A stretch of 64,000 nt of DNA from Norana najaformis. Lineage: Eukaryota; Annelida; Clitellata; Crassiclitellata; Hormogastridae. The stretch lies in contig OZ029914.1 of the NCBI GenBank assembly GCA_964023275.1, positions 15,598,308 to 15,662,307 of the forward strand, in the 5' to 3' direction. Of this stretch, positions 1-64,000 are shown one piece after another. The first letter of the stretch is position 1, and every line of letters starts with the position of its first letter. The translations under genes were made by a program, and so were the position numbers. The notes below the pieces were generated by a model, which saw nothing but the letters and a program-made list of their open reading frames with translations, was not told the origin of the DNA and did no database searches.

Positions 1-19
1 GATGTCCCATTCTCTCAGT

Positions 20-660
20 CGACTTTAACTTCTGGTATCTGCAGTGTCGAGTATTGTGTCCATCCGGAATTCTCAACTGTTGAATGGTTCTGCGAATACG
101 ATAATTCCCATTCAAATGGGTAAAGAGTCCAGTTTGATTGGTTTAAGAGTGGTAATAGATGCTGTTCAGAACTCCTCGCGATCTATCATTGAGAGCCGGA
201 ATGATCAAGAATTGCAGAAAATACGATCTTCAGTTTTTCTAACAAAAAGATATTTACAAAAAATCATGTAATGTGATGCACTGTATTATCGACTCTTAAT
301 ACAGCAGGTTTGTTAGCGAACTGTGAACTGGCGTCGGAAGTGCTAAGAGTATGCTCAGAGTTAGATGTATGTAATGTGGAAAGCTTAGAGTTCGCGTTAT
401 GTTGTCCAATCTTACAAAAATGTTGCAACTGAAGCATTTCCATTCATTTCAAGCACCTTGTCTATCGGCTGTAATTTCAAGATGAATTAATTGAAGAATA
501 AATGCATTGACTCCTGAAACACGAATATCAGTGGTGACAGAGGAACTTATCGTTCAATTAGAATTAGAATTCTCACATTTAGTCCAGCGAGAAGCGCTTT
601 TGTGAAGCGCTTTGGAAATGCCCAGGTACATATATAAATAATTACGTGTATATACATACA
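20..660 (-). pseudogene. GPCR duplicate I: 5' flank and N-terminal edge only
   Basis: This stretch aligns by eye with the sequence upstream of and around the start of the better GPCR copy near 46260-46850. Shared landmarks are a tract reading GTGTCGAGTA, the TTCGCGTTATG-like tract, and the GAGAAGCGCTTTTGTG tract near 590. The transmembrane part would lie to the left of the window. What is visible is therefore the extracellular N-terminus and upstream DNA of a minus-strand receptor, and no intact reading frame is left. The call rests only on paralogy to the two other copies in this window; its coding content is weak. Confidence 0.5.
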
Positions 661-674
661 TATATACAAATATA

Positions 675-1095
675 CACTGTGTCCGGAAAAATTCCAAGGC
701 TCTAAAATATGAATGAAAAAACTACAGTAGATAATAATCAATTTAAAAATTTAAAAACCTCCAAACAGTCCGGACTTAAATCCTGTTGATTATAAAATTT
801 GGGGAATAATGCAGGAGAAAGTATACAAGACAAAGGTCAGAAACATCGAAGAACTCCGCGAGCGAATTGTTAATGCTTGGGATGAACTTGATCAACTGGT
901 CGTCGATGCTGCTGTTAGTCAGTGGCGTGTACGTCTCGAAGCTTGCGTTGAAGCCAATGGCGGACATTTTGAACATAAATTATAGTTCAATAATATTTCA
1001 GGATTAAACTGTTTTTGGAATTTTAAAAATCGATTAATGTTTACTAATTATTTTCATATTTACCGTAAAGCCTTGGAATTTTTCTTGACACAGTG
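675..1095 (+). mobile_element. Non-autonomous mariner-like element, 421 bp
   Basis: The ends are inverted repeats of about 35-40 bp beginning CACTGTGTC and sharing the tract AAAAATTCCAAGGCT. They are flanked on both sides by TA (673-674 and 1096-1097), the target duplication typical of Tc1/mariner insertion. The inside holds only the last part of a transposase, so this is an internally deleted copy that would depend on an enzyme supplied in trans. The TIRs are well preserved, suggesting it is not very old. Confidence 0.85.
758..985 (+). pseudogene. Mariner transposase C-terminal remnant
   Basis: An open frame encodes the end of a Tc1/mariner (IS630-like) transposase. It starts at the NSPDLNPVDY motif, which carries the third catalytic Asp, and continues through a region rich in WDELDQ and VRLEAC-type residues to an HFEH ending and a TAG stop. 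The DNA-binding domain and the first two catalytic Asp residues are missing, so the fragment cannot be active. It lies between the two TIRs of the 421-bp element. Confidence 0.85.
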
Positions 1096-1176
1096 TACAT
1101 ACATACATAGATATATCCTCATACATATACATAATTGCATACGAAATTTACATATATACATGCATACATGCATGCA
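1096..1176. repeat. CATA/CATG microsatellite
   Basis: A short imperfect CATACATA/CATGCATG tract lies exactly between the mariner right end and the first base of homology to the VLIG gene. It looks like the truncation point of the VLIG duplicate. Confidence 0.8.
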
Positions 1177-3024
1177 TGAATTTAAAAGTAATTATGGTTC
1201 TCTCCTACAGGAAACTGAAAGCAGCGAATGGAGAGAAGCTACTAGGCATTCGTTAACAACATACAACGAAAGGCTGCACGCAATTTCTATGAATGTCTTG
1301 AGACAGACATTTGACGGATCTGTTGTGAAGCAAGCATGCTTTTCTGAATTTTTGATTTGATAACAAAGGAACTTAAACAGGCTTTGGAGAGGCGACCAAC
1401 AGGGGAGTTCAGTCCAGAGGAGCAGACAGAAATTGTGGACAACACTTGGCAATCTTTGCAGGACATTGCAGCCTCTGAAGAATCTGTACCTGACCTACAC
1501 ACGAGAATGAATCAAGCTTTGCGTCAGGTATACGTTGAATCAGACATTTTGCCAAATATTTCACATGATTTAAACACCATCATTTCTGATAAAGACTTAT
1601 TTCAGAAAAAAACCACCAAATTTATGTTGAGCAACACACCGTAACAGACCAATAGTAAACTTACCAAAGAACCAATGAAACATCTGATTACTGATTTACA
1701 TCAACTTGTTATGACAATATTGAAAAAAAGACGCAAGGATTGTTTTACGGCTGAATCAGATTTTGAAGAAGGAATGGTAAGTGATATTAGGAACAAATTT
1801 CCACATAGAATAAAAATGTATGAAAAGGAGTTTAATATTACTTTACTTGACAACTTTAAAATACATCTGCAGATTTATACTTTACAACAGCTTAAACAAA
1901 GGATGCCTGGTCTACAAAATCTGTGGAACAGTCAGAATAAACCAAGTGAAATTTTAATGCCAAATGAAGATGATTATAAAAACGAAATTGAAACACGGCT
2001 CAAATATGAATTTTCATGTGCAGGCGAAGGAGAAATCGTTGCAAAGATACTGTACAAGTCAATTAAACTAAATGCTATTAAAGCAGGAAACGATACAAAA
2101 ATTCAAGCAGTTAAAGATGCATCATGGACAACCAATTCTGAAGAGGTGAGACTGCGTTATTTTGAGCAACTGGCCAAAGAGGTTGAGGATGGAAAGAAGG
2201 AAAGAGCTCTGACGCATTTTGACAATCCGAAATGTTCAATAGAGTCATGGTTTGTAATTCAAGTTGACTCTTTGCATTCGGAGGAAAAGGTTATGGAAAC
2301 ATATCGTTCCACTTTAGAACATGGATTAAATCGTGTTAAGCAGCAAATTTTAAATTCCGACAACAAGGCGGACATCGATAAAATTGTGAAAGAGCAAATT
2401 AAAAATGCAGACGATCAGTATTGCAGCCAACTTGATCCGAAAGATGACGACTTCGATGCATTCAAAAGTAGCATTGTGCGCATACTACATGTAGAATCGT
2501 TTATGAATTCGGAAGACAGCAGAAATGTTGTATTTGGTTTCGCTTCAAAAGAACCAGAAATTCAAACACGATTAGGGTGCACTGAGCATTGTTTCTGGTG
2601 TGTAGCTTTATGTTGGGACTCTCATGATCGTGTCGAAAAAAACACTGACCCTACTATCGAAGCACATCATTCACGCCATCAACCGAGTTCACTTAAGGGG
2701 ATCACTCATCGAACAACACAAATGTTAAGTAGCACTGCATGTCACAGTAGAAAGGATAAATATCGTGTTTGGTTTGGCAAATTTCAAGACGACAATGGCA
2801 TCTCGTGGTCTGACGCAAAACAAAACCACTTTAAAGATTGGAAATTTGATGCCCATTGTGTTACGACATTTGACGAATTAATGCGTTGATTTTTCCAAGA
2901 GCTTCACCAAGACATCGCAGGGAGTCTTGAAGTACTTCCAGCTGACGACAAGGAACTCAGAGAAAACAAATGCTTCGACTTGAAACTTGATGATATCTTA
3001 AAAGTAGTATGCAGTAGGTTTTGA
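1177..3024 (+). pseudogene. VLIG/GVIN-like GTPase duplicate, 3' half only
   Basis: The translated sequence matches the C-terminal half of the larger VLIG-like gene at 36130-37972 almost throughout. Homology begins abruptly after a CATA tract, so both GTPase domains are absent. Lesions are a one-base deletion near 1350 (gaatttttgat against gaattttctgat in the other copy), a TAA at 1642-1644, and a TGA at 2887-2889 where the other copy has Trp; after that the frame continues to a stop at 3022-3024. The C-terminal Cys/His region typical of VLIG proteins (TEHCFWC, then spaced His and Cys) is recognisable near codons 300-350 of the second segment. In other animals these proteins are large dynamin-superfamily-like GTPases, interferon-induced in vertebrates. 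This copy is dead. Confidence 0.85.
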
Positions 3025-3540
3025 TTTTCCTGTAACCTAATAATTGGGCCGATTTGTAAACACAAATATATACACAGACGCTAAATATATGCATGTTTGG
3101 TAGAATATTTATGCTTTTACAATTCAAATAGATTTGGCAAACTATAGAATTTCTCAGAATTTAGATTTTCAATAATGGATCAAGAACGTTGGAATATCTT
3201 GGTTAGATAGCAGATAATAGATAAATGCTCATCTCTTTGCCTACTTTCACCTCTGAACAGGTTTATGTGTTGCTGGTTAATAATTATGTGTTGATATTTG
3301 ACATGTTTTGGCATTTAAACCCTTTTTGGAAGGAAATAAAAATTGTGCAAAAAATGCGTAAAGGTTATAAGTTGTGTATTTTTCCCGAGAGTAACGATGA
3401 CAGTTTAATCAGGCCTATACTAAATAAGTATGCAGGCCTATGTCTGTCGGCCTATGTATTAAGAGACTTGAAATAGCTTATTTTGTGTACCTACAAAAGA
3501 GCTGCACAATTTGGTGCATATATAATGCTATCTTGCAGAT
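3025..3540. repeat. Duplicated 3' flank of the VLIG gene
   Basis: The non-coding sequence downstream of the pseudogene matches 37973-38430 and 38617-38760. Shared tracts include TATGCATGTTTGGTA, GAGAGTAA.GATGA and GAACATTTAGCATTRA. The other copy carries a SINE in the middle that is absent here, so this is the empty site. Confidence 0.75.
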
Positions 3541-4702
3541 GAACATTTAGCATTAACTACGAGAAAGGGGTAGAGCAGGCCTACGGCTTGCTCTCTGATT
3601 GGCTGACACCTGTATAGCGTACAATTAAAGCCAGCTGTTTTATTCCATGCATTTTATTGAACTATATTTATTGTTGTATTAGTATTAGGCGTACGCTTGT
3701 AGACATGTCTAGACAAGAAGTCTGAGATTTGAATTAAGTCTGTGATGTTGATTTTGAAGATTTTGATTGTCAGAAATTATTGTTTTAACTGTGACTGTCT
3801 GTGGATGTGCAAAAGCATCTTACTGTTGATAAACGAAGTTTAGTTTCGATATTAAAGAAAGAAAAGAGGACCTGGTCTTCAATTTTTGAATAGGGGCGAA
3901 CTTTGAGCAATTTTAAACTAGGAGTCACAAAATAAGGTACAAGCTAGTCAGAGTAGTCATTGTAAGACGATTTTTGCACATAGGTCAGCAGGTATCTGAG
4001 CTCAATAGTTTGCCAACCACTTGGACGCCTTACCATTTGTCAGCCTATGAAGAGGTGGTGACATATGGTGACCGTAGCGGTGGGTTACGGATATATCCCT
4101 GGCCACGTTTTCTGAAGAAAAGTTGGTTACACAGTGTCGGTGCGACATGGATTATACTTTGTAAGGAATTGTAATTTTGAAAACGCACAGTGAAAATTGG
4201 AGAGAGGCTGTTGGATATTGAGATCCACCAATCCATAGATTTTACGCGCTTGGATATCAAGTCAGAACGTTGGGATTTTTTGCGACTGGTGCGAAAGGAT
4301 TTCGTAAAGCTCGTGCTAACGGAGAAAGACTACGAGGCAAAGTGTGGAGACTGCGTCACGTTGATAAAGTCAAAGTTGTTCGAGGGTTTCGCTTGTGATT
4401 GTGCGTGGAGTCACGGTGGAACAAGGTTACCTGCAACTGTCTTCAGGCTATTGTTTGAGACTGGAACAGTAGTCAAGTGTCGATACAGAGACCAGTTTCT
4501 TCAGATTCCTTAAAAAAGCCTAAAGCCGATTTTCAGTAGAGAATCCAAGTTCTGGACAAGACTTCGTAAGGTTGGAGACCAATTGAAGTCAAACAAGAGA
4601 AGACTGTTTAACGGATTGTTACACTTACAAAGAAAAAGCGTTGTATTGATTGCGTGTAATACTTTGACTGAACTTTGGGCGTAATCATTATATTGTTGAA
4701 AC
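3541..4702. other. Unassigned region before the Gag-like relic
   Basis: About 1.1 kb with several short open stretches (for example 4190-4513) that I do not recognise. By position it could be the LTR and leader of the retroelement whose Gag-like frame follows, but I found no second LTR or clear primer-binding site to prove it. Confidence 0.3.
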
Positions 4703-5850
4703 ATGGAGCGACTGTCTAAAGAAAAACAAGCCGAGCTTAAGAAATTAACGACAGAGCGTGTTAAAGGTTTGTTGGTAGGGTATGGTAGGCTAGATCCAGA
4801 CCTGGAGGAAATGAACAGGGAGGATTGTTAAATGCCTTTGCTTTCACCATGAAACACCATGGAATGAGGAAGGGGAAGAAAACTACAATGGAAGAAGAAG
4901 GATTATAACCCCAGGGGAAGAAGCAGAAAGAGGTGCTGAGGCACCAGTGGAAGAAATACCAGCGCCTGATTCTGAAAAGAAGAGGCGGGCAGCTGAATGG
5001 ATAAGAAGAGAGGAATTGGACCTAGGTAGACTTAAAGAAGAAAGAAAAGAGACGAAATGGAGTTACTTAAAAGTAAATTACAGATGCAAATGGAAGCAGC
5101 AAGACACTGGAAAGCAGAGTTAAGAAAGAGAGACGAAGAAGTGAGAGAATTGAGAGAAGAAGTGAGAAGAAGGGAAGAAAAGATAGATGACGAAGCGAGA
5201 AGAAGGGAAGAAAGATTGAAAGAAGCTTTACGTAGAAAGGAGGAACACGCGGAAGAAGAAGTGAGAAAGAAAGAGGGATAATGAATCTCCTGTTGTTAAA
5301 AGGAAAAAATTGGGGGATGCTATGAAACATGTATTACCAAAGATTCCCCATGATTTAGCTGAAATCCCATTATATTTTGAGACCGTGGAAAATGCTTTCA
5401 AGAGTTTTGAAGTTGAGAAATTGTATTGGGTGAAATTATTGTTACCTCTAATGACACAAAAGGCAAGAGCTATTTTGAATCGATTGTCATATCGTGAACA
5501 AGATGATTATGATCGAGTGAAGGAGTATATATTGACAAAATCTCAGCTGACTCTAAGGGAGTACAGAGCAAACTTTATCGGGGCTAAAAAGTTGTCTGAG
5601 GAAACATTTACGTTAGCACTCGTTTGAAGAACTTGCTCAACTATTACATTCGGAGTCTCCCGGGATATTGATTATGATTTTGACAAGTTGTTTGAATTAA
5701 TGGTCGCTGACCGGTTGAAAGAATCTTTACAGACGTTTGTGAAAGGAGAAAGAATGAATAAAGGGCAAAGTAAATATATAAGACCTGAGATGAGGAAGCA
5801 CTGGGGAGAGAACAGTGGACTGTCAGGATCGTGTTTGGTTTGAATGCCTA
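4703..5850 (+). pseudogene. Gag-like LTR-retroelement relic
   Basis: A start at 4703 (MERLSKEKQAELKK) is followed after a stop by a very charged Glu/Arg/Lys coiled-coil stretch (5057-5281). Then comes a Gag-core-like segment (5310-5627) with the pattern PLYFETVENAF, KLLLPLMTQKARAILN and LREYRANF, and a frame-shifted continuation (DFDKLFELMVADRLK) to about 5820. That order resembles Gag proteins of LTR retrotransposons in invertebrates, which form the particle that packages element RNA. Several stops and frame changes make it a relic. No protease, reverse transcriptase or integrase follows, so it is a truncated 5' piece. Confidence 0.55.
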
Positions 5851-6594
5851 TACAATGCCAGCAGCTGCTGCTTTTCAGTTTCTTCGAGGTAAACGCTGGA
5901 TGGTTGACCTGTTAGGCGCAAGCCTTTTTGTGTCCTGTCCTAGACGCTTCGAAGACCACCATCATGGCGGCCCTATCACAGTCAATTTTGATCAAGCATA
6001 ACTGCCAGTTCTGGTGATATAACACTTTGGCGTACTCGTTTTTGTGGCGGATTAGCAATACTCGTACTGAGGCGTGGATCTTTATCTTCCATTCACACTG
6101 ACTTTCTTCCGAGTCGGTGCTGCTCTTCAACATAACTTTCTCCAAAAGGGCGTCTTTCTGAAGTTGGGATCGCTGTCGCCTCCTTTCCAGTGTGTCCCCT
6201 TTCTGCGTCTGCTTCTGTTCTTGTTGGAGCAGCGCCTTGCCGACTCCTGTCAAGCAGCCCGTTCGTCCCTTTATCCGCTTCGATTCGAGAAAGAGGTTGT
6301 CTTCTTGATTCTCGATGAGCTCCTTGGTGTCAAAAAGTTCCCCGTTTCTTCCTATCTGTCTGTCTCTCGCAATAAGTTTGCAAGTGGATAGCTAGATGGC
6401 CTAAGATTGTCAATTAATGGCTTTGACGCTCATAAATAGCGCGCTTAATTAATTTCCAATCGACAAGTTAAGGCGACTTGCGTCTTATCAAATATTTATC
6501 TAAACCTTTATACATTTTAAAAAGAAGCTGAATACCTTCCAACAATGATGCACACAAACAATGCTGCAAATTCCGTATGCTATTCGCATCACTA
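5851..6594. other. Unassigned, locally GC-richer segment
   Basis: Open frames exist on both strands (minus 5912-6253, plus 6074-6391), but neither shows a recognisable domain and they overlap antiparallel. The minus frame is Gln/Arg/Lys-rich at its start. I cannot support a gene here. Confidence 0.3.
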
Positions 6595-7110
6595 GAGCTG
6601 AAATATGCAGGCTAACATAATATAGGACCTGCGGATATGCGACGAAATCGGACTCTGTGATGGACCCTCTACATTTCGCCTCCGAGGAGCTGGATCAGAA
6701 GGTTGGACGGTTGTGGCTTATACGGACCCGGACGGTGAAGGCCGATCTTTACCCGCTGAACTTCCGGCTACACACGGCCAGGAGAAGCGGCCAAGACCCA
6801 GACGATTCACAGATACGTGTTTCATGGCCCAATGAGACATTTTCAAATTGTCTTCAACAATATATTATAAAGTTAACTGAAGTCACACGACAGCAACAAA
6901 ATATCACTATTTATTCAAAAAAGGTTAATCAGAGAACCATTTGTATTCAGCGTTATAATTTATGCGTTATAATTAAAACCATAATAATTCTCATTAAATC
7001 GTCTTCTTAGATTCACATTCTGTTCAATTGTGAATGTTAAGCTTTTCAAGCACCTCTGCTATGATTTGCTCCTCAGCTATATACTCATAAGTCATTTATC
7101 GTGTCATGCG
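6595..7110. repeat. Dispersed repeat, copy 1
   Basis: Matches 39680-40170 over most of its length (shared AATTGTCTTCAACAATATAT, CGGACGGTG, AGAACCATTT, TCTCATTAAATCGTCTT) and, over its middle part only, 48870-49020. No coding content is recognised. It may be an old transposon or a piece of the duplicated block that also carries 7860-8090. Confidence 0.65.
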
Positions 7111-7329
7111 CTGCTTTAATAGGCTTGTACACCTTTTAAAATGTTCAGGTGGCGCAATTAATACTTCATTTTCAGTCAAGCGTTGAATTTTGGTTTCAGT
7201 GCCCATAAGGTCACACCTGTACATTTCCGTTAGGTAGTGGGTGTATGGAAAGTCTAGAGTTCAACAGCATTGTTACTCCTATGAATAAAAATTCCAATAA
7301 GCACGATGAGAAAAACGATGAATTAAAAT

Positions 7330-7690
7330 TAATGGGTGTAGAAATAGGCAAAGTGAACCCACGCAGTGGTAGGTGTTGCCTAAAAGAAAAGCAGTTTTCC
7401 CACGTTTACCACTGCAATGAGGCTAATACAGCCTAGAAACGTTTGGGGCATGACATCATATATGAATACTAATGTATCACTAAGTTGAGGACAGATCTCA
7501 TTGAGAGCTAACATGTAAAAAATGCACACAAAGAAAATTATGCAAATACATGAAAAATCAGTATTAATAACCAACTCAGAACCCAGAAAACCTGAAAACA
7601 GCAAAATACAATGTAATATAAAATCAAAAGCAGAGCAGCTTTCAAGGCGCTTTACAGGAAAGAGGAGCACTACCATTTTATTTTGCTAAA
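7330..7690 (-). mobile_element. LINE 5' fragment, inverted
   Basis: The reverse complement of this stretch matches 9100-9360 and 52010-52260, which lie just upstream of LINE endonuclease sequence. Shared tracts include TTTGCATAATTTTCTTTGTG and GATCTGTCCTCAA. It is probably the 5' part of the same non-LTR retrotransposon family, inserted in opposite orientation. Confidence 0.6.
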
Positions 7691-7859
7691 ATGTCTGCTC
7701 TATGTCACTGTAAGCATCAAGCTTAGCTAATACTTATTTCGCACAACACATGCATAGATTGGAAGATTTGAATAGTTGATGCTTCGTTGTGTTATTCCGG
7801 ATAACTGTCAGTGTTCTTCAGGACTATGTAATTTAAAGTAAGAAGATAGGCGACTGATT

Positions 7860-8090
7860 TAATTTCAAACCTCTCTGTTAAATTTCAGATAGTCACAAAT
7901 CCAATACTATAATTACGTCCTCTCTTCTCAGGCGCTTAGGAAAAAACCCGTGACACAGTTTGCTCAGCCGCACACGCAAACCAGTGACGCAAACTAGTGA
8001 CACAAAATTCGGTTGAATCTTCTACCGACAAGGCTGTAGGCCTATGTGCGAAAATTTACCGATGAATTTAACACTAGGAAGGCGATGCTA
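7860..8090. repeat. Dispersed repeat shared with 40255-40450
   Basis: Matches 40255-40450 (AGATAGTCACAAATCCAATA, TGACAAGGCTGTAG, GAATTTAACACTAGGA). Together with 6595-7110 it makes a two-part collinear duplication, interrupted here by the inverted LINE fragment. Confidence 0.65.
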
Positions 8091-8640
8091 ATGAAAGGTC
8101 AAACTCATTTAGAAAAGAAATTCATAGAACGCCAGATTGAGCTGCAGGAACAATTAATAGCAAGTCAAACTCATTTAGAACAATTGAAGGAAAGTCACTC
8201 ATAAACTTTTAGAGCGCCCGTTGTCTCAGGAAGAACGACTGATGGAGTGTTTCTCAGGGCTGTGAGAGCAAATTTTGTGGCGCCAGTCTAGGAGGAAGAC
8301 ATTTTAGAAATCGATTTTAAAATGTTGCGAGGGCCAAAAAGAACCATCGCCTGCTCTCAGGATCGACGATTTCCTGCTCGGCAACCGCGGACACCACTCA
8401 AGCTTTGTAAGCTGAAGCGCCACCTAGTAAATACTCAGAGAACTGCAACGCAGGGTGTACCACCCTTACGTTACAGCAAGGTTCCTCCATACTATGATGA
8501 AGGAGGAAGGCGAGTAAGGTTAGTCGTTCCGCCCAAAGAGAGGGTTTGAATCCTAGTTAAGACAGCAGATGGTTCGCTCTTCCTACGTCCAAAGCCTTTC
8601 CCCCAACAGCCCGTGTCATCCCTAGGTGAGGTACGGGTGA
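8091..8640 (+). other. Unrecognised broken reading frames
   Basis: Short plus-strand frames begin with a Gln/Glu-rich stretch containing a small internal repeat (GQTHLEKKF then SQTHLEQLK) and continue into a basic Pro/Arg-rich stretch at 8322-8549. A stop interrupts before a further open stretch. It could be retroelement protein, but I recognise no domain. Confidence 0.25.
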
Positions 8641-8644
8641 ACGT

Positions 8645-8770
8645 TTCATATGCATGCATGTATGTAAGTACGTATGCCTGTGTGTACGTATGCATGTATC
8701 TATGTATGTATGCATGCATGTATGCATACCTGTAAGTGTGTATGTGTAGATGTTTCAATATATATACATA
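8645..8770. repeat. GTAT/CATG microsatellite
   Basis: Imperfect ATGTATGTATGCATG repeat, the TATG-strand counterpart of the CATA arrays elsewhere. Open frames over it are artefacts of the tetranucleotide. Confidence 0.85.
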
Positions 8771-9099
8771 TATCAATGTACGATTTTTTATTACTGTTTA
8801 ACTTGGAAGTGACCGTCGAATGATGTCTTGAGTATTCTCATAACGGTTCTATTGAAGGCAATAGATAAGACTGGATCGTATTAATAAAACCTTATCATAA
8901 GCATTAGGCACAATTCCACGTCTTATATTGCACTGTCTTCTTTTCTTCTAAACCGTCATTGACATTTATACTATTTCAAACAAGAAATTAAGTGCGACAG
9001 AATATATAAAATTAAACGAATGTTTTCCGTTTTCCGTACTGAACCATTTGTTGAACTAAGCCATTCACCATTCTGTCTTAAGTCAAGATTTGAAGTACT

Positions 9100-9990
9100 A
9101 TGCATATGGGTTCTGAGTTGGTTATTAATACTTTCTCATGGATTTGCATAATTTTCTTTGTGAGCATTCTTTACATATGTTTGCTCTCAATGAGATCTGT
9201 CCTCAACTTAGTGATACATTAGTATTCATATATGATGTCATGCCCCAAACTTTTCTAGGCTGTACTAGCCTCATTGCAGTGTTAAACTTGGGAAACCTGC
9301 TTTTCGTTTAGGCAATATTTAACACTGCGTGGCTTCACTTTGCCTATTTCTACACCCAGGTCATTTGAGGTCGTGGCTGCTACTCTCAGATAGTTATTGC
9401 TTGTGAATATTCATCGCCCATCATCCCTCTATTTGACTTGCTTTTGAGTACTTTTCAATCACTACCTAAATATTTTATTTCCTCGCCTTCTAAAATAGTC
9501 ACCGTGGGCGACTTTGATATTCATATTGATGTAGCTGGTTATGGCGCTTCAGCATTTCTTGATATGTTGAAGAGGTTTGACAGGAAACAGCTCATTATCT
9601 TTCCTACACTTAACAAAAGCCATGCCTTGGATATCTTTGTAACTCGTTCTGATTCTCAAGTGCTTCATTTTGTTATTTCTCTTGAGTCATACTTTCAGAT
9701 CATGTTGCCATCTTCTAAAAATTTGAAATCCTATTTAAACCACCTCCAAAGTATGAAGCTGTTGAATTTCGCCCTTGGCTTAAAATTGATTTAAATGCAG
9801 TAAAATATGATATCTTGGCATCTTCCGTATGGTTATCTCCAGACAAATCCTAATGAGCTGGCTCTGCAGTTTCAATATACTTTAATTGAACTTCTTGATA
9901 GGCAAATTCCATTTAGAACTAATAGAGTAGTACAGCTCACATCGCACCGCCATTTCTGAAACTAGGCATCGCAAAAGTCAATCAGAGTTT
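9100..9990 (+). mobile_element. LINE 5' region and endonuclease fragment
   Basis: After a 5' leader shared with two other copies, the frame at 9438-9794 holds the VGDFDIHID motif of the apurinic-like endonuclease of CR1/Jockey-type non-LTR retrotransposons. This domain nicks target DNA to start reverse transcription. Downstream the pattern NKSHALDIFVTRSD fits the LDxVxT... part of the same domain. Frames break after 9800 and the reverse transcriptase is not attached. Copy B (52010-52520) ends much earlier in the same domain. Confidence 0.7.
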
Positions 9991-11320
9991 AGATAATGAA
10001 AATCTCACCTTCCCTCGGATCAAACTAGATTCAAGCAACAGCGCAAACTTGTTTCATTTTCAAATTGTGCAGATTTAATACACAAACGCATGTAATTATT
10101 GTGAAAGCCAAGTCCAAATATTGTGGGCATGAATGGTGGAAAATAAGTATTGGATGCGTCCTATGATCAATGTCATGGACGTGTTTATACCATATTCGCA
10201 TGCCGAGCGTCGAGCGAAGTGGTATTGCTAGACGGCTACAGAAGTCTTGAGTTAATTACTTCTTATGTCGGTGCTAAGACTTTTGATGTTATAAAAGTGA
10301 CACACAAAAATTGCACTTGCAACAGCAAAACCTAACAAAACAAGATAGGAAGTGATATGCATTGCAACTAGTAAGGATCCGAAAATCATATAATTATAAC
10401 TTCGAGTAGAATAGATGTTCGTATCCGTGAACAGCCTGCCAACACGTCATTTAGGAAGCCTTATTATCTGACTCTGATGAAAATGGGTCCTATGTACTCG
10501 CTTTCGTCGTACGTGTGAGCGCCGTGCCCTTGCAATGGACTCACCCTTACATTTACAGTATTGTAGTGTTTTGATAATAATTTCTTGCTTACTGCATCTT
10601 GATGTACATTTATTTAACGCCGTTTTTGTAAAATGCATTGTATTAGTCGAAGTGTCGCTTCTAAGCAAATTATATTCAACTGAATCAAGCATAGAAAACC
10701 AATTATAAGAAAGGGACATAAAGAAAGATTAAAACTTTGACCCATCACAGATAGACAATGACTAACTATGGATGTAGCAAGGCGGTTTGCGAGTTGTGTT
10801 CAATTACTGTTATAGAGACGTCCGCATTTTGGATCAGGCTGTTTGGAGTAGTGTTCTGAGCACAGAGGACATTATAATTATAGTCCTCAGGCTGTTCGGT
10901 CCTCTAGGGGCACTGTGGCCAAGTCCATCGTCACACATGACACTTCAGGCAGAAGACAAGACAGTCTGGCGAATGGCAATGCGAGAGGCCTTATCGACTT
11001 AAAATCATTGTTTAGATAATACGCAAGTAGGCCTATCTGCCGAAGGCCTAGCTTCTTTGACTAAGGCTGACACGAAAACTCCGACCTTGTTTGAAAAGTT
11101 TAAAAACTCGCAACATGTCCTGGGTAGGCTGCGTTTCCATTTTTTGTAAGGCATGAACCTTTGTCACTAGATTACTCGCTTGGGCGCTCAGCCAGCGGGC
11201 AGATTATGTGCATGACAACAAATCAGGTACTATCACAACATATATATCTCTGTCTCTCAGACTGTTGATGTCTCCGTTTGACTCTGTCTGTCTTTCTCTG
11301 TCTCTTTCTCTAACCCTACG
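9991..11320. other. Non-coding part of copy A
   Basis: Conserved with 52520-53670 in copy B but with no domain that I recognise. Short frames at 10150-10335, 10447-10719 (minus) and 10787-11002 are broken or not conserved between copies. Confidence 0.4.
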
Positions 11321-11556
11321 CATACATACATATATACACACATACATGCATGCATTCATACATATGTATATACATACATACATACACACATACATATATA
11401 CACACATACATACATACACACATGCATACACACATACATGCATACATACATACACGAATACATGCATACATACAAACATACATACATAAACACAAATATG
11501 CATACAAACATACACACAACCATACATATATGCATACATACATACGTACATACATA
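11321..11556. repeat. (CATA)n microsatellite, copy A
   Basis: Long imperfect CATACATA array with CACA and CATG variants. The equivalent array in copy B (53671-53798) is about half as long, so the tract has changed length since duplication. Confidence 0.9.
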
Positions 11557-11629
11557 ATCGCATTCGTAATCATAAAATCGAGATTTCTACAGCGCCGAAA
11601 GAAAATTAGGTCGCGGAAACAAGCTTATT

Positions 11630-11960
11630 CACAGGCGCTCAGTCAAAACAAAATCGATAGGCAGTAAGGGTTCGGTTTGAGGTCATGATCCAAGAGTCAG
11701 GCAGGCAGACTGTCAGACCGCTACGGTGGATGGTGTTTGGAAGTGGCGTGGAAAGAGAGATAAGGGGAAAAGAAAGAAGCAGGGTAGGATTTGGGGAAGA
11801 GGAGTGTTTCCAGTTTTGAGTGAAGGATCTGCATAGAGAATGCAAAGAGTGAAGTTTGTAGAGCTCGTATGATGGGTCAGATAATTGTCGTAATTCTGGC
11901 GCGAGTTTATTCCAGAGGGGTGGATGTATAACGGCCAGAGCCACAATGCGGACTCATTTA
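11630..11960 (-). mobile_element. LINE ORF2 C-terminal end, copy A
   Basis: The minus-strand frame has the PPLWNKLAPELRQ-type tail found at the C-terminus of CR1/Jockey-like reverse-transcriptase proteins, where a PxLWNxLP motif precedes short Ser-rich sequence. No catalytic part is attached. The same piece occurs at 53855-54130. Confidence 0.6.
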
Positions 11961-12199
11961 GAACAGTCATCGAACACAACTCGCCAACTTCCTTGCTACA
12001 TTCATAGTTAGTCACTGTGTATTCTTTATATCGCTTTCTTAGAATCGGTTTTAAACATAAACACTCATGCATACAAGCATACATTAAGTGGTTATGTAGA
12101 GCTAAAATTCCAACAGTTTCACATCGCATTGATTGCAAATGGAATTAACATGGTTTCACGCGCAATTCTAAATACAGGTGTTTGCCCTTATGACTACGC

Positions 12200-13330
12200 G
12201 GCCCAAGTTGTCGGGAGGATTAAGGAGGTTCAATCCTCCTAAATCTTCTTCTAACTCCCTCAACTAAATCACTGAAAAGATGTTGGAAGTCAAAAAACCT
12301 GACCCCCAGGCAAAAATTAATACCTACAATTGAAAACCTTCTTTCACAGCATGGCACATATGCTGGAATTTGCTGTAATAAACTCAGTTGACACTATAAA
12401 TATTGTCATACATTTTAGAATGTTTGTTGATCAGTTGTATAAAGTATATAGTATGTCGCCTAAAAATCAGAGAGAGCTGGAATGTGTGGGTGACATGTTA
12501 TCTATTGAGCTGATAAAGGTGCAACGAGTTTTTGATGTACATGGTTTTTTCATAATTTTTTTCTGTTTATTTAAAGCTGTTCTCCACGTACATCCATTTT
12601 ATGCAATGTACTGACTGTGATAGGTGATCAAATGAGAAAAGTAAAGTACTACGATCTTGCAAAGAAACTTCAATCATGGTTTCTCTTGAGTTAGTCATGC
12701 ATGCTTAATGATGCTTTGCGATGCCTTAGACAGATTCGCAGAGCAATGCTACAACTGTTGTTAATTCTTTAAGCCACACTGATGACATAAAGTTCAAGTT
12801 GCTTGCATTAAAGCAGGTGAATACCAGATCACAAGAGAACTGATTTTCTAGAGTCTAGTAATTCCTAAAACAAAAGAGCAAGGCCAAAGGACCCTCTGCA
12901 AAGGGCACTGTTTGGAGAACGACACGTTGCATTATTGTGCAAAGAGTTTGGAATGAGTATTTCTAAGGTATCTGATACTTTGCTTGAATATTCTATATTT
13001 AAAGAGTGATGGTGTAATGCTTGGCCAAAAATTACAGACATTAATTTGTTGGAAGTTTTACCTGTTTCATCTGCCGGGTGTGAAAGAGGATTCAGTCAAT
13101 GAATCTTTATCAACTAGTGGAAGAAACAGGCTTCTGGTGAGTTCAGTGAATGGTCTGGTGATGATTAGCATCAGTGGACCGCCTGTTACAGCATGGAATG
13201 CAGACAAATATTTTATATCTTGGCTTACAGCTGGCAGACATGTTGCTTTGAACAAAGCCACTGGAATAGTAAAGAAAAAAGAAGTTACAAAACAGAGTTC
13301 AAACTAAAGTAAACTAAAGTGTAAAAGTTC
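12200..13330 (+). pseudogene. hAT-family transposase relic
   Basis: Two separated segments fit a hAT-type transposase of the KIAA1586/ZBED-like kind. At 12330-12614 there is HSMAHMLEFAV followed by SPKNQRELE and IELIKVQRVFDVHG, the central DDE-fold stretch. At 13050-13307 there is the C-terminal dimerisation part with RNRLLVSSVNGLVMISISG and AWNADKYFISWL. The stretch between them is too decayed to translate. Copy B of the duplication lacks it, so it entered copy A later or was lost from B. Confidence 0.65.
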
Positions 13331-13604
13331 TTTAAATTATGTTTTCTGTTATTTTTGCATGCTCCTATTTAAGACATGATATGTACTAATTTTGATTTTT
13401 GTTTGTTGTGTAAATACATTTAAAAAGGAAATTCTCACATTTCGGATGAGATCTTTTGTGTGCAACATATTAACACCATTAGATTTTGCCCTCCGTTCGT
13501 GTGCTTTGGTAATCTGTAAAATTTTTGACCCCCAGCTCTTTTCTGACAGCTAAAACACTGACTATGCCTATACATGTACACATGCACAGAGACTTGCGTG
13601 TATA

Positions 13605-14961
13605 CACTGAGTGGAAAAAGCAATCCCTACAACTGTTATTTAATTAACTACGAAATATTCATAAATGTAAGGAAATTCAAATGGATTTTAATCTTGACTG
13701 TAACGGCTAACGAGTTTTAAAATCTTGGACGTTCCCCCATCAAATATGGCATCGTTGTGATGGCATTTGTGAACAGACTATTTGTGAACAGATTATCTAC
13801 GGCAAAATGGCGTCTAGCGAAGAGGACACAACAAGAATAAAATTTTTAAATCAAAATAAAAATTTTGCTACCAAACATTTTTAAAGAGAATTTCCTGAAA
13901 AGGGATGGAAACTCGGTTGACTTAAGACCCTTCCGAGAAAGACTAATAGAACCAGATCTTGAGGTCGTCAGTAATGTAGCGGCACAACACGAACTGCGAG
14001 AAGTAACTACGACATCGAAAAGTTTCAAGATCTTGTTTCAAGACGATCAAGTTTCAATACGACAAATCGCAAACTCATCTCACAGCGAGATATTGCGCAA
14101 AAATTGGGCATTGCTCAGCGTTTAGTAAATGAAATTGTCAAAAAAGACCTTGGATTAAAATGTTTCAAAAGGTTTAAAGCGATTGAACTTACTGAGGCCA
14201 GCAGGCAAGACTTTTGTTAACACGTTATCCTGCTCATATGGACCTTTCTTGGATTCACTTATGAAAACTGCACTAACTGCAGCATCGAATAGCCAAAAAT
14301 GATCCATTGTATGCTTCCATCGGAACCCGGAAGAAGAACATCCCTGAGAATCGATTTGACATTCATTCAGTTGGTAACCCAATGGTTTCGGTCGGTGTGT
14401 GCACTTTACACAACAAGAATTTCTTCGTGGAACCTGGCGTTAAAATTAATGATGTGTACTACTCGAATGTCCTTTTAACGGAGAAACTCTTACCAGACAT
14501 ATGAGAAATTTCAGAGTTTTACGTATTTCGGGAGGATAGTGCTTCAGCGCACTGAGCTCGTGAAACCGTCGAACTGCTGACGAATGAAACTCCAGATTTC
14601 CTGCACTTTGGCCTCCAAACAGTCCATACCTAAATTCTATAGACTAAAACCTGAAGAATAATGCTAAAAAGTCTGCAGAACAAAAATTCGGAATGTCGAT
14701 GAAGTACGTCAACGTATCAGGCGGGCGTGGCATAAGTTGGATCAATGCATAATCGACGCCGCAATAAATCAGTGACCGGCGTGCCTTACTGCCTGCGTCG
14801 ACTGCGATAAGTACATTTTGAGCACAAATTATAGCTTAATGCGTCAAACATAATGACTAAATTGGTTGTTTTTAAAATCTGAATAAACATTTTATTGTTA
14901 TTAATTTTCAATGTAAGTTATTATGAAATTTTCTAGGGGTCGCTTTTGTCCACTCGCAGTG
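13605..14961 (+). mobile_element. Mariner-like element, copy A (full-length, dead)
   Basis: Terminal inverted repeats CACTGAGTGGAAAAAGC and its reverse counterpart GCTTTTGTCCACTCGCAGTG bound 1357 bp, with TA on both sides. Inside are scattered transposase pieces: the helix-turn-helix region (ISQRDIAQKLGIAQRLVNEI in one frame), a GNPMVSVGVCTLHNKNFFVEPG stretch and a VDEVRQRIRRAWHKLDQ tail. Many stops and frameshifts remove all activity. Confidence 0.85.
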
Positions 14962-15177
14962 TACACCTTCCACTTCAAACAGGATTGTGTGTCCGACCAT
15001 GCAAGATTATAAGTGCGTTGCGAGTTTGGGCAAATTCGGGCAAAAACTACCTTATGCATGTGTATACGTATGTGTACATATGTATGTAGGCCTATGAATG
15101 TATACATGTACAGTGTTTATGTATTTACCTATTTAATTTAATAAACTTTCAAAGATGTTAAGTGGTGTTAAAGTTCA

Positions 15178-15414
15178 TTAAGAGCAAAAAGTTAATCTGT
15201 TAGCAAATAATGCAATGATTACTGGAAAAGTCACCACTGGCTGGGTCTCACGCACATGTAGATCCCAAACAACGCAGTCCAATTCAGAGTTCATAGTTGA
15301 TGTCTTCTTAGGAGATCCTGGTACGTGTTGCACCGAGCATATCGTATGTAAGTGTATGTTACGACAGTACATCTGTACTTGAATTACTTCAATGGTTAAA
15401 AATCTCCAGTACAA
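15178..15414 (-). other. Short frame kept open in both duplicates, copy A
   Basis: A 78-codon minus-strand frame (MYWRFLTIEVIQVQMYCR...) is also open in copy B at 57561-57806 with only a few changes. I recognise no domain. At this length openness in both copies can be chance, so coding status is unproven. Confidence 0.25.
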
Positions 15415-15959
15415 TCAACTGCAGATTAGAACAGGGTGATAAAGTTATCTCTCGCTATAACAGAACAACAGGCTTCTTCGCAGAAACGCAGGTGTGTAAC
15501 CACTGCGGAGATACAGGTATAAAACCAATGCAGCCATGGACAACAGATATGTCCCTTATCTTTTCGACCGTTACCTGAAGTATAACCATTATACTCCTGC
15601 GTCCTTTCACTTTTGAAACCACAGGACACCTATAGATTGTTTGCCGAATATCCGGAAGAATCTAGTGTGCTTCTCTCTGCAGACGTTGAAGAACACAATT
15701 GTTGCACCTGAACTGTATGCTTGGAGCTCCTCCAAATTCTACATGGTGTTGGCCGGTCAGAAAATTAGAGACGTAAGTACGCCAGCATTTAGATAACTTT
15801 TGGTTTGGTCGTCGAATCAGAGCAATAGCCACATTTATTTCAACGATCTATGGAGCAATTGCGAAACAGTTTGTTTTTAAAAAGTTTTTGGTTTCTACGT
15901 ATTTGATCCGACCTGGAGATCATTTATCTAGACCAATTATTTACGTACAATTGCTGAAC

Positions 15960-16335
15960 GCCAATTGAAGTAGGTAGGTAGTCTATGTTCCTTTGTTACT
16001 TTAGAGTTTAAGACAGGTTGAAAACGATTTGTAGAATGTTTTGCATTACACGGAGGTGAAAATATTGGTCAATTAGAACTAATTCTAAGTTTTTTAACAA
16101 GGCTTAAAATTAATGGAGAAGGAGCTTGCAATATGATCAAATTTTGCATCTCGAATATACATTATTTTAAGAAATTTACATTTGATTTGCTAAAAACTAT
16201 CTCAGGATTACCATATATGAGAGATAATAGTGCTGAAAAACAAATTGTTAACAAGTTAAATTTAGAGCAAAATGCAAAATTATTTAAAATCAATGTAAAA
16301 ATTCAAGCGCTAAAAGATTTTGATGCATTATAGCT
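15960..16335 (+). other. Short frame shared by both duplicates, copy A
   Basis: Reading RLKTICRMF, ALHG.ENIGQLELILSFL and HYFKKFTFDLLKTIS, this stretch is retained in both duplicates (copy B at 58360-58610). Here a one-base shift separates the first and second parts, whereas in copy B the frame is continuous. I do not recognise the family. It may be the eroded exon of a real gene or an old transposon protein. Confidence 0.3.
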
Positions 16336-18700
16336 CATGCACTGCGAAACAGTGAGTTCTAAAACGCCATATTTTAATTTAAGAGCTTGTGAAATTCTGT
16401 CATCTTATGCCAAAAAACTATTATATCACTGGTAAAAGATTAAAAAATCAAACCGGCTTGACCAATTTTGACGTAATAGCTCAAAAGATAGGGGCAATCT
16501 GCGTCATAAGGGGATTATTTAGGCTGTTGACATATGAAAGATATAATTATTTTAAATAAAAAACAAAAATATTCGAAATAAAAATTTGTCGCCTGGACTT
16601 TATTATAACTCAGTTTAGGTCTCGCTATTCATTTTTGGCATTTTAGCCATTATAAAAAACACTTGAAGAGATTAGCTGAATGCAAGTAAAAAATTGACAG
16701 TGCGAGCAGTTTGATTACAAGAGTGGAGAACAACGACAAAGCATGGCATCTCATAGGTAATGGTATATTTATATGGAGCTCTCTGAATAAAAATTCGGAT
16801 TGACTTTAAATTTAATGGTGTTGATTTTTTTGGTGAGATCTTCAAAAAAGCCACTTTGGTAGGTGTGGAGTACTGAGGACCACAGTTTGCTAAATCCAAA
16901 TTGAAAGACAGAGTCATTTATCCGATCGCTTTTAAAGTCTCTACAGACGAAGGTCTTGTAAACGTAATCATACGCGTACAATTTTAAAAACCCAGTTCAT
17001 GGGTTTTGAATTAACAAAACATCAAAAAACACATTTCTTATGGTTAAGCCATTGGCTATTATCAATACAGCTGTATTACAGATCAGCTTATGATCGCGAT
17101 CCCATAGATTGATTTGGGTCGTCATGAGCTTTAACTTAATTGAGTAACGAGCCTCGTTTATAAGCCTGGTATGCAGTGCTTATTCAGTGATCTGTGGCTC
17201 TAAGCTAACCTATACTAAGAACTTCTATTGCGCCATTATAATTATACACTAGTTATCAATCGATGAAAATTCAGAAGAGATTTGCAAATCCTGTCAGTTC
17301 TAAGGGTCAGTCCAGTTAGACAACAAAGGCAGCGTAAGGAGGATAAGCATCCTGAAACAGACATGTCTTGAGTCCGGAACAGAAAGTTAAGGACCTAGCA
17401 GCGCTAACTTATTGTGAAAATGTTTTCTAGAACTGTGACCGAGCAACAAAAATGCCCTGCTGCTAAGAGCAGCATGAGTCCGAGGCACCGCAAGAGACGA
17501 AGACAATAAGACTTATTGGCGTAACGATAGGTCGATGGGTAACCATATTTCGAAGGTCGTGCGGAAGAGGTGACTTGCAGATGGCAAATGCACGATTAAA
17601 GAAACAAACAGCGTTGCCAAATGCCTCACCCAAATACTCAGATTACGAGCACATAAATACCCGTAAAATCACGTAGAAACGTATAATTATTTGACCATCG
17701 TGTATGTGTATAATGTCGATGACCTTTCCGAAGTTGTGTAACGTAGACTCGAAACAGTAGACTCGCCCGATTGTGGCGTACCGTTAACTAGAGAAAAGAT
17801 AGTCTTTCGATTTATTATAGTAGATTTAAAGCAGAACAGTTAAATCGCCAAAGTATAGGCTTTACATACTCAAATCTATAAATCGCTATCTACAGCAGTA
17901 ATCAGCGACATTTGTAACTCAACCAATTAAATGCGTACACAACGAACTTTCTCCACAAGTTCTTTTCGCGCTTTCTCCTCTCAGTGTATCTGCTACTGCT
18001 TTATATACTTCTTTCCTGCCGTCTCAAGTCCAGACATGCAGATAAATTACTGCTGACGTCAGTCGGTGTGCTTGAACGGCCACCAACCAGAAGCGCATAT
18101 ATAAAACGTGCCCGGGTATGAATCCCTGTTGAAGCCAAGTTGGCTCAGCGCCAGAAAATCACAAACAAGTCAACAACCTGATGACTCACTGACTTAACTT
18201 CGCCTAAATTTTCTTAAAAGCGCGTTTAAGCTTGCTAAATAGGAGAAAAGTTACGTTCATATTACCTTCATATCCTTCTGAAGTTTACACATCAGCTTCA
18301 GATGATGTGCAAACGGAACATGTTGTAATGTTAGGCAATCAAACTGCAACAGGAAATCTTCATAAGAAAAAAATCTTAACTAACAAACAATTACTAACAA
18401 GCATATTAAGCAATCTGCCAAAACAATTCAGTTTGGTCCACGATATCTCACTGCGAGATGAAAGGCCTGTCAAGCAAAAGTATCATCTGACACGCTTTTC
18501 GTCTCGCCTGTCAACAGAGACACAGTATAGTAGGATACAGTAATATCGTCGTGAGCCCTATGAATTTTACTAGTACGTAAGATACCATAACATAAATGAA
18601 GATTTCTAAATCGCAAGTTCGAGAACAAACTCACCAATAGCGCTCCCGACCAGTCAGAAAAGACCCGCGCTTAAACAGGACAGATTTCAAGCGCTTGCGG
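16336..18700. other. Non-coding part of copy A
   Basis: Conserved with 58700-60750 of copy B but with no recognised protein. Small open stretches (16672-16981 minus, 18232-18543 plus) are broken in the partner. Copy A has about 220 bp (18027-18245) absent from B. Confidence 0.4.
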
Positions 18701-19920
18701 AACAGAAAAGGTGACAGGCTGATTAGGTGATTTCTAGTCTTGTAAGGAAGGTTGTTTCAGGACGCAGGATCAACGAAAGCAAAGCTTTTATGCTGGGTAG
18801 TAGAGGTCCGAGCCCGAGGGACAACAAGGGCACCATGAGCAGCCGAACGGAGGGAGCTACGAACAGGAATGGATGAGGCAAGGTACAAAAAGACCTGAGA
18901 AAGGACGGGATAATTTCCACCACACAGTTTCGCTTAAAGATTAAGACCTTAAATTTGATGCTTTGAGGTATCGGCAACCTATATGCAGTGTCCCGCATAT
19001 AGGCGGAAATGTGGCCAAACTTCGGGATGCCACCGATCACACGGGCAGAAGCACAAAGAATAGATTACAATTTCGAGGTAGGAAAGAGGCTCTGCCCGGA
19101 ATAGGTAGCATTTCCAAAATCAATTCTGGAGGAAATAAAGGTGTGAATCAGCGCCGAAGCAGCTTGCATGATAAGTGAACATCGCAGAGTACGGATTTGA
19201 CTGAGATGGTAGTAACAAGTTCGACAGAAAGTTTACATGATTATGAAGCGTGAGCTCTTGGTCAAGAATAATGTCCAGGTCTCGCACAAAGGTAGAGAAT
19301 GTGATGTCGGGAAAAGATCGACGAAGGGTATGAAAATCTATCTTGGAGATTTGAACACGACCACCAAGCCAGATAAATTGTCTTTTTAGAATTCAACCGA
19401 AGACGGCTTGAGGACATCCTCTGAGGCTTACATGATCTGATCAACTAAGGCAGCAGTTGCAGTAGCATATTGATGAGAGATGACCCCTTCTGTGGAAAGG
19501 ACAGCATCCTGGTCACCCGTATACAGAATATAAAAAAGCGGGGATAAGACGGAACCCTGCAGGAGTCCAATGAGTACAGTGGACCAGGGAGAAAGCGTTG
19601 GTTCAAATACGACAGCATGTGGGCAGTCAAAAGAAAAGAGCTGATCCAGCTAAGTGAAAGTCCCGAGATGCCAAAGGAGGTTTCCAGACGCCGTAGAAGA
19701 ATAGAGTGATTTACAGTATCAAAAGCTGCACTGAAATCAAAAAGACCAAGTAATGTAACATGACTACGATCAAAGGCTCCAAACACATTAGTGAGTAGGC
19801 GCGCATTAAGTGTCTCCGTGGAATGAAATCGACGGAAACCTAACTGATGAGGGGATAATAGAGAGTTAGATTCAAGGTACGACGTAATTTTTAGAACAGA
19901 CTACTCTATCGTCCATTTTT
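18700..19920 (-). mobile_element. CR1/Jockey-like LINE reverse-transcriptase relic, copy A
   Basis: On the minus strand, 19786-19445 has GLFDFSAAFDTVNHSILLRR, the FxAAFDTVxH block holding the first catalytic Asp of non-LTR reverse transcriptases, followed by GISGLSLSWISSFL. Upstream is a HQLGFR-like block near 19840. Downstream the frame breaks repeatedly; the YADD region is not intact. A tail-like frame continues at 18723-19040. Copy B retains 60755-61520. Confidence 0.75.
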
Positions 19921-20007
19921 GATAGGTAAGCGTCTCAAATCATCTCAGGTTCAAATCGTTCGGTAAGTAGCCATGATAGCAGGGTATAGGCCAAGTACTT
20001 TGTACTG

Positions 20008-20473
20008 AAAGAAGAGTTTTGCTGTGAGTCCTGCGATGCGATGGATCGCTGGCGAACACAAGTCTCCTTTCAGGATATGGTGGCGAGCGGTGCTATTGAT
20101 GTGGCTTTATCTTCGGGGGACTTTAGGCCTTTAACAGCACGCGGGTTCGTGAATGGATCAGTCCGACCGTATAGAGACGTAACGACGATTACTTCTTTCA
20201 CACGTATGTTACAACTATGTACACCGTTATATACAGCAAATTCAGCAAAATCAGAGTCTTTCATTCGCATCGGCCTATTAATCTAGCGTGGCTGCTGAAG
20301 AGATGCAATATTATTTTATTTCTGCTCTCCAGGTCTAACGCCTCTTTGACCGTTACTTAGCGAATGCCTTCTTCGCTTCGCACCCTTCCTTAACTTTCCC
20401 CTTCGTCTGTCAATCATCCAACTTCTCCCTTTCGCCATCCGATCAGCGTCCCTCTGTTCCGCCTGTCTCTCTC

Positions 20474-20534
<61 letters not shown>

Positions 20535-20712
20535 TACTTCTACCTGTCAATCACGGGCGTCCTATCCGCCTCTCGTTAATGACATCCTCGCCTAACTGTT
20601 CTCCAGTGTTCCATGCAAATTAATTACACAAACACATTAGCTAAGTTATCCGACATAATACTATCTACAATATGCAAAAACCTAAAAGCCTCATTGTTTT
20701 CCAAATTTTCAC
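20008..20712. other. Segment present in copy A and absent from copy B
   Basis: At the end of the window copy B joins a tract equivalent to 19975-20007 directly to one equivalent to 20713 onward. This 0.7-kb interval, which includes the CT array, is therefore an insertion in A or a deletion in B. No gene is recognised in it. Confidence 0.55.
20464..20531. repeat. (CT)n microsatellite
   Basis: Nearly perfect dinucleotide run of CT. Confidence 0.95.
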
Positions 20713-20750
20713 TACATACTTGTTCTTACATTGACTGACAACCCGAAAGC

Positions 20751-23045
20751 CGGGCAATCTGTCCATCCTCAACTCTTTTACGCATACGTGTAAAGAACTT
20801 ATTAAGCATCAATACTTTCCAACCCTTTACTTCGTTTCAAATTTTTACAGCAGGGTTTGACAAGTTTTGACGCTTAGTATTCACTGTCATTTGCTTTGCA
20901 CTTGTCTTGCCGTTAACACTCATTCTTAAACTACAAAGCTTTATTTATTAGTACCTGCTGTTTTCCACAATGTAGCCACATAACTGTTTGTTCTATGGTA
21001 ACAGCGGTTTCTATAGCGTGGCTAATTCAACATTGTCTGGCATTCACCACATACCGGTTTCAGCTGCGACATAATCTATGCTTTTATAGTAAATGGTTAC
21101 TTCCTTCCTTCCGACAGTGGGCTCATTTCCCGTTGGTGTTGATCGCACGCCTCCATTTGTTTGACCATCCGCGTGTTATCCATCCTAAGTGACATATTGC
21201 GCATGTCTGCGGCCATGTGCCCGCATGTGTGCCGACTCTGCCATTTGAGGTAACGTGGAATTTGCTCGATAGTTTTCATATATTCGGACTACTATCGGTT
21301 GACGTTTTCGATTTATCTTTTGATTCTGCATAAGGCATTATGTTTTCCGAAGTTATTCGGTGGCGTGACATGAAGCGTCGCCAAATTTGGACAAGTTCAA
21401 ATTTCAAGGGGTGAATGGGTCAACTTAGCCCGACAGTTGAGCTTCCAAACTACAGACCTACTCACGTCGTCAGTGACCGGGAATTCTTGGATTCAGTATC
21501 TTCGGAATGGCGTCGACTGTCAACCACCGAAAGGTAAGTTCTGCGACCGGCAGCGAAAACCTTTTTTGCTCGGGAGAATTAAGAACGTTCCGTCTTCTAC
21601 CATCTGCAAGGGACCGCTGAACGATGGTGTTATCGTGAACCGCAGACATCATTTCCTGTCGTCGTTCGTCATCTTCGACACAACTTGGTCCAGGAACTCT
21701 GAACATCGAGTCAACTGTTAATTCTGGATGGTACTTCGTCGGTTGAGCTTTTCTTGTGTGTGGGAGCTTGCCAGTGGTACCTCTTCTTGTTGTCTGAGCA
21801 TTGTTTGCTTAATGACGAACGTTTTGATCTTAATGACTTTACCATCATTTAAGCTAGCGTGAGCAGCACTTTTATGAAGTAATAAAAAGCGCTATATCAG
21901 CTGTCTGAAAACTAACTAACTTACTAACTAATTAATATTAATATGTCATCATCATCATCACCATCCCCATCATCGTTGTCTTTCCACTGTACACATAATC
22001 AATTCTCTTCACACCTCTACAACGCGCCGCCTTACCAATATGACCTTTCAGCAAAAACAGACATACGAGTTTATTACAGTTTAATGCCATACTGTCGCGT
22101 ATTTGTAGAACTTGAGTACGCAGCGCAATGCCATGCTCAAGTCTGCATTCGATATCTCGGATTTACCGAACCGCTTTACATTGAGGGTGAGGAGCGCCGA
22201 CAGTCGATACAGTCCGCCGCCAAGGGCATACAGTTACCTCGCCGACCAACAATCCCTCAAAGTTGGTATATGACGCAGCGTCCGGACGACTCATTAGCCA
22301 GCAGGTCTACGCTATACAGGCATTCGATTGGTCGCACAACCACTACATGATTGACAGGCAATGCCATTTCAAAGACTGTACAACCTTTTAGCAACTGACG
22401 GACGACGCAATTCCAGATTCTTCCCGGTATTTCCTTCACCAAAACCATATTTTCTTATTATAGACGGCATACATAGGTCTGAACTCGACACTGTCCGAGT
22501 CAGAATCTATCCACTATTTACAGGAGGATCAGTCCGAACTGACGACAAGGTTACTCTCTCTTGCGAGAAACACCGTCAAACACGCAAGAAATCTTTCAAA
22601 GAATAAAAAGACTTCTCCGAAATTTGGTCTTGGTCGTTGTAAAATTGTAGACCTATATATACAAGAACTATTGTGCAAATTCCGTGTGAGATCAACTACT
22701 TGCAAAAATGAACACGATAGTACTACCACACAATCAACTCCGGTCTTTGGATGGTATGATGTGTGCAATTGTCTCTTTGCCCGCTGGTTCGGCGACTGCC
22801 CGTACCGGATGTAAGGCGTTCACATCATATATTAAAACTCGTGATCTGCAACGAGTTTAGGACTGCCCTCCAAACATCATTCACCGCCATAATGAACATT
22901 CTTTAAGCGATTTTTATTCGTACAATATTTCCCCGTATGTCTTCCATCGTGGTCTTTTATGATAACCTGGACTTCACCAACTCATTTAAAATTCTATGTC
23001 GAATAGGCCCACGCAATGTCGCAACTGTTTCTGAGCATATCCCAA
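20751..23045. other. No gene supported
   Basis: Short frames on both strands overlap each other and show no recognised domain (for example 21943-22350 plus, 22529-22768 minus). A small ATC/CCATC-type microsatellite lies near 21945-21980. Confidence 0.4.
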
Positions 23046-23049
23046 ACTA

Positions 23050-23205
23050 CATCCATACTGCTACGCGGAAAGTATAGGTTCGAGCATCACCTTCGTTGGT
23101 TGTTGTGTAGGAACTTTGAATTAGTCATTTGCTCACAAGTGCTCAGCGCCATCGATTGATGATTAGTCATTAGAAAGTGGCGATCAATAATATTAAATGC
23201 AGAAA
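23050..23205 (+). mobile_element. SINE of the tRNA-Ala-like family, 5'-truncated
   Basis: Contains a B-box-like GGTTCGAGCAT preceded by GCTACGCGGA, then the family body. The CTCAGCGCCATCGATTGATG tract and GTCATTAGAAARTG are shared with the better copy at 38436-38615. The A-box end is missing. Confidence 0.7.
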
Positions 23206-23299
23206 TACTGGTCTCTGACCGATAATAAATCGTCATTTCTTTGATATAGTGACTACTCTTTTGGGTCTGAAAATGGCCTACAACGTGAAGACCCTCTTG

Positions 23300-23500
23300 T
23301 TATGCTCCTGTTCTTATTCTCCAGTCAGCCTTCTTGCCAGCCTTCCTTAACTTCTTTCTTTGGCTACCTAGACGAACTTCCTTTAGGCGGAACTCTGTCC
23401 ACAGTGCTCGCGTATGTCCAGACCATAACCAGACGGTGCCGAGAAACTGCCGCATATTCTACTGGAAGATTTGTTCAACAAGTCGCACCTGTTTAAGATA
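23300..23500 (+). mobile_element. Reverse-transcriptase scrap of the REL-LINE family
   Basis: A frame reading LLFLFSSQP then FFGYLDELPLGG resembles PLLFCLPIQPLL and LGYLDDLTLGG around the catalytic YLDD of the LINE at 28195-31300. Only about 60 codons can be matched. Confidence 0.45.
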
Positions 23501-23628
23501 TGTTAGAATGACAAGTGCCCAAAAAAATATATAACATATCCTAAAGAAAGTTTATTGCGCAGTGACCTTCCAGTGTATAGTAGTACTGTCCCTACTACAT
23601 TCCTAGTAACAGAGTGTTTTGCTCATTT

Positions 23629-23643
23629 GGGTTTATTTTGCAG
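23629..23643 (+). other. Predicted splice acceptor
   Basis: GGGTTTATTTTGCAG gives a pyrimidine-rich tract ending in AG, 39 bp before the ATG of the TRIM-like frame. It would start the exon at 23644. Confidence 0.5.
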
Positions 23644-25702
23644 CTGGAATAATGAAAATTAGGAGAAAATGAAATTATTACGATGGATACTTTCGATACT
23701 GAATGCAGTATCTGTACAGAGACATTCACTGATCCAAGACTGTAGCCTTGTGGTCACACGTTTTGCTTAAAATGCTTGATCGGAGTGTTTTCTAGGCAAT
23801 TAGAAGACCGAATTCTATGTCCGCTTTGTAGAAATGAACTCCACCTCTCTAAGGAAAAAATAGAGGATATCCCAATTAACGTTGCTATTCACCAGCTGAT
23901 TGATACAAGAAAAATGTGTGACTTGGCAAATAATTCCATTTTATGTGAAAGTTGTGCTGTCGACAAGGAAAAAAAAGGAAACGAAATTCCAACAGCTACG
24001 ATGTATTGCACTAATTGTGAAGAAAGTCACTGTGACAACTGCAGTAAAACACACAAGAGCCAGAAAATTTCTAAAGATCACAAGGTTGTTCCAATTGATG
24101 AAAATATGAAGAAACAAATGCTAAAAGAGAAAATGTCTTCAAAATCAGCCGAAACTACCATATTTTGCGATTCTTGCAAATCTGACAAAGACATTGAGAA
24201 GGACGAAGTTCCAACAGCTACGATGTATTGCACAAATTGTGAAGAAAGTCACTGTGACAACTGCAGTAAAACACACAAGAGCCAGAAAATTTCTAAAGAT
24301 CACAAGGTTGTTCCAATTGATGAAAATATGAAGAAACAAATGCTAAAAGAGAAAATGTCTTCAAAATCAGCCGAAACTACCATATTTTGCGATTCTTGCA
24401 AATCTGACAAAGACATTGAGAAGGACGAAGTTCCAACAGCTACGATGTATTGCACAAATTGTGAAGAAAGTCACTGTGACAACTGCAGTAAAACACACAA
24501 GAGCCAGAAAATTTCTAAAGATCACAAAGTTGTTCCAATTGATGAAAATATGAAGAAACAAATGCTAAAAGAGAAAATGTCTTCAAAATCAGCCGAAACT
24601 ACCATATTTTGCGATTCTTGCAAATCTGACAAAGACATTGAGAAGGACGAAGTTCCAACAGCTACGATGTATTGCACAAATTGTGAAGAAAGTCACTGTG
24701 ACAACTGCAGTAAAACACACAAGAGCCAGAAAATTTCTAAAGATCACAAAGTTGTTCCAATTGATGAAAATATGAAGAAACAAATGCTGAAAGAGAAAAT
24801 GTCTTCAAAATCAGCCGAAACTACCATATTTTGCGATTCTTGCAAATCTGACAAAGACATTGAGAAGGACGAAGTTCCAACAGCTACGATGTATTGCACT
24901 AATTGTGAAGAAAGTCACTGTGACAACTGCAGTAAAACACACAAGAGCCAGAAAATTTCTAAAGATCACAAAGTTGTTCCAATTGATGAAAATATGAAGA
25001 AACAAATGCTAAAAGAGAAAATGTCTTCAAAATCAGCCGAAACTACCATATTTTGCGATTCTTGCAAATCTGACAAAGACATTGAGAAGGACGAAGTTCC
25101 AACAGCTACGATGTATTGCACTAATTGTGAAGAAAGTCACTGTGACAACTGCAGTAAAACACACAAGAGCCAGAAAATTTCTAAAGATCACAAAGTTGTT
25201 CCAATTGATGAAAATATGAAGAAACAAATGCTGAAAGAGAAAATGTCTTCAAAATCAGCCGAAACTACCATATTTTGCGATTCTTGCAAATCTGACAAAG
25301 ACATTGAGAAGGACGAAGTTCCAACAGCTACGATGTATTGCACTAATTGTGAAGAAAGTCACTGTGACAACTGCAGTAAAACACACAAGAGCCAGAAAAT
25401 TTCTAAAGATCACAAAGTTGTTCCAATTGATGAAAATATGAAGAAACAAATGCTAAAAGAGAAAATGTCTTCAAAATCAGCCGAAACTACCATATTTTGC
25501 GATTCTTGCAAATCTGACAAAGACATTGAGAAGGACGAAGTTCCAACAGCTACGATGTATTGCACTAATTGTGAAGAAAGTCACTGTGACAACTGCAGTA
25601 AAACACACAAGAGCCAGAAAATTTCTAAAGATCACAAGGTTGTTCCAATTGATGAAAACATGGAGAAAAAATTTGCGATAGCTAAAATGTCTACAGAAAC
25701 AG
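23644..25702 (+). pseudogene. TRIM-like RING plus eight tandem B-box-type fingers (RING interrupted by a stop)
   Basis: The frame opens at ATG 23683 and encodes a C3HC4 RING finger (CSIC, PCGHTFCLKC, CPLC) of the kind that recruits E2 enzymes for ubiquitin transfer. An in-frame TAG at 23743-23745 splits it between DPRL and PCGH, where this motif usually has Leu or another hydrophobic residue. After the RING come eight tandem zinc-finger units of 74 residues (222 bp), starting at 23944 and every 222 bp to 25498. Each has the B-box-1-like spacing CDSC ... CTNC-x4-CDNC-x3-H-x8-H plus a Lys-rich linker. Unit 1 begins divergently (CESC) but ends identically; units 2-8 are practically the same. The exon ends at the donor ACAG/GTAAGA, so more exons probably follow. 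Normal TRIMs have one or two B-boxes. If the stop is real, only a RING-less protein starting inside could be made; otherwise this is a sequencing or allelic defect. Confidence 0.75.
23944..25702 (+). repeat. 222-bp coding tandem array, eight units
   Basis: Unit starts are 23944, 24166, 24388, 24610, 24832, 25054, 25276 and 25498. Differences among units 2-8 that I could find are silent: ACT/ACA Thr, AAG/AAA Lys and CTA/CTG Leu codons. The last unit departs in its linker just before the splice donor. Confidence 0.95.
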
Positions 25703-25709
25703 GTAAGAT
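25701..25709 (+). other. Predicted splice donor
   Basis: AG/GTAAGAT is a near-consensus 5' splice site. It falls where the tandem array ends and before the frame's stop at 25720-25722, so the final few residues of the open frame are likely intronic. Confidence 0.6.
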
Positions 25710-26100
25710 TAAACTTGTCTAATACTTTTTAAAAGATCAAAGCAAGAAATTACTAAATACATAGAAATTGAAATAATGCGTACACCATAACGTGTCGCGT
25801 AAAATAAACTTCAATTTCTATATACTGTATATAATAATATCTGTTAGCGACCACAAGACAAAAGTAATACACATACATATATGTATATAAAACAACAGTA
25901 ATTTAAGGATCAGTACTTTTTAAACTTAATATTAGTCATCTGCCTAACAGTAAGTTCAGAAAGTTTTGCCGCTTAATTTGTATTATTTTGTTTCATTTTT
26001 AATATACGTTGCTGTTAACAATCATTCTTAAACTGTGAAATCTTATATTAATATAATTCTAATTAGTATCAGTTTTATTAGTATCACAAACCTGAATTGG
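25710..26100. other. AT-rich, no gene seen
   Basis: Probable intron or flank after the TRIM-like exon, with no recognised feature. Confidence 0.4.
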
Positions 26101-27000
26101 CTTCGTACCCTATTGCATTGCATAAGAAGATGGTAGGAAGAAGAGCATTCCCGTAAGCAAGCCCTGCATGAGGCAGCCATCGGTATGAGATGTTAGCCAC
26201 TTCATTTTTCTTAGTTGGTCACGTAGCCCTATAGGTTTGACTTCGATATTAAATGGGTTCAAGCGCAAAAGATTAAATGTTATTGGTGAGGATATTTGTT
26301 TAACCACACGCACAAGACGATCTATGCAGTCATTGAAACAGTTCAGAGAGAAAGAGATGAAAAGTTGTTTTTTGTCTGCATGGAGATGATGGTTAACTGA
26401 GCTTCTTTTAAAATGAGCGAACTGAGTGGGGTAGTGTAAAGGATAAACATAAGAGATCCAAGAGCAGATCCGTTGCAGAACTCAGAAGTTTCAGGGCATG
26501 GTTGGAATGAGGTTTTCGATGTTTCAACAAAGAAGGGGCGGAAAAAGAGTTAGGATTGTATACAGAGGAGAGCAGTGTCAGTAAAACCAAAACAGGTTGA
26601 AAATCTTTGCAGTAAGATGTTGTGGTCAAAGGCTGTTGAAATATCAAGAAGGCAAAGGCAAGAAACGCGTTGATGAGAGATGGCAGAATCAGAAAATTTA
26701 GTTGAGTGCCGCTTAATGCAACCATGCAGACTGACGTGGGTTATGGAGTGAGTTGGAAGTCAGATGGTCGTTAATTCGAGAGGACAATACGTTCAGTTAA
26801 TTTGAGATTGGTCGGTATTTTGAAAGGATTTCTTTATCAAGGAATGGTTTTTGAAAAGAGTGGTAACCAGAGAGTCTTTGAAAAGGATGGGGAAATTACC
26901 AGTAAACAAGGAGAGGTTAATTAATTTAGTAGTGATTGTAACAAGGCCAGATGCACTACGGGAACTTACCAGTATTCTGAAGAGCAATGAAGTGTTTTAA
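26100..27000 (-). mobile_element. CR1-like LINE reverse-transcriptase relic
   Basis: On the minus strand, 26987-26793 has KLINLSLFTGNFP, the block that in CR1-like enzymes precedes the reverse-transcriptase core, followed in a broken frame by PLFKN and a NTDQSQI-like stretch. The next frame (26725-26408) contains a Leu-rich stretch with FLAFAFLIFQQP where FDxVDH would stand, then Ser/Leu-rich sequence. A further fragment lies at 26110-26313. Stops and shifts occur throughout. Confidence 0.55.
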
Positions 27001-27599
27001 TGTAATAAAGACTAGCTGCTTGATTAATCAATTCCTCAGTATGACACATAGCAGGTTTTCAGCTACATAACAAGAATATTCACTATTTGAAAATTGAAAC
27101 ATAAGCTGAAACTTATACCATCAGCTTTTTGCTCTCAACCCATAGAATGACCCCTGGCACAGTTTGACTCCTCAGTGGTCTATAAACAAGCAGATTATTT
27201 ATTTTATGGTCGGCCTCCTCTCTGAAAGTTAGGGTATTCTATAAGGCTTTTATGAATGTGAACAGACCATACCTTGTAAACCTTGTAACCGTATCGAAGG
27301 AGTTCTCGCCTTTCTCTTTGTATCCCATCTTTATGACCTCCATAATTTCGACTGAGCCCGAGGTTTAGAAAGTTTCTGTTTAATTAAAGATGCTATGTTA
27401 TAGCGAAGACAATTAGCGCCTCCATCCTCCAAAATTCAGGCTTGAAACTGGCACCACTCGAGTACGAGAGCGACGGAGTTTCTGACCTCGAGACAGTCCT
27501 CTAGTCCCGTATATAATCAGTTATATAAGTATGTGCGCCCGCAATCCTATGATCCTGACAATCGAGGTGCGTATGATCCCTCAGGTCAGGAAATTATCA

Positions 27600-27675
27600 T
27601 GAAATCAAGAAATTATCATTATTATTATCATTATCGTTATCATCATCATCGTCATAGTCATCATCATCATTTTAT
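27600..27675. repeat. ATT/ATC trinucleotide microsatellite
   Basis: Imperfect run of ATT and ATC units. Confidence 0.9.
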
Positions 27676-27689
27676 TCATTTTAAGATTT

Positions 27690-27775
27690 TTAACCTGAGG
27701 TGGGAATAAGAAATCATTTTAATTAGTAGAAACGTTATTATTGGGAAATCAGGCCTCGTCTCCAAGTTCAGTATA
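27690..27775. repeat. LINE-tail-like repeat adjoining (AAT)n
   Basis: The tract YTTAACCTGAGGTGGGAATAA ... AATCAGGCCTCGTCTC matches 32185-32300 on the far side of the REL-LINE. It may be a 3' tail of a retrotransposon or a duplicated target region. Confidence 0.5.
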
Positions 27776-27778
27776 TAT

Positions 27779-27848
<70 letters not shown>
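27779..27848. repeat. (AAT)n microsatellite
   Basis: About 23 uninterrupted AAT/ATA units. Confidence 0.95.
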
Positions 27849-28194
27849 GGTTCAAGACTCCTCTGAGACGGTCATAGAATGACGTCATCAGTTGACCGCG
27901 CAGGACGGAAAAATTTTAAAGCGATAGCGATTTACGGTAATATATCGAGTTTCAATCAGCGTTAGGGCAGGATTTCTACATCAGTTATTCTGTCAACGCC
28001 TCCTGACTCCGGAGATTTTATCCGTCAACGGCAACTGGTTCAGGACACAACATATCAGGGTTTGATAAATTTTTCCATCTTTAGCGATCATCGCGCCTTT
28101 CAAAATTATCGGCAGCAAGCCGGCAACTACACTCAAATGGCCAACGACGTCACAATCGTCATGGCAACATATTGTTCTGTTAAAGGCCGTTCAT

Positions 28195-31100
28195 ATGTCT
28201 AACATTTTATCGCCGGCTGTTTGGTATCACTCTGCAATGATTCAAAGGCCTTCTAAGGATTCTGAAACTTTTTCACAACGCCGCCATTCATCGCATCGTC
28301 GCCGAGCGAGTCCCTACCCTCACTCAGGCAGTCACACGGCTGAATTTGTCACTCAACCATGGCCGTTATCACAAACAACGCAGAAGGCCAAGGGAATCTG
28401 TAGCGTTTGCAAGGCGGCTAGACAGTTGCACCTTGTCGACGGCCTTCTTCACAAACACGGCCCACGGAATAACCCTTGTCCAGGGTCGCACAAACCGCCC
28501 CTTTAGACGCTTGCTCCACCAGCGGCTCCGGGCATAGCCCTCAGTCAGAGTCAATCGCTGTCTTCCCCTAATGTAGACACTGATCAAGTCCCTCTATCGG
28601 CGGATTCTCACCTAGACCATCCAAGTTATCCGGGCAGCCTGATTAAGCACATTCCTAGGGGGGCAAGGCCAGCAATGGCTAATATACTGATTACAATCAT
28701 GGTCAACATCATTCGCAACCCACTAGATCGGGACGCCTGGATTAGGTTGATGGTTTTCGGCTCCTCTTCCCTCGCACATCCAACTAGAGGGGGCAAGAGA
28801 CACAACCTAACCCACCTTATCAAGAAGAGGATGAACGCCTTTCGGTCTCAGATGGCAGCAGGAGCTCGCTTTTCCATCCACACCACTGAGGCAGGACTGA
28901 CCTTTAGACGCTCAACCGCAAGATCAGACACAGACGGCATCGCAAAGGCGGTTTCTGCAGAACTTGAGGATGGTAACATACGCGCCGCCGTTAGAATTCT
29001 ATGCTCTGATGATCTCCCCATTCAAGCCGACTTGGAATCTGCTGAGGAACTGCGTGCAAAGCATCCTCCGCCTCGAGACACGCAAAACACATTACCATCA
29101 GCTTCAGACATGCCTCCTCTTCACGTAACCGAAGGCGAGGTCTCGCGTGCAGTCCGCTCCTTTCCGGCGGGTTCGGCGGGCGGTCCTGACGGAATTCGCC
29201 CCCAGCACATCCTCGACTTAGTAAACTGCAAGAAGGTCGGCCCCAACCTTGTGACATCCCTGACTTCCCTTACGAACCTTTTGCTGGCAGGTATATGTCC
29301 AGCCTATATTAGTCAATTCTTGTTTGGGGGCACCTTGTTCGCCCTCAGGAAGAGATCGAGGGGAGTTCGGCTGATTGCCATTGGTTAGTATTGGCCTGGC
29401 TTCTAAATGCGCTAACGCTTTCGCCGTTGCTCAGCTGTCTGATCACTTCGCTCCTTTCCAGCTAGGAGTTGGGACTCCTGGGGGCTGTGAGGCGGCGGTG
29501 CACGCCGCCAGGCGATTTCTCACTGACTTATCCCCCGACTCAGTAGTGGTCAAACTTGATTTCAGCAACGCCTTTAATAGCCTTAGCCGCACTCACATGC
29601 TGGCGGCGATATCGGACGTCATTCCGGAGCTCTACCCCTACTGCAGTTTGGCTTATTCCAGACCTTCCTCTCTTAAATACGGCGATTTTACTATACTCTC
29701 ACAAACAGGTCCACAGCAAGGAGATCCCCTCGGTCCACTTCTCTTCTGCCTTCCCATTCAGCCGCTTCTGACAGGTCTTTCTTCTCCTCTACGCCTTGGC
29801 TATTTGGATGACCTCACTCTGGGTGGGAAAGCATCCGTAGTGGCGGCAGACGTCGAATCTATTATCAGGGTCGCGGACGAAATGGGTTTGACACTAAATG
29901 TCAGTAAGTGCGAAGTGATAACACACATCCAATCTACCAACCTGCCATCTCCTGTAGACTGTTTTACGGTCACACCTTCTGACAATGCTTGTCTTTTGGG
30001 CGCACTTCTTTCCACGGGCGCAGCTCTAAGGGATGCACTGGAGAAGCGATGCGCACAACTATCACTAGGGATTGACCGTCTGGCTTACATATCTAGGCAT
30101 GATGCCATAATTCTTCTTCGCAACTCACTAAGCTCTTGGACCCTGCTCCACACACTCCGCTGCACACCATGCATGGACAACCCGGCTCTTGACACATTCG
30201 ACCAACTGCTGCGCAAAGGCCTCACCAACATGCTCAACTTGGCTCTGAATGATCAGAGCTGGGATCAGGCATCTTTACCTGTCCGAGACGGAGGTCTCGG
30301 TATACGTCGCGCGTCCTCGCTGGCACTTTCCGCCTTCTTGGCTTCAGCCGCAGGCACCACGACGTTACAGGATTCCATTCTTACCTCTTGCGACCTGCCC
30401 CCGTATGGCCTTTTGGAACAAGCCCGGACCCGCTGGTCAGCCGAATTAAATGCCCCCAATCCCGAGGCCCCAATATCCCATAAACAGGCAACTTGGGACC
30501 GCCCACTTATCCAAAAGAGTCTGGCAACCCTCAGAGCCTCAATAACATCCGAGTACCACGAAGCCAGATTTAAGGCAGTTTCTTCACCACACTCTGGCGA
30601 CTGGCTTTTGGCGCTGCCCATAAGCGCCTGCGGCTTGAGGCTAGACGATGAGGCTATACGCATCACAACAGGCCTAAGATTTAGGATAGACTTGTGCGCC
30701 CCTCACGTTTGCCCCTGCGGGTTTCTGGTCACTGCGGACGGCTCGCACGGTCTAGCATGCCCTTTAGGCCCGGGGAGAACAGCAAGACACGCCTGTATCA
30801 ATGACATCGTGTGGCGCGCCCTCGTGAAGGCTGGCTTTCCATCAACTAAAGAACCGGCAGGATTGGTTAGGTCCGACGGCCGACGACCTGATGGAGCAAC
30901 CCTCATTCCTTGGGAAGGGGGTAAATGCTTGACCTGGGACGCCACAGTAATCGATACTCTGGCAGTCTCTTATCGATCCAGAACAGCCGTGGTCGCAGGT
31001 GCTGCTGCTGAGATCGCAGCAGAACGAAAGACCTCAAAATACAGTGATATTCTCTCGACACACTGCTTCGTCCCTCTGGCCTTCTAGACTCTAGGCCCCA

Positions 31101-31300
31101 TAAATCAGGAAGGCTTTAGCCTCATCAAGAAAATTGGTCGCCATTTAACCCAAGTATCGGGAGACAAGAGGGAGACTTCTTTCCTGTTCCAACGCCTCTC
31201 CATTGCCATCCAGCGATTTAACGCGATTGCCTTTAATGGCACATTCTTGGAGCCAGATTTAAGCGAAGACTGGCAATTCCAGAGAACAGTCACCGGCCGG
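28195..31300 (+). mobile_element. Non-LTR retrotransposon with C-terminal restriction-like endonuclease, near full-length ORF, disabled
   Basis: One long coding region in three pieces. Piece 1 (from about 28195, frame continuing past a TAG near 28507) holds an N-terminal Cys/His finger (ICSVCKAARQ ... KHGPRNNPCPGS). Piece 2 (28675-29388) leads into the RT with SAGGPDGIRPQHIL. After a frame change near 29385, piece 3 (29375-31087) has KLDFSNAFNSL, GPQQGDPLGPLLF and catalytic YLDD, then a thumb-like region, a CxC...HxxxxC cluster (CPCG ... SHGLAC) and a PDG...WDATV motif. That last pair fits the CCHC plus PD-(D/E)xK endonuclease at the C-terminus of R2/R4/NeSL-type elements, which nick target DNA for target-primed reverse transcription. 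A TAG at 31085 interrupts, but the same frame resumes with GPINQEGFSLIKKIGRHL and RLSIAIQRFNA. Three lesions make it inactive; the frame is otherwise unusually well kept. Confidence 0.8.
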
Positions 31301-32146
31301 AAGACAGCCTCAGATCAGTGCGACGAACATTCTACCCATTCAGACCATGCTTCTTCGCTTCCTCATAATTTCCCTTGTCTTCCACCTGACCGGGAACAGT
31401 TGTCTCCGCGCGACCTTCCATCGATGGAAGAAGGAGCGATTGACTCCGGCTGTGACAAAGCATTTACAATGGTTAACAGGAGAAAGAACGAACGTTATCT
31501 GAAGGATTTGGTTCAGAGGAGGCAATCAGACGAATTCACGATCTCAGAACTCGCGCTCGGCGCAGCGAGCGAGAGTACCCAGTCGCAAATCAAGTTCTTC
31601 ATCGACAACAACACAACGAGGAACAGGACGGCTGAAATCAAAGAAGGAGAGAAGGGCGTGCCTGAAGCCAAGATTAGGGAGGGGGAGAGAACCTGGAACA
31701 GGTCTTCGAGACCAAGCCGACTGGCCCCAACCGATCCTCTGGGTCAAGAAGCCTCACCGCCTGTCGAAGGTCAGCAGGCGGGTCGAGGTCGAGGAGACGT
31801 CGACGCTCGGGTCAGTGAAGCCCACGACGCAGGCGCCTTCGAAGCAGACGACGACGGCGATGAAGAGGAGGGAGTTGGTGGTGCTGGATGTTCGTCCGAT
31901 CCACACCGGAGGTTCTTGCGGTCCATCGAGGAAGCGCCCACAGAACGCTCTGCACTTACGCGACCGCTAACTCAGGGTTGCTTCTTCACCACGGCGCTTA
32001 CAGACAGGATCACGAGATTCGGAGGTCAGTCTAGACGCGCAAGTGAGAGAGACGATCAACCGAAAGATGGTCGACCCATCGTCACAAACATTCGACGAAG
32101 CGCAGGTCCAAATATACACACTGATGCAACGGGACAGTTATCCTAG
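31301..32146 (+). other. Open frame downstream of the REL-LINE, unrecognised
   Basis: The frame that carries the end of the LINE protein stays open to 32146. Beyond about 31300 it is Glu/Arg/Ser-rich with an acidic run (DDDGDEEEG) and no recognised domain. It may be the element's 3' untranslated region read as protein, or a different sequence fused to it. Confidence 0.3.
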
Positions 32147-32184
32147 GTTCCTCAATTCACAGATGTTCAAACGAATGTTACAAT

Positions 32185-32300
32185 AATAATAATAACATTT
32201 AACCCGAGGTAGAAATAATCCCTCATGATCTAAGCAATTATATTAGGAAGTATAAAATGCTTCATATATGAGAAATCAGTCCTCGTCCCAGTTGTTTTCT
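32185..32300. repeat. LINE-tail-like repeat, second copy
   Basis: Starts after a short (AAT)n run and matches 27690-27775 (AACCYGAGGTRGRAATAA, AAATCAGTCCTCGTC). Confidence 0.5.
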
Positions 32301-32329
32301 AAGACGTCTGAAAATGTGCCTCTGAATGC

Positions 32330-33000
32330 AATGGCTTTATGGCGCTGGACACAGATGGAGAGAACGTTGGAAAAGGAAGCGAATCTCACAGTCGTCTCCG
32401 GAGACTGCTGAAATGCGAAGCCCAACTCTTAAACAAATTCTGCACCCTCAGCATTTATTGGACCAAGGGTCACAAAGGAAATGTGAACAAACCTGTGGAC
32501 TTTAGGAAGCAGTTCATATTTGTCAGATATACGAACTGCTGCCTGTTCAGATGCAGAACCTGTTGAATGCTGTCTGCGACAAGTAGCAGATGGCACAGAT
32601 AATGGAAAACTGTAGCAATCCAGGTAAAATATTTACCAGCAGCCCAAGGAACAAGTGTATCACCACTGGGCCGCTTGCCGTCTGTCCGCTGAGGACCCGT
32701 TAGCTCTTTCGTGTTTGGAACACCTGCACTCTAGAGTGAGAGCCATTAGAAATCGTTCATGGCGTGATGGCGAATAGAGCGTCCCTTGGATAATTCACCA
32801 ACTAACCCGGTGTCCTTCTGGGCCAACAGCATCTCCACATCGACTTTTATGGGGCAGCAAAGGTCAAGGTCTAAAAGACCAACTGCCACCCTCGCCGCCT
32901 CATTGTCTAAACAGACACCATAAGATAAAATTGGGTAATTGAACACTTAGCCAATCACCAGAGTGAGGAAAAGAGACAGCAGCCAACCAAGCCCTTCAAA
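32330..33000 (-). mobile_element. Second REL-LINE relic, 3' end
   Basis: On the minus strand the order HSGDWL, VCLDNEAARVAVGL, DLDLCCP, GRSIRHHAMNDF follows the C-terminal third of the element at 28195-31300 (HSGDWLLALP, LRLDDEAIRITTGL, RIDLCAP, GRTARHACINDI). The following frame fragments continue toward the endonuclease motif and a GDxxExxFLFQR-like ending near 32380. Frameshifts and stops are frequent. Opposite orientation and greater decay show it is an older, independent insertion. Confidence 0.65.
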
Positions 33001-33292
33001 TAACAAACTCACTCTCTGTTTTGGGCCTCTCGGTTTAGAACAATGAGAAGATAGATGGCAGCCCAACCCCAAGCGACAATGTATAGGTCACATTAACTGA
33101 GAAAAAACAACAGGTTGTGCAAATCTTAACTATGGACAGAGTTAATATTTTGATGAACATTCGTACACTTAAAAAATGACATCAAGAGTAAAAGCAATAA
33201 TATTAATATGCATCATTACTATTATAATTTTACAATTGCTGATTTATAGGCAATGCGTAAATATTTGGCAAATCATGATTTAAAATAATACA

Positions 33293-33308
33293 TTTTTTTC
33301 TTTTCAAG
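33293..33308 (+). other. Predicted splice acceptor of the VLIG-like gene
   Basis: TTTTTTCTTTTCAAG is a strong pyrimidine tract and AG. The frame (CCT AAA GCC ...) opens directly after it with no ATG at the right place, so upstream exon(s) would supply the start. Confidence 0.55.
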
Positions 33309-34915
33309 CTCCTAAAGCCGGTGATTCGTTGAAGTCAAGCACTGACTGTTGCACAAAGCTTCTCATAATGAAAAAACTTCTTGATAACGAATTTACAGAT
33401 TTGCTGAAGGACGAAACTTATTCGAAAATTCGGCATACGGTTAAAAGACCCACAATAAAAGAAACAGACTTGGAGAACTTTTGGCGATTTGCTCTTCCAT
33501 ACATAATTCAACGCATTAAGACTTGGAATGGCTATGTTCTCAGTGCTCAAAATATTGCGGCTATGGTTGAGCGAACTCAGAGACAGAAAAAGGTTGTAAG
33601 CTCCAGTAGTGATCCCAACCAAGACAGGACTATTTACCCAGTTTCTCGATTGGACTGTGTAGCATATATGATCAACGCAGCTGATTCTATTGTGGTGCAA
33701 GACATTTTACGCATAATGTCGAAATTTCCCATGTCTATCCCGCTTATTATTCCAGATATCAAAGAGAATGGGAAATACATAGTTGTGACTCCAGCTTTGC
33801 AGAATCTTGTCGTAAAATGGGAATCGACTCCAGGTCAAATTTCAGAAAATCATTTATTTTCAAGTCCTTTTCGAATGATTGTTGCTGTCAGGCTGGGTAC
33901 AAACAAAATCGGAAAAAGCACGATCCTCAATCAGCTGATGAGAAAGCAATTTATGTTTTCATCAAGCGGTGAGCCTGGAAGTAGGTATGGTCGTCCTTTA
34001 ACTCTCGATGGAACTGTAGAAATTGTTTGGCTCACGCAAGAAACGTGCAGTGATACTACATGGAAAACAACAGTGAGCGACCACTACAAACACGATACGG
34101 CAGAAGTCGCTATTTTGGCAAATCTTCATGGAGATGCCCTTAATTATCCAGACACAATTAAATATTTGAAACAATTAGCTTGTTCATTTATCGTCTTCCG
34201 GATGCCCAACTCTACAGATGATGAGTTAGATCAACTGAGAAAGACGATTTCAAACAACAAACCTCGTTCCAGTATTGGTCGATCCGAAGGAAAACTTAGA
34301 CGAAGACTCAGATGTTCAAACTATTTATACTCAATCACTGTCAAGCGATGATATACAGGATACAGTGAGATCGCTTTTGCGAATAGGTTTGAGTTTCAAG
34401 TTGGTAAGACTTTCATCAAGTCCCAAACCGGTTTACAGTCCAGCAAAATCTAAATCTTTAAAATATGATCAATATTTACAATGCTAAAAGTCAGAAGAAA
34501 TTTTGGTTATTGTGAGAAAACTGGGCTGTCTCAACATCAAATAGCTCTTGTTGAACATTGATGTCCTGCAGCATTCTAGATGGGATGAAAGCGTGAAACG
34601 TTTGCTTAGGTTGTGCTTAGAGATATTAAACCTGCAACAAAACGATGCCAAGAAATCACTTACGTATCTTGAAAGTCAATTATCTCAACTATCAGCTAAA
34701 GAGTCTGTAGATGCACGTACACAGGTGAGTGAAGCAAATGAAAAGTTACGACGAATTGTGAAAACTCCAAAGAAGTCTACAGCAGAAGTCAATTCTGAAG
34801 AGAGACAACATGAAGCTGATTTTAAGAAAGCTCAGGAAGAATTAAAGTCTGCAATGGAAAAAGTAGATCACATAAACTTGGGACAAGAACATTTCTTTAG
34901 AGGGCACTAGGGCAG

Positions 34916-36592
34916 ATGTATGAGAAGAGTTTTGGAGTCCAAGACTTAGGCGACTTTAATTCAATCAAAGATCTTCCCAGCCGTTTTGCTGATCTCCTAA
35001 TTAGTGGACATGCGATTGAAATGCTAAATGGCGATTCATGTGATATGCAACTTGTTTGGATAAAAGCAATTTGCGAGAAAGTTTCAGCAAAGTTACCAAA
35101 TCTGAAGGTTTTTGTCATAAGTATAATTGGTTTGCAGTCGTCTGGAAAGTCAACTCTTCTGAACGCCTTGTTTTCGTGCAGATTTGCTGTTTCAGTTGGA
35201 CGATGCAGTCGTGGTCTTTTCATGGGAATGATATTAATGGACGATGAACTACGAAATCAATATAGATGCGACGCATTTATCCTTATTGACACTGAGGGTC
35301 TGTGTTCACCTGAAAAAATGAATGACCCAAAAGCAAGCCAGAAAGATAGACTAATGGCAACATTCGCAATGGGAGTTAGCAATCTTACGATGGTAAACAT
35401 TCTTGGTGAAGGAATAACGGAAATGACAGAGATTTTGCAGATTGCAATTGTAGCCATGGCTCGTTTAAGAGGAGGGGGATTCAAACCTGACATCCTGATG
35501 GTTCAGCATTTGCAGGAACGAAATATATCGAAGATCGACCAAGCAAAAGGCCAGCTTTGTGAAGCAATAAATAAGGCATTTGAACTTATCAGTAAGAATG
35601 ACGTGGAAATTGGTTCAGCTTCTGAAGAATGCCTGGCTGAATTGACTGCACGCATTCGATCTGGTGACATATTCAAACATTTTGGTGCTTTCAGAGATGG
35701 GTCAAGTGTTAATTCGCCACCATCTGAAACATATCATGAAGATATTGTGAGCCTGTTTGAAACACTCCTTAAAAGAACTCTGGCATTAGAAAACATAAGC
35801 ACATTTGAACGCTGGTCCAATCATTTTGAAAGCTACTGGACATGTGTGCAGGGAGAAAACTTTGCTCTCAATTTTAAGAATGTCAAGCATATTACGGACT
35901 TTCTGTATTTTGAGAAGAAGGTTGCCAAAGTGAAAGAGCTTAATGATAGTGCAATACGACATCACAGAGAAATTTGTGCGAATAAAATGCGAGAACAAAT
36001 CAACTTCGTGATTGAAAATAAACAGAAAGTTAGAACGGACTCAATGCGTCAACGTTTGCTAGCTGAAATGGAACAAGAGCTGCTAGCTATTCCACATGAT
36101 TGCCCTGATGACTGTACAATGTGCAAAGAATTTAAAAGTAATTATGGTTTTCTCTTACAGGAAATTGAAAGCAGCGAATGGGGAGAGGACACCAGGCATT
36201 CATTGAAAACACACAACGAAAAGCTGCATGAAATTTCTATGAAGGTGCTGAGACAGACATTTGACGGATCTGTTGTCAAGCAAGGATGCTTTTCAGAATT
36301 TTCTGATTTGATAACAAAGGAACTTAAACAGGCTTTAGAGAGGCGACCAACAGGGGAGCATAGTCCAGAAGAGCAAAGAGAAATTGTGGACAACATTTGG
36401 CAATTCCTGCAGGGCATTGCAGCCTCTAAAGAATCTGGACCTGACCTACACACAAGAATAAATCAAGCTTTGCGTCAGGAGTATGTTGAATCTGGCATTT
36501 TGCCAAATATTTTACACGATTTAAACACTGAAATTTCTGTTGAAAATTTACTTCAGGCAAAGGCAACCAAATCTCTCTATTCGGCAAAATAA
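34916..36592 (+). CDS. VLIG-type GTPase domain, longest intact frame
   Basis: A 558-codon open frame with all visible GTPase landmarks: G1 GLQSSGKST at residues 72-80, a G2-region CSRGLFM near 97-103, and G3 DTEG at 125-128 followed by the family-typical LCSPE. A candidate G4 region (LMVQHLQERN near 194-203) lies where VLIGs have a VHQN-like motif rather than the NKxD of Ras-type enzymes. This is the catalytic core expected to bind and hydrolyse GTP and oligomerise. It ends in the TAA that is also present in the truncated duplicate. The upstream Met is internal to the gene, so this is a segment and not a complete protein. Confidence 0.7.
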   Translation: MYEKSFGVQDLGDFNSIKDLPSRFADLLISGHAIEMLNGDSCDMQLVWIKAICEKVSAKLPNLKVFVISIIGLQSSGKSTLLNALFSCRFAVSVGRCSRGLFMGMILMDDELRNQYRCDAFILIDTEGLCSPEKMNDPKASQKDRLMATFAMGVSNLTMVNILGEGITEMTEILQIAIVAMARLRGGGFKPDILMVQHLQERNISKIDQAKGQLCEAINKAFELISKNDVEIGSASEECLAELTARIRSGDIFKHFGAFRDGSSVNSPPSETYHEDIVSLFETLLKRTLALENISTFERWSNHFESYWTCVQGENFALNFKNVKHITDFLYFEKKVAKVKELNDSAIRHHREICANKMREQINFVIENKQKVRTDSMRQRLLAEMEQELLAIPHDCPDDCTMCKEFKSNYGFLLQEIESSEWGEDTRHSLKTHNEKLHEISMKVLRQTFDGSVVKQGCFSEFSDLITKELKQALERRPTGEHSPEEQREIVDNIWQFLQGIAASKESGPDLHTRINQALRQEYVESGILPNILHDLNTEISVENLLQAKATKSLYSAK

Positions 36593-36601
36593 CATTACAA
36601 A

Positions 36602-37972
36602 ATGATAAACTTACCAAAAGAACACATGCAAAGTTTGATTAGTGATTTAGATCAACTTGTCATGACAATATTGAAAAATAGACGAGAGGACTGTTTTACG
36701 ACTGGATTGGACTTCAAAGAAGGAATGATAAGTGAAATTAGAGCCAAATTTCCACATACAATGAAAATATACGAGGAGAAGTTTAATATTACTTTACATG
36801 ACAACTTTAAGATATATCTGCAGATTTATACTTTACAACAGCTTATGAAAACGATGACTGGTCTACAAAATCTGTGGAACAGTCAGAATAAACCAAGTGA
36901 AATCTTACAGCGAAAGAAAGATGATTATACAAACGAAATTGAAACACGGCTTAAGTCTGGATTTTCATGCGCAGGCGAAGGAGAAATCGTTGCAAAGAGG
37001 CTGTGCAAGTCAATTAAACTAAACGCTATTCAAGCGGGGTATGATATAAAAATTCAAGCGGTAAAAAATGCATCACGGACAACAAATTCTGAAAAGGTGA
37101 GATTGCATTATTTTGATCAACTGGCCAAAGAGGTTGAGGCTGGAAAGAAGGAGAGAGCTCTGGTACATTTTGCCAATCCGAAACATTCTGCAGAGTCTTG
37201 GTTTACAAATCAAGTTGACTCTATGCATTCGGAGAAAAAGGTTCTGAAAACATATCGTTCCACTTTAGAACACGATTTATGTCGTGTTAAGCAGCAAATC
37301 TTAAATTCTAACAAAAAAGTCAACATCGATAAAATTGTGAAAGAGCAAATTAAAAATGCAGACGATCAGTATTACAGCCGACTTCATCCGAAAGATGACG
37401 ACTTCGAAGCATTCAGAAGTAGCATTGTGCGCATACTAGATTCGTTTAGTGATTCGGAAGACAGCAAAAATGTTAACTTTGGTTTAGCTTCAGATGACCC
37501 AGACATTCAAAGACGATTAGAGTGTACTGAGCATTGCTTCTGGTGTGGAGCTTTATGTTGGGGATCTCGGGATCATCTGGTAGAAAAAAACAGTGTCCGA
37601 ACTATGGAAACACATCATTTATGTCATCAACCGAATGGACTTAAGGGGGTCAGCCATCGAACAACAAGAAAATTAACTAGCACGGCATGTCACAATAAAA
37701 AGGATGGATGGCGTGTTTGGTTTGGTGAATTTCAAGATGACGATGGCATGTTATGGTCAGACGCAAAACAAAACCACTTTAAAGATTGGAAATTTGATGC
37801 CCATTGTGTCACAACATTTGACGAATTAATGCGTTGGTTTTTCCAAGAGCTTCATCGAGACATCGCAAAAAGCCGAGGAATACATCCAGCTGACGACGAG
37901 GAACTAAGAGAAAACAAATGCGTGGGCTTGAAACTTGATGATATCCTAAAAGTAGTACTCAGTAAGATTTAA
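36602..37972 (+). CDS. VLIG C-terminal segment, 456 codons
   Basis: In the same frame as the GTPase segment and separated from it by one TAA and nine bases. It opens with an ATG (MINLPKEHMQSL) and runs without a lesion to a natural-looking stop. It is mostly helical, Lys/Glu-rich sequence, then the Cys/His region TEHCFWC ... H ... HHLCHQPNGLKG, then NHFKDWKFDAH and ELMRWFF, which parallel the conserved end of VLIG proteins (pattern YPDW ... WKWFF). The zinc-like residues suggest a structural role. It could be translated separately, by readthrough, or not at all. Confidence 0.65.
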   Translation: MINLPKEHMQSLISDLDQLVMTILKNRREDCFTTGLDFKEGMISEIRAKFPHTMKIYEEKFNITLHDNFKIYLQIYTLQQLMKTMTGLQNLWNSQNKPSEILQRKKDDYTNEIETRLKSGFSCAGEGEIVAKRLCKSIKLNAIQAGYDIKIQAVKNASRTTNSEKVRLHYFDQLAKEVEAGKKERALVHFANPKHSAESWFTNQVDSMHSEKKVLKTYRSTLEHDLCRVKQQILNSNKKVNIDKIVKEQIKNADDQYYSRLHPKDDDFEAFRSSIVRILDSFSDSEDSKNVNFGLASDDPDIQRRLECTEHCFWCGALCWGSRDHLVEKNSVRTMETHHLCHQPNGLKGVSHRTTRKLTSTACHNKKDGWRVWFGEFQDDDGMLWSDAKQNHFKDWKFDAHCVTTFDELMRWFFQELHRDIAKSRGIHPADDEELRENKCVGLKLDDILKVVLSKI

Positions 37973-38435
37973 CTTTTCTTTAACCTAATAATATGAGGTC
38001 ATTTGTACACGAAAATATATAGGCTACGCACAGTTATGAATGAATGAATATTAAGAGATTAACGTGCCAGACATCAAATATATATATATATGCATGTTTG
38101 GTATAATATTTATGCCTTTGAAATTCAAATGGTTTTTGCAAATTACAGAATTTCTTACAACTTAAATTTTCAGTAGTGTATTTAGAACGATGCATTATCT
38201 TGGTTAGATTTCGGATTTTGTATAAATGATCATCTGTTTGTCTATTTTCGCATCCGTACAGGTGTTTCTGTTGCTGGCCAATAATTATGTACTGATACTG
38301 GACAAGTTTTGAGAGTTTAAACCATTTTGCAAGGAAATAAATCTTGAAAAAAAATTACGTAAAGATGCTCAATATTTATTTCTTATTGAGAGTAATGATG
38401 ATAGTTTTAATCGCATAAACAAACGTAATTAGGAA
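37973..38435. repeat. 3' flank of the VLIG gene, duplicated
   Basis: Matches 3025-3430 beside the truncated copy. Contains a short (TA)n run near 38080. Confidence 0.75.
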
Positions 38436-38615
38436 AATATGGTTCGATAACCTATTGGTTGGGGCGCTTGCTTTGCAACGCGGACAGTACGGATTCGAAC
38501 CTCCCTGAGAAGGTTACTGTGTAGGGACCTTGAGGAAGTCTCTCGCTCACAATTGCGAAGCGCCATCGATTGATGCTAAGTCATTAGAAAATGACGTTCA
38601 AAAACTGCAAAAAAT
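38436..38615 (+). mobile_element. tRNA-Ala(TGC)-like SINE
   Basis: The 5' part reads like a decayed tRNA-Ala with a TGC anticodon: GGGGCGCTTGCTTTGCAACG around the anticodon loop and the B-box GGATTCGAACC at 38491-38501. About 110 bp of non-tRNA body follow, containing GCGCCATCGATTGATG and GTCATTAGAAAATG, which are shared with 23050-23205. The homologous flank at 3425-3440 lacks it. SINEs are transcribed by RNA polymerase III from these internal boxes and moved by LINE enzymes. Confidence 0.75.
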
Positions 38616-39679
38616 ACAAAATGCATATGTAGGCCTATGTATCTAGGCCTGTGTATCAAGTCACTTAAAATGGCGCATTTTATGTACCACACAAAAGCGC
38701 TACACAGTTTGATGCTTATAGAACGCTATCATACAAATGAACATTTAGCATTGAAAAACACATTTGTCGTAGAAGATGGTCGCTGGGTTTCAGAATATTT
38801 TGACCAAAGGGAAGAAACATCGACTATGTCGTGGAAGAATTTATTGATGTCATGCAACGTTCGTGCAACGATGGCAATCGTCTGTGTATCTTTCCCATTT
38901 TTAACACAAATATCACCTATTACATATTTTCAAGAAAAATAGCAATCATTACATATGATTTCATAGGCTGTGCTCTCACTTAGCGCGGTGCTTAGTCACA
39001 GACATAGCCTATAGGCATAGGCATGACAAATCTGGATCGCACAAAAAGATCTCTGCATTGCATCGCTTAGTAAAAAGCGTCGCATTTACCCGATTGCCTA
39101 CACAAAGGAAGTCCCTCTCTCTCTCTCCCTCCTTCCCTCCCTGTGTACTTATCTCGCTTAAGCGCCGGCCCCATTAAGGACATTATGCCTGCCCTCTCAA
39201 CTAAAGTTTTGGCCTCTCCATCTCGGAAGTCAAGAAGCTTTGATCACCCCTCCAAATTTTCGTTCAATTCTTTAGTAGTGTCGCTATCAATAAACTGATT
39301 GCCCTGTTGAGTCGGTAAAATACTACTAATCCAACTCCAGGTCAAATCTCTTTAAGTCTTGGACAGAAAAAACACGACGAGACAACGACATTACGACTTC
39401 ATTAAACACCAGTATCTGACAGTTCTCTAGCTGCTTCACTTACCTTAGGTGAGGTCAACGTCAGAAACCGTGCTTGCACAATATATTGTTAAACTATGGT
39501 ACTGTAGATTACTTGACAGCAGAGTAATTCGACACCAGATACTACTCTATCTAATCGAGAATGATACTACTCGCATGTCTGCGGCCATGTTGATCGTAGC
39601 TTTGCTGATTCTGGCATTTCGACGGATTAATTAGTCCGAATGCGTAATTTGCTGGATATTCCTTGTATGTTCCCATTTT
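38616..39679. other. No gene supported; duplicated flank then unassigned DNA
   Basis: 38617-38760 continues the VLIG-flank duplication. The rest has a CT/CCT-rich tract at 39110-39145 and no recognised coding sequence. A tract near 39573-39590 (GCATGTCTGCGGCCATGT) recurs at 21199-21216. Confidence 0.4.
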
Positions 39680-40460
39680 CGCTGTATCTGACCAAATCGA
39701 ACTCAGCAGTTATGGTAGACAAGCCCACCCAAGGTCGCTTCTAAATTCGGCCTCCGAGTAGCAGGATCAGACCGGTTAGATGGAACTGACAGATGTGGAC
39801 ACGGACGGTGGAGGCAGATCTTCGCCCGCTGAACTTTCGAAAAAGTGACCAAGACCCAGACAGTGTTTTCATGGTCCATGGTGAATGGGGAGATTTTAAA
39901 ATTGTCTTCAACAATATATCATATTGCTAAATGAAATCACACGGCAGCAACAAAAACAACATTATTTACTCAAACAATGTTCATCAAAGAACCATTTATC
40001 TTCAGCTTTATAATAAAAGCATTATAATTATATAAGTTCTTCATGAATTCTCATTAAATCGTCTTTTTAGATTCACGCTTCTATTCAATCGAGAATGTTA
40101 GCTTTTCAAACACCAGTGTAATGATTAGTCTCTGCTTCTTTTGATCTTGCAATTAAACTTCCTTTATTTAATTAACAGAACACCGCGTTTTCTCATTTAG
40201 GGACCTACAGACAGTCACAGCTATTCGTTCATTAATTTCTCACAGACAGCTCTCCTCACAACTTCCTTTATTTAATTAATTCCGAAACTCTGCTAAAGTT
40301 CAGATAGTCACAAATCCAATACAATCATTACGTCATGTCTTCTCTGCCGCTTACGACACTCAAACATGTGACACAAGATTCAGTTGAATCCTCTATTGAC
40401 AAGGCTGTAGATGAGAAAATTTACCGACGAATTTAACACTAGGAGGGCATCGAGTATCGA
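39680..40460. repeat. Dispersed repeat, copy 2
   Basis: Collinear with 6595-7110 plus 7860-8090 but without the inverted LINE fragment that splits copy 1. Confidence 0.65.
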
Positions 40461-40494
40461 TTGAGCACAGTGTATAGCCTCGAAGTTTATATCA

Positions 40495-40497
<3 letters not shown>

Positions 40498-40527
<30 letters not shown>
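40498..40527. repeat. (TAA)n tract, probable LINE 3' tail
   Basis: Lies at the 3' side of the minus-strand LINE end at 40553-40925, as expected for the short-repeat tail of CR1/L2-like elements. Confidence 0.6.
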
Positions 40528-40529
<2 letters not shown>

Positions 40530-40925
40530 TACAATTTATATATCGTCGTACCACAGACGAGGCCGAAGAAAAGGGCGCTGTACATGGGTTCAAAAATCAA
40601 CTAAAGTCATAAGATATCCTAAACAGATGTGTCTTGAGTTGTGACTTGAATCTGTCCAGGGATGGGACATTCGTCACATTCTCAGGAAGACTGTAGTGGG
40701 TACGGTGACAGTGAAGGAACGTTCGCCGAACTTCGTGGAATACCGCGGGACATGCAGTTGATTCCTCGATGAGGACCGTAGCCGATATGTGGTCTGGTTG
40801 TCGGCTGTTCGAATACAGAAGTCGGATATATAGTTTGGTAGAAGACCATTAAGAGCCTTGTATGAAATTAGGCACAGTTTGTAGGTGATCCGCTGAGGAA
40901 CGCGAAATTGTACCATTGAACCGAA
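40528..40925 (-). mobile_element. LINE 3' end, copy 1
   Basis: Minus-strand frame with VPQRITYKLCLISYKALNGLLPNYISD and later RSSSRNQLHVPRYSTKFGERSF, the C-terminal pattern of CR1/L2-like reverse-transcriptase proteins (RIxFKLCLLxYKxLxGLAPxYL, then RxFSxxAPxxWN). The end of the protein is eroded to TVPTTVFLRM. Nearly identical to 42138-42495, so these two are young relative to most relics here. Confidence 0.75.
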
Positions 40926-40934
40926 GTATGAATT

Positions 40935-41960
40935 TTAATGATGACTGCTCCTGAGAGCAGTTGGCAGAGAATGAACCCGGCAACTAAATACAGTTACCAA
41001 CATCATTGCAATATTTCTTTCATTCTTGATTTGTTGCATCATCTGCCGCCGTTTTTTCTTTAAAGTGTGAAGAGCCCACGCGAGACGAAGGTTAAGAATG
41101 ATAAAAATGACGAGGGGCCAATGGTACAAAAGATGAAGAAAATGGCTAAACAATTGAAGGCTAATCCCATGAACGCATTGTAATAACGTTCGTGGCAACT
41201 TTCAAAATCTTCCGACGAGTGATTAGCATTGTCATATATGCATCCGACCCACCATAAGTCTACTTATCTGTGGGAACAAAGAAGATATGCTATATAAAAC
41301 GGCCACAAGGAACAGCACGAGAACAGTCAGCTTCATCCGATGCAGGCTTCTCCATCCGGATTGTATCGGTTTACAGATCGCTAGATATCGATCAATGGTT
41401 AAGAGGATCACAATTCAACTGGTAAGAGATTGAATGACAAATGATATAGGCGCTAGAAGAATTCTTATAAAAGAATTGAATACCATGGTTATTTTAGTCA
41501 GCCATATCGTTGTGACCGACACAAAAAGCAGAGAAAATATAAGAACGCTATTATCGACAACAGCCAAGGTTTTCAGAAGTCAAATGGTTGTGGATTTTTT
41601 GTCGTGGTCTCGTTTCAGAACCAGAATTGCTAGAGGCAGTTGCACAGAAACCCGAAGACACAGAGAGCAAAAACTACGTATCCACTGAAAATTACTATAC
41701 ATAGCTCGTATAAATCGGTATCTAGAGCAGGCATTCCATTTTCGGAGTTGTCGTTTAGTGCTGGTATCTGAGGTGTCGAGTACTCCGTCCATCCCTTATG
41801 TTCAGCCGTTGACTGGTTCTCAGAGTATGGTGGCAATGGATGCAGTTCAGAACTCATCGCGAATTCTGTCTGTCAGAACCTGAGTGCTCAACAATCGCGG
41901 AAAATACGATCAACAGTGGTTCCGACGAAAAAGAGATTTCCACATTTATATACTAAATGA
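40935..41960 (-). pseudogene. Rhodopsin-like GPCR, duplicate II
   Basis: On the minus strand the order is: N-terminus with Pro/Ser/Asn-rich sequence, TM1 with FGFLCNCL (family GNxL, with Gly replaced by Cys), a shift, ILVLKRDHDK in intracellular loop 1, TM2/TM3 pieces, LLTIDRYLAICKP (the DRY motif, near 41390), TM5 and a basic third loop (TLKKKRRQMMQQIKNERN near 41050), and the beginning of TM6. TM6-TM7 are missing. Several stops and frameshifts. The ILVLKRD-type loop resembles invertebrate peptide (FMRFamide-like) receptors, but ligand class cannot be fixed. Confidence 0.7.
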
Positions 41961-42137
41961 TATAATGTGATGCAATGTAATTACGACATTTTATATACCA
42001 TCATGGATAGCGAACTATTTCTAGAGTGCTTTACAATGCTATCTTGCGGCACAAATGCTAAGAGATTGCTATAAGATAGATGTATATAATATATAATACT
42101 TAGAGTTCGCGTATGCATGGTTGTCCAATCCTACAAA

Positions 42138-42500
42138 ACGCCGAAGAAAAGGGCTCTGTACATGGGTTCAAAAATCAACTAAAGTCATAAGATATCCTAA
42201 AAAGATGTGTCTTGAGTTGTGACTTGAATCTGTCCAGGGATGGGACATTCGTCACATTCTCAGGAAGACTGTAGTGGGTACGGTGACAGTGAAGAAACGT
42301 TCGCCGAACTTCGTGGAATACCGCGGGACATGCAGTTGATTCCTCGATGAGGACCGTAGCTGATATGTGGTCTGGTTGTCGGCTGTTCGAATACAGAAGT
42401 CGGATATATAGTCTGGTAGAAGACCATTAAGAGCCTTGTATGAAATTAGGCACAGTTTGTAGGTGATCCGCTGAGGAACGCGAAATTGTACCATAACAAC
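42138..42500 (-). mobile_element. LINE 3' end, copy 2
   Basis: Almost the same sequence as 40563-40915, same strand. It replaces the rest of the duplicated GPCR flank, which stops at TCCTACAAAA just before. It lacks the (TAA)n tail of copy 1. Confidence 0.75.
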
Positions 42501-42821
42501 AGAAGAAGCATTTCTATTTCTAACATGTTGCCCACACATGTATACATAGGCACACCTATAAGTATATTATATATATATTATTTTGATACCGACCATGACA
42601 TTACTGAAGATTAACCATCTCAGAACAACGTAATCGCTAATTTCTGAAATCCTGAGGGGTGAAAAAAAGCAACAAAAAACAAAATAACAAATATAATAAC
42701 AATGATAATAAGTGATTTCTAGAGCGCTGGTCTCTAATGCACAAAGCATTAATCGTTGGCGCACCAAAGCCAAACCGAAATTAGGTCAATATCCATAACG
42801 TCAGGCCACAAGACAGAGAGG

Positions 42822-43185
42822 CAGCCTACGGTGGATGAGAAATTTGAAAAAGGTAAGTTTTAAGTTGAGAACGAAATGACAGAAGCGACTGAGCAGAACG
42901 AACAGGCAGATGTAGGGAGTTCCATAATTTAGGTCCAGCAACTGAAGAAACCCGTTTACCAAGAACATTTCTAGTCCAAGGTATGACCAGAGAAAGACAA
43001 GCAGATGACCTTGCAGAATAATGATAAGTCTGGGGAATAAGGACTGATTTTATTAAGTAATGTGGTTGGCCAGAGTTCAATGTTTTAAAAACTGTAATTC
43101 CCAATTTGAAACAAATCCTTTGATGGGCAAGAAGACAATGCGATGATTTAAGCATATCAGTTAAATGCTTGATTAATATAATACA
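42822..43185 (-). mobile_element. Another LINE ORF2 C-terminal end
   Basis: Minus-strand frame with LAHQRICFKLGITVFKTLN, PHYLIKSVL, then GPKLWNSLHLPVRSAQSLLSF and FRSQLKTYLF. These are the classic last motifs of CR1/L2-like proteins. It differs in sequence from the pair at 40.6 and 42.3 kb, so it is another family. Only the tail survives. Confidence 0.8.
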
Positions 43186-43199
43186 TATATATATATGCA

Positions 43200-44500
43200 T
43201 ACTTACCGGCATAAATATATGTTTAACGAATGATTAGTTTATATGTAGATATTATCTTTATGTTTTTTGTATAGTGTTTTTATAGGTACAGACCGCGACC
43301 GTTACTGTAGATTACAATGTTTGAAAAAGTTATCGGCCTATGTAAGAAATGAAATCCGATAGGCCTAAATGCAGACTTTAACTCATGATGTGAAATCCAA
43401 AGTACAAAGTTGTGCAAAGTTCGAAACTCGAGCAGAGGGACGGAGACGCATTGCAAACGTGCATTAAATCAATTTGACCTAAATAAATGGATGCCTGTCA
43501 ACGTGCCAATATATTGACTTGCGAGGTATAAAATTCGATGTTCGAGGTTATTAGAATATGGTGCAAGGCAAGAGTGGAAGCATATTGAACAGAAGAGTTT
43601 TTTCCTCATTTTTGGTTTTATTCTAACTTAGTAATACTACAAGATGAAATTTAGTGTTAAGATTAACTTATAAGTTGGATTTTCTCGTACGAAAATCCGA
43701 AAAATCCATTTCGGATCGCACGAATGGCCTTTTCGAGTAAATTGTTTCTAGTAATTGGCAGAAAACTGTTAATAGAACTTTTACCAATATTGGTTCTCTG
43801 TGATGTATAATGAAACAATTGAAGTTATAATCTGTTCTACGGCGTCCTATGGCAAAATACACTTTGTTATTTCAGTGCAAAATGCCTTCACCCTTGAAGG
43901 ATACTATATATTATTATATCTGTTATACATACTATGAATAATTATTGTAATAGGCCTACATATACACGAATTCAAGAGTTTTGCCACTGATCTCTTACGA
44001 GTTAATATACGTGTTGACCTGTTTAGTTACATCGATATACGCGTAAATCACGGCGTCTTTGTACAACAGGATCCCAGTTTGCATTTCGAATAATTTTCCT
44101 CTGTGAAAATATTTCTGGGTAGGTCGGTACAAGGCATCCTTAAATGGCATTGCACCTGTTTAATTTAAGTGGGCAACGATGGTGAAAGATCTCATCCGAT
44201 GAATTCAATGATAATTCACAGCTCAACGAATTTTAAAATAGGCTTTTAAACTAATTTTTGGGGTGCTGAATTCAAATATGACCAAAATATCCTGAAGGAC
44301 GAAACATATTTTGTAATAGGCCTAATTCTTTAACTAACATAAATAAAATACAAGTGTCCGAATAATTAAAATTATAATTTTTTCATGAAATTGCATTTAT
44401 TTTCATCATATTTTTTCTAACATCATGTTACAGACTATTTCAAAGTTAACTAACATACATTTCCAATAGCAACCATAAAAAGCATTTGAAAAAACATCGA
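43200..44500. other. No gene seen
   Basis: AT-rich sequence with short non-conserved frames. Nothing is recognised over about 1.3 kb. Confidence 0.4.
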
Positions 44501-44514
44501 ATTTTCGTTTACAC

Positions 44515-45604
44515 TTGGAAGCTGTTCATTTCTTCCTTTTACGCGTTGAGGTGTCTTCCCTCTGCAAAAACCAACAGTAATCGCTCATCATGGCTGGATC
44601 CCATCTGCCTTGGTATCTTTCCTCCGTGGTTCGAATAATCTAGTAAAATCTTTCACCCTGCTCATCGCTGACTGTGCCTAGGTTCTCTGGAAAGAAGTCA
44701 AGACGCGAATGCTAAAGTGGATCTTTAAAGACATCCCGCAGCCAAGAATTTCGTAGTTCATGAGAAAATCTTGAATGAGCTGACGGTAGTTTTCTTCTTT
44801 ATGATTCCTCAGAAAATCCTTGACCATTGACGTGAATGATTTCCATGCAGGGCGCTCCTTAAGAATCAATTTTTCTTCAGAGTCAGCATCATTCAGTAGC
44901 TTCCTAATCTGGGGATCAGTAAAGATGCCTTCTTGGAGTGTAGCGTTACTTAGTTTGGAAAATTTTCCTTTTAAATAAAAAACCCATCGCTGGTTATGTC
45001 CATAGCCTTGACAAAGTTCTTCAAAAGACCAAGTTTGATATATAATGGCGGAAGCACAACATTGGAAGGGTCAAATAAAGGCTTATTCTTCACGTTGCTC
45101 TTTCCATGAATGAAGTCATCTCTCTTGGACCAGTCCTTTGTTAAGTAGTGTTTCTCTCTGGCCCTACTGTCCCACAAAATCAGAAAACAGGAAAACTGTG
45201 AAGCCACCTTGAGGCCGAAGCAGCAGGGCAATAACTTTCAAATTACCATACATTTGCTAAATGTCCTGGTCGTACTTTATAGCCGTGAGTATTTTTTCCA
45301 TTTTTGCATCTCATCCTTTCATAGGTTTCTTTCATTCCCACAGAATGTGACACTGGGACAGATGACTTTTGCTTTCCTTTATGCAGAAGTACAGCTTTTA
45401 AACTGAACTTTGATGAGTCTATGAATAGACGCCATTCCTTCGGGTTGTGAGTTGCTCCATTTCTTTCATCACGCCCAAAATATCCTTGGTGAAGCACAAA
45501 CATACTTGCATGTTGTAAACTGAAGACAGAGCCTCATTTCTTTCTTTAAATAATGATATTTTTGTATCCTTGGCTAGAAGATTCCATTTTTGAAGTCTTG
45601 AACC
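44515..45604 (-). pseudogene. Decayed relative of the 565-residue transposase-like protein
   Basis: Minus-strand fragments align in order with residues from about 204 to 547 of the intact protein at 61779-63476: LQKWNLLA at the start, NPKEWRLFIDSSKFSLKAVLL, LWDSRAREKHYLTKDWS, VLPPLYIKLGLLKNFVKAMD, WKSFTSMVKDFLRNHKEENY, GCGMSLKIHF, and RYQGRWDPAMMSDYCW at the end. Frames shift several times. The N-terminal Cys/His region and both terminal repeats are absent. At 45604 the sequence passes directly into GPCR duplicate III. Confidence 0.8.
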
Positions 45605-46340
45605 TAAAAGTTAAGAATGATAAAAATAACAAACGGGCCTATGACACAGAGGACTAGATAGAACGAGATAGTATACATGACTAATCCCACATGCACATTG
45701 GAGTAATGTTCGAGACAACTGTCATATTGTTCTGCCAGCGATCGGATTTGCATTTGCCAGATTTACCACAAGTTCACTATCTGTTGGAACAAAGAAGATG
45801 TGCTGAATAAAACGGTTACAATGAACAGCACGAGAAAAGTCAACTACATCCGACGCAGACTTCTCCAACTGGATTTCATCGGTTTACAGATTGCTAGATA
45901 GCGATCGATGGTTAAGAGGATCACAGTCCAAATGGTAAGAGAATGAGTAACAGATAATATGGTTGTGTGAAGAATTCTCATGAAAGGATTAACTCCCATA
46001 GTTGTTTCCACATTCCTATATGACTTAAGCCACTGAGCTCCGACCGACACAAAAAGCAGATAAAATACAAGAACGCTATTGTCGACAACAGCCAAGGCTT
46101 TCAGGAGCCAAATGATGGTGCGCCCTTTGTCAGGGTCACGTTTCAGAACCAGAATTGTTAGGCAGTTGCCCAGAAACCCGAAGACACAGAGAATAAAAAC
46201 TATGTAACCACTAAAAATGACATAACTGTATTGGCCTATTTCGATATTGAGAGCCGATGTGCTATTCTCGGAGTCGACTTTCAATTGTCGTATCTAAGGT
46301 GTCGAGTACTGTGTCCATCAATTTTGTCCAGCTGTTGATT
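45605..46340 (-). pseudogene. Rhodopsin-like GPCR, duplicate III
   Basis: The best of the three copies. An open frame at 46284-45844 encodes an N-terminus with an NST glycosylation-type site, TM1 with FGFLGNCLTILVLKRD, intracellular loop 1, TM2 (LLKALAVVDNSVLVFYLL), TM3 and LLTIDRYLAICKP (DRY). It then meets a stop, and broken frames continue through TM4-TM5 (VIGPFVIFIILNF) to 45605, where transposase sequence takes over. TM6-TM7 are missing, so no functional seven-helix receptor can be made. Confidence 0.75.
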
Positions 46341-46854
46341 GGTTTTGCGAATACGATGAATCCCAGTTAAATGGGTAACAAGTCCAGTTTGACTGGTTCA
46401 TGGATGGCTACAGATGCTGTTCAGAGCTCATCACGTGATTACGATCGTCAGTGTTTCTAACAATACGAAGAGATTAAAAAATGTCAATTGATACAATGTA
46501 ATGACAACTAACATATATATATATAATATATATACATATATAGAAACTTAGATAGAGAGCTGCCTCGAGGATGCTTTACAAATTTAAACGAGAGCACAAG
46601 TACTAGGGTTAGAGACAAATAATAAGAAAATGCTAAGATTTAATTTAATGCTGTACAATTCTACAAAAAATGTTGCAACAAAAGGATTCTGTTTATTTCT
46701 AACAGCTTGACTATCGACAGCAATATCAAGATGAAGTAATTTAAGAATCAAAGTCTAAACTGCTACTACACGAGTATCAGTCGTAACAGAGGAATTCTTC
46801 ATTCAGCTAGAACTTGAGAGAAGCGCTTTTGTGGGGCACTATGGAAATGCCTAT
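46341..46854. repeat. Upstream flank of GPCR duplicate III
   Basis: Matches 100-660 beside duplicate I, including the GAGAAGCGCTTTTGTG tract near 46813. No coding sequence. Confidence 0.65.
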
Positions 46855-47290
46855 AAGCATACATACATACATGCATACATACATACATGCATACATATGT
46901 ACATACATACATGTACATACATACATACATATACGTATGCATACATACATAAATACACGCACACATACATGCATGCATACATGCATACAGATATGCATAC
47001 ATACATACTTACATACATACAGGCATACATACATACATAGACACATACATACAAGTATGCATGCATGCACGTATATGCATACATATGCATACATACATGC
47101 CTACATGCATACGTATACATACATACATAATTACATAAATACATACAAAAATGCACACACAGATACATACATGCATGTATGCACTTATATATGAATATTT
47201 ACATACATGGCTACATGAATACATATACACACATACAAACATACACATACATACATATATACATGCATGAATATGCACATACGTGCATGA
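46855..47290. repeat. (CATA)n microsatellite, longest array
   Basis: About 435 bp of imperfect CATACATA/CATGCATA. Long open frames on both strands over it are repeat artefacts rich in Tyr-Ile-His-Thr or Met-Tyr-Val-Cys. Confidence 0.95.
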
Positions 47291-48869
47291 ATATATAAAA
47301 CGAATGCCTAGTTTACATGTCGTTTATGTCTTTCTGATTCCTGTGAATAGTGTGCGAAGGCTACAAAAATGTAAATAGTTTCGCCTTTTTTGAATGCTAG
47401 TCCCTGCATCACTTAGATCTAGGACATCTGCCGCGCAAGTTTCCAGTACCCGTACTGCTGCTGCTACTATTATTACAACTATTACTGGTAAATAAGCTTT
47501 TCTCACCTGTAGACCTATTAGTTGTCTGCAGATTACTTTTCACAGCATGTATCTTACAAAACTCGAGGTGTCTATTCCACAGATGCAAACCTAAATTGAT
47601 ATAAACAACACTTAAACGTGCACGTAGGAATAACTGTATAATTTTTATAGCACAAATATTGTTCAAAACAACTATTGCGTTACTCAGAGGCTTGCCAAAA
47701 GAACTTTTCGTAATGAGCAAGAATGACTATGCGAAGGTCTAAAGTAGCCTAGGTCTTAATCTACGAAACACTGCACAAACTTATACTGTTGAGAATATTT
47801 AGCGTCATTGTCTAATTGGGTTCTCGATGAGTTTTAGATATGAAGCTGACGAAAATTAAGAACTGAAATTTATCGGGTTGAATGTTGATTCAAAAGAATA
47901 GTTCTTAATTCGGTTGATGTTACATTTCCCGCAGTACAGTTACAATGAATGATGCGTTGTGTGTTGATTTATGAATCCCGCCATTATCTTTGTTTGCTTG
48001 TGACTTTCTCGAATGACATATCAAACTTGTGCAAAGCCTATCTCCGCAGAGTGACTTCCAACAGCAACGCCATATGTTGTAAATACGAAGTCCATATGAC
48101 AGTGTTCCCATATGGGCTCCATATGTCCTACATGTGTCGTTGCTTCTAGGGTAATGAGATTAAGAGACGTGTCGTAGTCCAAACTTTTGTATTAATATGC
48201 ATCCACTTGTTCGACATTTAGAGAGGCGTAATAACCATCAAAGCCTTGACAAAGGCGGTCGAAAGGCCACCCGATCAATTTACATTTGAAAAGCAGTTGA
48301 CAATAAACAGTCGTCGTCTAGCAAATGAGGGTCATTCTTCTGTGAGATGAAATACTCTTTTAAAGTTATATCAAACAACAATATGACCAATGCTTAAATA
48401 CGTTACTTGATGATAAGGCACAGTCTCTGGGATCTACAGCAGTTAGGACACAAACGTACAGTGTGGCTTCTTATACTGTGACAAAAGTGTTCCACTGTAA
48501 TGAAGTAATAGTTACAAAATTTAACGCTTTAGCCCAGGCCCAGGAGAGATAGAAGATTTAGAACTCGATTGAATGGAACCATTGCTGATCAAATATGGCG
48601 AGCATGCCGGAAGTGATATATAGTTTTCTGAAGGGAGTTCTGTTCACCCTTGACGCCTTCTATTGCCAAAATTATGTATAATATGTAGCATGTAATTCTA
48701 ATAGTCATAGACATAGGTTACATAAAGCAGCATTATTAGCCGCAATAGAATATGATATTACCAAGCACTGTTCTTTCTGCTCTATAGAATATATTCAACT
48801 GAAATATGGGCCCTAGATATATGAAAGAAGCGGCAAGAGTAGACTTTTTATAAACAAACTTTGTATCAT
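47291..48869. other. No gene supported
   Basis: Several short frames without domains. A small palindromic cluster with CCATATG repeats lies near 48070-48125. Nothing else is recognised. Confidence 0.4.
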
Positions 48870-49030
48870 GACCCACAGCGAATTGGAACATTTTCAAACT
48901 GTCTTCAACAATATGATTTATTGTTAACTGAAGTCATACGACAACAACAAAACGACATATTTTCTGAAAAAAGTTCATCAAAAAGCCATATGTCGTCAGC
49001 TAAAGAGACTGTCCAATGTGCAACAAGTAG
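48870..49030. repeat. Dispersed repeat, copy 3 (partial)
   Basis: Matches the central part of 6595-7110 (ACTGTCTTCAACAATAT, TGAAGTCATACGACA.CAACAAAA). Confidence 0.6.
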
Positions 49031-49154
49031 ATATTTTTGACAGATATTAAAACGGATAATACATCAACAACACTGAACTGTGCTACTTTGCTAAATGCAA
49101 CTCTAGCATAACACTTGCTACTTGGACAATGGAAAGATTAGTTTAGTAAACAGT

Positions 49155-49292
49155 TGAATGTTTGTGTATATGTATGGACTTATGCACGCATGTGTAAACG
49201 TATGAATATATGTATTTGTGTATGTATGTGTGTATGGATGTTTGTTTGTGTGTATGCATGTATGTTTGTATGTATGCATATATCATTAAGCG
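49155..49292. repeat. GTAT/TGTG microsatellite
   Basis: Imperfect TGTATGTATG array, the complement of the CATA arrays. Confidence 0.85.
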
Positions 49293-49299
49293 TATGTAT

Positions 49300-49501
49300 G
49301 TTAGGATCGGGGAGGTTCCGCGATCAAGGGGCAATGATCCACTGGGGGAAGAAAGAACAAACGACGGAGACATGAGGGATCTCGCCAGTTCATTAGCAGG
49401 GGTTCGGACCATCTGCCAACGCCTACCGGAGTTGACGAACGTTGCGGTGGGAGAAAACGGTTCATCCATGGAGGACCATGAATCTGCTTAAGCGGGGGGA
49501 G
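49300..49501 (+). mobile_element. 3' internal end and polypurine tract of an LTR element
   Basis: A short open frame (GNDPLGEERTNDGDM ... SMEDHESA) ends in TAA, followed at once by AGCGGGGGGAG, which has the form of the polypurine tract that primes plus-strand DNA synthesis just before a 3' LTR. The left side is cut off by the microsatellite. Confidence 0.45.
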
Positions 49502-50294
49502 TGTGAAGAAACAGACTCTTAGTACAAAGGACTTCTAATTAATTGTAGGACTTGGCAACAATGGTGTAGGCAGGGTATCATAGTCTTGGCATGGGGTAGG
49601 GGTGAGAGAACCTGCGACCCAACGGCTGAGCGGCGCGGCGAGGTCAGGCCGGCTGGAGGCAGTAGTCTGGCTGGAACCGGGTCAAGCGGGTGGGCAAGGC
49701 AGACAGCCAGCAGGGTGTCGACCATTCCAGCTCGCAGGGCCAAGGCGGGCAACGGGTGCTGGCCGAAGGGAGACGTGTGGGGTGAGTAGGTAGGCCCCCA
49801 GCAGAGGAAGGATATAGGGAAAAGGAGCAGGCTTAGGGAGCTCCTTGTGTTGCAGCCAGAGGTAGAGAGAGGATTCGGCGTTGGTCGTCGCTGGGAAGTG
49901 AAGAACACGGCATAAACAAGAGTAAGACGCAGTAAAGGTTTGCTTTGTAAGTGAGTAAGAGAGTGAGACGTTTGAGTCTTGAAGGGATAGGGCTAGTGGA
50001 TGAGGAAAGATCTGCCCATTCCGTTTGAGCTCGAGAGACCCACAGCCTTTCGAGTTTCGTTTGGGTGGCAGCAGATTCTGGGTAAGGTTACCAGCCCTGT
50101 CTTTGAATCCAGCGCGGTTATACGCTCTTAAGCCAAGCCTAGGATATCTGGCACAGGGCCAACTGCTTGTTTTCTTTGTGTTACCAACTTTTATTGTGTA
50201 GTCTTATTGATATTAGTGTTTACTAGTAGTGATCTTTGGTCAATAGAACATATTGAAACGTGTACGTGTCCTGTCTGCTTAATTCAGATCCACA
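49502..50294 (+). mobile_element. Candidate LTR, 793 bp
   Basis: Starts TGTG immediately after the purine tract and ends CACA, giving the inverted TG...CA ends of an LTR. It is GC-rich relative to its surroundings. Sequence right after it runs into an ATG frame. No second copy is in the window, so the boundaries rest on the motif alone. Confidence 0.45.
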
Positions 50295-50309
50295 ACGCGT
50301 CATACAAAG

Positions 50310-50669
50310 ATGTCCTCCCCTTACCACCGATACCAGTCTCCCATTGGATCACCGGAAAGAGGTGCAGGGAATAGGGCTAAGCGTCCCCTAGCCGGACCCC
50401 AACCCACTGGCCATGGGTTGCCGCAAGTCACAGGGACGCGGAAGTCTTCGGCCTCATCCTGGCCAACGGGCCCTGTCATGCATTCGACCCAAGGGGAGGT
50501 GGAACTTGGTGCCTCCAGCCACAAACCAGGGGGTTCTCCACAGTATGTATTCTGGAACTTAATATTCGATTTATTTCTCCCGGGTCCAGATTTTATAGGA
50601 AGATCTTTCCTTGTTCACAACTGTGAAATTAAGCATAGATTCATCATTGCATTTATTAACTTGCATTAA
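50310..50669 (+). other. Open frame after the LTR, possible Gag start
   Basis: The frame begins 16 bp after the LTR end with MSSPYHRYQSPIGSPERG and is Pro/Ser/Gly-rich for about 75 residues, as retroelement Gag N-termini often are. After about 50540 it becomes AT-rich and is probably flanking DNA. No primer-binding site is recognisable between the LTR and the ATG. Confidence 0.3.
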
Positions 50670-51535
50670 TCGGCGTAACAGAGTTCGACGCACCATTTGT
50701 GTTCTGTTTTGTTTTTCTTCGAACTCGTCATCGAAGTCCTCAGTAGCACAGATTTGAAGCAAATCAAAAGCGCATCCTCTTGACACTCTGACCTATTACA
50801 TCTTTGTTCTCTACAAGGATAACACTTAAAAAGGTGACACTTTAATTTAAAATATTCAAATGCATTTGGTATTTCCTGCGGAAAGTCTTAGAGCATGCTC
50901 TACGTTGAAGTTTGTTTTTGTTTTAAAAGTAGTGTCGTCTTGCTAAAGCCATGCAGATGTTGGAAGGGATAGCTAATTTCTTTATGGTCTCAAGAAGTTT
51001 GAGTCAGGCTACGCCCCAAGTCTGTGCATATTATTTCTCTGCCTATTATTTAAATTAAAAGTGGCAATCTTCAACATAATATTCGATTTATTTATCGAGA
51101 ATTATTTATCTTGATAATTATTCGCAATTTTTGTATTCATGAATTGCTGTTCGTTTAGATTTTCGTTTTGAACTACTATGCACTAGATTTCACGATCTTC
51201 AGCATAGTTTGTCAATTTTCTTATTTTATCGAGTTTCCTTTATGTCGTATTTCAGCAAAATGACATAATATAGTTGCTGTGCTCTATTGCCAAAATGGTT
51301 GTGTTGGAATTGCTGTAAGCATACAGTTTTATTGTATATGTCAATATGAAACGTGAAACTAATTTTTACGTAAATAGTTGCAATCATCACACCGCGATTA
51401 TATTATGACAAAAATGAGTTAGGGCGGAAATATATTTTATCCCTTCAAGAGAATTATTGGTTATTTTTGGACTCCCAAAAACGTAGGAATTATGAGTTAT
51501 CTTTTCTGGTCTCAATATAAACCCTAGCACATTAG
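50670..51535. other. No gene seen
   Basis: AT-rich; no recognised feature. Confidence 0.4.
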
Positions 51536-51539
51536 TAAT

Positions 51540-51800
51540 GCTCCCATGTCCCATGAAGAAGGTAAGGTATAGGTATTCATTTCCTTTTTAGGCCCTTGAG
51601 CCGGCAATGGACACGGGGCCAGCGCATCGCAGGACCTGCCTTTCACTTCCCAGTTTACGCTGGTACCAAATTTTACTGTTTGGTGACAGAGGCACGTGTG
51701 CGCAAACTTGTCCAGGGTCGTTATACGGAATCGAACCCTCAACTGCATAAGCATTGACCAAATGCGTTACATATCGACCACTGTGTCCCACATAGCTTTA
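51540..51800 (-). mobile_element. tRNA-derived SINE, second family
   Basis: On the minus strand GTGGTCGATATGTAACGC (A-box-like region) is followed about 35 bp on by GGGTTCGATTCC (B-box), then a body of about 180 bp with AGGCAGGTCCTGCGATGCG and ending near a run of GGACATGGGAGCATT. That layout is a Pol III-promoted SINE. The body shares nothing obvious with the Ala-type SINE. Confidence 0.6.
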
Positions 51801-52009
51801 CAATTTATTCAGAGATACTCTTTCTTAAGTGTAAGTTTAAATTTCTGCATCAATAGTTTAGCTATCCATGTCATTGACATTTTTACTATTTCAAACAAGA
51901 AATTAAGCGCGATAGAATATAGAAAATAAAATGAATGTTATTCCGCTTTTCTTACTAAACCATTTGTTTAACTAAGCCATTCAACATTCTGTCTTAAATA
52001 AGGATTTGA

Positions 52010-52520
52010 AGTACTATGCAAATGGGTTCTGAGTTGGTTATTAATGCTGATTTCTCATGGATTTGCATAATTTTCTTTGTGAGCATTCTTTACATGTTTG
52101 CTCTCAATAAGATCTGTCCTCAATTTAGTGATACATTAGCATTCATACCTGCTGTAATTTCCCAGCCTTTTCTAGGCTGAACGAGCCTCATTGCAGTGGT
52201 AAACTTGAGGAACCTGCCTTTCTTTTAGGCAATATCTAACACTGCGTGGGTTCACTTTTCCTATTTCTACACCAATGTCCCTTGAGGTCGTGACTATTAC
52301 TCTCACTTATGCCAACAGACAGGTTTTGCTAATGAATATTTATCGCCCGTCAGCCCTCTCTTTCACTTGCTTTTTGAGTAGTTTTCAATCACTACCTGAA
52401 TATTTGATTTCATCGCCTTCTAAAATAGTCACCACGGGCGACTTTAATATTCATATTGATGTAGCTGGTCATGACGCTTCAACATTTATTGATATGTTGG
52501 AAAAGTTTGACATGACTTGA
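52010..52520 (+). mobile_element. LINE 5' region and endonuclease stub, copy B
   Basis: Counterpart of 9100-9600. Frame at 52275-52520 has SLEVVTITLTYAN, LLMNIYRPS and VTTGDFNIHIDVAGHD, the N-terminal half of the apurinic-like endonuclease. It is better preserved than copy A (GDFN rather than GDFD) but cut short after MLEKFDMT by the deletion. Confidence 0.75.
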
Positions 52521-53670
52521 CGTGTTTATACCAGATTCGCACACGGAGCGTGGAGCGAAGTGAAATGGATAGACGGCTACAGAAGTCATAAGTTAATTAC
52601 ATTACTTCTTATGTCGGTGCTAAGGCCTTTGGTGTTATAAAAGTGGCATAAAAATTGCACTTGGAACAGCAAAACCTTCTAACAAAACAAGAACGGAAGT
52701 GATTTGCATTGCTACTAGTAAGGATCCCGAAGATCTTATAATTATAACTTCGAGTAAAATGGCTTTTCGTATCTGTGGATTTGGAGTTAACAGGTCACTT
52801 AGAAAACCCTATTATCTGACTCTGCTGGAAAATGGATCCCATGTACTCGCTTTCGTCGTAGGTATCAGCGCCGTTCCTCTGCAATGGACAGACCATACAT
52901 TTACAATACATGTCACCAGTATTCTAGTGTTTGATATTAATTTCTTGCTTACAGCATTTTGTTGTACATTTATTTAGCGCCGTTTTTGTAAAATACAGTG
53001 TATTAATCGAAGTGTGGCTTCTAAGCAAACTATTTTCCATTGATTCAAGCATCGAAAACCGATTACAAGAAAAAGACATAAAGATTGATAAAAACAGAGA
53101 TAGACATCAGAGATAGATAATGACTAACTATGCGTGTAGCAATGCAGTTTGCGAGTTGTGCTCAATTACTATTATAAAGACTTCCGCATTATGGATCAGG
53201 CAGTTCGGGGTGGTGTTCTGATCACAGCAAATATTATAATTATAGTCCTTAGACTGTAGGGCCACTGAGGCCAAGTCCATCGTCGCACATGAGACCCCAG
53301 GTAAAAGACAAGATAGTCTGGCGAATGGCGATGCGAGAGGCCTTATCGACTTAAAATCACTGCTTAGATAATACGCAAGTAGGCCTATCTGCCGAAGGCC
53401 TAGCTTCCCTGACTAAGGCTGACACGAAAACTCTGACCTGTCTGTAAGGTTTAAAAGCTCGCAACATGTCCTGGGTAGGCCGCGTTTCTATTTTTTGTAA
53501 GGCATGAACCTTTGCCACTAGATTACTGGCTTTGGCGCTCAGCCAGCGGGCAGATTATGTGCATAATAACATCTCAGATACTATCTTTGTCTCCATATCT
53601 ATCTCTGTCCTTCGGACTGTTGATCTCTGTTTGACTCTGTCTTTTTCTCTGTCTCTGTCTCTCTAGCCCT

Positions 53671-53798
53671 ACACATACATACATACATACACATACATAC
53701 ATACACATACATACAAACATACATACACACATACATACAAACATACATACACACATACATACTTGCCTACACACATACATACATACATACACACATTA
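53671..53798. repeat. (CATA)n microsatellite, copy B
   Basis: Shorter counterpart of 11321-11556. Confidence 0.9.
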
Positions 53799-53854
53799 TC
53801 GTAATCGTAAAATCGAGATTTCTACAGCGTCGCGGAAACAAGTTTATTCACAGG

Positions 53855-54130
53855 CGCTCAGTCAGAACAAAATCGATAGGCAGTAAGAGTTCGGTTTGAG
53901 GTCATGATCCAAGAGTCAGGCAGGCAGATGATCAGACCGCTACGGTGGATGGTGTTTGCAAGTGGAGTGGAAAGAGAGATTAGGGGAAGAGGAAATTCAG
54001 GGTAGGATTTGTGGAAGAGGAGTTTGTCCAGTTTTGAGTAAAGGACTTTCATAGAGATTGCAAGGGTGAAGTGTTGGTGAGTTCGTAAGATGGGCTAGAT
54101 AATTGTCTTAATTCTGGGAGTTTATTCCAG
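53855..54130 (-). mobile_element. LINE ORF2 C-terminal end, copy B
   Basis: Counterpart of 11630-11960, more broken; the PLISLSTPLANTIHRSGL tail remains. Confidence 0.55.
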
Positions 54131-54310
54131 AGGGGTGAAATGTATAACCCTTGCTACATGCATAGTTAGTCACTGTCTAAAGCCCCACGTTTTAATCATT
54201 CTTCATATCCCTTTCTTCGAATTGCTTTTATATATTGAATGGTTATGCCTTGCTAAATTTCCAATAGTTTCACGTAGCAATGATTGTAACTGGAATTTCC
54301 ATGGTTCTAT

Positions 54311-55794
54311 GCTTCTCGGGTGGCTTCGCTTTGACCGAACTGATACGCGCAATCGAGTTAGTGTTTAAGCATTTTATTGATTGGCACTTTCAAGCAACAC
54401 TGAATAACAGTTCTTTAGTTATAGTTTGCTGATAGGCGACAAATTGAAAAATCAGAAGGGACATTCCCGTTCAGCGATATGTCTAATTTCTAACAAAACA
54501 TTTCAAGGCGTCATATTAGCACTTGGGCATTCCAGCAGTTTTTGTTTTGAGTAATATTTGCGCAAGAGCAGTTTTGAAGAAAACAGTTATATTTATGCAG
54601 TGTTGAAGAAATCATTTATAACTCATATTATGCATACGAGGCTATCAACTAACATTTAATATGACTTTGAAACTGTCAAAACTCTTACAGTACATGCAAA
54701 TTTGTTAGATCAATAGTTAGTTTCATGCAGCTGTTCTGGTATGCACAACAGAAAACTGTCTTCCATTGAATGGACGAAATATGTGCGCTATTTTCTAGAG
54801 AATATGGTGAAATGAGTAGACAGGTTTTAAGCAACATGAAAAGAGCAACTGAACGTGACATGCAAGTAGTTAACATAAGTATCAAAGCTGAATATTTTGT
54901 TCATTCTTCCTTTGTAGTTGGTATGTTTATAAGCAGCACTTCATCATCTGAATATTTTGTTCATTCTTCCTTTGTAGTTGGTATGTTTATAAGCAGCATT
55001 TCATCATCTTGATTTTTGGACTTTGAACAATGGCTTAGGCTAGCTTCCAATTGTCAATAACTGTTTTTACGAAATGTACATCATTAACATATATTACAGA
55101 TTTGTACATATATGGTTCAGAGTCGTAGATTATACCATTATATTTATGATTTTACTGACTCAAAGCAGACATACATTTCAGCCCTGAACTGCACACATTT
55201 CCGCCTCAGTTCGGTTTGAGGGGCCGAACCCATATTTTTCCCCAAACTCAGGTGGAGCATCCATGGCCAATGCCTTCCTGGATTCGCCCTTACCTATAGC
55301 AAAGGCTAAATATTCCCCTATCTGGTGTCCGCAGATAAGTCTGGTTGCAGCATTGCTCACATACGGAATTGGCAGAGGCTACATTTACTTTTATGTAGGT
55401 ATGTTTATATCTTGGCTTTTATATAACGCTTGTTAACAACCTCGCAAGGGCGCTAAACATGGTCATTTAACAAATCTAAAGATGTGCGACTTGACATAGC
55501 TCGAGAATGTTTATTGAATATAATTGTCATGCTACACTAAATATTATAGCGAAAGAGTGTTCCAGAAAGATAGTCAAATGAACGAGAAAGCATGTTATGC
55601 CTCTGCTGTCGTGCTGGAGCGCGGAACAACGCATTTATTTATGTAGGCCTACGTACGCACGCTTTGCAAATAATAATATATATATGTATGTTGACATTTA
55701 TATTATCTTTAATAAAGGCCTACTAATTTACATACATCCATGCATAGATACATACATACATACATACATAAATTATACGTTCATGCATACATGC
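54311..55794. other. Segment only in copy B
   Basis: Bounded by two versions of one tract (AAATTCCAATAGTTTCACRT...TGGAATTTCCATGG, at 54256-54305 and 55820-55870), of which copy A has one (12100-12155). That suggests local duplication around an insertion. It holds the 60-bp tandem pair, a short unrecognised minus frame at 55178-55360 and no clear gene. Confidence 0.5.
54890..55009 (+). repeat. 60-bp tandem duplication, two units
   Basis: Units 54890-54949 and 54950-55009 differ at one base (CACTTC against CATTTC). Each is 20 codons in the frame EYFVHSSFVVGMFISS. The length divisible by three keeps the small frame (54770-55012) open, but that frame has no other support. Confidence 0.9.
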
Positions 55795-55798
55795 TTAT
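55726..55798. repeat. CATA microsatellite
   Basis: Short imperfect array just before the second tract that bounds the copy-B-only segment. Confidence 0.8.
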
Positions 55799-55954
55799 AC
55801 TAAATGGTTATGTAAAGCTAAAATTCCAATAGTTTCACATCGCATTGACTGCAACTGGAATTTCCATGGTTTCACCCGCAATTCTACCTACAAGTGTTTG
55901 CCTTTATAACTACGCATATAGATGCACACATGAATAGACGCGTACATAGGCCTA

Positions 55955-57325
55955 CACTATGAGTGGAAAAGGCAATCCTCGACAACTGTTATTTAAATAA
56001 CTATGATATTATCATAAATTTAAGGAAATTCAAAAGAATTTTAATCTTTACTCTAACAGCTAACGAGTTTTAAATCTTGGACGTTCCCTCGTTAAATCTT
56101 GCGTTATTTTGATGTCATTTGTGAACAGACTATTTATGAACAGACTATCTACGGGCATAATGGCGTCCAGCGAAGAGGACAAAATAGGAATAAAATTTTT
56201 ACTCCAAAATAATTTTTCGACAAACATTTTAAAGAGAATTTCCTGAAATGGGATGGAAAATCGGTTAACTTAAGACCCTTCCGAGAAAGAGTAGTAGAAC
56301 CAGATCTTGAGGTCGTCAGGCATGTGACGGCACAACACGAACTGCGAGAAGTAACTACGACATCGAAAAGTTTCAAGATCTTGTTTTGAGTCAAAAGGAC
56401 AAATCGCAAACTTATCTCACAGTGAGATATTGCGCAAAAACTGGGCATTTCTCAGCGTTTAGTAAATGAAATTGTCAAGAAAGACCTTGGATTAAAATGT
56501 TTCAAAAGGTTTAAAGTGACTGAACTTACTGAGGCCAGCAGGCAAGACTTGTGCGCTCAAGGCTTTTTGTTAACACGTTATCCCGCGCATATGGTCCAAA
56601 TCATTTGATTTACTTATGAAAAACTTTTCACTGGTTGCACCATCGACTAGTCAAAAATGATTGCTTGTATGCTTCCATATTAACCCGGCAGAAGAACATC
56701 CCGGGAATCGTTTGCTTCGCATTCGCTCGACTTTCAGTCAATTGCTAATTGTTTCGGTAGATGTGTCTGCACTTGGCAGTACAGGGATACACTGCATGAA
56801 ACATGGCGTTAAAATTAATGGAGCGTACTACTGACATGCCCTTTTAACGGAGAAGCTCTTCCCAGACATACGTGAAATTTCAGAGTTTTACATATTTCAG
56901 TAGGATAATGCTAGCACAGTGAGCTCGTGAAATCGTCGACCTGCTGACGATGGAAAATGCAGGTTTCATACCTCCTGCATTTTGACCTCCAAACAGTCCA
57001 TACCTAAATTCTATATACTAAAATCTGGAGAATAGTGCTAGATAAAGTTTACAGAACAAAAATTCGGAATGTCGATGACTTACGTCAACGTATCAGGAAG
57101 GCATGGCATGAACTGGATCAACGGACGCTGCAATAAAGTAGTGATCGGCGCACCTTACTGCCTGCGTTGAACGATGAAATTTTGAGCACAAATTATAGCT
57201 TAATGCGTCAAACACAATGACTAAATTGGTTGCTTTTCAAATCTGAATAAAAATTTCATTGTTATTAATTTTGAATGTAAATTATTATGAAATTTTATAG
57301 GAGTCGCTTTTTTCCACTTGCAGTG
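55955..57325 (+). mobile_element. Mariner-like element, copy B (dead)
   Basis: Same insertion as 13605-14961, inherited by duplication: ends CACTATGAGTGGAAAAGGC and CCACTTGCAGTG with TA outside. The transposase is even more eroded. Comparing the two copies shows that both were already damaged before duplication, since several stops are shared. Confidence 0.8.
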
Positions 57326-57560
57326 TACACGTACCACTTCAAACAGGTTTAATTATGTGTCTGAACATGCAAGATTATAAGTGCGTTGTGTGTTTGGGCA
57401 AATTCGTTCTTGTTTAAACTGCCTTATGCATGTGTATAAGTATGTACGTATGTACATATGTATGTAGGCCTATGAATGTATATATGTGCAGTACTTATGT
57501 ATGTCTGGATCACGTAGTTACCTATTTAATTTAATAATCTTTCAAAGATGTTAAGTGGTG

Positions 57561-57806
57561 TTAAAGTTCATTAAGAACAAAAGTTAATCTGTTAGCAAAT
57601 AATGCAATGATTACTGGAAAAGTCACCACTGGCTGGGTCTCACGCACCTGTAGATCCCAAAGAACGCTGTCCACTTCAGAGTTCATAGTTGATGTCTTCT
57701 TAGGAGATCCTGGTACGTGTTGCACCGAGCCTATCGTATGTAAGTGTATGTTGCGACAGTACATCTGTACTTGAATTACTTCAATGGTTAAAAATCTCCA
57801 ATACAC
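57561..57806 (-). other. Short frame kept open in both duplicates, copy B
   Basis: Counterpart of 15178-15414, differing at a few residues (for example HTIGSV for HTICSV). Function unknown; may not be coding. Confidence 0.25.
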
Positions 57807-58359
57807 TCAGTTACAGATTTGATCAGAACAGAACAGATTGTTGGGTGATAAAGCTATTGCTGGCTATGGGAGAACAACAGGTCTGTTCTCAGAAACACAG
57901 GTGTGTAACCACTACAGAGATACAGGTATAAAACCAATGGAACCATTACGTCAAGTATAACCATTATACTCTTGCGCCCTTTCTCTTTTGGAACCATAAG
58001 ACATCTATAAATTGTTTGCCTAATATCCGGACGAGTCTAGTATACTGCTCTTTGCAGACGTTGAAGAACACAGTTGTTGCGCCTGAACTGCCTATTTGGA
58101 GCTCTTCCAGATTCTACATGGTGTTGGCCGGTCAGAAAAATTAGGGACAGTAAGTACGCCAGCATTTTGGTAACTTTCGCTTTCGTCTTGGAATCAAAGC
58201 AATAGCCACATTCATTTTAACGATCTATGGAGCAATTGCGAAACAGTTTTTAAAATGTTTTTTGGTTTCTACAAATTTGGTCCGACCTACAGATCACTAA
58301 TCTAGACCAATTTTTTACGTACAATTACTGAATACCAATTGAAATAGGTAGGTAGCCTA

Positions 58360-58610
58360 TGTTCCTTTGTTACTTTAGAGTTAAAGACAGGTTGAAAACG
58401 ATTTGTAGAATGTTTGCATTACACGGAGATGAAAATATTGGTCAATTAGAACTAATTCTAAGTTTTTTAACAAAGCTAAAAATTAATGAAAAACCAGCTT
58501 GCAGTATGACAAAATTTTGCGTCTCGAATATACATTATTTTAAGAAATTTACTTTTGATTTATTAAAAACTATCTCTGTACTACCATATATAAGAAGTAA
58601 TAGATAGTGT
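58360..58610 (+). other. Short frame shared by both duplicates, copy B
   Basis: Here the stretch is continuous through RLKTICRMFALHGDENIGQ and LILSFLTKLK to LLKTISVLPYIRS before a stop, so copy B carries the less damaged version. Family unknown. Confidence 0.3.
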
Positions 58611-60754
58611 TGAAAAACAAATTGTTAACAAGTTAAAATTTAAAGCAAAATGCAAATTATTTAAAATCATTGTAAAATTCAAGCGCTAAAAGGATTTTGT
58701 GCATTATAGCTAATGCACTGCGAAACAGTGAGTTCTAAAGCGCCATATTTTAATTTAAGAACTTGTGAAATTATGTCATTTTATGCCAAAAAACTATTCC
58801 ATCACTGGTAAAAGGTTATAAAATCAAACCACCTTGGCCAATTTTGGCGTAACAGCTCAAAAGATAGGGGCAATCTGCGTCATAAGGGGGATTATTTAGG
58901 ATTTTCACATATGAAATATATAATTATTTAAAGCAAAAACAAAAATATTCGAAATAAAAATTTGTCGCCTGAACTGATTTTAACTCAGTTTAAGCTCAAT
59001 GTTCATTTTTGGCATTTCAGCCATTATAAAAACACTTGAAGAGCTTAATTGAATGCAAGTAAAAAGTTGACAATGCGAGACGTTTGAAAACTGTTCATAA
59101 TTACAAGAGTGGCGAACAACGATGAAGCATGGCATCTCATTGGTAAGGGTATATTTATATGGTGCTCTCTGAATAAAAACTTCGGATTGAATTGAAATTT
59201 GGCGGTGTTGATTTTGTTGGTGAGATCTTCAATCAAACCACTTTGGCAAGTGTGGGGTACTGAGGATCGCTTGCTAAATCCAAATTGAAAAACAGAAAAT
59301 CGCCATTTATCCGATCGCTTTTAAAGTCTCTACAGGCGGAGGTCTTGTAAACATAATCACACGCGTACAATTTTTAAAAAGTCAGTTCATGGTTTTGAAT
59401 TAACAGAACATCAAAAAACATTTCTTATGATTAAGCCATTTGGCCATTATCAATAGCTGTATTACAGATCTGCATATGATCGCGTTCCTATAGCTTGATT
59501 TGTGTCGTTATGAGCTTTAGCTTAATTGAGTAACGAGCCTCGTTTATGAGCCTCGTATGCAGCGCTTATTCAGTCATCTAAGGCTCTAAGCTAACCTATA
59601 CTAAGAACTTCTATTGCGCCATTATAATTATACACTAGTTATCAATCGATAAAAATTCAGAAGAGATTTGCAATCCTGTCAGTTCTAAGGGTCAGTCCAG
59701 TTAGACAACAAAGGCAGCGTAAGAAGGATAAGCATCCTGAAACAGACATGTCTTGAGTCCGGAACAGAAAGTTAAGGACCTAGCAGCGCTAACATATCGT
59801 GAAAGTGGTTTGCAGAACCGTGACCGAACAACAAAAAGGCCCTGCTGCTAAGAGCAGCATGAGCCCGAGGCACCGCAAGAGAAGACAATGAGACTTATTG
59901 GAGCAACGCTGGGTAACCTTATTTCCATGGTCGTGCCGAAGAGGTGATTTGCAGATGGCAAATTTACGATTAAAGAAACAAACAGTGGGGCCAACTGCCT
60001 CACCCAGACATTCAAATTATGAGCACATACATGTAAATACCCGTAGAATTGCGTAGAGAGGTACAACTTCTAGACCATCATGTATGTACATAATGTTGAC
60101 GACCTTCCGACGTTGCGTAACGTAGACTCGCAACTGTAGACTCGCCCGCTTGTAGCGTACCGTTAACTCGAGAAAAGACAGTCTTTCGATTTATTGTAGT
60201 ATATCTAAAGCAAAACAGTTAAATCGCCAAAATATAGGCTCTACAGGCACGAATCTAGAAATCGCTATTGACAGCAGTTATCTGCGACATTTGCAACTCA
60301 CCCAATCAAATGGGTACACAACGAACTTTCTCTACAAATTCTTTTCGCGCTTTCTCTTCTCATTGTATCTGCTACTGCTTTGTATAGTTTCTCCTGCCGC
60401 CTCAAGTTACGTTCATAAAAAAAGTTCATAAAGTAAAGTTACGTTCATATTACCTTCATATCCTTCTGAAGTTTACACATCAGCTTCAGATGATGTGCAA
60501 ACGGAACATGTTGTAATGTTAGGCAATCAAACTGCAACAGGAAATCTTCAAAAGAAAAAATCTTAACTAACAAACAATTACTAACAAGCATATTAAGCAA
60601 TCTGCCAAAATAATTCAATTTGGTCCACGATATCTCACTGCGAGATGAAAGGCCTGTAAAAGCAAAACACCATCTGACACGCTTTCCGTCTCGCCTGTCA
60701 ACAGAGACACAGTATAGTAGGATACAGTAATATCGTCGTGAGCCTTATGAATAT

Positions 60755-61520
60755 CTACTAGTACGGATTTGACTGAGGTGATAGTAACAATTTCGACAGA
60801 CAGTTTACGTGATTATGAAGCGTGAGCTCTTGGTCAAGAATAATGCCCAGGTCTCGCACAGAGGTGGAGAATGTGATGTCGGGAAAAGATCAACGAAGGG
60901 TAGGAAAATCAATCTTGGAGATTTGAACACGACCACCAAACCAAATAAATTGTCTTTTTAGAATTCAACTGAAGACGGTTTGAGGACATCCTCTGAGGCT
61001 TACATGATCTGATCAACTAAGGCAGCAGTTGCAGTAGCTGTACCATAGACGTAGGCCTGGGTATTATCAGCAAATTGATGGGAGATGACCCCTTCTGCGG
61101 AAAGGACAGCACCCAGGTCAGTCGTATATAGAATATAAAATAGCGGAGATAAGACGGAATCCTGCGGGAGTGCAAAGAGTATTATGGACCAGGAAGAAAG
61201 CGTTGATCCAAATATGACAGCATGTCAGCGGACAAAGAGAAAAGTGCAGATCCAGCTAAGTGAAAGTCCCGAGATGCCAAGGGAGGTTTCCAGACGCCGT
61301 AGAAGAATAGAGTGATCTACAGTATCAAAAACTGCACTGAAATCAAAAAGAGCAAGTTATGTAACATGATTACGATCAAAGGCTCCAAACACATTAGTGA
61401 GTAGGCGCGCATTAAGTGTCTCCGTGGAATGAAATCGACGGAAACCTGACTGGTGAGGGGGTAATACAGAGTTAGATTCAAAATAAGACGTAATTTTTAG
61501 AACAGACTACTCTTTCAACC
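60755..61520 (-). mobile_element. CR1/Jockey-like LINE relic, copy B
   Basis: Counterpart of 19190-19910 with the 3' portion deleted. Translation on the minus strand still shows the SAVFDTVDHSILLRRLE-like block near 61300 with different lesions from copy A. Confidence 0.7.
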
Positions 61521-61778
61521 ATTTTCGATAGGTAAGCGTCTCAAATCATCTCAGGTTTGAAATCGATAGGTAACACTGGACAACAAATTTTTACAAAAGT
61601 CATGTTACTGAAATGAAATTAGTCAGTTCTTATCAATTTGTATGTGCTGAACACGAATATGACAGTGAAAATGCCGAATTGGCTCTAGTTTTTTTTGTGA
61701 TCTGAAATGAAATAATTTTATATCGCACAATGCATGCCAATAGTGATACACTTACAGTTAATATTTGTAAAAACCAGG

Positions 61779-63476
61779 TCATAGACTAGTTCTTAGATTT
61801 TTTGCCTGTCTCTTGTACAGCTGTTCGGGAGCATCTCTGCGGAGTGTCCAGCAGTAGTCAGCCAACATTGTAGTGGACCATTTTCCCTGGTACCTTTGCT
61901 CCATTGTTGCGATATCTTGATGAAAACGTTCGCCATGTTCGTCACTAACCATACCACAGTTGTTAGGGAAGAAATCCAGATGGGAATGAAGGAAATGCAT
62001 CGTCAGAGACATATTGCAGCGAAATTTCTGGTACTCCTTGAGCATGTCTTCTACTAGTTCCTTGTAGTTTTCTGCCCTAACATTCCCCAGAAAGTCTGTA
62101 GACACTAGACGAAAAGCATTCCATGCTTGTTTCGCATCACCCTCCAGCAAGTTGTTGAAGCGGTCATCTTTGAAGAGTTCTCTAATCTGAGGACCCACAA
62201 AAACTCCCTCTTTAATCTTTGCTTCGCTGAGTCGAGGGAATTTTTCATGCAGGTATCGGAAAGCTGGCGAAGTGCGGTCCATGGCTTTCACGAAGTTCTT
62301 CACCAAACCTAGTTTGATGTGAAGGGGTGGTAGTAGGATTTTGTGAGCCTCGACCAGAGCTGGGTGCTGAATATTCTTCTGTCCAACTGCCATGTTTTGT
62401 CTGGGAGTCCATTCCTTCCGCACGTAGTGCAACTCTCTTGCTCGGCTATCCCACTCACACAAGAAACACATATATTTTGTATATCCTTGCTGCAGTCCCA
62501 TTAAAATGGCAACTACCTTCAAATCACCACACAGGTGCCATTTGTACCTGTTATAGTCAATGGAATGCAGTAGCTGTTTTAGGTTATCGTATGTCTCTTT
62601 CAAGTGGACAGCATGCGCTAATGGAATAGATGAAAGACGGTTTCCATTGTGCAAAAGCACAGCCTTAAGACTCAGTGTTGAAGAGTCTACAAAGAGTCTC
62701 CATTCTTGTGGGTCATGAGTGATCTGTAAGGCATTCATGAGGTCGTCAATATTGGAACAGAATACCAGATTACCTTCCTTCATAAAGAAAGGTTCCAACT
62801 GCTGATGGCGCTTTCTATATGAAGTAATTGTGACATCTTCTTCTAGAAGATTCCATTGTTGGAGTCTTGATCCTAGCAATTCTGCCTTGTTTTTGGATAA
62901 GTCCAAATCACGAACAAGGTCATTTAGTTCTTCTTGTGTTCTGCTGTGTGGGGTTGATGATGCACCACAGTGAAAATCGGGATCACTGCACGCTGACGGA
63001 CCAGGAGAAGAACATGTCGGCTCACCCTTGTCCTCATCAGATGAATCAAGGAAAATATATTCTGCTGGAGGTTCTGGAATAGGAAGTCCATCACCATGTG
63101 GAACTGGTCTCAATGCTGACGGAATGTTTGGGTAGACTATTGTCGACTTCTTTTGCTTCGTTATTCCACCGGAAAGAGGAGGAACCAAGCAGAAGTAACA
63201 GTCATCTACGTGGTTGCTTTGCTCTCTCCACACCATGGGAACTGCAAACGGCATTGATGGTCTTTTGCCATTCAACCACTGTGAAAGCTGTGTTGTACAT
63301 GTAGCACAGCATATATGCGGGGCCCATGGCTTGTCTTGGTCACCAACCTTGCATTCGAAGTAAGCATGATATGCCTTCTTGACTTGATAAGTGATACTTT
63401 TCTTCTGGTTGGCAAATGTCACTTCCCCACAAATGTAACAAAAGTTGTCCACAGTATTTACGCACTTCCGAGGCAT
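61779..63476 (-). CDS. Putative transposase with Cys/His N-terminus and RNase H-like D/D/E candidate residues
   Basis: An uninterrupted 565-codon frame, the longest in the minus half of the window. Residues 5-96 form a Cys/His cluster (C5, C13, C16, C42, H54, C56, C57, C60, C93, C96) that probably binds zinc and DNA. Residues 97-180 are Pro/Ser/acidic and likely disordered. From 255 on the pattern fits a transposase catalytic fold: D264 in EWRLFVDSS followed by LKAVLLHNG, D318 in LCGDLKVVAILMGL followed by CFLC (337-340), a long helical insertion, then DEHGERFHQD with E516 as third acid, and KWSTTMLADYCW. The start MPRKCVN lies about 115 bp from a TATA-like box. No introns are evident. I recall similar uncharacterised proteins across invertebrate genomes; a transposase role is inferred here from the TIRs. 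Alternatives are a passenger gene or a domesticated relative. Confidence 0.75.
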   Translation of the reverse strand: MPRKCVNTVDNFCYICGEVTFANQKKSITYQVKKAYHAYFECKVGDQDKPWAPHICCATCTTQLSQWLNGKRPSMPFAVPMVWREQSNHVDDCYFCLVPPLSGGITKQKKSTIVYPNIPSALRPVPHGDGLPIPEPPAEYIFLDSSDEDKGEPTCSSPGPSACSDPDFHCGASSTPHSRTQEELNDLVRDLDLSKNKAELLGSRLQQWNLLEEDVTITSYRKRHQQLEPFFMKEGNLVFCSNIDDLMNALQITHDPQEWRLFVDSSTLSLKAVLLHNGNRLSSIPLAHAVHLKETYDNLKQLLHSIDYNRYKWHLCGDLKVVAILMGLQQGYTKYMCFLCEWDSRARELHYVRKEWTPRQNMAVGQKNIQHPALVEAHKILLPPLHIKLGLVKNFVKAMDRTSPAFRYLHEKFPRLSEAKIKEGVFVGPQIRELFKDDRFNNLLEGDAKQAWNAFRLVSTDFLGNVRAENYKELVEDMLKEYQKFRCNMSLTMHFLHSHLDFFPNNCGMVSDEHGERFHQDIATMEQRYQGKWSTTMLADYCWTLRRDAPEQLYKRQAKNLRTSL

Positions 63477-63590
63477 TACTGTTCTGTATTGTATCTAAAT
63501 GGATAAAGTAATAATAGTTTTATAAAACAGTAACTTAAACTGTCTCGCACAAAGTCTGTAATATTGTAAATGCTCAACCGTTCCGACTCG

Positions 63591-63600
63591 CTTTATATAG
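63591..63600 (-). promoter_or_regulatory. TATA-like box of the transposon gene
   Basis: CTATATAAAG on the minus strand, 115-124 bp upstream of the ATG, placed as expected for a core promoter with a short leader. Confidence 0.5.
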
Positions 63601-63604
63601 TACA

Positions 63605-63630
63605 CTGCTGACGTCATCTTACGTCAGCAG
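63605..63630. promoter_or_regulatory. Inverted repeat containing a CRE-like TGACGTCA
   Basis: CTGCTGACGT, six bases, ACGTCAGCAG: perfect 10-bp arms just upstream of the TATA-like box. The left arm includes the palindrome TGACGTCA (63609-63616), the binding sequence of CREB/ATF-type bZIP factors. It could act as an enhancer of the transposon gene or as a site for its own protein. Confidence 0.45.
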
Positions 63631-63927
63631 CCGACTGGCTGTAGTTTTACATTGCATCAGAAAATGACGTAATCAACTGTGCATGATGTGTCCATGATGG
63701 GATTATGCAATGAGGTGGAATATTACATCATTCTAGACTTATTTAGGATATTGTCGCAGTCCTACTGCATAAATTTACATGGTGAAACATAAAAAATGAA
63801 CTATATGAAATATTTTCAAAACGAGAGCCAATAAAAAATTTTTATGGTTATATTCGTGTTCAGCACACCAAGATGCTACACATTAGGGCCTTTTCCAGTC
63901 AGTAACGATTTCTATGTTGACCAGTGT

Positions 63928-64000
63928 ATAATTAGCCATGATAGCAGGATATAGGTCAAGTACGTGTTGTTACATTGATTGACAAACCGAAATCCGAGCA
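63928..64000. repeat. Copy B of the segmental duplication, continuation
   Basis: AGCCATGATAGCAGGATATAGGTCAAGTAC matches 19973-20002, and the next tract (TTACATTGATTGACAAACCGAAA) matches 20721-20742, skipping 0.7 kb of copy A. Confidence 0.75.

Follow-up and report, generated by a model that had tools for sequence, protein, structure and literature searches.

The window, by which we mean the whole stretch of 64,000 nucleotides that was analysed, contains a complete transposon of 2353 bp (61574..63926, gene on the minus strand), which we named family A. We read it, with a probability of roughly 0.87, as an autonomous cut-and-paste Chapaev3 transposon (Chapaev superfamily; CMC/Transib-type, RAG1-related) whose copy number has recently risen in this animal genome. 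Its assignment to Chapaev3 rests on traits, the group having been compared through its published descriptions. An earlier note on this DNA had described a complete-looking transposon with inverted ends, paired subterminal blocks and a single intact open reading frame (ORF), and all three were confirmed. Its span of 61573-63927 captured the element with one extra base at either end, the edges given here being taken from an alignment of copies.

These edges are common to 29 of the 41 copies examined, including that of the window. In all 29 the alignment spans element positions 1-2353, and the flanks diverge outside 61574-63926. The left terminal inverted repeat is CACTGGACAACAAA (61574..61587, plus strand) and the right one is CACTGGTCAACATA (63913..63926, minus strand), so that the family termini read CACTGG...CCAGTG. 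When up to two mismatches were allowed, the terminal-repeat pattern had 12 matches in the window, where shuffled sequence would give 5.9 and four shuffles in 100 reached 12; the only mismatch-free matches were the two ends at 61574-61587 and 63913-63926. The 150-bp ends of family A aligned to each other with a score of 42.5, the maximum in 800 comparisons with window segments being 26. Two subterminal blocks of 50 nt, 80% complementary to each other, were found at 61643..61692 (plus strand, core GTGCTGAACACGAATATGAC) and at 63818..63867 (minus strand), and a similar block is present in a decayed relative described below; these blocks are perhaps candidate transposase-binding sites. The element is flanked by TAA on the left (61571..61573) and by TAT on the right (63927..63929). 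This target duplication has one mismatch, and a 3-bp duplication is the rule in the family. Beside the element, a stretch at 61000-61224 (minus strand) looks reverse-transcriptase-like by eye and had no match in Pfam.

In order to find further copies, the genome (608 Mb, 17 contigs) was searched with the 565-residue protein encoded by the element. Among 6552 first-look candidates, 77 matches were scored: the window copy at 100% identity and the other 76 at 98-99%, with internal stops absent in 65 of the 77. Forty of the 76 other loci were fetched with their flanks (ranks 2-43, minus two with stops), which together with the window copy make up the 41 copies examined. The fetched loci come from the top ranks and lack stops, so that intact, similar copies weigh too heavily in copy numbers, truncation rates and pN/pS. 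The 32 near-full copies, out of the 41, that entered the consensus comparison differ from the consensus by 0.28% on average (window copy, 0.47%), which indicates a recent burst; family A is thus recently multiplied, with many near-identical intact copies. An intact ORF was present in 36 of the 40 fetched loci, and coding changes among these 36 ORFs, a sample picked for similarity, gave a pN/pS of 0.59. We infer that family A is active at present.

Target duplications were counted in the 29 copies with both ends present, the other 12 having been set aside beforehand as partial (four of these 12 are short of only 1-8 terminal bases). A perfect 3-bp duplication was found in 19 of the 29, compared with 18% in a control that paired the left flank of one copy with the right flank of another. 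The 19 perfect duplications are TAA (8), TTA (6), AAA (2), ATA, TTC and TTT (1 each), that is, 14 follow TWA and five do not; the window copy is among the ten full copies with an imperfect duplication. The 14 TWA sites are followed by T in 13 cases and preceded by A in eight. A paralogous empty site was also identified: L004 has a continuous stretch with a single TTA, and the flanks of L033 match it with TTA on each side of the element. At the left junction of L033, TAT stands in place of the element's first base, between TTA and ACTGG, which may be a repair scar.

Several other observations were made on these copies. L036 and L037 (G000 C10, ~7.175-7.199 Mb) lie in opposite orientation ~17 kb apart and share the right flank (99.9% identical over the 1062 bases compared) but not the left one; they represent an inverted duplication bounded by transposons. 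In genome searches, the right 200 bp of the element drew 1039 first-look candidates and the left 200 bp drew 515, with 40 of each scored; these counts are coarse, and the excess may reflect right-end-rich derivatives. A CATA-type microsatellite lies beside a dispersed repeat at window positions 11318-11855 and 53670-54076; the dispersed repeat was also seen in L048, in L068 and beside the elements of L018 and L023, in their flanks.

The transposase ORF (61779..63476, minus strand, stop included) is intact and encodes 565 residues. The acidic residues proposed in the earlier note as a catalytic set are located where that note had placed them, namely D264 (codon 62685-62687), D318 (62523-62525) and E516 (61929-61931), all on the minus strand. 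E516 is Glu in 8 of 9 alignment rows covering the site in frame, with Gln in the decayed L049, and E513 is Glu in 9 of 9. Since E513 is conserved at least as well as E516, the catalytic Glu may be either. Families A, B and D, the latter two being relatives described below, also share a C(2)C motif (C337 to C340, within 62457-62468), an LH motif (L385-H386) and an H(4)H motif (H494 to H499, within 61980-61997), the two coordinate ranges again being on the minus strand. The N-terminal region is rich in Cys and His (63189..63476, minus strand) and is a candidate Chapa zinc domain, in which C13, C16, H54, C57, C60, H89, C93 and C96 are kept in all three families. About 115 bp upstream of the ATG there is a TATA-box-like sequence, TATATAAA (63592..63599, minus strand), and further upstream there are three TGACGTMA sites (63609-63616, 63619-63626 and 63665-63672; span 63609..63672), which we take to be CRE-like; both kinds of element are putative promoter features.

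Scans of the 565-residue protein against Pfam and NCBIfam found no family, and in the same scan of 12 members of A2 one member gave a match, at E 0.16 and to an unrelated model. The best matches in PDB sequence searches (E 1.5 and 0.54) were at chance level. Pattern scans of viral contigs (7 matches) and genome contigs (17 matches) yielded none that was confirmed, the three phage records had a best E of 3, and a literature search with six peptide strings found no mention of them. Structure models were built from shallow alignments of 12 and 10 rows and had a mean pLDDT of 57 and 58. For these models Foldseek alone returned nothing at E <= 0.001, and IS110-type recombinases headed its list. The likeness to Transib and RAG1 comes from VIA-align, which re-examines Foldseek's candidates only, and identity to HzTransib in the structural alignments was 12-14%. 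The earlier note had suggested looking for an RNase H fold; a core of the Transib/RAG1 kind is predicted by VIA-align in models of this quality and was not recovered by Foldseek alone. The predicted fold is RNase H/RAG1-like, and the enzyme appears to be distantly related to RAG1, the recombinase of antibody genes.

The window also carries a decayed relative, family C (44217..45610, minus strand; tblastn E 6e-39), with a left end CACAGCTCAACGAATTTT at 44217, a subterminal block GTGCTGAATTCAAATATGAC (44263-44282) that resembles GTGCTGAACACGAATATGAC, and broken ORF pieces at 45610-44556 (minus strand). Its left end scored above all of 300 shuffles against the right end of family A; against the left end of family A, the score was reached by 21 of 300. 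Near family C, whose transposase match stops at 45610, there is a GPCR-like ORF at 45844-46293 (minus strand; Pfam 7tm_1, E 1.1e-7). A genome search with a 129-residue piece of family C led to a second abundant family, B, whose protein is 48.7% identical to that of family A by BLAST over 556 residues (51% in the alignment). Of 18 family B loci, 13 were aligned; the 3' end is kept in 12 of the 13, and it is followed by TWA in 12 of 12. The start TWA-CACAGG was found in four upstream pieces, and the 3-bp duplications of those copies match (4/4 TWA), which gives termini of CACAGG/CCTGTG. The two ends of family B scored against each other above all but 3 of 300 shuffles. A third relative, family D (L076), is 52% identical and broken near its C-terminus.

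As family B repeats both the protein and inverted CAC ends, the design recurs with the protein, within one genome. The recurrence of inverted repeats at a similar distance around homologues, which the earlier note had proposed to look for, was thus found for CAC ends in families A and B of this genome. The conservation does not extend further: pairs of 150-bp ends from families A and B scored within chance (92, 166, 161 and 129 of 300 shuffles reached their scores), and a closer link between the two sets of ends was dropped, CAC alone being surely shared.

The identity of the protein as a transposase, also proposed earlier, is borne out by the ends, the target duplications, the near-identical copies and the motifs. 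The kind of transposase suggested then, hAT or KDZ-type, is disfavoured, and we regard it as having next to no probability. Target duplications here are of 3 bp. A length of 8 bp (5-7 bp in named subgroups) is the rule for hAT, and 8 bp for Zisupton and 4-8 bp for Cryptococcus KDZ2 and KDZ3 in the case of KDZ; among the 29 full copies, duplications of 5, 6, 7 or 8 bp were found in none and of 4 bp in one. Moreover, the Transib/RAG1 score from VIA-align was far higher. A CACTA/EnSpm element with CACTG termini and a 3-bp duplication appears very improbable to us, even though passages of PMC12810828 describe CNIRT6, which has CACTG ends and a protein resembling CACTA transposases, and CA..TG termini with duplications of 2-5 bp are, in passages of PMC12730594, common to the clade. 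Transposase_21 (PF02992) was absent from the Pfam matches of the window protein and of the 12 A2 members, in scans where HMMER filters drop most matches above E 0.1, and the preference for TWA and the size of the element fit Chapaev3. A genome-wide search with PF02992 says little, as this model matched in 0 of 14 control genomes.

The traits that point to Chapaev3 are those reported in passages of PMC4079192, where CAC/GTG termini and target duplications of 3-4 bp are hallmarks of Chapaev, and a TWA duplication, with insertion between A and T, and the C(2)C, LH and H(4)H motifs belong to Chapaev3. CAC...GTG ends were found here in families A and B, TWA in 14 of the 19 perfect duplications of family A, in 4 of 4 of family B and at the one empty site, and the three motifs in families A, B and D. 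In passages of PMC4411706, Chapaev3 is grouped with Transib and RAG1 and carries a zinc-finger Chapa domain. In those of PMC12730594 it is a sublineage of Chapaev, within a wider clade, Lanisha included, that has C(2)C and H(3-4)H motifs. Family A resembles Garfield, Merrow and Conan in size, in a single transposase of ~560 residues, in the C(2)C/LH/H(4)H motifs, in CAC/GTG ends and TWA duplications, and in a zinc-rich N-terminus; Garfield measures 2289 bp with a transposase of 556 residues (PMC4079192, in part). One difference is the base before TWA, which is A at only 8 of the 14 sites here and, in the same passages, always A. Another lies in the coding sequence, with one ORF in family A against two exons in Garfield and Merrow (most other Chapaev3 transposases apparently have one). 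Transib differs in its typical 5-bp duplication (PMC4411706, in part), a length seen in 0 of 29 copies here, and, in the comparison with Transib/RAG1, the single ORF of family A leaves no RAG2 gene in the element. An alternative that we consider improbable, yet the least so of those weighed, is a separate unnamed CMC/Transib lineage outside Chapaev3, for instance near CNEST or Lanisha, which would share the motifs and duplications by common descent. It would agree with the lack of a convincing Pfam or NCBIfam match and with passages of PMC12810828 in which unclassified transposases of animals form a CMC clade around CNEST. CNEST, a Cryptococcus CMC element, shares a CMC-type transposase and a terminal repeat starting with CAC. 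It is, however, ~7.2 kb long with a TA duplication and CACGG ends according to the same passages, whereas family A has mostly TWA, CACTGG and 2.35 kb, as in Chapaev3.

A mechanism can be proposed for family A as a Chapaev3 element. The 565-residue transposase would be made from the element's own putative promoter, and its zinc-rich N-terminus and core may bind the CAC termini and the subterminal blocks. Cutting at CAC/GTG would be performed by a D-D-E RNase H-like site formed by D264, D318 and either E516 or E513, presumably held in place by a zinc site of the C(2)C...H(4)H type. Hairpin chemistry is a feature of RAG, Transib and Hermes, and RAG1 has a zinc site of its own; by analogy with RAG/Transib, hairpins may form on the flanks at cutting. 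The excised element would then be inserted at TWA with a 3-bp stagger, so that 3 bp are duplicated.

Eight of the 40 fetched loci have a main alignment that stops before the right end of the element, at positions 2103-2328. In five of the eight (L010, L014, L016, L035 and L038), 14-57 bp of the left host flank are repeated at the break, and the left end is exact or nearly so in these copies. The repeat is exactly abutting in four of the five; L010 has a 23-bp match located 3 bp from the element and 10 bp past the break. The longest matches in controls were 10 bp in 56 mispaired cases and 9 bp in 32 loci that are not right-truncated. A shorter left-flank repeat was read by eye in L031, no such repeat was seen in L022, and L018 has its right end beyond an insertion of ~700 bp near element position 2125. 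Losses on the left were of at most 8 bases, in a sample that could have shown up to ~200 bp. A LINE-like reading of the truncated copies was dropped, since the full copies combine an inverted repeat at each end with short target duplications. It is possible, though we put it forward only tentatively and think it on balance doubtful, that the handling of the two ends is sometimes uncoupled and that the right-truncated copies arose from such single-end events. In one version, only the right end would be cut, with the empty homologous chromosome serving to patch the break; in the other, an element already eroded on the right would be joined through its left end alone. The data fit both alike.

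The earlier note had expected an orphan protein to be turned into a transposon family. The link between the transposase and its inverted repeats stands; the orphan status does not, as the traits fit the named group Chapaev3. The families described here are new, the group, by its traits, is already named and no new class is opened, which makes this a well-resolved but ordinary find. What it does is link a kind of protein that Pfam and NCBIfam do not match convincingly with a complete RAG1-related element of the CMC/Transib type that has recently multiplied. If the single-end reading were true, the copies of family A would document, in nature, how a RAG1-like transposase processes its two ends independently of each other. 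The many intact copies, together with a sister family in the same genome, offer a compact test bed for cutting and joining by single-protein relatives of RAG1.
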